Shown here: positions 1 through 41,344 of the stretch, in pieces | How the letters are laid out: every line of letters starts with the position of its first letter | Position numbering within the stretch: the first letter of the stretch is position 1 | Source of the DNA: Tidjanibacter sp. | GTDB taxonomy: Bacteria; Bacteroidota; Bacteroidia; Bacteroidales; Rikenellaceae | DNA length: 41,344 bases | Reading direction: 5' to 3' | Assembly (NCBI GenBank): GCA_017503465.1 | Contig: JAFVSY010000061.1 | Coordinates: 1 to 41,344 of the forward strand | Position numbers and translations under genes: made by a program | Notes under the pieces: generated by a model | What the model was told of the DNA's origin: nothing | Database searches by the model: none | Seen by the model: the letters and a program-made list of their open reading frames with translations, nothing else

Positions 1-50
1 CCCCCTCTAAGTTAGAGGGGGTGCCACGGAGTGGCGGGGGCGTCTGTGAT
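1..50. repeat. REP-like palindromic element, copy C
   Basis: Positions 1-21 form a perfect odd palindrome, CCCCCTCTAA-G-TTAGAGGGGG. A short second hairpin (CCAC gga GTGG) and a G-rich tail ending in GTCTGT follow. The reverse complement of 22901-22950 matches this 50-nt element at 46 positions, and some differences fall in the hairpin arms. It is an interspersed, non-coding, structured repeat. A REP/MITE origin is inferred from the form. The element may continue beyond the left edge. Confidence 0.8.
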
Positions 51-159
51 TGAATTGAGAATTGACAAAACGTTGTTTTGTCTAAAATGCTCCCGCTCGG
101 CAGAGACTGCAAGCAGTCTTTGCGCTCGCTTACTCGCATTTGCGAGAATTGAGAATTGA
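51..159. repeat. Run of perfect small hairpins with GAATTGA repeats
   Basis: Three perfect stem-loops follow each other: 64-82 (GACAAAAC-GTT-GTTTTGTC), 104-119 (AGACTGC-AA-GCAGTCT) and 133-146 (CTCGC-attt-GCGAG). They are framed by GAATTGA-type heptamer repeats at about 54-66 and 145-159. No plausible coding frame is present. The arrangement resembles a miniature structured repeat or a structured RNA; which of these cannot be told from one copy. Confidence 0.6.
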
Positions 160-331
160 GGGCAAGAAAGAGCAGGAAGAGCAGGAAGAGCAAGGAAGGG
201 AGGAAGGGCAGGAAGAGCAGAAAGGGCAAGGAAGGGCAAGGAAGGGAGGTTAGGGAGGTTGGGGAAGATAGGAGGGATAGTTATCACTCCCTACGCTCCC
301 TAAATTCCCTATCACTTCCTATTATTCCTAT
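160..331. repeat. 9-nt-period G-rich/C-rich array (array 0)
   Basis: A purine arm (about 160-280) is built of nonamers such as AGGAAGAGC and AGGAAGGGC, ending in TTAGGGAGG-like units. It is followed by a pyrimidine arm of five clean 9-nt units at 286-330 (ACTCCCTAC, GCTCCCTAA, ATTCCCTAT and two looser ones). The arms are partly complementary, counting G-U pairs, so a transcript could fold into a long imperfect hairpin. The design matches the arrays at 21886-22002 and 22574-22670. The short open frames across it are low-complexity and are not called as genes. Confidence 0.75.
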
Positions 332-377
332 TGAGGGCGGTTGGCCGTTTTCCTATTTTTAATTCCAAAGTTGCATT

Positions 378-404
378 TTTGCGTTTTTTGAGGTGCGATT
401 GACG
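378..404 (+). promoter_or_regulatory. Putative operator upstream of the esterase-led operon
   Basis: This 27-nt block (core TTTTTGAGGTGCG) matches 8072-8098 at 24 of 27 positions. In both places exactly 32 nt separate its end from a TAnnTTTG -7 box (437-444 here). Equal spacing to two promoters of the same sugar locus argues for an activator site at roughly -40 to -70. The binding protein is unknown and is not encoded in the window. Confidence 0.5.
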
Positions 405-436
405 TTTTTCGTATGATGTTTTGTCGTTTAATGACG

Positions 437-444
437 TATTTTTG
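437..444 (+). promoter_or_regulatory. Promoter -7 box for the sugar operon
   Basis: TATTTTTG matches the Bacteroidetes -7 consensus TAnnTTTG. It lies 72 nt upstream of the ATG at 517. No TTG sits at the usual 19-21-nt spacing. The support is the shared element upstream at identical spacing to the box at 8131. Confidence 0.45.
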
Positions 445-516
445 TAGACGGGTTGGTGTGTGCTCCTTTGTCGGGGGCTCCACACCGCAGCGAACAAACC
501 AAACAACAAACTCAAA

Positions 517-1608
517 ATGAACAAACTTACCACAGCAATCTCCCTTGTGGCTGCACTCTTGATTGTGTCGTGCAGTAACCCCAAAGTGGACAAAGAGGCA
601 ATTTGGGCCGAAATAGAGCACCATTTTACAGCCCCCGCCGAGTGGCAAGGCGAGATGGGCGACTATCGCTCGCCCCTTGTATTCGAGAATGGCGACACCG
701 TGCGCACGGCCGAGCAGTGGGCTCTGCGCCGTGAGGAAATCAAAAACTATTGGCACAATAAAATGGGACAGTGGCCCGAGATTATCTACAATCAGCCACT
801 CACCAAACTCGATACCGTGGAGATGGAAGAGGATATCATCCGTCATCGTGTGAGTTTTATGTGGACTCCCAACGAGCAGACCGAAGGCTACCTGCTTGTG
901 CCTACCGCTCCCAAAGGCCCCAAACCTGCCGTAGTGGTGGTCTATTATGAGCCCGAGTCGGCGCTCGGCTTTGAGGGCGTTAGGCCCTACCGTGACTTTG
1001 CCATTCAACTTGCACGCAGGGGCTTTGTGGCACTCTCCATTGGCACCACCGAAACTTCACGTACAAAGACATATTCAATTCGCTACCCCTCCAAGGGTAA
1101 CGAAACGGTGGAGCCCCTCTCAATGCTTGGCTACGCTTCGGCCAACGCACTCGAAGCTCTCGCTCTCGAAAAAGATGTGAACGCACAAAAGATTGGCATT
1201 GCCGGGCACTCCTACGGTGGCAAGTGGGCTATGTTCGCCTCGTGTTTTTACGAGAAGTTCGCTTGCGCCGCTTGGGGTGACCCCGGCATTGTCTTTTGTG
1301 AGGAGAAGGGTGGGTATGTGAACTATTGGGAGCCTTGGTATCTCGGCTCGCTCGGCACCTATGAGTATATGAAGGCCACCGGCCACGACCTCCACGAGGT
1401 GCACGCACTGATGGCTCCGAGGCCATTCCTCGTGTCGGGTGGCTACTCCGACGAACCCTCGCAGTGGAGGGCGCTCAACCACTCGGTGGAGGTGAACAAG
1501 TTGCTCGGCTACGAGGGCCGCGTGGGTATGACCAACCGAGAGTCGCACACCCCCGACCCCGAAGCAAACGAGGTAATCTACAAATTCTTCGAATACCACC
1601 TCAAATAG
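517..1608 (+). CDS. Exported alpha/beta-hydrolase (esterase-like) lipoprotein
   Basis: A 363-residue predicted lipoprotein. The signal peptide ends in a lipobox (IVSC, Cys19), so the enzyme is probably membrane-anchored outside the cytoplasm. The start at 517 puts the signal peptide at the N-terminus; an in-frame ATG at 460 would bury it. The nucleophile elbow is G-H-S-Y-G-G with Ser232. A plausible acid is the Asp in GGYSDEPSQ and a plausible base the His in RESHTPD near the C-terminus. The fold resembles dienelactone-hydrolase or acetylxylan-esterase-type proteins. It heads a locus of sugar transport and sugar oxidoreductase genes, so removal of an acyl or methyl ester from a carbohydrate is a reasonable inference. 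The substrate cannot be read from sequence. Confidence 0.8.
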   Translation: MNKLTTAISLVAALLIVSCSNPKVDKEAIWAEIEHHFTAPAEWQGEMGDYRSPLVFENGDTVRTAEQWALRREEIKNYWHNKMGQWPEIIYNQPLTKLDTVEMEEDIIRHRVSFMWTPNEQTEGYLLVPTAPKGPKPAVVVVYYEPESALGFEGVRPYRDFAIQLARRGFVALSIGTTETSRTKTYSIRYPSKGNETVEPLSMLGYASANALEALALEKDVNAQKIGIAGHSYGGKWAMFASCFYEKFACAAWGDPGIVFCEEKGGYVNYWEPWYLGSLGTYEYMKATGHDLHEVHALMAPRPFLVSGGYSDEPSQWRALNHSVEVNKLLGYEGRVGMTNRESHTPDPEANEVIYKFFEYHLK

Positions 1609-1642
1609 AACGAACAAATAAACACAAAAAATAGTAAAACTT

Positions 1643-2977
1643 ATGACTACCCAAAGTGTAACAGCAAACCCCAAAGCAAACTACATCCGCTCGCTCTTTA
1701 TGTGCGGTTGCTTGTTCTTCATCTTCGGCTTTGTGTCGTGGGTGAACTCCATTCTGATTCCCTACTTCAAGGTGGCGTGCGACCTCCAGAGCGAGGTGCA
1801 GGTCTATCTGGTAACCTTCGCTTTCTACATTGCCTATCTGGTGATGACCATCCCCGCATCGGTGTTGCTCAACAAGATTGGCTTCAAGAAGGGTGTGAAG
1901 ATTGGCCTGTGGATTATGGCCTTTGGTGCCTTTATGTTCACCCCCGCAGCGCTCACACGCACCTATTGGGTGTTCCTTGTGGGCCTCTTCAGCCTCGGTA
2001 CGGGTTTGGCTATTCTGCAAACCGCAGCCAACCCCTTCGTTACCATCATCGGCCCCATTGAGAGTGCCGCACGAAGGATTAGTATTATGGGTATCTGCAA
2101 CAAATTTGCAGGCATCATCTCCCCCTTCATCTTCTCGGCGCTGGTAATTCGCCAGAGCGACAAGATTATTATGGAGCAGGTGGGCAACGGTACCCTCGTT
2201 GGTGCCGCCAAAGAGGCCGCACTCGACCAACTCATCAGCGGTGTGATTGTTCCCTACCTCTGCTTGGGTGTGATTTTATTCGTTTTCGGTATCATCTTCT
2301 ACCGTTCGTCCATTCCCGACATCAACCCCAGCAAAGACAACAAGGCCGAAGATGGCGAGGGCACCGAGCGCAAGAGCATCTTTGCCTACCCCTACCTCAT
2401 TCTCGGTATGTTGGCAATGTTCTGCCACACCGGCTCGCAGGTGGTTTCGATTGATACCTCCATTCGCTACGCCAGCACAATGGGCATCAGTATGAGCGAT
2501 GCACAAATTCTGCCTTCGCTCACGCTGGCTTGCATCCTCATCGGCTACCTGTGTGGTATCGCACTCATCCCGAAGTACCTCAAACAGCAGAAGGCGCTGG
2601 TGATTTGTACCACCCTCGGACTCGTCCTCTCGCTGCTCGTGGTGCTCACCTCGGGAGCAGTGAGGGTGTTCGGTTTGGACACCGACATCTCGCTCTGGTT
2701 CTTGGTGCTGCTGGGTATCCCCAACTCGCTCATCTATGCGGGCATTTGGCCCTTGGCTATCCGCAACCTCGGTAAGTTCACCAGCCTCGGCTCGTCGATG
2801 TTGGTTATGGGCTTGTGTGGCAACGCCATCCTGCCTATGATTTATGCGGCTGTGGCCGACAAGTTCGACTTCCAGACAGGCTATTGGGTGCTGATTCCCT
2901 GCTTCCTCTACCTGATTTTCTACGCCACCATTGGCCACAAGATTGAGCATTGGTGCCCCAAGAGAGCAAAGAAATAA
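1643..2977 (+). CDS. Sugar:H+ symporter, FucP/GluP/NagP type (MFS, FHS family)
   Basis: A 444-residue inner-membrane MFS transporter with about 12 hydrophobic segments. The segment around residues 115-135 (LQTAANPFVT, then GPIESAARR) is the hallmark of the fucose/glucose/galactose symporter family. The FFIFGFVSW motif in TM1 agrees. It starts 34 nt after the esterase gene and ends only 14 nt before nagA, so co-transcription is likely. Because N-acetylglucosamine-6-phosphate deacetylase follows directly, an N-acetylhexosamine permease role (NagP-like) is the best guess, but fucose or glucose/galactose transport cannot be excluded. Confidence 0.88.
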   Translation: MTTQSVTANPKANYIRSLFMCGCLFFIFGFVSWVNSILIPYFKVACDLQSEVQVYLVTFAFYIAYLVMTIPASVLLNKIGFKKGVKIGLWIMAFGAFMFTPAALTRTYWVFLVGLFSLGTGLAILQTAANPFVTIIGPIESAARRISIMGICNKFAGIISPFIFSALVIRQSDKIIMEQVGNGTLVGAAKEAALDQLISGVIVPYLCLGVILFVFGIIFYRSSIPDINPSKDNKAEDGEGTERKSIFAYPYLILGMLAMFCHTGSQVVSIDTSIRYASTMGISMSDAQILPSLTLACILIGYLCGIALIPKYLKQQKALVICTTLGLVLSLLVVLTSGAVRVFGLDTDISLWFLVLLGIPNSLIYAGIWPLAIRNLGKFTSLGSSMLVMGLCGNAILPMIYAAVADKFDFQTGYWVLIPCFLYLIFYATIGHKIEHWCPKRAKK

Positions 2978-2991
2978 GAGAAGTGATTGAT

Positions 2992-4179
2992 ATGAAGAGA
3001 ATATCCATAATCAATGGCACAGTGATTAGCGGCGGTAGGTCTACGGCCGCTAATGTGCTACTTGAAGGTGGCAAGATTGCCTATGTTGGTCCGGAGGTGC
3101 CGGAGGTTGGTGCCGAGGATGTTGTGATTGATGCTCGTGGACGTTTGGTGTCGGCCGGTTTCATCGACCTGCACACCCACGGTGCGGGTGGTGCCGACTT
3201 TATGGATGGCACGGTGGAGGCCTATGAGGCTGCCCTTGTGAAGCACGCCGAGCACGGTACCACTCTGCTCTATCCCACAACCCTTTCGAGCACCACTGAG
3301 TCGCTCTATGAGGCTCTGCAACTCTACAAGGAGGCTAAAAAAGCCAACCTTGGCGGTGCCGCAATGGGTGGCTTGCACCTCGAAGGCCCCTACTTTGCCT
3401 ATGAGATGAAGGGCGCACAAGACCCTCGTTTTCTGCGCAACCCCTCGCCCGAGGAGTATGTGGGCCTGCTCAACGAAGCCGATGGCGACATTGCTCGCTG
3501 GAGCCTTGCTCCGGAGTTGGATGGAGCCCCCGAGATGGGTGCCGAACTGCGCAAGAGGGGCGTGTTGATGGCTATGGGCCACACCAACGCTACCTTTGAT
3601 GAGTGCGAGGTGGCCTACAAGGCAGGGTTCACTCACCTGACCCACTTCTACTCCTGTATGAGCACCATCACCCGCCGTAACGCCTACCGCTATGCGGGTG
3701 TGATTGAGTGGGGATACTACACCGACGGAGCCACCGTGGAGATTATCGGCGATGGCATCCACGTTCCGCAGAGCCTGCTGAAGTTGATGTTCAAAGTGAA
3801 GGGTGCCGACAACATCGCACTCATCACCGATTCGATGCGTGGCGCAGGTATGCCCGATGGAGTCTATCTGCTGGGCGGAGTGAAAGACGGACAAGAGGTG
3901 GTTGTGGAGGACGGAGTGGCCAAGCTGCTCGACCGCAGTGCCTTTGCCGGCAGTGTGGCAACTATGGATAGGGTGGTGCGCACGGTGCATCAGCTGACCG
4001 AACTCCCACTCGAAGAGATTGTCAAGAGCGCGACCGAGGTGCCTGCCCGCATAATGGGTGTGAGCGAAAATAAGGGCTCCGTTGAGGTCGGCAAGGATGC
4101 AGATGTTGTTATTTTCGATGAAAATGTCAATATTTGTACCACCATTGTGGAAGGACGCATTGTCTACGACAATAGGTAG
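2992..4179 (+). CDS. nagA: N-acetylglucosamine-6-phosphate deacetylase
   Basis: A 395-residue cytoplasmic amidohydrolase that converts GlcNAc-6-P to GlcN-6-P and acetate. Visible features are the HTHGAGG metal-site motif (His61, His63), Glu131 in HLEGPYF, His197 in MGHTNAT, His218 in THFYSC, and the catalytic Asp280 in LITDSMRGAG. Length and motif order are typical of NagA. The ATG at 2992 was chosen over an in-frame ATG at 2950 that overlaps the transporter gene, because the family begins close to the first beta strand (MKRISIINGTV). No nagB deaminase is present in the window, so the next step must be encoded elsewhere. Confidence 0.93.
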   Translation: MKRISIINGTVISGGRSTAANVLLEGGKIAYVGPEVPEVGAEDVVIDARGRLVSAGFIDLHTHGAGGADFMDGTVEAYEAALVKHAEHGTTLLYPTTLSSTTESLYEALQLYKEAKKANLGGAAMGGLHLEGPYFAYEMKGAQDPRFLRNPSPEEYVGLLNEADGDIARWSLAPELDGAPEMGAELRKRGVLMAMGHTNATFDECEVAYKAGFTHLTHFYSCMSTITRRNAYRYAGVIEWGYYTDGATVEIIGDGIHVPQSLLKLMFKVKGADNIALITDSMRGAGMPDGVYLLGGVKDGQEVVVEDGVAKLLDRSAFAGSVATMDRVVRTVHQLTELPLEEIVKSATEVPARIMGVSENKGSVEVGKDADVVIFDENVNICTTIVEGRIVYDNR

Positions 4180-4225
4180 GGAGCAGCAGAGTGTGATTTA
4201 GAAACAGACAAATGAGGAGGAGAGT

Positions 4226-5599
4226 ATGAAAAAAGTTTTCAAATATGCCCTTGTGTCGCTTATGATTGCAGTTGGTTTCGGTTGTGCCTCACAGAGCGAA
4301 CAGCCCGCAAAGAGCAAGGTGATTGTGCTTGACCCCGGCCATTTCCACGCAAGTTTGTTGCAAAAAAGCCCCTTGTCGGCCTTGTGCGACACCATCGCTG
4401 TCTACGCCCCCGAGGGTGCCGAGGTGGAACAATATGTGGCGGCCATCGAGAGTTACAACGGTAGGGAGGATAATCCCACACATTGGGTGCTGGACACCTA
4501 CGTGGGCGAGGACTACCTCGGTCGTATGGTGGCAGAGAGAAAGGGCGATGTGGTGGTGCTGGCAGGCAACAATCGCAAAAAGACGCAATACATCTGGCAG
4601 GCCGTGCAGGCGGGCTTTAATGTGTTGTCGGACAAGCCTATGGCCATCACTGCCGAGGACTATGAGTTGCTCAAAAAGGCCTATGCTTTGGCGGCCGAAA
4701 AGGGCTTGGTGGTCTATGAACTGATGACCGAAAGGTATGACATTCAGAACATTGTGGAGAAACGTATGCTCGCCGACGAGGCCCTCTTTGGTGTTCTCAC
4801 GCAGGGCACGGCCGAAGAGCCTGCGGTCTATCAGGAGAGTGTGCACCACTTCTGCAAGATGGTGTCGGGCAAACCCTCGGTGCGCCCTGCGTGGTACTAC
4901 GATGTGGAGCAGCAGGGAGAGGGCATAGCCGATGTTACCACCCACCTCATTGACCAGGTGGCTTGGCAGTGCTTCCCCGAGCAGAGCATCGGATGTGAGG
5001 ATGTGGCTGTTGTGTCGGCCGAGCATTGGCCCACACGCATCACCGCAGCCCAATATGAACAATCCACTGGGTGCAAGCAGTGGCCCGACTATCTGAAAAA
5101 GGATGTGCGCCGAGGCGTGCTCAACGTGAACGCCAACGGAGTGGTGAACTTTGTGATGAAGGGCGTGAGCGTGCAGATGAAGGTGGTGTGGAACTTTGTG
5201 GCTCCCGAGGGTAGCGGCGACACCTCTACCTCCATCAAGAGGGGCACAAAGGCTGTCGTTAAGCAGTTGCAAAATGCCGACAATGGTTATGTGAAAGGAC
5301 TCTATGTGGAGCCCGCCGAGGGGGCCGATGTGAAGGCTTTTGAGGAGGCTTTGGAGGCCTTTGAGAAGAGGTTGCAGGCCGAGTGGCCGGAGGTTGAGAT
5401 TGTGCCCGCAGGCGAGGGTACCTACAAGGTGAATATCCCTGCTGCCATCCGCCTTTCGCACGAGGAGCACTTCGGTAAGGTGGCGGAGGCTTTCCTTGCC
5501 TACAAGAGTGGCGCACCAATGCCGCAGTGGGAGGTGGACAACACCCTCTCGAAGTACCTCATAACCACCGAGGCGGTGAGGTTGGCAAACGAAAAATAG
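4226..5599 (+). CDS. Exported Gfo/Idh/MocA-like oxidoreductase lipoprotein with Bacteroidetes-type C-terminal domain
   Basis: A 457-residue protein with a lipoprotein signal peptide (VGFGC, Cys20). A degenerate Rossmann-like region follows (residues about 30-170), with VVLAGNNRKK and LSDKPMAI in the place of the family's EKP motif. The long C-terminal half resembles the 'putative oxidoreductase C-terminal' domain seen in Bacteroidetes. The usual N-terminal GxGxxG nucleotide motif is not evident (IVLDPGHFHAS instead), so cofactor binding or catalysis may be altered. It lies 46 nt after nagA and 23 nt before the ApbE gene. A role in periplasmic sugar oxidation or epimerisation is inferred from family and context. 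Confidence 0.78.
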   Translation: MKKVFKYALVSLMIAVGFGCASQSEQPAKSKVIVLDPGHFHASLLQKSPLSALCDTIAVYAPEGAEVEQYVAAIESYNGREDNPTHWVLDTYVGEDYLGRMVAERKGDVVVLAGNNRKKTQYIWQAVQAGFNVLSDKPMAITAEDYELLKKAYALAAEKGLVVYELMTERYDIQNIVEKRMLADEALFGVLTQGTAEEPAVYQESVHHFCKMVSGKPSVRPAWYYDVEQQGEGIADVTTHLIDQVAWQCFPEQSIGCEDVAVVSAEHWPTRITAAQYEQSTGCKQWPDYLKKDVRRGVLNVNANGVVNFVMKGVSVQMKVVWNFVAPEGSGDTSTSIKRGTKAVVKQLQNADNGYVKGLYVEPAEGADVKAFEEALEAFEKRLQAEWPEVEIVPAGEGTYKVNIPAAIRLSHEEHFGKVAEAFLAYKSGAPMPQWEVDNTLSKYLITTEAVRLANEK

Positions 5600-5622
5600 A
5601 GAAGATAGCGCAGAAGCAAGAT

Positions 5623-6438
5623 ATGTTGGTAAATCGGGCAGAGTGGGATGCAGAGGAACATTTGTTCCACGGCTTTGTGCCACGCATTATGGGCACTCGG
5701 TTCGACCTGCTGATGAAGCACCCCGATGGGGAGGATGCCGACCTGCTGTGGTGGCGCGTGATGGATAGGCTTGAGGTGCTCGAAAAGGTTTTCAACCGAT
5801 TTGACCCCGAGAGCGAGGTTGCACGACTCAATGCCCTCTGCCCCACCGAAGAGTGGGTGGAGGTGGGCAAGGTGTTGGGCCACGCAATAGAACTCTGTGG
5901 GGAGTACTACCACAAAACCGAGCGACTCTTTGACGTTACGTTGAGAGATTTCTCGCTTGTGGAGTACGACAAGGAGCAGGGGCGGGTGAGGTTTGCCGAA
6001 GAGGGCGTGATGCTCGACTTTGGGGGCTTCGCCAAAGGATATGCCCTGTGTGAAGTGAGGACTCTGCTGGAAGAGGAGGGCGTGGAGTGTGCCTTTGTGG
6101 ACTTTGGGCGCAGTTCGCTTTTGGCTCTCGGACATCACCCCTATGGGGAGTGCTGGAAGGTGGCACTCAACAATCCCTACACGGGCGAACTCGTGAGGGA
6201 GTTTTCCCTGAGGGATGTGTCGCTGTCCACCTCGGGCAACACCGCCAACTATGCCGGCCACATCATCAACCCCAACACGGGCGACTATGAGACCTCACAA
6301 ATGGCAGCCACGGTGGTGGCTCCCAATCCGCTGGACGCCGAGGTGCTCTCCACGGTGTGGATGGTGGCCGACCAGCAGGAACGGCAGACCATTGCCGAGC
6401 GATTTGCGGGAGTGGAATTTGAAATGTATGAACTTTAA
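5623..6438 (+). CDS. ApbE-family FAD:protein FMN transferase, no signal peptide
   Basis: A 271-residue homologue of ApbE, which attaches FMN to Thr or Ser of target proteins. Family motifs are visible: MGTRFDL near the N-terminus, the DFGGFAKGYA stretch, DFG in the FAD region, STSG and HIINPNTG. In the metal-site segment the usual Ala-Asp pair reads Ala-Glu (DAEVLST). ApbE proteins normally carry a lipoprotein or Sec signal, but none is present here or in the upstream frame, so this form is probably cytoplasmic. It sits between two exported oxidoreductase genes. No neighbour shows a convincing [ST]GA[TS] flavinylation motif, so its partner is unknown. Confidence 0.82.
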   Translation: MLVNRAEWDAEEHLFHGFVPRIMGTRFDLLMKHPDGEDADLLWWRVMDRLEVLEKVFNRFDPESEVARLNALCPTEEWVEVGKVLGHAIELCGEYYHKTERLFDVTLRDFSLVEYDKEQGRVRFAEEGVMLDFGGFAKGYALCEVRTLLEEEGVECAFVDFGRSSLLALGHHPYGECWKVALNNPYTGELVREFSLRDVSLSTSGNTANYAGHIINPNTGDYETSQMAATVVAPNPLDAEVLSTVWMVADQQERQTIAERFAGVEFEMYEL

Positions 6439-6447
6439 GAGATAGAG

Positions 6448-7779
6448 ATGAACGAGAAAACCCAACTACAAGGAGTAGATTTGAGCCTGAGGAAGTTTAT
6501 CCGCAACCTCGGATACCTCTCGGGAGGTGCCGCCCTGCTGGCCACCACCCCTTGGCTCACATCGTGTACTCCGGAGAAACTCAAGGAGATTGGCGGACAC
6601 AAGGCTCGTGTGGCCCTCATCGGTACAGGCAGTAGGGGTATGTATCACGCCCACAACCTGCTGCTCATACCGCACGCCGAGGTGGTGGCCGTGTGCGACA
6701 ACTATGAGCCCCACCTCCGACAAGCAGCCGAGTTCTTCCCCAAGGCTCGCACCTATGATGACTACCACCGCCTGTTGGAGGCCAAAGATATTGACGGTGT
6801 GATTATCTCCACCCCCTTGCATCAGCACGCACCCATTGTGTTGGATGCTCTTTCGGCCGGCAAGCACGTCTTTTGCGAGAAGGCTATGGCTCGCACTCTT
6901 GACGAGTGTAAGGCCATTTGGGAGGCCTATCAAAAGACCGATAGGGCACTCTACTTCTGTATGCAGAGGATGTATGATGAGAAGTACATCAAGGGTATGC
7001 AGATGATTCATTCGGGCCTCATTGGCGATGTGGTGGGTATGCGTTGCCATTGGTTCCGCAATGCCGATTGGCGCAGGCCTGTGCCCTCGCCGGAGTTGGA
7101 GCGCAAGATAAATTGGAGGCTCTACAAGGAGTCGTCGGGAGGTCTGATGACCGAGTTGGCCAGCCACCAGCTGGAGATTTGCACCTGGGCTGCATCCCAC
7201 AAAATGCCCGAAACGATTATGGGCCTCGGAGATATTGTCTATTGGAAAGATGGCAGGGAGGTCTACGACAACGTGAATGTGCTCTACCGCTACTCCAACG
7301 GTGTGAAAATCAACTACGAGTCGCTCATATCCAACAAGTACAACGGTATGGAGGACCAGATCCTCGGCACCAAGGGCACAATGGAGATGGCAAAGGGTAT
7401 CTACTACCTCGAGCAGGATAACGAACTCTCCGGTATGCGCCAACTTCTGGAGTCGGTCAAGGATAAAGCCCTTGCAGCCATACCTGCGGCAGGTCCTTCG
7501 TGGAGGCCCGAAACGAAGTCGGACTATGTGCCCCACTCGATTATTCAGGGCAAGGTGCACGTGAACCACGGACAGAGCACGGTGGGGGTGGACAAGGATG
7601 GCTCCGACATCATCCTCTCGGCTTTCTGCCAATCGTGCATCACGGGTGAGAAGGCCAAGGATGTGGTTGAGGAGGCCTACTGCTCCACGGTGTTGTGCTT
7701 GCTTGGCAACAAGGCTATGGAGGAGAAGAGGCTCATCACTTTCCCCGATGAGTACAAGATTCCGTATATGAAGTTTTAG
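6448..7779 (+). CDS. Exported Gfo/Idh/MocA family oxidoreductase
   Basis: A 443-residue protein. An N-terminal hydrophobic stretch (residues about 22-39) ends in TSC, which suggests export and lipidation. Rossmann fold: VALIGTGSRGMYHA gives the GxGxxG nucleotide loop at about residues 56-65. The catalytic EKAM (EKP-type) motif follows near residue 145. The C-terminal alpha/beta domain carries SSGGLMTELASHQLE. Such proteins oxidise, reduce or, in GH109, hydrolyse sugars with bound NAD(H). It starts 9 nt after the ApbE gene, so the two are tightly linked. GH109 activity is possible but the family-specific residues were not confirmed. Confidence 0.85.
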   Translation: MNEKTQLQGVDLSLRKFIRNLGYLSGGAALLATTPWLTSCTPEKLKEIGGHKARVALIGTGSRGMYHAHNLLLIPHAEVVAVCDNYEPHLRQAAEFFPKARTYDDYHRLLEAKDIDGVIISTPLHQHAPIVLDALSAGKHVFCEKAMARTLDECKAIWEAYQKTDRALYFCMQRMYDEKYIKGMQMIHSGLIGDVVGMRCHWFRNADWRRPVPSPELERKINWRLYKESSGGLMTELASHQLEICTWAASHKMPETIMGLGDIVYWKDGREVYDNVNVLYRYSNGVKINYESLISNKYNGMEDQILGTKGTMEMAKGIYYLEQDNELSGMRQLLESVKDKALAAIPAAGPSWRPETKSDYVPHSIIQGKVHVNHGQSTVGVDKDGSDIILSAFCQSCITGEKAKDVVEEAYCSTVLCLLGNKAMEEKRLITFPDEYKIPYMKF

Positions 7780-7826
7780 ACCATCGAAGGGGAACATTAG
7801 GTAAGTATAGAAAACTGCTTGGGTAT

Positions 7827-8069
7827 ATGAAGGATATTGTCATTACGTCAAAGACTCTCAGGCGCGAAGCGTGGGTGCTTCTGGGCTGCTTTGTTGCGGC
7901 TTGCGGAGTGAATGTTGGTGCCATTGTGGCCTATGACCGCCCGTGGAGCGAACTCTATTCGCAGATAGGGTTTGTTGTGGCAGCGGCCTTGTTGCTCTAC
8001 CTGCTTTTGTGGGTAGTGCGTGGAGTGGTTGCGCTGCTGAAATGGCTCATTGGAGCTTTTGTGCGATAA
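7827..8069 (+). CDS. Small two-TM membrane protein, unknown function
   Basis: An 80-residue protein. Two hydrophobic segments (about 17-36 and 47-67) are separated by a short loop with a YDRPWSELYSQIG stretch. The termini are basic. It lies in line with the oxidoreductase genes, 47 nt after one and before the shared-element promoter of the next. I do not recognise the family. It could be a small partner or anchor for the exported enzymes. Real coding is supported by the hydrophobic pattern and operon position, not by homology. Confidence 0.6.
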   Translation: MKDIVITSKTLRREAWVLLGCFVAACGVNVGAIVAYDRPWSELYSQIGFVVAAALLLYLLLWVVRGVVALLKWLIGAFVR

Positions 8070-8071
8070 GA

Positions 8072-8098
8072 TTTGCGCTTTTTGAGGTGCGGTTGTCG
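8072..8098 (+). promoter_or_regulatory. Second copy of the putative 27-nt operator
   Basis: It shares the core TTTTTGAGGTGCG with 378-404 (24 of 27 identical) and ends 32 nt before the -7 box at 8131, the same distance as in the first copy. It begins 2 nt after the stop codon of the small membrane protein gene. Confidence 0.5.
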
Positions 8099-8130
8099 TA
8101 AATAGAAGAGCGAGTGTGGCTATTAAACCG

Positions 8131-8138
8131 TAACTTTG
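8131..8138 (+). promoter_or_regulatory. Promoter -7 box for the Tat-exported oxidoreductase gene
   Basis: TAACTTTG matches TAnnTTTG and lies 26 nt before the ATG at 8165. No clear -33 TTG is present at the normal spacing, which fits activator dependence. It creates an internal promoter in the sugar locus. Confidence 0.55.
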
Positions 8139-8164
8139 GAACATAATTTAAACTGCTAATAACT

Positions 8165-9511
8165 ATGACTACGAGGAGAGATTTTCTTAAGACAGCCTTG
8201 GCCGGTGGTGCAGCCCTTACGTTGGGTGGTATTGCGCCCGGTTTTTCGGCCAAATCGTATAACAACATTGCCGGTGCCAACGACAAGATTCGCATCGGTA
8301 TGATTGGTGTGAACTCGCGTGGTAAGGGTATCGCCAGCGGCCTTGCCAAACTGCCCGAGTGTGAGATTACCTACATCTGCGATGTAGATAGCCGTGCCAT
8401 CGAAAAATGCCAAGAGGTGGTGAGGAAAATCACAGGTAAGACCCCCAAGGGAATTAAGGACTTGAGGGAGATGGTGCAGAAGGAGGATGTGGATGCAGTT
8501 GTTGTTGCAACCCCCGACCACTGGCACGCACCCGCCGCCATCATTGCAATGCAGGCAGGCAAACACGTCTATCTTGAGAAACCCACTTCGCACAACCCCG
8601 CCGAGAACGAGATGCTGATTCGTGCAGCAGCCAAATATGGTGTTGTTGTTCAGGTTGGTAACCAACGCCGCTCGTGGCCCAATGTGCAGGCCGGTATCGA
8701 GGAGGTGCTTTCGGGCAACATTGGTACGGTAAAATATGCCAAAGCGTGGTATGTAAACTCGCGTAAGAGCATTGGCGTGGGCAAACCCGCACCTGTGCCC
8801 GAATGGCTCGATTGGGACCTCTGGCAGGGCCCCGCACCACGTAGGGAGTACAAGGACAATGTCATCCACTACAATTGGCACTGGTTCTGGCACTGGGGCA
8901 CCGGTGAGGCTCTCAACAATGGTACCCACTTTGTGGATATGTTGCGTTGGGGTCTGAACGTGGATTGGCCCACAAAGGTTGATTCCATCGGTGGCCGCTA
9001 CTTCTATGAGGACGATTGGGAATTTGCCGACACTCAACTGATTACATACCAATTTGGCGACAAGGCAAGTTGCTCGTGGGAGGGCCGTAGTTGCCAATCG
9101 CAGCCGGTTGATGGTCAGGGTCTTGGCGTGGCTTTCTATGGCGAGAAGGCAACCTTGTTCCTCTCGGGTGGTAACGACTACAAGATTAAGGACCACAAGG
9201 GTAAGATTATCAAAGACGTGAAGAGTAACCTTGCATTTGAGGAGGGCAACCTGCTCAATCCTTCGGAGGCTCTTGACGCATTCCACTTCCGCAACTGGTT
9301 TGATGGTATCCGCAAGGGTGCCAAACTCAACTCCGGTTTGGTGGATGCTTGTATGAGTACCCAGTTGGTACAGTATGGCAACATTGCTCAGGCTGTGGGC
9401 CACTCGTTGGATATTGACCCGATGACGGGCCGCATCCTCAACGACGACCGAGAGGTTCGCAAACTCTGGAGCCGTAAGTATGAGAAGGGCTGGGAGCCCA
9501 AAATCAAATAA
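8165..9511 (+). CDS. Tat-exported Gfo/Idh/MocA family oxidoreductase
   Basis: A 448-residue protein with a classic twin-arginine signal (TTRRDFLKTALAGGAA), so it is probably folded with its NAD(P) cofactor before export. The nucleotide loop is GMIGVNSRGKG. The catalytic YLEKPTSHN motif is near residue 140. The C-terminal domain has W-rich segments (WHWFWHWGTGEALNNGTHFVD) typical of Bacteroidetes homologues. It oxidises, reduces or epimerises a sugar in the periplasm (family knowledge); the substrate is unknown. It is driven by its own promoter and followed after 160 nt by the acetylesterase-like gene. It is the third family member in this locus. Confidence 0.9.
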   Translation: MTTRRDFLKTALAGGAALTLGGIAPGFSAKSYNNIAGANDKIRIGMIGVNSRGKGIASGLAKLPECEITYICDVDSRAIEKCQEVVRKITGKTPKGIKDLREMVQKEDVDAVVVATPDHWHAPAAIIAMQAGKHVYLEKPTSHNPAENEMLIRAAAKYGVVVQVGNQRRSWPNVQAGIEEVLSGNIGTVKYAKAWYVNSRKSIGVGKPAPVPEWLDWDLWQGPAPRREYKDNVIHYNWHWFWHWGTGEALNNGTHFVDMLRWGLNVDWPTKVDSIGGRYFYEDDWEFADTQLITYQFGDKASCSWEGRSCQSQPVDGQGLGVAFYGEKATLFLSGGNDYKIKDHKGKIIKDVKSNLAFEEGNLLNPSEALDAFHFRNWFDGIRKGAKLNSGLVDACMSTQLVQYGNIAQAVGHSLDIDPMTGRILNDDREVRKLWSRKYEKGWEPKIK

Positions 9512-9548
9512 AAAACAGGAGAAAAGGTTAGTATTATTGGGAATGGTT

Positions 9549-9579
9549 GTGGGTGTGCAATGATTGGATTGCCACCCAC
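9549..9579. other. Strong hairpin in the oxidoreductase-acetylesterase gap
   Basis: The 160-nt gap contains a 12-bp stem: GTGGGTG plus GCAAT pair with ATTGC plus CACCCAC, with one bulged T and a 6-nt loop. Only a weak T-rich stretch follows (GTTATTTT). It could be a partial terminator, a processing site or an mRNA stabiliser that sets the expression ratio of its neighbours. Confidence 0.45.
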
Positions 9580-9671
9580 GACTGTTATTTTCACCAATCC
9601 ACCCACCCTGCGCAATGGTGGAGCAGTTGTATTTGTAAACACAGAGAGAATAAACGGGAAGGAGAATGACT

Positions 9672-11126
9672 ATGATGAAGAGGGTAGCAATGATTGTGAT
9701 AGGCCTGCTGATGGGAACACTGACAGCTTTTGGGCAACTATCTATGCCAAACATCTTTGATGATGATATGGTTCTTCAGCAGGGCAAGAAGGTGGCTTTG
9801 TGGGGCGAGGCTCGCCCGGGGGCCAAAGTTACTGCCCGCTTTGCCGACCAGAGGGTGTCGGCTGTGGCCGATGCCGAGGGCAAGTGGTCGTTGCATCTTG
9901 CCGAGATGACCGCCTCGGCCGAGCCCCGCACACTTGTTGTGAGCAGTGGCAGGGAGAAACTTACATATAACAATGTGCTTGTGGGTGAGGTGTGGCTCGC
10001 CTCGGGCCAGAGCAATATGGAGTACTCAATGGGCAACCACAACCACTATGTGCGCCCCGCACGTGGCGATAGGGACATCCTGATGAAGGCCTACTATGAG
10101 GCCGATGCACCGCTGGTGAGGGTGCTCTATGTGAGCCGCAATATGGGAGTCGATACTCTGCCGACCAATGGTTGGCATCCCGTTGGTAGGGAGTCGTTGC
10201 GCCCCGTGTCGGCCGCGGGCTACTTCTTTGCCAAGGAGTTGGCCGACAGCCTGAAGGTCCCCATCGGCCTGATTTCCTCTTCGTGGGGAGGCACACCGGT
10301 GGAAGAGTGGACCCCGAGGGAGGCTTTCTGTGCATCGGAGCAGTTTGGCCCAAAGGTGGATGAGAGGGGCTTTTTTGAGGGCGTGAAAGTTGCCTACCGT
10401 TATGATAAACTCATCGCCCCGCTGGTGCCCTACACTCTGCGCGGTTTTGTCTGGTACAATGGCGAGCAGAACCTCATTACGGGCGACACTGATGTGTATG
10501 CACCCAAGCAGATGCTGATGGTGGAGTCGTGGAGGGAACTGTGGAACGACAAGCAAATGCCCTTCTACTATGTGCAACTTGCCCCCTATGCCTACTCCCA
10601 AAGGCGTAGTGATGCGGTGCTTAAGTATTGGGATGCACTGCCACGCTTCCGCGATGCGCAGACGGCTGCTATGGCACAGCCGCACACGGGTATGGTGGTT
10701 ACCACCGACCTCGTGGATGACCTCACCGACATACATCCGCCCTACAAATGGGTGGTTGGTCACCGTTTGGCCTTGTGGGCTCTCTCCGACACCTACGGCT
10801 ATGAGCACCTTGTGGCACAAGGGCCCACCTATGCGAATATGACAATCGAGGGGAACAAAGTGGTTGTGGAATTTACCAACGTGGCCGAGGAACTGCGCAC
10901 CGCCGATGGGAAGGCCCCCACGTGGTTCCGAGTTGCGGGTGCAGATTGCCGCTTCTACGATGCAACGGCACGCCTTGTGGCCCCCAATAGGGTAGAAATC
11001 ACTGCACCACAGAGGGTGCCCAAACCACTTTATGTAAGTTTTGGATGGGATGAGATTGCCACACCCAACCTTGTGGGTGGCACAGGCCTACCTGCGGTGC
11101 CATTTAACACGCTGCAAATGAAATAG
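9672..11126 (+). CDS. Sialate O-acetylesterase-like SGNH hydrolase, secreted
   Basis: A 484-residue secreted protein; the signal peptide covers about the first 21 residues (ending AFGQ). The SASA/SGNH hallmarks are SGQSNME with nucleophile Ser114 and the C-terminal DIHPPYK block, which supplies the Asp-His pair. A short beta-rich domain comes before the catalytic part. Family members remove O-acetyl groups from sialic acids or from xylan and other glycans. ATGs at 9666, 9672 and 9675 are possible; 9672 was chosen because GGAG at 9661-9664 is 7 nt upstream. No sialidase or sialic-acid lyase is present, so sialic acid as the substrate is not established. Confidence 0.85.
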   Translation: MMKRVAMIVIGLLMGTLTAFGQLSMPNIFDDDMVLQQGKKVALWGEARPGAKVTARFADQRVSAVADAEGKWSLHLAEMTASAEPRTLVVSSGREKLTYNNVLVGEVWLASGQSNMEYSMGNHNHYVRPARGDRDILMKAYYEADAPLVRVLYVSRNMGVDTLPTNGWHPVGRESLRPVSAAGYFFAKELADSLKVPIGLISSSWGGTPVEEWTPREAFCASEQFGPKVDERGFFEGVKVAYRYDKLIAPLVPYTLRGFVWYNGEQNLITGDTDVYAPKQMLMVESWRELWNDKQMPFYYVQLAPYAYSQRRSDAVLKYWDALPRFRDAQTAAMAQPHTGMVVTTDLVDDLTDIHPPYKWVVGHRLALWALSDTYGYEHLVAQGPTYANMTIEGNKVVVEFTNVAEELRTADGKAPTWFRVAGADCRFYDATARLVAPNRVEITAPQRVPKPLYVSFGWDEIATPNLVGGTGLPAVPFNTLQMK

Positions 11127-11147
11127 TAACGGCGCCGAGTAGGACCG

Positions 11148-13517
11148 TTAGAATGGGTAGCCGATACCGAAGTTGAGAGCGGTATTGCTCCACTTGGGGT
11201 GGGCGATTACCCAACGCTCGCCCTCGGGCTTGTTGGGGTTGTGGAGTTGCACGCCCCAATCGAGGCGCAGCACAAGCACCTTCAGGTTGAGCCTTAGGCC
11301 AAGGCCCGTATTGAGGGCTATCTGTGGCACAAACGAGCCAAAGCGGAAGGCTGCTCCGTCGGGCACTCCGTGTATGTCGGGGGTGTACCACACGTTGCCC
11401 GCATCCACAAACACAGCACCATCAAATATGCTCCAGATGGGGAACCTGAACTCCGCATTGGCCTCCAAGCGGAGGTTGCCGAATTGGCTGGGGTAGCCAC
11501 TGTGGACCTCGGCCGAACTGCCCGGGCCGATGGTGCGCACACTCCAACCACGCATACTGTTGATACCACCCGCATAGAAGAGTCGGTCGGCTGGTAGCGA
11601 CTCGTGGTGGGAGTTGCCATAGGGGTAGATTATGCCGCCAAAGAGTCGGTAGACAAAGTTGCTGTGCTCGCCCACCTCCAACGATTGGGCCCACGAGAGG
11701 TCGGTGCGGATGTATTGGGCATAGGGGATGCCGAACATTGTGTAGTGCCCGTTGGTCTTGCTGCTACCCAGCAGGTGGTTGATGCCCGAGAGGATATTTC
11801 CGCTGGTCCCCACGTTCACCCTCAAGTCCACATAGTCGCGCTTGGAGGTGATGTTCTGCTCGCCAAAGTGGAAACTACCCGAGAGACCCGCCATCATCTG
11901 TGTGGTGTAACTATCCCTCAAATAGGGGTTTTGGAGCCTATCGAGGAACGATTGGCTCACGTGGTTCATCTTCACGAGGCTCACGTCGAAGGGGCGCAGG
12001 GAGTAGTGGTAGAGCGAGCCGAAACTCCACGTGTAGCCAAAGGTTACGTTGGAGAGTACTCGGTCGTAGTAGCGGCGATTTTGGTCGTTGATGGAGAACT
12101 CAAGCCTTGTCTTGGCGTTCTGAATTCGTCCGTTGGGGTCGAGGTCGCCGGGGAAGAGGAACTGCGGGAAGGTGATGCCCACACGACCACCCAACTCAAT
12201 GGAGTTGCGGTTGAACGAGGGGTCGGCCACCTTCAGGAACTCATAGCCGAAGGTAAAACTCATATCGAAGAGTTCGGCACCTCGGAAGATGTTGCGGTTT
12301 TGGTAACCCACGGTGGTTGCCACTCCGTAGAAACTCGACGTGGTGGAGGCCTCCAACTCCACCTTGTAACTCTGCCTTTGGGCGGGTGTGAGCCTGATTT
12401 CGCAATCGAGCAGACCTTCGGTAGTCTCGGCTGTGTCGCTCCAGTGGTCGCCAATGAGGGTGATGGGTGTGGGTGCAGTGGTGGAGGGGGAGAAGAGTAT
12501 GTTGGCACTACGGATGTAGTCCATACCCATAAGATTGTCGTAGGTGGAGTTCACCTTCGCGTTGCTGTAGAGAGCACCCTGTTGCAGGCGCACAAACTTG
12601 CGTAGCACCGAGGGGCGCAGGTTGGGTTTGCCACCCGAGTAGACAATCTCCAGGCCCTTGTAGTTCACTGTGTCGAGCGAGAGCAGATAGTCGGGGTCGG
12701 TGGCTGCACGTGTGGCATCGTAGGAGGGGAGAATCTTAATGCGGCCCAAACGGTAGAGTGGGTGGTTCTCCTCAATGGGTTGGCCTTGGCTGTTGTAGCC
12801 CACGGTGCGCCCGTCGATTACCATTGTGAGGTTGGCTTTGTGGTGCCCGATGGTGGTGTCCACCCTGAACTCAATGTCGGCCACGCTGAAGTCGTAGTAA
12901 CCCCTATTGCGCAACACCTCGGCAATGCGTGTGCGCTCGGTGCCGAGCATCTCGAGGTCGAGTATGCTTCCGGGGCGCACAAACGATGTGGTGTCGGTGG
13001 CGAGCACTTTGGCCATAAAATCATCGCTAATCTGACTCTCAACCCTTGCAATACGATAGGGCTCGCCTTGGAAGGTGGTGTAGGTTACTTCGGCGGTTTG
13101 ATTCTTGGGGTTGAGGCGGAACGAATACTCCTCCTCGGCATTGAAAAAGCCCCTCGAGGCAACATAGGCCCCGATGTTGGCTGCGCTCAAGCGTGTCTGG
13201 GTGGTGTCGAGAATCACGGGCTCGGCACCCACGTTGCGCAGAAACTTGTCCCACCACTTGGCACCCACCGTGTCGGCCTGGCAGTAGAGCCACGCACGTA
13301 TGCCCCAGAGGTCCATCGAGGGGCGTTGGCGGATGTATTTGCTCACCTCGCTGCCGGCAATGCGCTCGTTTCGAGGGGTGGCTTTGTCCTCCTCGACCAC
13401 ATTCTTGGTGAGCATATAGGCCCCCTCGGGCAGGTAGCCCTTGATGTTGCACCCCACCAGAAAACAGAGTGCCAACAAGCACCCCACAAGGGAGTATGTG
13501 CGCCTATGGATGGACAT
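11148..13517 (-). CDS. tamL: TamL-type outer-membrane BamA/Omp85-family lipoprotein
   Basis: A 789-residue protein with a lipoprotein signal (FLVGC, Cys23), then POTRA-like repeats (residues about 30-400) and a C-terminal 16-stranded-barrel-like surface-antigen domain ending in an aromatic residue (GIGYPF). N-terminal text after the lipid cysteine (GYLPEGAYMLTKN) is typical of Bacteroidetes TamL, which takes the place of TamA. It probably assists insertion of outer-membrane proteins or lipid homeostasis. The ATG at 13517 puts the signal peptide at the start; an in-frame ATG at 13580 would add 21 residues before it. No TamB gene is adjacent. Its stop is 21 nt from the convergent acetylesterase stop. 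Confidence 0.85.
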   Translation of the reverse strand: MSIHRRTYSLVGCLLALCFLVGCNIKGYLPEGAYMLTKNVVEEDKATPRNERIAGSEVSKYIRQRPSMDLWGIRAWLYCQADTVGAKWWDKFLRNVGAEPVILDTTQTRLSAANIGAYVASRGFFNAEEEYSFRLNPKNQTAEVTYTTFQGEPYRIARVESQISDDFMAKVLATDTTSFVRPGSILDLEMLGTERTRIAEVLRNRGYYDFSVADIEFRVDTTIGHHKANLTMVIDGRTVGYNSQGQPIEENHPLYRLGRIKILPSYDATRAATDPDYLLSLDTVNYKGLEIVYSGGKPNLRPSVLRKFVRLQQGALYSNAKVNSTYDNLMGMDYIRSANILFSPSTTAPTPITLIGDHWSDTAETTEGLLDCEIRLTPAQRQSYKVELEASTTSSFYGVATTVGYQNRNIFRGAELFDMSFTFGYEFLKVADPSFNRNSIELGGRVGITFPQFLFPGDLDPNGRIQNAKTRLEFSINDQNRRYYDRVLSNVTFGYTWSFGSLYHYSLRPFDVSLVKMNHVSQSFLDRLQNPYLRDSYTTQMMAGLSGSFHFGEQNITSKRDYVDLRVNVGTSGNILSGINHLLGSSKTNGHYTMFGIPYAQYIRTDLSWAQSLEVGEHSNFVYRLFGGIIYPYGNSHHESLPADRLFYAGGINSMRGWSVRTIGPGSSAEVHSGYPSQFGNLRLEANAEFRFPIWSIFDGAVFVDAGNVWYTPDIHGVPDGAAFRFGSFVPQIALNTGLGLRLNLKVLVLRLDWGVQLHNPNKPEGERWVIAHPKWSNTALNFGIGYPF

Positions 13518-13548
13518 CTTGTGTGGTCGAAAAATGGAATTAAACATA

Positions 13549-13580
13549 CAAATATACAAAACTTTCCCTATATTTGTCAA
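13549..13580 (-). promoter_or_regulatory. tamL promoter
   Basis: On the minus strand, TTG (13580-13578) and TATATTTG (13556-13549) are separated by 21 nt, close to the Bacteroidetes -33/-7 arrangement. The -7 box ends 31 nt before the ATG. Confidence 0.6.
13569..13576 (+). promoter_or_regulatory. dapF promoter -7 box
   Basis: TATATTTG on the plus strand, 22 nt before the dapF ATG. It overlaps the region of the divergent tamL promoter. No clear -33 element. Confidence 0.45.
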
Positions 13581-13598
13581 TCAAAGAGCCCTTTTTGG

Positions 13599-14420
13599 AT
13601 GAAAACACACTTTTGGAAATACGAAGGAGCGGGCAACGATTTTGTGTTGCTCGATTGCAGGGGTACAAATTTCAGGCCGAGCGAGGAGTTCATTCGCACC
13701 ATCTGCTGCCGCCGCACAGGGGTGGGTGCCGATGGAGCAATGGTACTCACCGAGTCGGCCACCTGCGACTTTGCTATGCACTACCACAATGCCGATGGGC
13801 CCGAGGCCACAATGTGTGGCAACGGTGGCAGGTGTATCGCTTGGTTTGCCGACCTGCTGGGCATTGGTGGCGACACCAAGACCTTTGAGGCGGTGGATGG
13901 GCAGCACACGGCCGAGATACTCTCTCGTGAGGGCGACACCGCACGTGTGCGCCTCCAGATGGTCGATGTGGACCGAGTGGTGGTGGATGGAGAGGGCGAC
14001 GTGCTCCTCAACACGGGCTCACCCCACTTGGTGCGCTTCGTGGAGGGGCTCGATATGGACGTTGTGGGCGTGGGCTCGGCCCTGCGCTATGGTCCCAAAT
14101 GCGCCCCCACGGGTGGTGCCAACATCAACTTTGTGAGGGTGCTGGGTGAGGGTAGGCTCTCGCTGCGCACCTATGAGCGCGGGGTGGAGGACGAAACGCT
14201 CGCTTGTGGCACAGGAGCCACCGCTGCGGCCATTGCCACCTGCCACACACTCCAACCCTCCGTGCGTCGCTTCGACCTCGCTGCACGTGGTGGCGACCTT
14301 GTGGTGGAGTTTGCTCACAACCACGATACAGACACCTACACCGACATCTACCTCACGGGGCCCGCACGAATGGTCTTCCACGGCGAGGTGGAGGTGGCCG
14401 ACAACGGCGAAAGAGTATAA
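13599..14420 (+). CDS. dapF: Diaminopimelate epimerase
   Basis: A 273-residue cytoplasmic enzyme that interconverts LL- and meso-diaminopimelate for lysine and peptidoglycan synthesis. Both catalytic cysteines are present: Cys73 in TMCGNGGRC and Cys203 in ETLACGTGATAA. The N-terminal KYEGAGNDF motif fixes the start at 13599. The frame is open far upstream, antisense to tamL, but that part lacks family similarity. It is followed after 43 nt by ruvX and then def. Confidence 0.95.
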   Translation: MKTHFWKYEGAGNDFVLLDCRGTNFRPSEEFIRTICCRRTGVGADGAMVLTESATCDFAMHYHNADGPEATMCGNGGRCIAWFADLLGIGGDTKTFEAVDGQHTAEILSREGDTARVRLQMVDVDRVVVDGEGDVLLNTGSPHLVRFVEGLDMDVVGVGSALRYGPKCAPTGGANINFVRVLGEGRLSLRTYERGVEDETLACGTGATAAAIATCHTLQPSVRRFDLAARGGDLVVEFAHNHDTDTYTDIYLTGPARMVFHGEVEVADNGERV

Positions 14421-14463
14421 ATTTTCAAACACAACCAACACCGATACCCCCCCCCACGCACCT

Positions 14464-14898
14464 ATGGGAAGAATTTTGGCAATAGACTATGGGCTCAAAC
14501 GCACGGGAGTGGCAGTGAGCGACCCGCTGCGCATCATCGCAGGCGGGCTCGACACGGTGCCCACAGCAACCCTCGAGGCGTGGTTGGCACAATATTTTGC
14601 CCAAAACGAGGTTGATATTATTGTGGTGGGCAAACCCACGCAGATGAGTGGTGCGCCCAGCCAATCGTGGGCAGCCATTGAGCCCTTTGTGGAGCGACTG
14701 CGCCAGAAGTACCCCACAAAGCAGGTGGTGCTGCACGATGAGAGGTTTACGTCCGTCATAGCCCACAGGGCAATGATTGACGGCGGAATGAAAAAAATGG
14801 CCCGCAGGGACAAGGCTGTGGTGGACAAAATCAGCGCAACCATCATCCTGCAAAGTTATATGGACTCGGCAGAGTACCACGGGCTCAAGGGCTTGTAG
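14464..14898 (+). CDS. ruvX: YqgF/RuvX RNase H-fold nuclease, 16S rRNA processing
   Basis: A 144-residue protein with the YqgF fold. Markers are ILAIDYGLKRTGVAVSD at the N-terminus (metal-binding Asp7), IIVVGKP in the middle, LHDERFTS, and DKISATIILQSYMD at the C-terminus. It was formerly described as a putative Holliday junction resolvase; work on E. coli YqgF links it to 5' maturation of 16S rRNA. It sits between dapF and def. The start at 14464 is the first ATG before the conserved strand. Confidence 0.9.
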   Translation: MGRILAIDYGLKRTGVAVSDPLRIIAGGLDTVPTATLEAWLAQYFAQNEVDIIVVGKPTQMSGAPSQSWAAIEPFVERLRQKYPTKQVVLHDERFTSVIAHRAMIDGGMKKMARRDKAVVDKISATIILQSYMDSAEYHGLKGL

Positions 14899-14940
14899 CA
14901 TAATTAGAGATACAAAAACAGATATAACCGATAGCAGATT

Positions 14941-15492
14941 ATGATTTATCCCATTTACATCTACGGCTCCGGCGTGTTGCGCAAGGAGTGCGTGGAGATT
15001 GACAAGGATTACCCCGAACTCCCCAAACTCGTGGAGGATATGTTTGCCACGATGTATGCCTCCAATGGTGTGGGCTTGGCTGCTCCGCAGATTGGCAAGG
15101 ACATCAGGCTCTTTGTGGCAGACGGCACCCCCTTTGAGGATGTGGACCCCACGGCCAAAGATTTCAAGAGGGTGTGCATCAACCCCGAGATTGTTGAGGA
15201 GAGCGACGTGGAGGTGTTGATGAACGAGGGTTGCCTCTCGGTGCCGGGCATCCACGAGGATGTCTACCGCCCCGAGGAGGTTACCCTGCGTTACTTTGAC
15301 CTCGACTTTGTGGAGCACGAAGAGCACCTCACGGGATGGCCTGCACGCATTGTGCAACACGAGTATGACCACTTGGATGGCTACGTCTTTACCGACCGCT
15401 TGAGCAACCTTCGCAAGACCCTGCTCCGCAACAAACTCTCGGCTATGGCCAAGGGTAAGTTCAGTTGCGACTATCGCACAAAACAGCGTTAG
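14941..15492 (+). CDS. def: Peptide deformylase
   Basis: A 183-residue metalloenzyme that removes the N-formyl group from new proteins. All three family motifs are intact: GVGLAAPQ (43-50), EGCLS (96-100, metal ligand Cys98) and HEYDH (140-144, metal ligands His140 and His144, catalytic Glu141). It lies 42 nt after ruvX; the pairing of ruvX and def is common in Bacteroidetes. Confidence 0.96.
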   Translation: MIYPIYIYGSGVLRKECVEIDKDYPELPKLVEDMFATMYASNGVGLAAPQIGKDIRLFVADGTPFEDVDPTAKDFKRVCINPEIVEESDVEVLMNEGCLSVPGIHEDVYRPEEVTLRYFDLDFVEHEEHLTGWPARIVQHEYDHLDGYVFTDRLSNLRKTLLRNKLSAMAKGKFSCDYRTKQR

Positions 15493-15569
15493 GACTATTG
15501 CCGGACCGGTGGGGAGTCTGCCCTCAATGCTGATAATGGGGCATTTGAAATAAAAAAAAGCGCAAAGAA

Positions 15570-15600
15570 TTTGCAGAAAAAGAAATTTGCCTTATCTTTG
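15570..15600 (+). promoter_or_regulatory. tRNA-Lys promoter
   Basis: TTTG (15570-15573), a 19-nt spacer and TATCTTTG (15593-15600) give a full Bacteroidetes housekeeping promoter, 27 nt before the tRNA. Confidence 0.75.
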
Positions 15601-15627
15601 CACCGCTTTTGAATGAAAGCGTGTGTT

Positions 15628-15700
15628 GATTCGCTAGCTCAGCTGGTAGAGCACAGCACTTTTAATGCTGGGGTCCTGGGTTCGAGCCCCAGGCGGATCA
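15628..15700 (+). tRNA. tRNA-Lys (anticodon TTT)
   Basis: A 73-nt cloverleaf. The acceptor stem GATTCGC pairs with GCGGATC (one T-G pair), the discriminator is A15700, the D-arm is GCTC...GAGC, and the anticodon stem CAGCA/TGCTG encloses the loop CTTTTAA with anticodon TTT. The T-arm is CTGGG-TTCGAGC-CCCAG. A full CCA end is not encoded (CCG follows). It has its own promoter and a strong terminator. Confidence 0.96.
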
Positions 15701-15707
15701 CCGAAGG

Positions 15708-15741
15708 AGCGGAAGACTTGAAAAGGTCTTCCGCTTTTTTT
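15708..15741 (+). terminator. tRNA-Lys intrinsic terminator
   Basis: The stem GCGGAAGAC/GTCTTCCGC (15709-15717 with 15726-15734) is followed by seven T residues. Confidence 0.85.
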
Positions 15742-15849
15742 GCGACCTATCCACGAGGCTCAAACCCAGCTTGCCCCCTAAATCCCCCTCCTGTGGGGGG
15801 ACCTTATTGATTTGGGCGCAAGGCTCGCCCCCAAGGTGGATTACCTAAT
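15742..15849. repeat. Palindromic intergenic insert between twin hairpins
   Basis: About 108 nt with no gene. It holds the hairpin TCCCCC-tcctgtg-GGGGGA (15783-15801) and a second C/G-rich complementary pair around GGCTCGCCCCC. The CCCCTAAATCCCCC style resembles another interspersed REP-like family. It is bounded on both sides by copies of the GCGGAAGAC hairpin. Confidence 0.5.
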
Positions 15850-15881
15850 AGAAGCGGAAGACCTTTAAGTCTTCCGCTTCT
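15850..15881 (-). terminator. Hairpin downstream of the 5'-nucleotidase gene, inverted copy of the tRNA terminator
   Basis: A perfect 13-bp stem AGAAGCGGAAGAC/GTCTTCCGCTTCT with loop CTTTAA. Its reverse complement closely matches the tRNA-Lys terminator. It lies 22 nt past the nucleotidase stop, but no good T-run follows on the minus strand, so termination may be weak. Confidence 0.5.
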
Positions 15882-15903
15882 GTTGTGCCCGTATGGGGTG
15901 GGG

Positions 15904-17334
15904 CTATCGCCTTACGATTTTGCCCCTCGGGGTGTTGTCGGGAGTGTAGGGCGCAGTGGTAAGACGCTCAATGAGGTAGTCCGTAACAAGGCCCGTGCGA
16001 CCCGTGGACTCACGGCGGGGGTAGGAGTAGACCTTGTTGCCATAGACGTAGTCGGCAATGGCCACGGTGTAGACCTCCTTGCGCACCTCGGGGTGCAGGC
16101 GAACATCCACGGCATCGCCATTTCGGTCTGTCAGAATCGTATAGTTCAGCCCCGAGGGTATGAGGTCCACTCGGTGCGACTCCTTCTGGTTGGTGGTATC
16201 GTTGAACTTGTTGATAATCATCGCCTTAATATCCTCTGCGGTCATTGTGGTAACCACCAAGAAACTCTGAAAGGGCTCCAACTCATAGATGTCGGCACGA
16301 CTCACGTCGCCCCTCTTGAGGCCTCCCAATCGGGTGCCGCCAATGTGGTAGAAGGCGAGGTCGGTGCCGGCTGTCTTGCGTCCCTCGTCAGCCATCAGGT
16401 GGGCAAGGCCCATCTTGTCGGCATCGGCAGTGAGGGTGCCAATAGCCTCGGTGAGGTAGGGCACATTGCGGTACTCCTCCACCTCCTCCTTCACGCTCTG
16501 CACCTCCTCGGTGGGCAGGGGGATGTAGGAGGTTTGCAGGTCGGCAACCTTGCCACCAACGACCTTAATGGTCGTAAGGCCCACGAAGCGCAGTTTGTTG
16601 AGGCCCTGCACCACAGCCACACCACCGGCCTTGCCGGAGTAGGTCTCGTGGGTGTGGCCGCTCACGATGAGATCGGCCATAGGGAATGCGGTGGCCACAT
16701 TGGTGGTATCTCGGTCGAGTCCGCAGTGGGAGAGCACAACCATCACGTCGCACTTCTCCCTCAACTCCTTGCCATACCTCTCGGCTGTCCACTCGGGTGA
16801 GAAGAATTCGGTGCCCTCAAAGATTGCATCATCCCCATCGGGGTGTCCGCCCGCATAGTTGGTAACGAGCCCGAGGAAGCCAACCTTAACCCTTCCGGCA
16901 CGCTCCACCACATAGGGCTTGGGCTGCTGCCAAGGGGTGTCGCCCGTATTCACATTGGCCAACACGATGGGGAACTCGGCATCCTCCACACGCTTTTGGA
17001 GCGTGTCGAGGCCCATATCAAATTCGTGGTTACCATAGGTGGCCACATCGTACCCAAGGCGGTTCATCTGCTCGATGATAGGCCTACCGGCGTGGGGTGC
17101 CATATCCACAAAGGGGTTGCCCGTCCAGCGGTCGCCTGCGTCCACAAGGAACACACGTGCGGTGTCTTGTGCGTGGGCCTGCTCGATGAGTGTGGCAAGG
17201 CGTGGGAGCATATCTACCTTGGAGTGGATGTCGCTGGTGGAGATGATGATGATGTTCTCGGTGCGGGGCGCACAAGCCGACATCAGCGCACCAACCAACA
17301 CCAACACGGAGAGAAGAACTTTGTTGCGTTGCAT
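15904..17334 (-). CDS. 5'-nucleotidase/metallophosphoesterase lipoprotein (UshA-like)
   Basis: A 476-residue lipoprotein (lipobox MSAC, Cys21). The N-terminal metallophosphoesterase domain shows the dimetal motifs DIH (Asp35, His37), DAGD (Asp65-Asp68), GNHEFD (Asn102, His103), SHCGLD and GHTHE. The C-terminal 5'-nucleotidase domain (about residues 290-450) provides substrate binding. It probably dephosphorylates nucleotides outside the cytoplasm. The ATG at 17334 is preferred to a TTG two codons earlier. It is divergent from the nucleoside kinase gene, which fits nucleoside salvage. Confidence 0.88.
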   Translation of the reverse strand: MQRNKVLLSVLVLVGALMSACAPRTENIIIISTSDIHSKVDMLPRLATLIEQAHAQDTARVFLVDAGDRWTGNPFVDMAPHAGRPIIEQMNRLGYDVATYGNHEFDMGLDTLQKRVEDAEFPIVLANVNTGDTPWQQPKPYVVERAGRVKVGFLGLVTNYAGGHPDGDDAIFEGTEFFSPEWTAERYGKELREKCDVMVVLSHCGLDRDTTNVATAFPMADLIVSGHTHETYSGKAGGVAVVQGLNKLRFVGLTTIKVVGGKVADLQTSYIPLPTEEVQSVKEEVEEYRNVPYLTEAIGTLTADADKMGLAHLMADEGRKTAGTDLAFYHIGGTRLGGLKRGDVSRADIYELEPFQSFLVVTTMTAEDIKAMIINKFNDTTNQKESHRVDLIPSGLNYTILTDRNGDAVDVRLHPEVRKEVYTVAIADYVYGNKVYSYPRRESTGRTGLVTDYLIERLTTAPYTPDNTPRGKIVRR

Positions 17335-17387
17335 ATACAAAAATATCTTACGTTTACGTTAAAAAATCAACTAAATGGGTTAAACCA

Positions 17388-17419
17388 TTGGCGAAGATAC
17401 GTTTTTTTTCGTAACTTTG
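17388..17419 (+). promoter_or_regulatory. Nucleoside kinase promoter
   Basis: TTG (17388-17390), a 21-nt spacer and TAACTTTG (17412-17419), ending 32 nt before the ATG. Confidence 0.6.
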
Positions 17420-17451
17420 AAAACCAACAACCATACGAAAGTAGAGAGATT

Positions 17452-19119
17452 ATGAATACATCTGTGAAAGTTGTGTGTGAGAACACCAACACCACCTTGT
17501 CGGTGGAGTGGGGTAGCACCCTGGGTGCTTTGGCGCAGAGTGTGCGCACCCCCGAGAGCCTTCCCTTCCTTGCCGCCTATGTGAACAACTCCATACGCGA
17601 GTTGGACTACCGCATTGCCGAGCCCGTGACGGTAAAGTTTATAGACATCACCCACTTTGAGGGCGTGCGTGTCTACCAGCGCACCCTCTTCCTCACCCTC
17701 CACAAGGCCGTACACGACCTCTACCCCGCTCACCGCTTCCGCATCACGCAGTCGGTGTCGCGAGGGTTCTATTGCGAGATTGAGGGAGTGGAGATTACCC
17801 CCGAGGTCATCGGCGCCATCAAGGCACGAATGGATGCCCTCATTGCCGCCAAACTCCCCATCGTGCGCCACAAACTCCTGCGTGAGGAGGTCATCGACAT
17901 CTACCGCAACCTCGGCTTCGAGGACAAGGTGGCCATCCTCACCTCACGCCCCAATCTCTACGTTACGGTCTACACGCTTGACGATATGGCGGGCTACTTC
18001 TATGGTGCCCTTGCGCCCAACACCTCCTACCTCCACCTCTACGACCTCAAACCATACTACAACGGCATCTACATCGCTGTGCCTTGCCGCACTGCACCCG
18101 ACACCCTTGAGCCGCAGGTGGCGCAGGACAAGATGTTCGATGTGTTCCAGGAGTACAAACATTGGGTGGATGTTATGGGTGTTTCGACCGTGGGCCAACT
18201 CAATCGCAAGATTGTGGGTGGCGACGGTAGCGACCTTGTGAAGATTGCCGAAGCCTTCCACGAGAAGAAACTCGCAGGCGTGGCCGACCGTGTGGCCGAG
18301 GAGCACACCTCCCGTGGCGCAAAGGTCATCCTTGTGTCGGGCCCCTCCTCCAGCGGCAAAACAACCTTCTCCAAGCGACTCGGCATACAGTTGCGCATCC
18401 TGGGATTGGAGCCCGTGATGATTTCGCTCGACGACTACTTCCTCGACCGTGAAAACACACCTCGTGACGAGAATGGCGACTACGACTTTGAGACCATCGA
18501 CGCACTCGACATCGCCACCTTCAACGACCACCTGATGCGCCTGCTTGCGGGCGAGAGTGTGGACATCCCACGCTACGACTTCATCACCGGTCGCCGCCAA
18601 TGGCACGACAACCTCCTCACCCTCGGGCCCCGCTCGGTGTTGGTGGTGGAGGGCATACACGCACTCAACCCACGACTCACGGCCGAGGTGCCCGACCACT
18701 ACAAGTTCAAAATCTACCTCTCCTGCTTCACCTCCATCTCGATGGACGACCTCTCGCGCATCGCCACCACCGACAACCGACTCATACGCCGCATTGTGCG
18801 TGATAATGCCTACCGTGGCGCCGATGCCACCAGCACCCTCAAACGCTGGCAGAGTGTGCGCCGAGGCGAGGAGAAACACATCTTCCCCTACCAGGAGAAT
18901 GCCGACGTGATGTTCAACTCGTCGCTCTTCTATGAACTCCCCGTGCTCAAACGCCACATCGTTCCGCTGCTTTACAACGTGCCCGACACGGTGGAGGAGT
19001 ATGGTGAGGCACAGAGGCTGCTGAAATTTCTTGATAACTTCTGCGAGTTCGACGAAAAGGAGGTTCCACCCACCTCGCTACTCAGGGAGTTCATCGGCGG
19101 CAGTAGTTTTACCTATTAG
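17452..19119 (+). CDS. Nucleoside (uridine) kinase with N-terminal TGS and tRNA-synthetase-like domains
   Basis: A 555-residue three-part protein. Residues 1-65 form a TGS-like domain. Residues about 70-220 resemble the ThrRS/AlaRS second additional domain, with an HxxxH element in TLHKAVHDL. Residues about 285-500 are a uridine kinase/phosphoribulokinase-type domain with P-loop GPSSSGKTT (Lys303) and the MISLDDYFLDR segment. It probably phosphorylates uridine or another nucleoside for salvage; the front domains suggest an RNA-linked or regulatory function that is not defined. This architecture is usual in Bacteroidetes. The start is set by the promoter and by the TGS domain; the frame is open upstream antisense to the nucleotidase gene. 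Confidence 0.88.
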   Translation: MNTSVKVVCENTNTTLSVEWGSTLGALAQSVRTPESLPFLAAYVNNSIRELDYRIAEPVTVKFIDITHFEGVRVYQRTLFLTLHKAVHDLYPAHRFRITQSVSRGFYCEIEGVEITPEVIGAIKARMDALIAAKLPIVRHKLLREEVIDIYRNLGFEDKVAILTSRPNLYVTVYTLDDMAGYFYGALAPNTSYLHLYDLKPYYNGIYIAVPCRTAPDTLEPQVAQDKMFDVFQEYKHWVDVMGVSTVGQLNRKIVGGDGSDLVKIAEAFHEKKLAGVADRVAEEHTSRGAKVILVSGPSSSGKTTFSKRLGIQLRILGLEPVMISLDDYFLDRENTPRDENGDYDFETIDALDIATFNDHLMRLLAGESVDIPRYDFITGRRQWHDNLLTLGPRSVLVVEGIHALNPRLTAEVPDHYKFKIYLSCFTSISMDDLSRIATTDNRLIRRIVRDNAYRGADATSTLKRWQSVRRGEEKHIFPYQENADVMFNSSLFYELPVLKRHIVPLLYNVPDTVEEYGEAQRLLKFLDNFCEFDEKEVPPTSLLREFIGGSSFTY

Positions 19120-19146
19120 CCCCCCTCTATCTTTTTGACGTAACAA

Positions 19147-19186
19147 AGAGAGAGCGGTTTGCACGCCACGTGCAAACCGCTCTCTT
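19147..19186. terminator. Shared terminator of the nucleoside kinase gene and gdhA
   Basis: A 16-bp perfect stem (GAGAGCGGTTTGCAC with GTGCAAACCGCTCTC) and 5-nt loop between two convergent genes. The minus side continues as TTTGTT, serving gdhA; the plus side continues TTCCT, which is weaker. Confidence 0.8.
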
Positions 19187-19214
19187 CCTATCCAATAGGT
19201 GTGTGTTCGTCTGA

Positions 19215-20558
19215 TTAGATTACACCCTGCTCCAGCATAGCCTGGGCAACCTTCATAAAGCCTGCAATGTTGGCACCCTTTACGTAGTCCACAGTGCCAT
19301 CGGCCTTCTGGCCAAAGCGCACGCACTGCTCGTGGATGCTTTGCATAATGAAGTGCAGTTTGTCGTCTACCTCCTGTGCCGACCAACTGAGGTGGGCAGC
19401 GTTCTGGGTCATCTCCAAGCCCGAAGTGGCAACACCACCGGCGTTCACTGCCTTGCCGGGTGCAAAGAGTATGCCCGCATTCTGGAAAGCGGCAATAGCC
19501 TCGGGGGTGCAACCCATATTCGACACCTCGCAGCAGCACCAAGTGCCATTGGCAAGGAGTTCTTTGGCATCCTCACCGTTGAGCTCATTCTGGAATGCGC
19601 ACGGCAGTGCAATGTCGCACTTCACGCTCCAAGCCTTCTTGCCTGCGGTGAACTTGGTGGCCTCGGGGAACTTGGTGTGCATATCCTCCACCTTGTTGCG
19701 GTTGGATGCACGCATCACAAGCATATAGTCAATCATCTCCTTGGTGATACCACCGGGGATTTCGCACACACCATCGGGACCGGAGATGGCAATCACCTTA
19801 CCACCCAACTCGGTAGCCTTTGTTGCTGCGCCCCAAGCCACGTTGCCGAAGCCCGAGAGTGCGATGGTCTTGCCCACGATGTTCTTGCCGGCCTTTGCCA
19901 ACACGTGCTCGGTGAAGTAGAGAGCGCCAAAGCCGGTAGCCTCGGGACGGAGAATGGAGCCACCCCAATTCTGGCCCTTGCCGGTCAGCACGCCCACGTT
20001 GTACTCACGAGCGAGCTTGGTGTACATACCAAACAGGTAGCCAATTTCCCTGCCACCAACGCCAACGTCGCCTGCGGGAACATCGGTGTCGCCACCAATG
20101 TTGTGCCACAACTCCAGCATAAAGGCCTGGCAGAAGCGCATAATCTCTGCCTCCGATTTGCCAACGGGGTCGAAGTCCGAACCACCCTTACCACCACCCA
20201 TAGGCAGCGTGGTGAGGGCATTCTTGAAGGTCTGCTCGAAGCCGAGGAATTTCAGCATAGAGGGGTTCACTGCCTTGTGGAAGCGAAGACCACCCTTGTA
20301 GGGACCGATGGCTGCGTTGAACTGCACACGATAACCGAGGTTTGTCTGCACCTCGCCCTTGTCGTCCACCCAGGTTACACGGAAGGTGAAGATGCGGTCG
20401 GGCTCAACCATACGCTCAACGATTTTGGCTTTCTCAAACTCGGGGTGCTGGTTGTAGACCTCCTCGATGCTCTCGAGCACCTCTTTGACTGCCTGCAAAT
20501 ACTCGCTCTCGCCGGGGTGCTTGCGCTCCAACTCGGCCATTAAGTTTTGGACGTTCAT
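19215..20558 (-). CDS. gdhA: Glutamate dehydrogenase, probably NADP-specific
   Basis: A 447-residue hexamer-type enzyme that interconverts 2-oxoglutarate plus ammonia and glutamate. Visible features: GPYKGGLRF with Lys88, the catalytic PMGGGKGG with Lys124, the AGDVGVGGREIGY segment, and the nucleotide loop SGFGNVAWG. Length and motif set match the short NADP-type GdhA of Bacteroides. The start ATG at 20558 gives the usual N-terminus. Confidence 0.95.
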   Translation of the reverse strand: MNVQNLMAELERKHPGESEYLQAVKEVLESIEEVYNQHPEFEKAKIVERMVEPDRIFTFRVTWVDDKGEVQTNLGYRVQFNAAIGPYKGGLRFHKAVNPSMLKFLGFEQTFKNALTTLPMGGGKGGSDFDPVGKSEAEIMRFCQAFMLELWHNIGGDTDVPAGDVGVGGREIGYLFGMYTKLAREYNVGVLTGKGQNWGGSILRPEATGFGALYFTEHVLAKAGKNIVGKTIALSGFGNVAWGAATKATELGGKVIAISGPDGVCEIPGGITKEMIDYMLVMRASNRNKVEDMHTKFPEATKFTAGKKAWSVKCDIALPCAFQNELNGEDAKELLANGTWCCCEVSNMGCTPEAIAAFQNAGILFAPGKAVNAGGVATSGLEMTQNAAHLSWSAQEVDDKLHFIMQSIHEQCVRFGQKADGTVDYVKGANIAGFMKVAQAMLEQGVI

Positions 20559-20640
20559 AGTTCTGAAATTTGGTTTTAAGTAAATAGTTTTATTATGTTA
20601 GGTTTGAATCTCTCGCTCCTTTGTGGTTTTAATCTTCCCT

Positions 20641-20648
20641 CAAAAATA
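20641..20648 (-). promoter_or_regulatory. gdhA promoter -7 box
   Basis: TATTTTTG on the minus strand, 82 nt before the gdhA ATG. No -33 element is clear at standard spacing. Confidence 0.4.
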
Positions 20649-20710
20649 GTTATTTTTCTTATAAATTGTAATCTCTTGCGATATTTTTCGCGTTTTTCGG
20701 AGCAATTTTG

Positions 20711-20718
20711 TATCTTTG
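20711..20718 (+). promoter_or_regulatory. gcvT promoter -7 box
   Basis: TATCTTTG, 60 nt before the gcvT ATG. The leader is too short and lacks the paired aptamers of a glycine riboswitch. Confidence 0.55.
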
Positions 20719-20778
20719 GCTTGCCAATGGCCCCAAAACGCAACTAACTTTCACACGTAACATAAAATTTCTTCAACG

Positions 20779-21888
20779 ATGGAAAACCTCAAAATTACCC
20801 CCTTCACCAAGTACCACATCGCCGCAGGCGCAAAAATGGCCCCCTTCGCTGGCTACAATATGCCCATCGAATTCATAGGTATCAACGCCGAGCACCTTTG
20901 GGTGCGTGAGGCTGTGGGCGTCTTCGACGTGAGCCATATGGGCGAAATCTGGGTCAAGGGCCCCAGGGCTGTGGAGTTCTTGCAGCACATCACCACCAAC
21001 AACGTGGCCGCACTCACCGATGGTAAGGTGCAATACTCCTGTATGCCCAACGGTAAGGGGGGTATTGTGGACGACCTGCTCGTCTACCGTGTGGATGAGC
21101 AGACCTACCTCCTTGTGGTCAATGCCGCCAACACCGACAAAGATTGGGCACACATCTGCGCCGAGGGCGTGGCCTACGGGCTTGAGGCTGGCCACGGCAA
21201 GCAACTCTACAACGCTTCGGACGAGATTTGCCAACTCGCCATCCAGGGCCCCCTGGCTCTGAAAATGGTGCAGAAGATGTGTGAGGAGCCCATCGAGGAT
21301 ATGCCATACTACACCTTCAAGAAACTGAAAGTGGCAGGCTGCGAGGCCATCCTCTCCACCACCGGCTACACCGGCTCGGGTGGCTGCGAGATTTACATTG
21401 CCAACGAGGATGCCGACCGCCTCTGGGAGGAGATGTGGCGTGTGGGCGAGGAGTTCGGACTGAAGAACATCGGCCTGGGCGCACGTGACACCCTCCGCCT
21501 GGAGAAGGGCTTCTGCCTCTATGGCCACGAGATTGACGACACAACCTCGCCCATCGAGGCAGGCTTGGGTTGGATTACCAAGTTTGTGGAGGGCAAGGAT
21601 TTCATTGATAGGGAGAAGATGGAGGCCCTCAAGGCTGGAGGTCTGGAGCGTAAACTCGTGGGCTTGCGACTGATTGACAGGGGTATTCCCCGTGCGGGCT
21701 ACACCATTGGCGATGCCGAGGGTAGGCCCATTGGTAACGTTGTGTCGGGTACAATGTCGCCTTGCTTGAAGGTTGGCATCGGCACCGGCTACGTGCCCAA
21801 GGAGTACGCCACCGTGGGCACCGTGCTGACGGTCATCGTGCGCGAAAGAGCCCTGACAGCCGAGGTGGTCAAACTGCCGTTTGTTTAG
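20779..21888 (+). CDS. gcvT: Aminomethyltransferase, glycine cleavage T protein
   Basis: A 369-residue folate-dependent enzyme that releases ammonia from aminomethyl-lipoyl GcvH and makes methylene-THF. Conserved stretches are FDVSHMGEIWVKGP (about 48-61), the QYSCMPNGKGGIVDDLLVYR folate-site region, TGYTGSGGCEIY and LGARDTLRLEKGFCLYGHE. A C-terminal barrel domain follows. It stands alone here without gcvH or gcvP. Its TAG stop codon is the first three bases of the first 9-nt unit of the following array. Confidence 0.95.
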   Translation: MENLKITPFTKYHIAAGAKMAPFAGYNMPIEFIGINAEHLWVREAVGVFDVSHMGEIWVKGPRAVEFLQHITTNNVAALTDGKVQYSCMPNGKGGIVDDLLVYRVDEQTYLLVVNAANTDKDWAHICAEGVAYGLEAGHGKQLYNASDEICQLAIQGPLALKMVQKMCEEPIEDMPYYTFKKLKVAGCEAILSTTGYTGSGGCEIYIANEDADRLWEEMWRVGEEFGLKNIGLGARDTLRLEKGFCLYGHEIDDTTSPIEAGLGWITKFVEGKDFIDREKMEALKAGGLERKLVGLRLIDRGIPRAGYTIGDAEGRPIGNVVSGTMSPCLKVGIGTGYVPKEYATVGTVLTVIVRERALTAEVVKLPFV

Positions 21889-22002
21889 GGAGAGTCGGGA
21901 GTTTAAGGAGATTAGGGAGTTTAGTGAGTTTAGGGAATTTAGGGAGTCTAAGGTATCTCGTCCCTAACTTCCCTAACTTCCCTAACTTCTCTATTATTCC
22001 CC
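21886..22002. repeat. 9-nt-period self-complementary array 1, upstream of the four-helix-bundle gene
   Basis: Eight consecutive nonamers of the TAGGGAGTT type cover 21886-21957 (TAGGGAGAG, TCGGGAGTT, TAAGGAGAT, TAGGGAGTT, TAGTGAGTT, TAGGGAATT, TAGGGAGTC, TAAGGTATC). After a 3-nt turn come three exact TCCCTAACT units and a looser one (21961-21996), then TTCCCC. The two arms are complementary, so the DNA or RNA can fold into a hairpin. The array fills most of the gap between gcvT and the next gene. Confidence 0.9.
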
Positions 22003-22027
22003 AATAAATTTAGAAAAGTGATTTCCA

Positions 22028-22585
22028 ATGAGCACCAATGAGTTAATCAAACGTCAAGGCGACCACCACAACTTGATATGTTTCCGTAAGGCCGAATTGC
22101 TTTTTGATATGACATATCACTTTGCACACACCGCCTTCGAAAAAGGCGATCGTACGATTGATCAAATGGTGCAGGCAGCTCGTTCCGGAAAACAAAATAT
22201 CGTAGAGGGGAATGCCGACATTGAGACTTCACTCGAGATGGGCATCAAGTTGCTGAATGTTGCCAAGGCAAGTTTTCAGGAACTGCTGTCAGATTATGAG
22301 GATTTCTTGCGTGTCAATGGTTATGCGCAGTGGGAGACCACATCGAAAGAGTATGTGGCGATGCGCAAACTTGGCATTGAGGGAAACAACGCTAACATCC
22401 TGACAATCGCAAAATCACGCCCACTTGATACGGTGGCAAATATGGCAATTATTCTCATCAAACAAGAGGATTATCTCTTACATCAATTGCTCAAATCACT
22501 CTCCAACCGCTTTGTGAAAGAGGGCGGCTTCAAGGAACGTATGTATAGGGCGAGGGTGCAGAATAGAGAGATAAAGGGAAGTTAG
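22028..22585 (+). CDS. Four-helix-bundle protein, 23S rRNA IVS/S23-like
   Basis: A 185-residue helical protein. The segment DQMVQAARSGKQNIVEG (about 45-61) corresponds to the conserved QlrRAaxSixxNIaEG core of the four-helix-bundle family first seen in 23S rRNA intervening sequences. A long C-terminal helical extension (about 100-165) and basic tail (RMYRARVQNREIKGS) fit the 'four helix bundle suffix' subgroup. The basic surface suggests nucleic-acid binding (inference). Base composition differs from the neighbours: one 60-nt line here is 43% G+C against 63% in a gcvT line, which hints at transfer. The last three codons and the stop lie inside array 2, and array 1 precedes the gene. Function unknown. 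Confidence 0.85.
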   Translation: MSTNELIKRQGDHHNLICFRKAELLFDMTYHFAHTAFEKGDRTIDQMVQAARSGKQNIVEGNADIETSLEMGIKLLNVAKASFQELLSDYEDFLRVNGYAQWETTSKEYVAMRKLGIEGNNANILTIAKSRPLDTVANMAIILIKQEDYLLHQLLKSLSNRFVKEGGFKERMYRARVQNREIKGS

Positions 22586-22670
22586 GGAGATTAGAGAGTT
22601 TAGGGAGATTAGGGAGATTAGGGAACTCCCTACATTCCCTACATTCCCTACATTCCCTAACCTCCCTATA
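22574..22670. repeat. 9-nt-period self-complementary array 2, downstream of the four-helix-bundle gene
   Basis: The G-rich arm (22574-22625) consists of nonamers AAGGGAAGT, TAGGGAGAT, TAGAGAGTT, TAGGGAGAT, TAGGGAGAT and a partial TAGGGAA. It is followed at once by five C-rich nonamers (CTCCCTACA, three TTCCCTA-type, CTCCCTATA; 22626-22670). The first unit encodes the last three residues of the upstream gene and the second starts with its stop codon. The arms can pair with each other and also with the arms of array 1. Confidence 0.9.
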
Positions 22671-22675
22671 ACCAC

Positions 22676-22735
22676 AGCAGCAAAAAAAGTAGCCGTTGTC
22701 TGGGCGGCTACCCTTTCAAAACTACTAACCCAAAC
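22676..22735. repeat. Direct repeat with terminator-like hairpin, copy 1
   Basis: A GTAGCCG...CGGCTAC hairpin preceded by seven A residues and followed by a conserved tail. The last 31 nt are identical to 22992-23022. Read on the minus strand it looks like an intrinsic terminator, but no minus-strand gene ends here. Confidence 0.7.
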
Positions 22736-22751
22736 GGATAAAACAAGGGAC

Positions 22752-22774
22752 GTGGCGACCTTGTGGGGTCGCCA
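22752..22774. repeat. Short perfect hairpin
   Basis: GTGGCGACC and GGTCGCCAC form a 9-bp perfect stem in a gene-free stretch. It belongs to the cluster of structured repeats after array 2. Confidence 0.6.
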
Positions 22775-22805
22775 CACTGCTGTCGAGCCGATAGGCGATA
22801 TAATT

Positions 22806-22855
22806 CCTCCCCTAAGTTAGGGGAGGTGGTGCGGTAAGCACCGGAGGGGTTTGTC
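22806..22855. repeat. REP-like palindromic element, copy A
   Basis: Palindrome CCTCCCCTAA-G-TTAGGGGAGG (22806-22826) followed by a second hairpin GGTGC-ggtaa-GCACC and a GGAGGGGTTTGTC tail. The layout is the same as at 1-50 but the sequence is a distinct subtype. It faces copy B about 45 nt downstream in inverted orientation. Confidence 0.8.
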
Positions 22856-22900
22856 ATAAGCCGTTAGGTTATTAGCAGTCGGTCGGCGGTCATCGTTTAT

Positions 22901-22950
22901 TACAGACGCCCCCGTCACTTCGTGCCACCCCCTCTAACTTAGAGGGGGAC
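22901..22950. repeat. REP-like palindromic element, copy B (inverted)
   Basis: Palindrome CCCCCTCTAA-C-TTAGAGGGGG at 22928-22948, preceded by the CAC-ttc-GTG hairpin and the ACAGACG end. It is the reverse complement of the element at 1-50 with 46 of 50 identical. With copy A it forms an inverted REP pair. Confidence 0.8.
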
Positions 22951-22960
22951 ATTGACGGTA

Positions 22961-23022
22961 AGCAACAAAAAAAAGGTAGGCGTTGTCGCAACGGCTACCC
23001 TTTCAAAACTACTAACCCAAAC
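22961..23022. repeat. Direct repeat with terminator-like hairpin, copy 2
   Basis: Hairpin GGTAG(g)CGTTG-TCG-CAACG(g)CTACC at 22975-22999 after eight A residues, then the 31-nt tail shared with copy 1. The stretch from here to 23201 shows no other clear feature. Confidence 0.7.
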
Positions 23023-23201
23023 TTAAATAAATGAAGAAACCTTGTAGTATTCAACTACGCCTTATTGTTTTGCAAAAGGCGTGCCACATTGGGACGGGTG
23101 GGTTTTTATTTTGATTTTTTGTGGTCGGGGGCTGTTTTGCACCATTCTTGGATGTGAGTGGGGTGTTCTTTTATCAACAAACCAACAAAACACACACGTC
23201 T

Positions 23202-23627
23202 ATGAAAAAACTGATGTTAGCAACACTTGCCACCCTCGCCGTGGTGCTGGGGGTGGTGGCAGCCGAAATTACCACCAAGCAACTCCCACAGCCCGCACAG
23301 GAGTTCATCAAGGAGTATTTTGCCAAGGACCAGGTGAAGAAGATTCGTATGCACCGCCACCACGGTGGCAACACCTACAACGTGCTCTTCACCGACGGCA
23401 GCAAAATCAACTTCGACTCCAAGGGACAATGGACCAAAATCAAACTCCGCAACGACTCCATCCCCGTGGAGATTATTCCCGAGTACATCACCACCTATGT
23501 GTGGGAGCAGTACCCCAATATGCTCATTATGAGCATTGAACAGGAGGGCCAGGGCCACGAGGTGGAACTCTCCGATGGCACCGAACTCACCTTCAACCCC
23601 AAGGGCAACGTGGTGAAGATTGACTGA
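23202..23627 (+). CDS. PepSY-like domain exported protein
   Basis: A 141-residue secreted or periplasmic protein; the signal peptide covers about residues 1-21 (ending VVAAE). The rest shows two beta-alpha-beta repeats. Each has the pattern LP..a..FI.EYF...V followed by Y.V.F.DG..I.FD.KG.W, the form of the PepSY-like family common in gut Bacteroidetes. The second repeat runs IPEYITTYV...VELSDGTELTFNPKGNVVKID. Function is unknown; inhibition of proteases or binding of envelope ligands has been proposed for relatives. It follows about 180 nt of featureless DNA after a repeat cluster and ends at a shared terminator. Confidence 0.82.
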   Translation: MKKLMLATLATLAVVLGVVAAEITTKQLPQPAQEFIKEYFAKDQVKKIRMHRHHGGNTYNVLFTDGSKINFDSKGQWTKIKLRNDSIPVEIIPEYITTYVWEQYPNMLIMSIEQEGQGHEVELSDGTELTFNPKGNVVKID

Positions 23628-23651
23628 ATGTCGCTACTGACGTAGGAACAC

Positions 23652-23693
23652 AAAAAATCCCGCCGACAAGCTGACTTGTCTGGCGGGATTTTC
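23652..23693. terminator. Bidirectional terminator between the PepSY-like and PiT genes
   Basis: Stem TCCCGCC plus GACAAG pairs with CTTGTC plus GGCGGGA with one bulge and a 4-nt loop. A-run on the left and T-run on the right serve both convergent genes. Confidence 0.85.
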
Positions 23694-23752
23694 GTTGTGT
23701 GGCCCCTTCAATTATTGGCCCTTGCGGAGCCCTTGCAGCGCCCACACTATCT

Positions 23753-25978
23753 CTATTTTGCCTCGGTCCTCTGGGCCTCCACAAAGTATTTTTGTGATTT
23801 GAGCAGGTTGCGGCTCTGGAGCACCATCGTCTTGGTCTCGTTGAGGATGGTCAGGTAGAGCATACTTGCCTTGGTCGAGGTGGAGTTGTTCTGGATGCGG
23901 CGGAGCTGGTTCTTGATGGCCTGTGCAATCAGGTCGAAGAGTTCGTCACGCATAGCCAGCACGAGGTCGATTTGTGCGAAGTCGTTGGCCTGCAACATAT
24001 CGTTGATGCGGTTGTATAGCTCCGACACGGAGTTGTTGATGGTGGTCAGGTCCTCCACCTGCTCCTCGCTCATACCACGGTGGTTGTTGTCGATGTGCTC
24101 ATAGCAGGGGCGGGTGATGTGGACGAGTGCCTTACACATCTCGCTGATGTAGTCCACCACCTGAACGTAGTAGTGTCCGGTGTCGATGTAGTTCTCCTCG
24201 TGGAATTTGTGCAGGGTGGGCAGCATTGCATACTTGCGCTCACGTGCCGCATAGAAGAGGTCGTTGCTCTGGCGCACCAACGTGCGGAGAGCCTTGCGGT
24301 CCTCCTTGAGGGTTGCGGCGATGGTTTGTGCATAGATGTCGGTTGTGGTCTGCATAGTCTGGCACACCTCGGTGATGAGCGTACCCAGAGCCTCGTCTTG
24401 ATCGTCGGAGAAGGCGACCTTCACGGCCTCCTGCTTGGCCTCTTTCTTCTTGCTCTTCTTGGGCAGCATCATATAGACACACAAGATTGAGAGCGCGATG
24501 ATGGCCACAACACCGCCCCAGAGGAGCAGCAGTGTGATGACAATCGAGAGCACGAAAGCAGCAAAACCTGTGAGGAACCAACCTGCCACCACGGTGATTA
24601 CACCTGTGATGCGGTAGACTGCGCTCTCGCGGCCCCAAGCCTTGTCGGCCAACGACGAACCCATTGCCACCATAAAGGTAACGTAGGTGGTCGAAAGGGG
24701 CAATTTGAGCATCGTACCGATGATAATCAGCATCGAACCTGCGGTGAGGTTTACCACAGCACGAATGAGGTCAAACTGTCCTTGATCGGCGGCCATCTCC
24801 GATGCGGCAGGAGTCTCAAAACGACGTGCCACAGCATTCTGCCAACTCTTGGGAGTGTGGTCCTCAAACCAGCGGCTGCAAGTCACTGCCACCCTCACAA
24901 TGGCCCTCGAAAATGCGGTGGAGCCAAACTTCTCGTTGCCATCATCCTGAGTGGAGGCAAGGCTAAGCTCTGTTTCGGACACAGTCTCTGCCTTCGAAGA
25001 GGTGCAAAGCACCACAACCATAATCAAGCCGGAGAGCACAAGGAAGATGGTGTCTGCCTTCACGGGGTTGTTAAGTGCGCCCATCAGCATATTGGGGTCG
25101 CCCGTCTGCTGGGCAATCTTCCACGAATCCAGACCTGCCAGAGGTACACCGATGAAGTTCACAAGGTCGTTACCTGCAAACGCCAACGCCAACGAAAAAG
25201 TACCCGCAAGGATGGTTATTTTGAGAATGTTCACTTTGAGTTTCTGCAACAAGAACAGCAACAGCGAACTAGCGGCATAGACAACCAGCAAACAAATAGC
25301 CGTGTGCTCATTGATGTAGGCCACCAAATCCACAGCCAAGCCCGACGATTTCAGACCTTTGATAAGTGCAAAGTAGATGATAATGGTGAATGCCACACCA
25401 CACCAAAGCGCACCATAACGACGGAGTTGTTTGTGATAGCGGAACGTGAAGAGAAGGCGGCTGAAAAACATCAGTATCGTACCTGTGATGAAGGCCAACA
25501 CGACCGAAAGCAGAATACCCGCAATCATTGCCAGCGCCTTGCCGGAGTTGATGAGCGTTTCGGGCGTGCCATCGGGGCCAATCACGGGCTCTTTGAAGAT
25601 GCTCACTGCGATAGCCGAGCCGAGCAAGCCGAACACGAGGGCTACGGTAGTCGAGGTGGGCAGACCGAGCGAGTTGAATACATCCAACAGAATCACGTTG
25701 GCAAACATCACACCCGTAAAGAGCATTATCACTTCGTGGAAGGTGAAGAACTCGGGGTAGTAGACACCACTACGGGCCACCTCCATCATACCACTCGAAG
25801 TGAGCGCACCGATGATGATACCCACCGAGGCCACTGCGAGGATGACCTTCTTGGGTGCGGCCTTGGAGCCGAGGGCCGAGTTAAGGAAGTTTACAGCATC
25901 GTTGGATACGCCCACATAGAGGCCTCCCACTGCCAACAAGAGCAGCACAACGACAATGAAAGTGTAAATTGCTGACAT
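23753..25978 (-). CDS. PiT-family inorganic phosphate transporter fused to a PhoU-like domain
   Basis: A 741-residue inner-membrane protein. The N-terminal part (to about residue 490) has two PiT repeats with the GVSNDAVNFLNSALGS and LALAFAGNDLVNFIGVPLAG signatures that carry phosphate and cation through the membrane. After a lysine-rich linker (KKSKKKEAKQE) comes a helical tail of about 230 residues that resembles PhoU/DUF47. In other bacteria such a domain is often a separate regulator gene beside pit. It likely couples low-affinity Pi uptake to its own regulation (inference). It has a good upstream promoter and its own terminator. Confidence 0.9.
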   Translation of the reverse strand: MSAIYTFIVVVLLLLAVGGLYVGVSNDAVNFLNSALGSKAAPKKVILAVASVGIIIGALTSSGMMEVARSGVYYPEFFTFHEVIMLFTGVMFANVILLDVFNSLGLPTSTTVALVFGLLGSAIAVSIFKEPVIGPDGTPETLINSGKALAMIAGILLSVVLAFITGTILMFFSRLLFTFRYHKQLRRYGALWCGVAFTIIIYFALIKGLKSSGLAVDLVAYINEHTAICLLVVYAASSLLLFLLQKLKVNILKITILAGTFSLALAFAGNDLVNFIGVPLAGLDSWKIAQQTGDPNMLMGALNNPVKADTIFLVLSGLIMVVVLCTSSKAETVSETELSLASTQDDGNEKFGSTAFSRAIVRVAVTCSRWFEDHTPKSWQNAVARRFETPAASEMAADQGQFDLIRAVVNLTAGSMLIIIGTMLKLPLSTTYVTFMVAMGSSLADKAWGRESAVYRITGVITVVAGWFLTGFAAFVLSIVITLLLLWGGVVAIIALSILCVYMMLPKKSKKKEAKQEAVKVAFSDDQDEALGTLITEVCQTMQTTTDIYAQTIAATLKEDRKALRTLVRQSNDLFYAARERKYAMLPTLHKFHEENYIDTGHYYVQVVDYISEMCKALVHITRPCYEHIDNNHRGMSEEQVEDLTTINNSVSELYNRINDMLQANDFAQIDLVLAMRDELFDLIAQAIKNQLRRIQNNSTSTKASMLYLTILNETKTMVLQSRNLLKSQKYFVEAQRTEAK

Positions 25979-26031
25979 TACTTATCTTTAATGTTTTGTT
26001 AAATTTTCGTCGCAAAGTCAATTTGACGGCA

Positions 26032-26061
26032 CAAATGTAACCCAATATTTCGGACCACCAA
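26032..26061 (-). promoter_or_regulatory. PiT gene promoter
   Basis: On the minus strand TTG (26061-26059), a 19-nt spacer and TACATTTG (26039-26032), ending 53 nt before the ATG. Confidence 0.65.
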
Positions 26062-26156
26062 GCCCCTTGTTACTTAATTAACAATTACTTAATATGTGGC
26101 TAACAGAAACTTAACATTCCCTTTGCAGGCCCGCAAATGGCGTGGGATTGACGGCC

Positions 26157-26184
26157 GATGGTGTGTGGTCGATGGTGTGTGGTC
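26157..26184. repeat. Exact tandem duplication, 2 x 14 nt
   Basis: The unit GATGGTGTGTGGTC occurs twice in a row in the gene-free stretch between the nucleoside transporter gene and the PiT promoter. Nothing else is visible there apart from that promoter and the terminator at 26223. Confidence 0.75.
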
Positions 26185-26222
26185 GAGAGGAGAATGGATT
26201 TAATTTTTTGGCCGACGGTAGG

Positions 26223-26253
26223 CAAAAAAAGAGGAGCACCGCCGTGCTCCTCT
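26223..26253 (-). terminator. Terminator of the nucleoside transporter gene
   Basis: Stem GAGGAGCAC/GTGCTCCTC with a 4-nt loop, followed on the minus strand by seven T residues. Confidence 0.85.
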
Positions 26254-26278
26254 CGTTGTTTTCTGTCTGCCAATCGGC

Positions 26279-27538
26279 TTATGCCTTATTGGGCTCGTGT
26301 TTGTACTTGAAGATGACCGCAAAGAGCAGTGCAACCACAAGTGCATAGGCTGCAAAGATGTACCAAGCGGTGCTCCAGCCTGCTGCCTGCTCGGCCAGGG
26401 GTTTGGAGTTCACGCAGGCGTTCACAACTGCCTGGGCCGAAAGGGTACCCACCGTGGCACCAATACCATTGGTCATCATCATAAACACACCCTGTGCGCT
26501 GGAACGGATGCTCGGCTCGGTCTCCTGGTCCACATAGAGCGAACCGCTGATGTTGAAGAAGTCGAATGCCACGCCGTAGACAATCATCGAGAGGATGAAC
26601 ATCCACACGCCACCACCGGGGTTGCCTGCACCAAACAGACCAAAGCGGAACACCCAAGCGAACATCGCCATAAGCATAACCTTCTTGATACCGAACTTGC
26701 GCAAGCAGATGGGGATAAGGAGGATGCAAAGCGTTTCGCTCACCTGCGAGAGCGAAATGAGCATATTGGAGTGCTGCACACCAAAGGTGTTGGCATACTC
26801 GGGAATGGCCTCGAAACTACCGAGGAAGGGGTTGGCAAAGCCGTTGGTAATCTGCAACGACACACCCAGCAACATCGAGAAGATGAAGAAGATGGCCATC
26901 TTCTTCTGCTTGAAGAGCGCAAAGGCCTTCAGTCCGAGTGCTTCGGCAAGGCTCTTCTTCTCGGCACTCTTGTTCACGGCACAAGCGGGCAGGGTGAGTG
27001 CATAGAGGCAGAACACCAGGCCGATGATACCCGAGAAGGCGAGCTGCTTGGCGTTGGCCTGGAAGCCGAGAGCGTCGGTCAGAAGCATTGCGCAGATGAA
27101 GCCCACGGTACCGAACACACGGATGGGCGGGAAGTGCTTCACGGTGTCCATACCTGCACCCTCAAGGGCCGAGTAGGCCACCGAGTTGGACAGGGCGATG
27201 GTGGGCATAAAGAAGGCCACGCTGACCGAGTAGAGCGTAAAGAGGGTTGCAAACTCGGGTGTGGCGGTCGAAAGGCCATACATACCTGCGGCCAACATTG
27301 CAGCACCTGCCACTCCGTGGCAAAGGCTCAATACCTTCTGTGCCGGCATCCAACGGTCGGCCACAATACCTGCCAGGGCGGGCATAAAGATTGACACCAC
27401 TCCCTGCATAGCGTAGAACCAACCGATGTTCTCTGCCATACCTGCACCTGCGAGGTAGCGACCCATACTTGTGAGATAGGCTCCCCACACTGCATATTGC
27501 AGGAAGTTCATAATAATCAGGCGAATTTTCAGTTTCAT
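26279..27538 (-). CDS. Nucleoside:H+ symporter-like MFS transporter
   Basis: A 419-residue inner-membrane protein with about 12 hydrophobic segments. N-terminal MNFLQYAVWGAYLTSMGRYL, FFMPTIALSNSVAYSAL and PPIRVFGTVGFI match the NupG/XapB nucleoside permease group in the MFS. It probably imports nucleosides, which fits the nucleotidase and nucleoside kinase encoded 7-11 kb away. It has its own promoter and terminator, so it is monocistronic. Confidence 0.85.
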   Translation of the reverse strand: MKLKIRLIIMNFLQYAVWGAYLTSMGRYLAGAGMAENIGWFYAMQGVVSIFMPALAGIVADRWMPAQKVLSLCHGVAGAAMLAAGMYGLSTATPEFATLFTLYSVSVAFFMPTIALSNSVAYSALEGAGMDTVKHFPPIRVFGTVGFICAMLLTDALGFQANAKQLAFSGIIGLVFCLYALTLPACAVNKSAEKKSLAEALGLKAFALFKQKKMAIFFIFSMLLGVSLQITNGFANPFLGSFEAIPEYANTFGVQHSNMLISLSQVSETLCILLIPICLRKFGIKKVMLMAMFAWVFRFGLFGAGNPGGGVWMFILSMIVYGVAFDFFNISGSLYVDQETEPSIRSSAQGVFMMMTNGIGATVGTLSAQAVVNACVNSKPLAEQAAGWSTAWYIFAAYALVVALLFAVIFKYKHEPNKA

Positions 27539-27588
27539 AAAAAATGTGTAGTGTTATGTTTGTGTAACTTTTTTGGTTTTCGCTACCA

Positions 27589-27596
27589 CAAATATA
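27589..27596 (-). promoter_or_regulatory. Nucleoside transporter promoter -7 box
   Basis: TATATTTG on the minus strand, 50 nt before the ATG, back to back with the promoter of the divergent TPM gene. Confidence 0.5.
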
Positions 27597-27606
27597 CAAA
27601 AATCCG

Positions 27607-27614
27607 TACATTTG
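27607..27614 (+). promoter_or_regulatory. TPM-domain operon promoter -7 box
   Basis: TACATTTG on the plus strand, 26 nt before the ATG at 27641. The -33 element is not clear. Confidence 0.5.
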
Positions 27615-27640
27615 CATAAACCACACAACTTTTTTTTGAT

Positions 27641-28567
27641 ATGAAAAGGCTATTGCTCACACTGCTGTTGGTGGCCGCTGCCACCTTTGGGACCACTGCA
27701 AAGAACTACACGGTGGACTCCGTGCCCAATGTGCAGGTGGCCGACCAGAGGCGTTTTGTGAGTAATCCGGACGGAATACTCTCCCCCGAGGCTGTCTACA
27801 CCATCGACACAATGCTCTACCGACTGCGCACAAGCGGGGTGGCCGAGGTGGCAGTGGTGGCGGTGGAGTCCATAGGCTTTGACGAGCCGAGGGAGTTTGC
27901 CACCTCACTCTTCCGCCATTGGGGCCTGGGCGACAAGGAGCAGAACAACGGCCTGCTGGTGCTGTTGGTGCTCGGACAAGGAGCCATAGAGATAGAGACG
28001 GGCTACGGCATCGAGGGCGACCTGCCCGATGCGGTGTGTAAGCGCGTGATAGAGAGGGTGATGATTCCCCACTTCAAGGCTCGCAACTTTGACGAAGGTA
28101 TGGTCGAGGGCGTTGGCGCACTTGTCGAGGTGCTTCGCACACGTGAGGTGCCCGAGGAACTCCGTGGGGGTGGCGACAGCAAGTCGGAACTCATCGGATT
28201 GTGCATAGCCTTTGGGGCAGTAATCATCTTCGTTGTGCTCATCTGCATACTGCTGGCACTGCACAGCCGTTGCCCGAAGTGCAATAAATACCACAGCCTC
28301 AAGCGCACAGGCGAGCGTGTGGAGATTAGCCGCAACTCCTTCCAGCGAGTCTACAAGGTTGCCTACAAGTGTACCCTCTGTGGCCACGTGGTGTGGCGCA
28401 ACGAGGCCGAGGATGTGGGTGGCCACCACCGTGGAGGTGGCGGTGGGCCCATAATCTTTGGCGGCGGAGGCTTCGGTGGCCGCGGTGGCGGTGGCTTCGG
28501 CGGTGGCTTCGGCGGAGGCTTCGGCGGCGGTATGAGTGGCGGCGGCGGAGCCGGAGGAAGGTTCTGA
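27641..28567 (+). CDS. TPM-domain (YgcG-like) membrane protein with zinc-ribbon-like segment and Gly-rich tail
   Basis: A 308-residue protein. It has a signal peptide (1-21), a TPM domain (about 30-170, including GLVLGDKEQNNGLLVLL-type sequence and the IEIETGYGIEGDLPD motif), one transmembrane helix (about 187-207), a cytoplasmic segment with two CxxC pairs (CPKC and CTLC), and a tail of GGGFGG repeats from about residue 265. TPM proteins include low-activity phosphatases and repair factors. Adjacency to lemA, as here, is a recurrent pairing. The glycine tail may be disordered or sorting-related. It starts 26 nt after a -7 box. Confidence 0.87.
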   Translation: MKRLLLTLLLVAAATFGTTAKNYTVDSVPNVQVADQRRFVSNPDGILSPEAVYTIDTMLYRLRTSGVAEVAVVAVESIGFDEPREFATSLFRHWGLGDKEQNNGLLVLLVLGQGAIEIETGYGIEGDLPDAVCKRVIERVMIPHFKARNFDEGMVEGVGALVEVLRTREVPEELRGGGDSKSELIGLCIAFGAVIIFVVLICILLALHSRCPKCNKYHSLKRTGERVEISRNSFQRVYKVAYKCTLCGHVVWRNEAEDVGGHHRGGGGGPIIFGGGGFGGRGGGGFGGGFGGGFGGGMSGGGGAGGRF

Positions 28568-28618
28568 TGCGGCAAGGATGATTTGGGAAAGAAAACTCTT
28601 AACAAAAAATATAAAATT

Positions 28619-29203
28619 ATGAAGAACAAAGGTTTATGGATTGCATTGGCTGCGGTTGCAGTCGTGCTGGTGTGGGGCGTGTCGAAGTACAACGCTCTGG
28701 TGGGTAGCAACGAGAAGGTCGAAAATGCTTGGAGTCAGGTGGAGAATCAGTACCAACGCCGTGCTGACCTCATCCCCAACCTCGTGAATACCGTCAAGGG
28801 CTACGCAGCCCACGAGCAGAGCACCCTTGAGGAGGTGGTGGCTGCACGCGCCAAGGCTACACAACTCACCGTGGATGCCTCTTCGCTCACTCCCGAAAAA
28901 CTTGCCGAGTACCAGAAGGTGCAGGGCGAGGTGGGCTCGGCATTGGGCCGACTGATGGCCATAAGTGAGGCCTACCCCGACCTGAAGGCCAACCAAAACT
29001 TTATGGAGTTGCAGGCCCAGTTGGAGGGCACCGAGAACCGCATCGCCGTGGCCCGCAGGGATTTCAACGAGAGCGTGAGGGCCTACAATCTGCGCACCAA
29101 ACGCTTCCCCGCAAACATCATCGCCTCGATGTTCGGCTTTGAGCCCAAGGCATACTTTGAGGCTGCCAGCGGTGCCGAGAGCGCACCCACTGTGGAGTTT
29201 TAG
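28619..29203 (+). CDS. lemA: LemA family protein
   Basis: A 194-residue protein. An N-terminal membrane helix (about 5-22, GLWIALAAVAVVLVWGV) is followed by an all-helical domain. Family motifs: YNALVGSNEKVENAWSQVENQYQRRADLIPNLV, then LMAISEAYPDLKANQNFMELQ and ENRIAVARRDFNESVRAYN. Its role is not settled; it usually travels with TPM-domain genes, as here (51 nt gap), and may act in membrane or envelope function. The ATG at 28619 was chosen because the membrane helix follows at once. Confidence 0.93.
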   Translation: MKNKGLWIALAAVAVVLVWGVSKYNALVGSNEKVENAWSQVENQYQRRADLIPNLVNTVKGYAAHEQSTLEEVVAARAKATQLTVDASSLTPEKLAEYQKVQGEVGSALGRLMAISEAYPDLKANQNFMELQAQLEGTENRIAVARRDFNESVRAYNLRTKRFPANIIASMFGFEPKAYFEAASGAESAPTVEF

Positions 29204-29263
29204 GAATTAGTAAAGAGTAGTTAGTAATTAGTAAATATTTGCTGACCGCTGATTGCTGACCGC
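29204..29263. repeat. TTAGTAA-type and GCTGACCGC repeats after lemA
   Basis: Immediately after the lemA stop, TTAGTAA/GTAGTTAG units run to about 29236. They are followed by two copies of GCTGACCGC (29241-29249 and 29255-29263). The AT-rich part is also found after the rpe and ABC-F genes. Confidence 0.65.
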
Positions 29264-29278
29264 TTAAAACAATTGACT

Positions 29279-29569
29279 ATGCACGTATAAGGACTTGTGA
29301 TTGGTGTTTGCACCTTTCTGATTATAGGGCTGTTTCACCCCATTGTCATCAAAACCGAATATTGGTTTGGTGTGCGTGTGTGGTGGGTGTTCCTACTGCT
29401 CGGTGTGGCAGGCGTGGTGGGCTCACTCTTTGTGCCCAACACACTCCTCTCCACCCTGCTGGGAGTATTCGCCTTCTCCTCCTTCTGGAGCATCAAGGAA
29501 CTCTTCGAACAGCGAGAACGAGTGCGCAAGGGGTGGTTCCCAAAAAGAGAAAAGAAGTCTGACCGTTAG
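29279..29569 (+). CDS. DUF4491-like small membrane protein, in-frame stop at codon 4
   Basis: Three hydrophobic segments and the C-terminal signature SIKELFEQRERVRKGWFPK match the DUF4491 family of Bacteroidetes. Family members usually begin with a few residues before GLxIGxCxFLIIGLFHP. Here the frame reads ATG CAC GTA TAA GGA CTT GTG, so the normal start ATG (29279) is in frame but followed by a TAA as codon 4. Translation could restart at GTG 29297, giving 90 residues that lack only the first few. A sequencing error or a recent nonsense change are alternatives. The stop codon lies in the loop of the following terminator. Confidence 0.65.
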
Positions 29570-29587
29570 TGGTCAGACTTCTTTTTT
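29551..29587. terminator. Bidirectional terminator between the DUF4491 gene and pth
   Basis: A 14-bp perfect stem AAAGAAGTCTGACC/GGTCAGACTTCTTT with loop GTTAGT, T-run on the plus side and A-run in front for the minus side. The loop contains the stop codon of the DUF4491-like gene. Confidence 0.9.
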
Positions 29588-29601
29588 TACAACGCCTCTC
29601 T

Positions 29602-30186
29602 CTAATTCTCCGTTTTTGGTTTCCGTTTGTGGTTGTGGGTATTCATCGTGCGCTCAATGCCGATGGTGGTGAAGTCCTTGATGGCAGCCACGGCAGCATC
29701 CACCGCCACCTCAAACTCCTTGCGCTCCTCAGTCGAGAGTCGCCCCAACACAAAGTCCACCTGGTGGCCCTGCGGGAAGTCGCCACCCACACCCATACGG
29801 ATGCGGGCGTAGTTGCCACCGCCACACAGCGCGTCAATGTTTTTCAGTCCATTGTGGCCACCATCGCTACCCTTCGCCCTGATGCGCAGGGTACCCACGG
29901 GTATGGCAATGTCGTCCACCACCACCAGGAGGTTCTCCTTGGCGATATTCTCCTTGTCGAGCCAGTAGCGCACGGCCTTACCGCTGAGGTTCATATAGGT
30001 GGAGGGCTTCACCACCACCAGCGTGCGCCCCTTCCATCTTATCTCCGCACGGGAGGCATAGCGGTCGGGGGTGAAGGTGCCACCGGCTCCCTCCACAAGT
30101 TTGTCCACAACATCGAAGCCCGCATTGTGGCGCGTGGCTTCATACTCGGCTCCAATGTTGCCGAGGCCAACAATGAGATATTTCAT
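29602..30186 (-). CDS. pth: Peptidyl-tRNA hydrolase
   Basis: A 194-residue enzyme that recycles tRNA from dropped-off peptidyl-tRNA. Catalytic His20 lies in TRHNAGF; Asn66 in YMNLSG, Asp91-Asp92 and Asn112 in GGHNGL are the other active-site residues of the family. The start at 30186 (MKYLIVGLGN) is canonical; the frame stays open 19 codons upstream. The C-terminus is basic (HNHKRKPKTEN). It is transcribed in the same direction as rmuC upstream. Confidence 0.95.
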   Translation of the reverse strand: MKYLIVGLGNIGAEYEATRHNAGFDVVDKLVEGAGGTFTPDRYASRAEIRWKGRTLVVVKPSTYMNLSGKAVRYWLDKENIAKENLLVVVDDIAIPVGTLRIRAKGSDGGHNGLKNIDALCGGGNYARIRMGVGGDFPQGHQVDFVLGRLSTEERKEFEVAVDAAVAAIKDFTTIGIERTMNTHNHKRKPKTEN

Positions 30187-30263
30187 AGTGTCCGGTTCTT
30201 TTCTCTGTTTGCTCTTGCCGAATAGTCCGAAAAACATAGGCACAAACTTTTGTTATGTGGGCG

Positions 30264-30271
30264 CAAAGATA
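30264..30271 (-). promoter_or_regulatory. pth promoter -7 box
   Basis: TATCTTTG on the minus strand in the 141-nt gap after rmuC, 77 nt before the pth ATG. No clear -33 TTG. Confidence 0.4.
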
Positions 30272-30327
30272 GTGTTTTTTGTGTTTTGTAGGCGTGGCAC
30301 TTGCCCACAATGTTGTGCGCCACTTCG

Positions 30328-31611
30328 CTACTCCTCCTCGTCCTGCTGCACGAGTGCTTCGGGCAGTCGCTTGGAGGCTTTGGCTCCGAGGACTTTGAGG
30401 TTTTCCACACGGGAGAGGATGTTACCACGCCCCGTGGAGAGTTGTTCGATGGCCTTGGTGCAGCTGTCGGCCGCCTTGCCGATGTTCTTCTCCACCTCGC
30501 CGAGGGTCTCCACAAAGCCCACAACCTTGTCGTAGAGTTTGCCACCCGCATCGGCAATTTTGAGTGCATTTTTGTTCTGCGAGTCGCGCTGCCAGAGGTC
30601 GTAGACTATGCGCAACATAGCCAGCAGGTTGGTAGGCGAGGAGATAACCACGTTCTTCTTGTAGGCATCGGCCCATAGGTTGGGCTCATTCTGGAGCGCA
30701 TACATAAAGGCCGGCTCGTTGGGCACAAACATTATCACAAACTCCGGAGCCTTGTCGGTGAGGTCCTGATAACGCTTGGCCGAGAGCTCCTGCACGTGCT
30801 TGCTCACCGAGGCCACGTGGGCAGCCATCGCCGCCTCCTGCTCCTTGGGCTCCTCGGCGGCACTCCAATTCACAAAGGCCGTGAGCGACACCTTGGAGTC
30901 CACGATGATGACCTTGCCATCGGGCAATGAGAGCACCACATCGGGCCTCTGGTTGCGCCCCTGCTCATCCTTAATGCTCTCCTGCGTGAAGTAGTGGATA
31001 CCCTTTTGCAGACCGCTGTTCTCCAGCAGGCTGTCGAGAATCATCTCGCCCCAATCGCCCTGCACCTTGCTGTCGCCCTTGAGCGCACGGGTAAGGTTTT
31101 TGGTTTCGGTCGTGATGTGCTGATTGAGCTCCATCAGGGTTTTGAGTTCGTTTTTGAGCGCACCGCTCTGCTCGTTCTGGGCGGAGTAGATGTTCTCCAC
31201 CCTCTCACGGAAGTCCTTGATGTTGTCCCTAAGGGGTTTGAGCACCAACTCAATGGACTCCTTGTTGGTGGCGGTCATCGACTTCTGCTTCTCTTCGAGG
31301 ATGTCGTTTGCCAGGTTCTTGAACTCCTGACGGAAGGAGGCCTGCAACTCTCCGAGCTGGGCCTTGTCCTCGGCGGCCTTCTCACGCAGGGTGCGGTTTT
31401 CGGCCTCAAGGAGTGCGGTTTTCAGTTCGGCAGCGTGGGCTTGCCTATTGAGTTCGGCAATCTTCTCCTCAAGGGCGAGATTTTTCTCCACCTCGGCAAT
31501 GAGTTTGGAGTCTATAACCTTGTTCTGCCTGCGGTCGAAACGCAGCATCACAGCCTCGGCAACCACTGCCACGACCAGAACAATCAGTGCAATCAGTATG
31601 GGTGTGTTCAT
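30328..31611 (-). CDS. rmuC: RmuC family DNA recombination protein
   Basis: A 427-residue protein. One N-terminal membrane helix (3-22) is followed by a long coiled coil (about 35-180, rich in E, K, L and A), then the RmuC domain with QGDWGEMILDSLLENSGL, RPDVVLSLPDGKVIIVDSKVSLTAF and FVPNEPAFMYAL. RmuC limits inversions at short inverted repeats in E. coli and is structurally related to nucleases. That is of some interest in a region so rich in small palindromes, though no direct link is shown. The start at 31611 begins the membrane helix; the open frame further upstream is antisense to rpe. Confidence 0.93.
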   Translation of the reverse strand: MNTPILIALIVLVVAVVAEAVMLRFDRRQNKVIDSKLIAEVEKNLALEEKIAELNRQAHAAELKTALLEAENRTLREKAAEDKAQLGELQASFRQEFKNLANDILEEKQKSMTATNKESIELVLKPLRDNIKDFRERVENIYSAQNEQSGALKNELKTLMELNQHITTETKNLTRALKGDSKVQGDWGEMILDSLLENSGLQKGIHYFTQESIKDEQGRNQRPDVVLSLPDGKVIIVDSKVSLTAFVNWSAAEEPKEQEAAMAAHVASVSKHVQELSAKRYQDLTDKAPEFVIMFVPNEPAFMYALQNEPNLWADAYKKNVVISSPTNLLAMLRIVYDLWQRDSQNKNALKIADAGGKLYDKVVGFVETLGEVEKNIGKAADSCTKAIEQLSTGRGNILSRVENLKVLGAKASKRLPEALVQQDEEE

Positions 31612-31643
31612 AAAAATGTTGTTGGTATCGTGTTTGAATAGGT

Positions 31644-31651
31644 CAAAAGTA
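31644..31651 (-). promoter_or_regulatory. rmuC promoter -7 box
   Basis: TACTTTTG on the minus strand, 32 nt before the rmuC ATG. Confidence 0.45.
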
Positions 31652-31673
31652 ATACTTTTTTCGGTTTTTTGGC

Positions 31674-31681
31674 TACCTTTG
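31674..31681 (+). promoter_or_regulatory. rpe promoter -7 box
   Basis: TACCTTTG on the plus strand, 23 nt before the rpe ATG, divergent from the rmuC box. Confidence 0.5.
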
Positions 31682-31704
31682 TACACAAGATTTTTTTGAG
31701 CCCT

Positions 31705-32376
31705 ATGAGCAACAACAAAAAACGCATCGTTTCGCCCTCGATGCTCTCGGCCGACTTCGGCCACTTGGAGCGAGATACACGTATGATTGACCGCAGCGCG
31801 GCCGAATGGGTACACATCGACGTTATGGACGGAGTCTTTGTGCCCAACATATCGTTTGGCTTCCCCGTGCTGAAAGCCATCACGGCGGCCACGCAGAAGT
31901 TTATGGACGTGCACCTGATGATTGTGGAGCCGGAGAAGTATGTGGAACGCTTTGTGAAGGCAGGAGCCGACCTTGTTACGTTCCACTTGGAGGCCACCAA
32001 GGATGTGCAGGGCTGCATCGACCTCATTCGCCACAGTGGAGCCAAGGTGGGTGTGAGCATCAAACCGGCCACCCCCGTGGAGGCCATTGAAGAGTGGCTG
32101 CCCCAGATTGACTTGGTGCTGGTGATGAGCGTGGAGCCCGGCTTTGGAGGTCAGAGTTTCATTGAGGGTAGTGCCGAGAAGGTGTCTGCCTTGCGGGGGA
32201 TGATTGAGAGGCGTGGGCTGGAGGTGCTCATAGAGATAGACGGAGGGGTTAGCCGCCACAATGCGGGTGCCCTCTACGAGGCCGGTTGCGATGTGCTGGT
32301 TGCGGGAAGTGCGGTGTTCAAAGCCCCCGACCCCGAGGCCGAAATTGTGGCAATGCTTGATGCGTCTACAAATTAG
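31705..32376 (+). CDS. rpe: Ribulose-phosphate 3-epimerase
   Basis: A 223-residue TIM-barrel enzyme of the pentose phosphate pathway. Metal ligands His37 and Asp39 lie in VHIDVMDG, His70 in DVHLM, and the second catalytic Asp in EIDGGV. The phosphate loop VSVEPGFGGQ... is present. It ends with a TAG that forms part of the following TTAGTAA repeat. Confidence 0.96.
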   Translation: MSNNKKRIVSPSMLSADFGHLERDTRMIDRSAAEWVHIDVMDGVFVPNISFGFPVLKAITAATQKFMDVHLMIVEPEKYVERFVKAGADLVTFHLEATKDVQGCIDLIRHSGAKVGVSIKPATPVEAIEEWLPQIDLVLVMSVEPGFGGQSFIEGSAEKVSALRGMIERRGLEVLIEIDGGVSRHNAGALYEAGCDVLVAGSAVFKAPDPEAEIVAMLDASTN

Positions 32377-32402
32377 TAATTAGTAAAGAGTAATTAGTAA
32401 AT
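32374..32402. repeat. TTAGTAA-type repeat after rpe
   Basis: AT-rich units (TTAGTAA, AGAGTAA) start in the rpe stop codon. The block AATTAGTAAAGAGTA is shared with 29205-29219 after lemA. Confidence 0.65.
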
Positions 32403-32411
32403 ATCGCCCTT

Positions 32412-32470
32412 CTCTACTCCCAGGGGAGGTGTGCTGACTTAGGGTAGGAGCAATTCTCAATTCTCATACA
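32412..32470. repeat. Degenerate palindrome and CAATTCT repeat before the ABC-F gene
   Basis: Contains CTCCCAGGGGAG (32417-32428, a perfect palindrome) and a stretch recalling the CCTAAGT core of the REP elements. It ends in CAATTCTCAATTCTCA (32451-32466), the reverse complement of the GAATTGA repeat found at 51-66 and 145-159. It directly abuts the TTG start codon. Confidence 0.5.
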
Positions 32471-34408
32471 TTGGTTTCGATAGATAACATAACCGTAAGT
32501 TTTGGTGGCTGGGACCTCTTTAAGGAGATTTCGCTGCTGATAAATCCACGCGACCGAATCGGTCTGGTGGGTAAGAATGGTGCGGGCAAGACAACACTCC
32601 TCAAGGTGATTATGGGTATGCAGCCCCCAACCGCCGGGGCCATCACGATGAGTGGCGACACCACCCTCGGCTATCTGCCACAGCAGATGAAGGTGCACGA
32701 CACCACAACCCTGCGTGAGGAGACCGCCAAGGCCTTTGACGAGGTGCTCTCACTCGAGCGAGAGATGGAGCAACTCACTGCCGAGATTGCCACAAGGGAG
32801 GACTATGAGAGTGAGGACTATGCCGCCCTCGTGCACCGACTCAGCGACATACACGACCGACACGCACTGCTCGGTGGCGAGAGTCGGGAGGCGCAGATTG
32901 AGCGCACACTGTTGGGCTTGGGTTTCAAGCGTGAGGACCTCGACAAGCCCACAAGCACCTTCAGCGGTGGCTGGAGGATGCGTATCGAACTCGCCAAGTT
33001 GCTCTTGCGCAAGCCCTCGGTATTCTTGCTTGACGAGCCCACAAACCACCTCGACATTGAGAGTATCCAATGGTTGGAGGGTTACTTGAAGGAGTATCCC
33101 GGAGCGGTGTTGCTCATCTCCCACGACCGCGATTTTCTGGACAACGTAACCAACCGCACCGTGGAGTTGTTGCTCGGCAAGGTCTACGACTACAAGGTCC
33201 CCTACAGCCAATATGTGCAGCTGCGCAAGGAGCGACGAGAGGCACAGGTGGCTGCCTACAACAACCAGCAGAGGCTCATCGAAAAGACCGAGGAGTTCAT
33301 CGAAAAATTCCGCTACAAGCCCACCAAGAGCAACCAGGTGCAGAGCCGAGTGAAGCAACTCGAAAGGCTCGAGCGCATAGAGATAGACGAGGAGGACCTC
33401 AGCGCACTCAACCTCAAGTTTCCGCCCGCACCACGAAGTGGTCAGATTGTGGCCGAACTCAAGGAGGTGGGCAAGTCGTTTGGCCCGAAGAGAGTCTTTG
33501 GCGGAGCCAACATCACCATCGAGAAGGGCGACCGCATAGCCCTTGTGGGGCGCAATGGCGAGGGTAAGACAACCCTGGCACGTATGCTCATTGGCGAATT
33601 GGAGCCCACGGAGGGGTCGGTGCGACTGGGTGCCAACGTGAGCCTCGGCTACTATGCCCAAAACCAAGACGACCTGATGGATGGCGAGTTTACCGTCTAC
33701 GACACCCTCGACAAGGTGGCTGTGGGCGACATTCGCACCCGGTTGAGGGACATTCTTGGAGCCTTCCTCTTCCGTGGGGAGGATGTGGACAAGAAGGTAA
33801 AGGTGCTCAGTGGTGGCGAGCGTTCAAGGCTCGCTATGGCCCGAATGATGCTCTCGCCCCACAATCTGCTGGTGCTCGACGAGCCCACCAACCATATGGA
33901 TATGCGCTCAAAGGATATCCTCAAAGAGGCCCTGCGTAAGTATGACGGCACGCTGGTGCTGGTGTCCCACGACAGGGAGTTTCTCGATGGACTTGTGGAG
34001 AAGGTCTACGAGTTTCGTGATGGGGGAGTGAAGGAGTATCTGGGCGGTATTCGTTACTTCCTCGAGAAGCGCAAACTCGAGGATATGCGCCAGATTGAAC
34101 TGCGCGACGTTGCAGTCAAGGAGCAGAAGAGCAGCAGCGGTAAGGAGGACTACCTCGCCAAGAAGGAGAACGAAAAACTCATACGCAAAACCCAGCGAGC
34201 AATTGAAGAAAAGGAGGCTTTGGTGGCCAAGTTGGAGGGCGAGGTGGCCGAGTGGGATGCCCGACTTGCTGCACCCGACCAGCACGGCATCGACCTAACC
34301 GACAGCAAGGTCTTTGAGGAGTACAACGCTCTCAAACAGAGGCTTACCTTTGAGGAGCACGAGTGGGAGAAGTTGTGTTATGAGTTGGAGTTGCTCCAAG
34401 AGAATTAG
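32471..34408 (+). CDS. ABC-F family ATPase, TTG start
   Basis: A 645-residue soluble protein with two ABC domains and no membrane segment. Domain 1: Walker A GKNGAGKTT (about 36-44), signature FSGGW, Walker B VFLLDEPTNHLD. The P-site linker follows (about 240-310). Domain 2: GRNGEGKTT, LSGGERSR, LLVLDEPTNHMD. A C-terminal charged coiled coil follows (about 545-640). ABC-F proteins bind ribosomes and relieve stalling or protect against antibiotics; this group is probably housekeeping. The start is TTG at 32471: homologues begin with M-x-S-I-D-N, no in-frame ATG is near, and a repeat abuts the codon. Confidence 0.9.
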   Translation: MVSIDNITVSFGGWDLFKEISLLINPRDRIGLVGKNGAGKTTLLKVIMGMQPPTAGAITMSGDTTLGYLPQQMKVHDTTTLREETAKAFDEVLSLEREMEQLTAEIATREDYESEDYAALVHRLSDIHDRHALLGGESREAQIERTLLGLGFKREDLDKPTSTFSGGWRMRIELAKLLLRKPSVFLLDEPTNHLDIESIQWLEGYLKEYPGAVLLISHDRDFLDNVTNRTVELLLGKVYDYKVPYSQYVQLRKERREAQVAAYNNQQRLIEKTEEFIEKFRYKPTKSNQVQSRVKQLERLERIEIDEEDLSALNLKFPPAPRSGQIVAELKEVGKSFGPKRVFGGANITIEKGDRIALVGRNGEGKTTLARMLIGELEPTEGSVRLGANVSLGYYAQNQDDLMDGEFTVYDTLDKVAVGDIRTRLRDILGAFLFRGEDVDKKVKVLSGGERSRLAMARMMLSPHNLLVLDEPTNHMDMRSKDILKEALRKYDGTLVLVSHDREFLDGLVEKVYEFRDGGVKEYLGGIRYFLEKRKLEDMRQIELRDVAVKEQKSSSGKEDYLAKKENEKLIRKTQRAIEEKEALVAKLEGEVAEWDARLAAPDQHGIDLTDSKVFEEYNALKQRLTFEEHEWEKLCYELELLQEN

Positions 34409-34437
34409 TAGTGAGTAATTAAGTTAATAGCAGATAT
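34406..34437. repeat. TTAGTA-type repeat after the ABC-F gene
   Basis: GAATTAGTAGTGAGTAATTA begins in the final codons and stop of the ABC-F gene and fills the 32-nt gap to rlmB. It is the loosest of the three stop-codon-linked copies. Confidence 0.45.
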
Positions 34438-34440
34438 ACT

Positions 34441-35391
34441 ATGGAGAATAACGAGTTTTTCAAGGACAAGAGGGAGCGTAAGCCTCGCACCGAGGCCCCC
34501 ACGTTTAATGCTGAGCCACAATACACCGAGGCACGCGACCTCAATTGGGAGGAGCGCACCCGTGAGCCCAAACGCACACCACGTAACGCACACCCCTCCG
34601 AGCGCACTCCACGCAAGGACTTTGCTCCTCGTGAGCGCAACTCGGCCCAACCGAAGGATGACAACATTGTGTTCGGTCTGCGCCCCGTGATTGAGGCCAT
34701 CGAGACCGAGAAGCAGATTGAGAAAATCTATGTGCGCAAGGGTGCCGAAGGTGGACTTATGGCCGACCTCAAGGACCTCTGCTACCGTAGCCGCATCCGC
34801 TATCAGGAGGTGCCGGTGGAGAAACTCAACCGCCTCACTCGCGGCAACCACCAGGGTGTGGTGGCTGTGATTGCCCCCATTGAGTATGTGGCTCTGGAGG
34901 ATATCCTCGACCGCATACCCGAAGATGAAAAGGCCCTCATTGTGGTCTTCGACGAGGTTACGGATGTGCGCAACTTTGGTGCCATTGCACGCTCGGCCGA
35001 GTGTGCAGGTGCCCACGGACTCATCACTCCGCTGAAGAACTCCGCACCCGTCAATGGCGAGGCCATACGCTCCTCGGCAGGTGCCCTCACGCGCATCCCC
35101 GTACACCGTGCAGGCAGCATACGAAACACCCTCAAAACCCTCTCGCAGGCAGGTATGCAGATTGTGGCTGCCACCGAGAAGGCCGACACCCTGCTCTTTG
35201 ATGCCGACCTCACCAAGCCCACCGTAATCGTTATGGGTAACGAGGAGAACGGCATCGGCAAGGAGGTGCTCAAACTCTGCGACTGCAAGGCTGCCATACC
35301 TATGGTGGGACGCATCGAGAGCCTCAATGTGTCGGCCGCAGCGGCCATTATGCTCTTTGAGAGCGTGCGCCAGAGGTATTGCAAAAATTAG
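34441..35391 (+). CDS. rlmB: 23S rRNA (guanosine-2'-O-)-methyltransferase, RlmB-like
   Basis: A 316-residue SPOUT methyltransferase. Residues 1-72 are a charged, proline- and arginine-rich tail (RTPRNAHPSERTPRKDF), probably disordered and RNA-binding. Then come the substrate-binding domain (from NIVFGLRPVIEAI) and the trefoil-knot domain with DVRNFGAIARSAECAG, VMGNEENGI and IESLNVSAAAAIML (SAM-binding knot). RlmB methylates G2251 of 23S rRNA in E. coli; related SpoU enzymes act on tRNA, so the exact target is inferred. Confidence 0.88.
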   Translation: MENNEFFKDKRERKPRTEAPTFNAEPQYTEARDLNWEERTREPKRTPRNAHPSERTPRKDFAPRERNSAQPKDDNIVFGLRPVIEAIETEKQIEKIYVRKGAEGGLMADLKDLCYRSRIRYQEVPVEKLNRLTRGNHQGVVAVIAPIEYVALEDILDRIPEDEKALIVVFDEVTDVRNFGAIARSAECAGAHGLITPLKNSAPVNGEAIRSSAGALTRIPVHRAGSIRNTLKTLSQAGMQIVAATEKADTLLFDADLTKPTVIVMGNEENGIGKEVLKLCDCKAAIPMVGRIESLNVSAAAAIMLFESVRQRYCKN

Positions 35392-35421
35392 ATTTTTTCC
35401 ATTCCCGAGTGCCCACACACA

Positions 35422-35979
35422 TTGCCCACCACAGCACCCACATACACCATTGAGGTCGTGCGCAGCCGTAGGGCTCGGCGCATCTCGCTCCGCATCACCC
35501 GCGAGGGTGGGGTGCGGCTGACCATACCTTGGTGGCAACCCAAGGGGCTTGCACTGCGTTGGGCAGAGGAGCGCAGGGAGTGGATAGAGGCGGCCCTTGT
35601 GCGACAAAGGACGAGAATGGGCGATAGTGCCCCGATGTCGGAGAGCGAGGTGGAGGTGTTGCGTGGGGTGGCAAAGGAGAAACTGCCCCGAATGTTGGCG
35701 GCGGCGGCCGAGCGCACAGGGTTGCGCTACCGCCGTGTTACGGTGCGCAAGACCCACAGTCGTTGGGGTAGTTGCACCCGTGAGGGCAACATCTCGCTGT
35801 CGCTCTACTTGGCTACTCTGCCCGATGAACTCATTGATTATGTGTGTGTTCACGAATTGTGCCACACAGTGCACCCCAACCATTCGGCCGAATTTCACGC
35901 CCTGGTGAATCACCACCTCGGTGGCAAAGAAAAGGCCCTTGCGGCCAAACTACGCGCCTATCATCCGGGCCGAAAGTGA
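35422..35979 (+). CDS. YgjP/M48-like metallopeptidase-fold protein
   Basis: A 185-residue protein with the zinc motif HELCH (His144, Glu145, His148) and the following NHSAEFH, plus RWGSC near residue 117. These are features of the YgjP-type DUF45 family. Probably cytoplasmic; the substrate is unknown. No ATG fits; TTG at 35422 is the likely start, with TYTIEVVRSRRARRISL as the first strand. Its stop is only 17 nt from the stop of the convergent methyltransferase gene. Confidence 0.82.
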   Translation: MPTTAPTYTIEVVRSRRARRISLRITREGGVRLTIPWWQPKGLALRWAEERREWIEAALVRQRTRMGDSAPMSESEVEVLRGVAKEKLPRMLAAAAERTGLRYRRVTVRKTHSRWGSCTREGNISLSLYLATLPDELIDYVCVHELCHTVHPNHSAEFHALVNHHLGGKEKALAAKLRAYHPGRK

Positions 35980-35996
35980 ATAAAAACGCTTTTGTG

Positions 35997-36707
35997 CTAT
36001 CTTCCAACGATGAAGATGGTGGGGCGTTTGTGCATATCGGGTGCGGACTGCTTGCGCCATTGCTCCACCGTGAGGGTGCGAATCTGCTGAGTGGGCGAGG
36101 TGATGTCCACGGCTACCGTGAGCCTTGTGCCGCCCGACAACACCGAAAGCATATCCGAAAACAACTTTTCATTTCTGTAGGGAGCCTCAATGAAAATCTG
36201 GCTCTGCCCCTCGGTTTGCGCTCTGCGCTCAAAGTGGCGGAGTGCTTTGGCTCGCTCGGCAGGTTTGATGGGGAGGTAGCCGTTGAAGGCGAAACTCTGT
36301 CCGTTCTGTCCGCTGGCCATCAGTGCCATCAGCAGACTCGAAGGGCCCACAAGCGGGACCACCTCAATGCCCCTACGTTGGGCTGCGGCCACCACATCGG
36401 CCCCGGGGTCGGCCACACCGGGGAGTCCGGCCTCGCTGATGATACCCGCACTACGCCCCTCCAACACAGGGCGCAGCAGGGGCTCAATATCCATTGCTGT
36501 GGTGTGTTCGTTGCACTCGGCAAACTCCAACTCCTCAATGGGGCAGCCAATCTTGGCGGCACTCAAAAAGCGCCGAGCCGTGCGCACGTTCTCCACGATG
36601 AAGTAGTCCAGCCCTGCCATCACCGTGCGGTTGTACTCGGGCAACACGTCGTAGGGGTTGCCCTCACTGATGGGGCAGGGGAGCATATAGATTTTTCCGT
36701 AGGCCAT
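35997..36707 (-). CDS. RsmI-like SAM-dependent methyltransferase (tetrapyrrole methylase fold)
   Basis: A 236-residue protein. Family markers: YMLPCPISEG at the N-terminus (in place of the usual VxTPIGN), ENVRTARRFL, SEAGLPGVADPGADVV (the SAM-binding motif) and VVPLVGPSSLLMALMASG. Canonical RsmI 2'-O-methylates C1402 of 16S rRNA. This shorter version, with a changed first motif, is the Bacteroidetes second paralogue type, so the target is uncertain. The ATG at 36707 is used; two codons further upstream only a TTG exists. It lies 19 nt after murF-alr and is likely co-transcribed. Confidence 0.85.
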   Translation of the reverse strand: MAYGKIYMLPCPISEGNPYDVLPEYNRTVMAGLDYFIVENVRTARRFLSAAKIGCPIEELEFAECNEHTTAMDIEPLLRPVLEGRSAGIISEAGLPGVADPGADVVAAAQRRGIEVVPLVGPSSLLMALMASGQNGQSFAFNGYLPIKPAERAKALRHFERRAQTEGQSQIFIEAPYRNEKLFSDMLSVLSGGTRLTVAVDITSPTQQIRTLTVEQWRKQSAPDMHKRPTIFIVGR

Positions 36708-36726
36708 TTTCAAACAACTCTCCGCT

Positions 36727-39042
36727 TTATTCCTTTATATATATGCGCTTAACCCTCTTTGAGATTGAGGTCATAACCTCATAGGGGATGGTGCCGAGCA
36801 GGGTGGCCATCTCCTCCACGCTGCCACCCTCGCCACCGAAGATGACAACCTCATCGCCCTCCTTGGCTCCAAGGCCCGTGACGTCAATCATACAGCTGTC
36901 CATACACACTCTGCCCACAATCGGAGCCCTGTGGCCACCGATGCAGACGCTCCACGCTCCGCCGCCAAGCCTACGGTCCAAGCCGTCGGCATAACCAATG
37001 GGTATGGTGGCAACCTCCGTGGGGTGGTCAATCACTCCCGCACGACCATAGCCAACCGTTTCGCCCGTGGTGAGGGTTTTCACCTGCACGATGCGTGTGG
37101 TGAGCCTTGCGATGGGTTTTGCGCCCTTGGCACCCACTCCGTAGAGCCCGATACCGAGGCGGCACATATCGTAGTGCGACTCGGGGTAGTGCTCAATGGC
37201 TGCGCTGTTGTTGAGGTGGCGCAGGGGGGTGTGGGGGAGTCGGCTCATTATGGCACCCGACACCGCCTCGAAGGTCTGCTGCTGGGCGTGCACGAAGGCC
37301 TCCTCCTCGGGCATATCGGCCGTGGCGAGGTGGGAAAAGATGGTACGTACCGTAACCAACCCTTTGAGTCTCTCCAACTCGGCGGCGAGCACCTCCACGT
37401 CGTCCATTCGGAACCCAAGGCGGTGCATACCGCTGTCCACCTTCAGGTGGATGGGGTAGTCGCTCTCGCCGGCCCTGCGTACAGCCTCCGCAAAGGCGTG
37501 CAGGGAGGTGAGGTTGTAGATTTCGGGTTCAAGCCTGTAGGTGGTCATCAGCAGGAAACTGTCGGCATCGGCATTGAGCACCACGATGGGCATTGTGATA
37601 CCTTTCTGTCGCAACTCCACGCCCTCGTCGGCAAAGGCTACGGCGAGGTAGTCCACTCCCTCGTGGGCCAGCGTGGTGGCAATCTCATAGCCACCGTGGC
37701 CATAACTCGAAGCCTTCACCATAGCCATAAGCCTTGTGCCCTCGGGCAACATACGGCGATAGAGGTTGAGGTTGGACACCATTGTGGAGAGGTTCACCTC
37801 CAACACAGTGGTGTGGCTCTGGCGAGAGAGTGCGTGCACAAGGCGGTCGAAGCCCGACATCTGGTGCCCCTTGATGAGCACCGCAGCACCCTCAATCTTG
37901 TCCTGCGAGAGGGTGGCAAGGAGTTCGTCCACCGAGGTGTGGAACTCGCTCTCCACCTCGAAGTACTCCTTGTGGGCAGCAAGGTGTTCGCCCACGCCGA
38001 TGAACTTGCTCACTCCGGCCCTGTCGATGAGTTCGGCCACGCGGGAGTAGAGCCTCTCCTCAGGCAGGGTGCTGTAGGGTATGTCCGAAAGTATCACCAC
38101 CTTGCGCCTTGCGGCTGCCACGTTCTCTAACTCATCCAGCGCAATGGCCAGCGAGTTGGTGTCGGAGTTGTGGGTGTCGCCCAGGATTATGGAGCCTCCG
38201 AGCCCCTCGCCGAGCGACATTTTTAGGGTTATGGGTTTTGCATCTTGCAACCTCTCCTCGGTGGCCTTGCGGTCGTAGCCCAGGCTCTCATAGAGTGCCG
38301 CCACCATCGAAGGGATGTCGGTGGCCCCAATCTTCTCCCTCACGGCCACCAGAGCCTCGGCAACATAGGGGTTGGAACTATCGTAGATAACCCTGCCACA
38401 GCGGCTGAAGAGCACAGCCTTCTCGGAAGCCTTGTGGCTGCGGTCGATGAAGTTCTCGTCGTGCTGGGGGCCCAGGCAGGTGAAGATACCCACGTCGGGG
38501 CGTATCATAGCCTCCAAGTGGGCCATCTCATCGGGACGCGATATGCCCGCTTCAATCACCGCAAGGTCCTCGTCGCCCTCAATCATCAGCAACGACAGGG
38601 CCACACCGAGTTGTGAGTTGTAGCTCCTCGGCGAGCGGAATAGGCGTACCCCCTTGGGGGCAACCTCGGCAATGAGTTCCTTGGTTGTGGTCTTGCCCGT
38701 GGAGCCCGTGATGGCTACAACTGTGCCACGGAAGCCCGCACGATAGTCGGCTGCAACCTTTTGCAGAGCCCTCAACGAACGCTCCACCACCACAAAACCC
38801 GCCTCGGGCCAAGCCTCAAAGTTGAGCTCTCGCTCCACCATAAAGGCACGCAGGCCACGGCGGTAGAGGTCGTCAATGAAGTTGTGCCCATCGTGATTTA
38901 CACCACCAATGGCCACAAACATAGGGTTCTGCTCGGTGGCAAAACTATGGCGGCTGTCGGTGATGACACGGCCCACACACCGGTCGGCACCAACGAGGGT
39001 GCCTCCCGCAATGCGTGCGATATCCTTCAACGAATAGTTCAT
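36727..39042 (-). CDS. murF-alr: Bifunctional MurF ligase / alanine racemase
   Basis: A 771-residue fusion. Residues 1 to about 405 are a MurF-type ligase: MurF N-domain, P-loop GSTGKTTTK (113-121), and DTHNSDTNSLA in place of the usual DxYNANPxS. Residues about 410-771 are alanine racemase with PLP lysine Lys443 in MVKASSYGHG, the IGYADG tyrosine, and VGRVCMDS. Together the parts would make D-Ala and attach D-Ala-D-Ala to UDP-MurNAc-tripeptide. The fusion is widespread in Bacteroidetes, which often also have a separate MurF, so the ligase half may be divergent in function. Confidence 0.93.
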   Translation of the reverse strand: MNYSLKDIARIAGGTLVGADRCVGRVITDSRHSFATEQNPMFVAIGGVNHDGHNFIDDLYRRGLRAFMVERELNFEAWPEAGFVVVERSLRALQKVAADYRAGFRGTVVAITGSTGKTTTKELIAEVAPKGVRLFRSPRSYNSQLGVALSLLMIEGDEDLAVIEAGISRPDEMAHLEAMIRPDVGIFTCLGPQHDENFIDRSHKASEKAVLFSRCGRVIYDSSNPYVAEALVAVREKIGATDIPSMVAALYESLGYDRKATEERLQDAKPITLKMSLGEGLGGSIILGDTHNSDTNSLAIALDELENVAAARRKVVILSDIPYSTLPEERLYSRVAELIDRAGVSKFIGVGEHLAAHKEYFEVESEFHTSVDELLATLSQDKIEGAAVLIKGHQMSGFDRLVHALSRQSHTTVLEVNLSTMVSNLNLYRRMLPEGTRLMAMVKASSYGHGGYEIATTLAHEGVDYLAVAFADEGVELRQKGITMPIVVLNADADSFLLMTTYRLEPEIYNLTSLHAFAEAVRRAGESDYPIHLKVDSGMHRLGFRMDDVEVLAAELERLKGLVTVRTIFSHLATADMPEEEAFVHAQQQTFEAVSGAIMSRLPHTPLRHLNNSAAIEHYPESHYDMCRLGIGLYGVGAKGAKPIARLTTRIVQVKTLTTGETVGYGRAGVIDHPTEVATIPIGYADGLDRRLGGGAWSVCIGGHRAPIVGRVCMDSCMIDVTGLGAKEGDEVVIFGGEGGSVEEMATLLGTIPYEVMTSISKRVKRIYIKE

Positions 39043-39103
39043 CCTAAAAATGAGAATTAAGGAAAATCAAACTTTGCCGATTTCCCACTTTCAATTCTAT
39101 GTG

Positions 39104-41203
39104 TTATTTCTTCCTCGGAACAATCTCGTCGATGAGTGCCTGCGTTGCGGGCTTGTGGCCACGGAAGGCAACGTAGAGTTCCATCGGGTGCTTGGTGCCA
39201 CCCTTTGAGAGCACATTGTTCCTGAACGACTGGGCCACCTCACGAGAGAAGATTCCCTCCTGCTGGAAGAGTGCAAAGGCATCGGCATCGAGTACCTCTG
39301 CCCACTTGTAGCCATAGTAGCCTGCGGCGTAGCCACCCGAGAAGATGTGGGTGAAGGCGGGAGCCATTGCGGTCCCCTCCACCACGGGCAGGGTCTTGGT
39401 GGGCTCCATAGCCTCACGCTCGATGGCCAGTGCATCGCCCTCGATGGGGGCCTTTATGGTGTGGTAGGCCATATCGGTCAGACCAAACGACACCTGGCGC
39501 ACGTTGGCGTAGGCTTTCAGGTAGTTCTTGGCCTCGATGACCTTCTCCCTCAACTCGGCCGGCATCTTCTCGCCGGTCTGGTAGTGTACGGCTACGATGT
39601 CGAGGAACTCGGGCTGCACGGCCCAATTCTCCATAATCTGGCTGGGCAACTCCACAAAGTCGCGATAGACCGAAGTGCCGGTGAGCGAAGAGTAGGTACC
39701 CTCGGCCAACAGACCGTGCAGGCAGTGGCCAAACTCGTGGAGGAAGGTCTCAAACTCATCGAAGGTCAGCAGCGAAGGAGTGCTCTCGGTGGGCTTGGTG
39801 AAGTTGCCACACAGCGAGATGTGGGGCCTCACTTCGGTGCCGTCCTCGGTGGTGTACATATCGCGGAACGAAGTCATCCACGCACCGCCACGCTTGGTGG
39901 CACGGGGGAAGAAGTCCATATAGAGCAGACCCAACAGGTCGTCGTTGGCCTCACGCACCTCGTAGACCTGCACGTCGGGGTGGTAGACATCCACCTCCTT
40001 GTTCTCTACGAATTTGATGCCATAGAGCCTCTCGGCCAGAGTGAAAATACCCTTCTTCACGTTGTTGAGTTCGAAGTAGGGCTTAACCTCCTCCTCGTTG
40101 AAACTGTAGGTTGCAACCTTGTATTTCTCATTCCAGTAGGCCCAATCCCAAGGCATAATCTCGCCCTTGAAGCCGTTGCGGCGGGCAAACTTCTCCACAT
40201 CCTTCACATCCTTGCGGGCATATTTGATTGTGGCGGTGAGGAGCTCGTCGAGGAAACTCTCCACAGTGGCGGTGTTCTCGGCCATACGTTTTTCGAGTAC
40301 CCTGTCGGCAAAGCACTCATAGCCGAAGAGTTGGGCCTCCTGCAAGCGCAGGTTGGCAATCTTGCGGAGCACCTCCACGTTGTCCAACTCGCCACCAATG
40401 CAGCGGGAGTTGTAGGCCCTCCACACCTGCTCTTTGTAGTCCCTGTTGGAGGAGTAGGTGAGGAAGGGGTACATACTTGCTGCGTGGAGAGTTACGGTCC
40501 AACCCTCCTCGCCACGAGCCTTTGCATCGGCTGCCATCGCATCCCTCACAAAGGCGGGCAACTCGGCCACCTCGGCCTCGTTGGTGATGTTGAGCGAGAA
40601 GGCGTTGGTGGCTGCCAACACGTTCTGCTCAAAGAGGAGAGTGAGGTTGGAGAGCTCGGTGGAGAGTGCGCGATAGACCTCCTTCTGCTTGTCGTTGAGG
40701 TTGGCACCCGAGCGCACGAAGCCATCGTAGGTGTTGTCGAGCAGTTTGGCCTGCTCGGTGGTGAGGGTGAGTGCATCTTTGCCCTCGTAGACCTTCTTTA
40801 CTCGCTCCCAGAGGGTGGGGTTGAGGTTGATGTCGTTGTAGAACTCCACCAGTTTGGGCTGCACCTCCATTGCGAGTGCCTGCATCTGGTCGCTGGTCTC
40901 GTTGCTGTTGAGCACAAAGAAGATGGTGCTCACACGGTTGAGCAACTCGCCACCGCGCTCCATTGCCACGATGGTGTTCTCAAAGGTGGGCTCCTCGGGG
41001 TTGTTTATGATGGCCTCCATCTCGGCCCTGGCCTCGGCCAGAGCGTGGTCGAAGGCGGGCATATAGTGTTCGATTTTGATTTTGGAGAACTCGGCGGAAC
41101 CATAGGGGGTGTTGCCGGGATTAACCAGGGGGTTGTTGCGAAGCGAATCGCAACTTGTCAGTATAGTTGCTGCCATAGCCAATGAGAATAAAAACTTTTT
41201 CAT
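39104..41203 (-). CDS. dcp: M3 family peptidase (Dcp-like) lipoprotein
   Basis: A 699-residue lipoprotein (lipobox LTSC, Cys18). The long helical N-terminal region is followed by the M3 catalytic domain with HEFGH (His489, Glu490, His493) and a downstream glutamate ligand region. The C-terminal FSGGYAAGYYGYKWAEVLDADAF stretch is conserved in peptidyl-dipeptidase Dcp. It probably trims dipeptides from peptides in the periplasm. It starts at the ATG at 41203, 51 nt downstream of the stop of the next minus-strand gene. Confidence 0.92.
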   Translation of the reverse strand: MKKFLFSLAMAATILTSCDSLRNNPLVNPGNTPYGSAEFSKIKIEHYMPAFDHALAEARAEMEAIINNPEEPTFENTIVAMERGGELLNRVSTIFFVLNSNETSDQMQALAMEVQPKLVEFYNDINLNPTLWERVKKVYEGKDALTLTTEQAKLLDNTYDGFVRSGANLNDKQKEVYRALSTELSNLTLLFEQNVLAATNAFSLNITNEAEVAELPAFVRDAMAADAKARGEEGWTVTLHAASMYPFLTYSSNRDYKEQVWRAYNSRCIGGELDNVEVLRKIANLRLQEAQLFGYECFADRVLEKRMAENTATVESFLDELLTATIKYARKDVKDVEKFARRNGFKGEIMPWDWAYWNEKYKVATYSFNEEEVKPYFELNNVKKGIFTLAERLYGIKFVENKEVDVYHPDVQVYEVREANDDLLGLLYMDFFPRATKRGGAWMTSFRDMYTTEDGTEVRPHISLCGNFTKPTESTPSLLTFDEFETFLHEFGHCLHGLLAEGTYSSLTGTSVYRDFVELPSQIMENWAVQPEFLDIVAVHYQTGEKMPAELREKVIEAKNYLKAYANVRQVSFGLTDMAYHTIKAPIEGDALAIEREAMEPTKTLPVVEGTAMAPAFTHIFSGGYAAGYYGYKWAEVLDADAFALFQQEGIFSREVAQSFRNNVLSKGGTKHPMELYVAFRGHKPATQALIDEIVPRKK

Positions 41204-41254
41204 CTTTTTCTTTTTATTTAAGTTTTGATTGTTTTTCGTTCAGATTGTTCTCTC

Positions 41255-41344
41255 CTAAAACTCCCACTCCTCGGGATTGCGCACCTGCCACATATTGCTC
41301 ACAGCCAATACGGCGGCCTTTTGGGCTATGGGAGCAGTGGTGTC
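41255..41344 (-). CDS. 3' end of an unidentified gene, cut by the window edge
   Basis: On the minus strand an open frame of 29 codons runs in from the right edge and ends at TAG (41257-41255) with QVRNPEEWEF. Codon use is like that of neighbouring genes and the frame leads into the dcp gap, which supports a real C-terminus. The family cannot be identified from this fragment. Confidence 0.5.
   Translation of the reverse strand, partial: DTTAPIAQKAAVLAVSNMWQVRNPEEWEF

Follow-up and report, generated by a model that had tools for sequence, protein, structure and literature searches.

In the 41,344-nucleotide stretch of Tidjanibacter sp. DNA analysed here (the window), we identified a gene for a four-helix-bundle protein of the TIGR04258 type bracketed by tandem 9-nt arrays, and we noticed that such genes and their arrays reappear together, as a single unit, in various genomic surroundings. 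Arrays differ in unit length (6 to 11 nt) according to the clade of the protein, with 7 and 8 nt mixed; for 9- and 7-nt units the sequence, too, follows the protein, and the solo arrays dispersed in a genome resemble the arrays beside that genome's own gene. The gene-array partnership is well supported; from it we infer that the protein binds the units, that the arrays spread, and the mechanism by which they do so. The locus is probably an array-ended element of selfish or symbiotic nature that operates in the manner of REPIN/RAYT and encodes an S23/Avd-type protein but no recognised nuclease.

The window gene and its arrays

The gene comes after gcvT, has protein-coding genes as neighbours and is not inserted in a 23S rRNA helix; the four flanking genes were assigned by Pfam to glutamate dehydrogenase, GcvT, a PepSY-like protein and a PHO4 transporter. 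The features of the window are the following:

22028..22585, + strand: TIGR04258 gene, 185 aa (ORF list and profile searches; dN/dS of relatives)
about 22070-22297, + strand: S23/IVS-type four-helix region of the gene (profile match)
about 22430-22567, + strand: suffix domain of the gene (profile match)
about 21888..21958, + strand: left array, G-rich arm, 9-nt units with the core TTAGGGA and two variable bases; begins at the gcvT stop codon
21961..21993, + strand: left array, C-rich arm (TCCCTAACT)n, period 9
22575..22624, + strand: right array, G-rich arm, period 9; overlaps the ORF end, with the stop codon TAG within a unit
22627..22668, + strand: right array, C-rich arm (TCCCTACAT)n, period 9; forms a hairpin with the right G-rich arm
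about 165..325, + strand: solo 9-nt array like those at the gene (G-rich at 165-280, then C-rich); no family gene adjacent within the window, contig end to its left

All four arms at the gene have period 9, with the G-rich arm preceding the C-rich arm on both sides, as the sequence-only reading of this DNA had described, and the gene is, as was also claimed, AT-richer than its neighbours (GC 0.44 at 22000-22499 against 0.54-0.60 in windows over gcvT). The same reading gave each array a hairpin of its own, which was borne out for the right array (z -5.4 on the + strand and -6.4 on the - strand, with none of 200 shuffles folding as well) but hardly for the left one (z -1.6 and -2.3, with 13 and 4 of 200 shuffles as good). 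Inverted pairs of 32-37 nt, with 76-81% complementarity, connect the left and right flanks, and the ORF lies between inverted arms able to pair, as in the intervening sequences (IVS) of 23S rRNA.

The window protein scores above the cut-off of TIGR04258, 'four helix bundle suffix' (70.9 bits, cut-off 40), and below those of PF05635 (a weak 25.2 bits, cut-off 33.8, E 2e-5) and TIGR02436 (23.7 bits, cut-off 24, E 4e-5). Judged by these profile scores it is a relative of the PF05635/TIGR02436 S23-IVS four-helix bundle and not a member by cut-off, and the IVS/S23 relationship proposed earlier stands in this sense. TIGR04258 was matched at E 0.001 in all 48 aligned rows (window protein included), and dN/dS values of 0.00-0.13 in 13 close pairs (ten TIGR04258, three plain PF05635) indicate strong purifying selection in the relatives. 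A plain family member matches the PHROG of Avd, the accessory protein of diversity-generating retroelements (DGRs) (E 2e-12), the window protein itself matching no PHROG, and a plain family member matches structure 2GSC (E 3.8e-24) of XCC0516, the solved S23 protein of Xanthomonas campestris, a homopentamer (PMC4990558). The same source presents S23/IVS proteins as long known and assigns them no function in that account. In the profile searches, PADLOC and PHROGs included, the window protein matched no nuclease, transposase or polymerase family, giving four-helix models and sub-threshold matches only. The PADLOC search for known defence systems returned 0 families, and a known defence system was rejected on this ground. 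The Rfam search gave three miRNA-model matches only, all far below gathering scores.

Arrays beside homologues

Flank arrays were found at 86 of 103 TIGR04258 loci (unit 9 in 72, 10 in 9) and at 58 of 66 plain PF05635 loci (unit 7 in 30, 8 in 18, 6 in 4 and 11 in 2); the sequence-only reading was to be given up if homologues usually lacked arrays, and they usually carry them. The threshold applied is one that 5% of random position pairs reach (593 pairs, drawn from five Bacteroidales genomes sampled). Used as it stood, with no recalibration, it was also reached at 24/25 plasmid loci, mostly of cyanobacteria, in which the plasmid S23 genes have units of 7 or 8 nt (25 of 32 plasmid records covered, H26-H32 being left out), and at 13/15 distinct viral-contig loci. 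Array-flanked homologues occur in several bacterial phyla. One plain clade is without arrays (4/4 loci), as are five loci in which the family frame is fused to another gene (L055, L116, L119, L123 and L127).

Plain PF05635 genes were unusable as a negative control, since arrays of other unit lengths lie beside them, and the controls used were random positions, neighbouring ORFs and genomes without the gene. At the same named loci, the threshold was reached by the family gene in 65/75 cases against 56/253 for neighbouring ORFs (Fisher p about 2e-24); the 80 named loci are the best 80 of 566 relatives, and thus biased toward the window protein. With TIGR04258 loci drawn evenly over the order, it was reached in 13/20. 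At random positions lag 9 was most often best (167/593), with 6 and 12 also favoured, presumably through codon periodicity, and weak 9-nt calls are therefore less informative.

Left out of the counts were 11 of 106 TIGR04258 loci (fragments, contig-edge or divergent matches and the five fused frames), only L059 among them being at control level; scored as misses, they give 86/114. Also omitted were L148 (cut by a contig end), the broken L150 and L151, L140 (a copy of the window) and the plain L192 (stops inside), the plain set comprising 67 among the matches listed (27 loci and 40 rows further down). L098 and L144 have identical proteins and are probably one genome counted twice, and in L340, which holds two genes, the first alone was scored.

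In 42/57 plain PF05635 loci the array on one side of the gene is an inverted copy of that on the other, so that a stem looping out the gene is the usual form there. Such cross-pairing, proposed earlier for the window, holds for the window and the plain loci but is not dominant in TIGR04258, in which, over 84 loci compared, the inverted orientation was better in 18 and the direct one in 28. The 44 plain loci measurable on both sides follow no strict polarity rule: 29 are G-rich upstream and C-rich downstream, 5 are the reverse and 10 are neither.

Among close homologue pairs, 47/59 have no flank homology beyond 350 nt and lie in different contexts, which supports the signs of mobility behind the earlier suggestion of a small mobile or selfish element. 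A single genome can hold family genes with different unit lengths.

Unit length, unit sequence and the protein tree

On the protein tree, unit length changes 32 times, against 64.8 ± 2.2 in 200 shuffles, 0 of which were as low. The 6-nt units fall in one clade (4/4) and the 11-nt units in one pair, while among plain proteins the 7- and 8-nt loci are interspersed on the tree (19 changes, with 24.6 ± 1.6 in shuffles, 1/200 of them as low); within TIGR04258 the unit-length signal is weak (12 changes against 13.7 ± 0.5; 7/200 shuffles). Unit sequence follows protein similarity for 9-nt units (Mantel r 0.66) and 7-nt units (r 0.36), with 0/2000 permutations in each case, and for 8-nt units, with near-identical pairs dropped, there is no tracking (r 0.02). 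Slippage alone was rejected as an origin of the arrays, since unit length and sequence go with the protein.

Many units are AT-rich (e.g., AAATTCA and ATTAGTCTA).

Dispersed arrays in genomes

The window genome holds one TIGR04258 gene and 104 exact matches of TTAGGGANNTTAGGGA, and of the 35 arrays at lags 9 and 18 in about 399 kb sampled, 31 are not beside the gene. The sequence-only reading had treated gene and arrays as one unit: the flanks are indeed kept in homologues, but the arrays are not private to the gene. Taken as a whole that reading is partly supported, the S23 relation, the unit and the signs of mobility having held, the arrays being not private and the left hairpin weak. In samples of 344-400 kb, de novo arrays numbered 37 at lag 7 and 32 at lag 9 in G000, and 34 and 93, respectively, in G215, with 0 at lag 8 in both; samples of the same size from G216 and G113, of the same genus and without a TIGR04258 homologue, had 0 arrays at 7, 8 and 9 (in G113 the PF05635 search also gave no match). 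Solo arrays were present in 4/4 gene-bearing genomes sampled and in 0/2 sampled same-genus genomes without the gene.

Dispersed 9-nt arrays fit the gene flank of their own genome best (rank 1 of 71 in G000, G215 and G142), narrowly in G215 (0.618 against 0.612). The own-flank fit of one 8-nt gene in G081 was rank 1 of 17, and for the dispersed 7-nt arrays of G000, one 7-nt gene was rank 2 of 29 and a second only rank 14.

The gene is patchy within the genus (9/23 genomes), and arrays are present in 8/9 gene-bearing against 5/14 other genomes or, at completeness of at least 95%, in 3/3 against 0/6. The genomes with TTAGGGA arrays and no gene (G201, G202, G210, G211 and G214) are 77-92% complete, and the gene may have been lost or missed in these incomplete assemblies. 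G212 has the gene and 0 arrays of the exact TTAGGGA pattern, G142 has four 7-nt arrays and no other PF05635 gene, and G124 has GGGAC arrays and no TIGR04258 match.

Array clusters are mostly outside ORFs of at least 100 aa (48/64 in G000, 68/83 in G215), and of the distances to a stop codon in front, 17/44 in G000 and 8/64 in G215 are at most 10 nt. They occur between convergent, tandem and divergent genes, the divergent setting being rather rare in G000 (3/39 against 22/119 intergenic regions) and not clearly so in G215 (10/54 against 29/128).

Site comparison at gcvT

In G214 and G204, the nearest relatives with a readable gcvT 3' end, there is no gene at this position, and homology to the window ends at 21892, the array start. 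A presence/absence comparison at the gcvT 3' end had been proposed earlier; no clean empty site with target duplication was seen in it, as the downstream side differs and does not align. Another near relative, G207, runs off the contig at gcvT.

Relation to known systems

As in REPIN/RAYT systems, in which a gene stands alongside its cognate repeat, the repeat is dispersed as inverted pairs in extragenic sites and gene-repeat co-evolution has been proposed (PMC3116915), cognate repeats lie here both next to the gene and scattered through the genome. In contrast, no Y1/HUH transposase was matched, the protein being a four-helix bundle, and in place of a single 20-40-bp palindrome there are 6-11-nt words in tandem, their length depending on the protein clade. 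The IVS of 23S rRNA share the homologous protein family and the ORF between inverted repeats (PMC4990558), whereas here the locus is outside rRNA, the arms are short tandem arrays and solo arrays are dispersed in the genome. Avd proteins are related, their resemblance to PF05635 having been remarked (PMC10053308), but a DGR was rejected, as no reverse transcriptase is present among the four genes flanking the window gene.

Dispersed 7-nt tandem arrays have been reported in cyanobacteria, Xanthomonas and some Bacteroidetes, with the heptamers TAACTGA (MacGregor 2015) and GGGNATC (Rehm 2015), in descriptions that give no cause. Both papers treat arrays alone, 'helix bundle' and 'S23' having 0 occurrences in their main texts; MacGregor 2015 raises a mobile repeat-binding protein as a possibility, with none named in that passage. 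Heptamer arrays are already published, and we did not find their link to S23-type genes in the literature.

Possible mechanism and alternatives

In the array-ended element that we favour, an oligomeric S23/Avd-type protein would recognise the units as single strands or hairpins, with a unit length equal to the spacing that the oligomer fits. Acting together with host enzymes, the protein would promote the copying of arrays to further non-coding positions; solo arrays would be non-autonomous derivatives, and the gene would persist by being carried along by its own arrays.

An RNA-level element like the rRNA IVS, with arrays as transcribed hairpins in mRNA-end processing or protection, the protein as an RNA chaperone and spread as a by-product of reverse transcription or recombination, would account for the family relation to IVS ORFs and Avd, for the looped-out position of the gene between inverted arrays at most plain loci and for the right hairpin, and published IVS fold into stem-loops that carry the ORF in their loop and are cleaved by RNase III (PMC4990558). 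Nevertheless, arrays lie between convergent, tandem and divergent genes, and no ORF of at least 150 aa with a YxDD-type motif was found in any of 22 viral loci (about 3 kb each), and we regard this reading as rather unlikely. The protein may instead serve the host, as an RNA- or DNA-binding regulator or architectural factor; the dispersed arrays at gene ends would then be its sites, maintained because they serve the cell and not through spread. The strong purifying selection, the placement of arrays mostly outside ORFs, in G000 often close behind stop codons, and the regulatory roles suggested for heptamer arrays (MacGregor 2015; Rehm 2015) agree with this, yet the patchy gene, the different contexts of close homologues and the differing unit lengths among family genes of one genome speak against it and leave it unlikely.

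That slippage-born arrays are recombination hot spots trapping small genes, the protein being an unrelated passenger, is already disfavoured and appears very improbable: slippage has been offered as a hypothesis for heptamers (Rehm 2015) and arrays are dispersed and variable, but unit length tracks protein clade, unit sequence tracks protein and genome, family genes far exceed neighbouring ORFs at the same loci, and the two same-genus samples without the gene are free of 7-9-nt arrays. We give hardly any credence to G-quadruplex repeats with G-tracts as the selected feature. Window units do have GGG every 9 nt, and published heptamers form G4 in vitro (PMC4692102), but GGG or CCC is present in at least half of the units at only 31/141 array-bearing loci, many units being AT-rich; as a general account it was rejected as inadequate, even though the window array itself has G-tracts.

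Beyond the array-ended element itself, we tentatively suggest, at somewhat less than even confidence, a mobile or symbiotic DNA of a new class, in which S23/Avd-type oligomers would serve as molecular rulers, fixing the unit length of tandem arrays (6 to 11 nt, specific to the clade) and propagating them with no transposase of their own. If true, this would explain heptamer and nonamer arrays in Bacteroidota, in cyanobacteria and in xanthomonads together with the role of IVS/S23 proteins, joining two puzzles, proteins with no function and arrays with no cause; if the protein drives array spread, genomes would be rearranged by a route that has no known enzyme. The expectation of a family gene beside TAACTGA arrays in viral contigs failed, a PF05635-like ORF being present at 1/80 loci, 1.3 kb away (104 stretches matched), and phage records gave no match to two queries. 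The unit length around a PF05635 gene should be guessable from the protein clade. The model also predicts GGGAATC arrays on both sides of XCC0516, which we take to be a locus of Xanthomonas campestris ATCC 33913. GGGAATC heptamers are described throughout the genome of that strain (Rehm 2015).

The family gene and its two arrays

The window holds one gene of the family, bracketed by arrays, i.e. tandem runs of short units in G-rich or C-rich arms:

22028-22585, family gene, 185 aa, just behind gcvT, flanked both upstream and downstream by 9-nt arrays

The protein scores above the cut-off of TIGR04258 (70.9 bits, cut-off 40) and below those of the S23/IVS four-helix profiles TIGR02436 (23.7, cut-off 24) and PF05635 (25.2, cut-off 33.8), and its nearest named protein matches, among the matches listed, are from ruminant-gut MAGs labelled Alistipes and Rikenellaceae. 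It is the only TIGR04258 copy in its genome, a draft of 1.97 Mb in 135 contigs. In both arrays a G-rich arm, whose units have a TTAGGGA core and two variable bases, precedes a C-rich arm. The sequence-only reading assigned each array its own hairpin, which is borne out strongly on the right (z -5.4 and -6.4) and weakly on the left (z -1.6 and -2.3). A separate palindromic repeat (CCCCTAAGTTAGGGG ... CCCTCTAACTTAGAGGG) is present at 22809-22946, and to it also belongs CCCTCTAAGTTAGAGGG at the window's left end (3-19); CCCTCTAACTTAGAGGG is dispersed, being found in 12 of the 492 loci examined, some of which are overlapping copies of the window.

Arrays accompany the gene

Arrays and gene belong together. 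We scored the 350-nt flanks for units of 5-12 nt, taking as threshold the 95th percentile of the scores at 593 randomly placed position pairs in five sampled genomes, in TIGR04258 loci from the genus, from a draw of Bacteroidales genomes (matches at E 0.001 in 20 of 198 genomes, 18 exceeding the cut-off) and from 80 named loci, the best of 566 relatives, a sample that leans to the window protein. The threshold was reached by 86 of 103 loci (order draw 13/20, named 65/75, genus 8/8), the unit being 9 nt in 72, 10 in 9, 7 in 2, 12 in 2 and 8 in 1, and ORFs adjacent to the gene in those named loci (best 80 of 566) reached it in 56 of 253 cases, against 65 of 75 for the family gene. By an earlier, simpler measure, lag 9 (the repeat period in nt) came out as best at 73 of the 106 loci, compared with 23 of the 153 control windows. 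Random position pairs also peak at 9 (167/593), 12 and 6, presumably from codon periodicity, and weak 9-nt calls thus count less than strong ones.

Plain PF05635 genes (S23/IVS-type, outside TIGR04258), first chosen as a control, were found to have arrays too, of other unit lengths: among the matches listed, 58 of 66 loci reached the threshold, with units of 7 nt in 30, 8 in 18, 6 in 4, 11 in 2 and others in 4.

At one locus (L055, 1105-2847), the TIGR04258 domain shares an open frame with a MeaB GTPase (PF03308, 338 bits), and L116, L119, L123 and L127 appear similarly fused, as judged by frame length only; no flanking arrays were detected at these five loci by the simpler measure. The MeaB-fused TIGR04258 is perhaps a domesticated form.

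Unit length follows the protein, as does unit sequence at 9 and 7 nt

Unit length tracks the protein tree. For 169 proteins, of which 144 had an assigned unit, a quick tree with no mixture model (carrying a long-branch warning) showed 32 unit changes, against 64.8 ± 2.2 in 200 label shuffles, none of which was as low. Plain proteins alone gave 19 against 24.6 ± 1.6 (1/200 as low) and TIGR04258 alone 12 against 13.7 ± 0.5 (7/200). These counts make clear the split of 9/10 from the rest, a 6-nt clade (unit 6 in 4/4 members) and the one pair with 11-nt units, with 7 and 8 intermixed. The scored flanks of a clade of four (L193, L356, L357 and L359) held no arrays.

Unit sequence is correlated with protein identity at 9 nt (r 0.66, and r 0.46 without pairs at least 70% identical) and at 7 nt (r 0.36), with 0/2000 permutations in each case; for 8-nt units no correlation was left after near-identical pairs were dropped. 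The match between gene and array sequence could come in part from shared descent, but close pairs at dS near 1 still have common cores. The partnership of gene and array was also examined in dispersed arrays, compared with gene flanks after exclusion of the gene's own site. At 9 nt, those of G000 (apparently the window's own genome), G215 and G142 most resembled, among 71 loci, the flanks of the family gene in the same genome, the lead in G215 being narrow (0.618 against 0.612). At 8 nt one own gene of genome G081 ranked first of 17, and at 7 nt the own genes of G000 ranked second and fourteenth of 29.

Dispersed arrays

The repeat TTAGGGANNTTAGGGA has 104 exact matches in the window's genome, one match in each of two other order-draw genomes and none in the remaining 195 of 197, the same-genus G113 among these; with at most one mismatch it has 254 matches in the window's genome, against 0 for the reversed control. 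Within the genus, a TIGR04258 homologue is present in 9 of 23 genomes, and the array pattern occurs in 8/9 gene-bearing against 5/14 other genomes (Fisher p 0.029), or 3/3 against 0/6 among those at least 95% complete (p 0.012). De novo scans of 344-400 kb per genome at lags 7, 8 and 9 returned 37, 0 and 32 arrays in G000, 34, 0 and 93 in G215, 4, 0 and 4 in G142, and 4, 4 and 2 in G081. No arrays were returned at these lags in 344-400 kb of G216 and G113, both lacking the TIGR04258 gene; a PF05635 search of G113 also gave no match. The two lags of G000 fit its TIGR04258 gene plus two plain PF05635 genes, both flanked by 7-nt units; in G142 no plain PF05635 gene was found to partner the 7-nt arrays.

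Other flank cores occur in many order-draw TIGR04258 loci, among them TAATGGG, ATTAGTC, GGGAC and GCTATAG, and we searched these four as exact patterns over 30 genomes. TAATGGG doublets were confined to the two genomes in which the gene itself is flanked by them (7 and 2 matches), ATTAGTC matched in G142 (14), G025 (1) and G031 (1), GCTATAG doublets were sparse throughout (at most 3), and GGGAC triplets were most frequent (18) in G124, a genome without a TIGR04258 match. G124 has a plain PF05635 gene (L185) with 9-nt flanks, GGGTTCAAA, the sole plain locus above threshold with unit 9.

In the window, a solo 9-nt array (no family gene beside it), G-rich then C-rich, lies near the contig's left end (165-325), adjoined by short 7-nt GAGAATT repeats (144-160), and 7-nt arrays of TTAGTAA, AATTAGT and GCTGACC types at 29200-29264 and 32371-32403 resemble this genome's many others. 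Some arrays lie less than 50 nt from contig ends (e.g. C28 and C41); arrays may be assembly break points.

Mobility and selection

In 47 of 59 close pairs (gene at least 75% identical) there was no detectable flank homology (blastn E 1e-10, 150 nt, 350 to 2500 nt from the gene), one side alone being comparable in some pairs. The window aligns with genomes G204 (95.4% identity, 19280 to 21892) and G214 (88%, 19266 to 21892), both alignments stopping at the left array's first bases, and the family gene is absent behind gcvT in both; behind gcvT in G215, the array is present and the gene absent. Since the far side is also without alignment, the break fits insertion, deletion or rearrangement at the array alike. 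Purifying selection on the proteins is strong, with dN/dS at 0.00-0.13 across 13 pairs.

Proposed mechanism and published relatives

A plain family member matches the solved structures 2GSC (E 3.8e-24) and 2RLD (2.9e-7) and is homologous to Avd, a likeness noted for PF05635 in PMC10053308; the window protein matches 2GSC marginally (E 0.34, profile search). The 2GSC protein is described as a homopentamer in PMC4990558, which also treats IVS/S23 elements. We hypothesize that such an oligomer would recognise the array units, that unit length would be the spacing it fits, and that the protein, with host enzymes, would aid array spread. In plain loci one flank is usually an inverted copy of the other (42/57). 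TIGR04258 loci show no inversion preference, and their median within-flank hairpin score is about 19, against 12 in plain loci; each window flank holds both arms, in keeping with TIGR04258 loci. In a conjectural order of steps, the simpler inverted-flank form, with its "gene in a loop", may be ancestral, and solo arrays may derive from it without the gene, in the manner of REPINs.

Published work covers heptamer arrays (MacGregor, 2015; Rehm, 2015) and PF05635 in cas loci (PMC3936711) and within insertions in the rRNA of CPR bacteria (PMC11270868). Among the papers listed, no title or abstract linked the S23 family to short tandem arrays, in a full-text search with subscription journals and most preprints outside its range.

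Viral contigs and plasmids

Viral contigs gave 22 loci, 15 of them distinct, with arrays in 13 of the distinct ones. Six contigs (L375, L377, L390, L404, L435 and L442) carry two TAACTGA arrays spaced by 432 or 439 nt, and a search of these for a PF05635-like ORF found none.

Among plasmids, 32 records match a plain protein, and 25 were examined at the Bacteroidales-derived threshold. Arrays were present in 24 of the 25 loci (unit 7 in 19, unit 8 in 5), namely in 22 of 23 cyanobacterial records, Gemmatirosa and Azospirillum, with clearly inverted flanks, by the measure used, in 14 of the 24. On a Nostoc edaphicum plasmid, the two genes for ribonucleotide reductase lie on either side of the family gene, which has AGTAGGG arrays upstream and CCCTACT arrays downstream. 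Downstream of the sole TIGR04258 plasmid match, from Prevotella nigrescens, lies a 9-nt array. In three cyanobacterial plasmids (L467, L473 and L475), S23-type genes with arrays lie inside CRISPR-cas loci, placed between cas6 and cas4 in two cases and between cas10 and a gene of the cmr3 family in one, in agreement with the IVP genes in cas loci described in PMC3936711.
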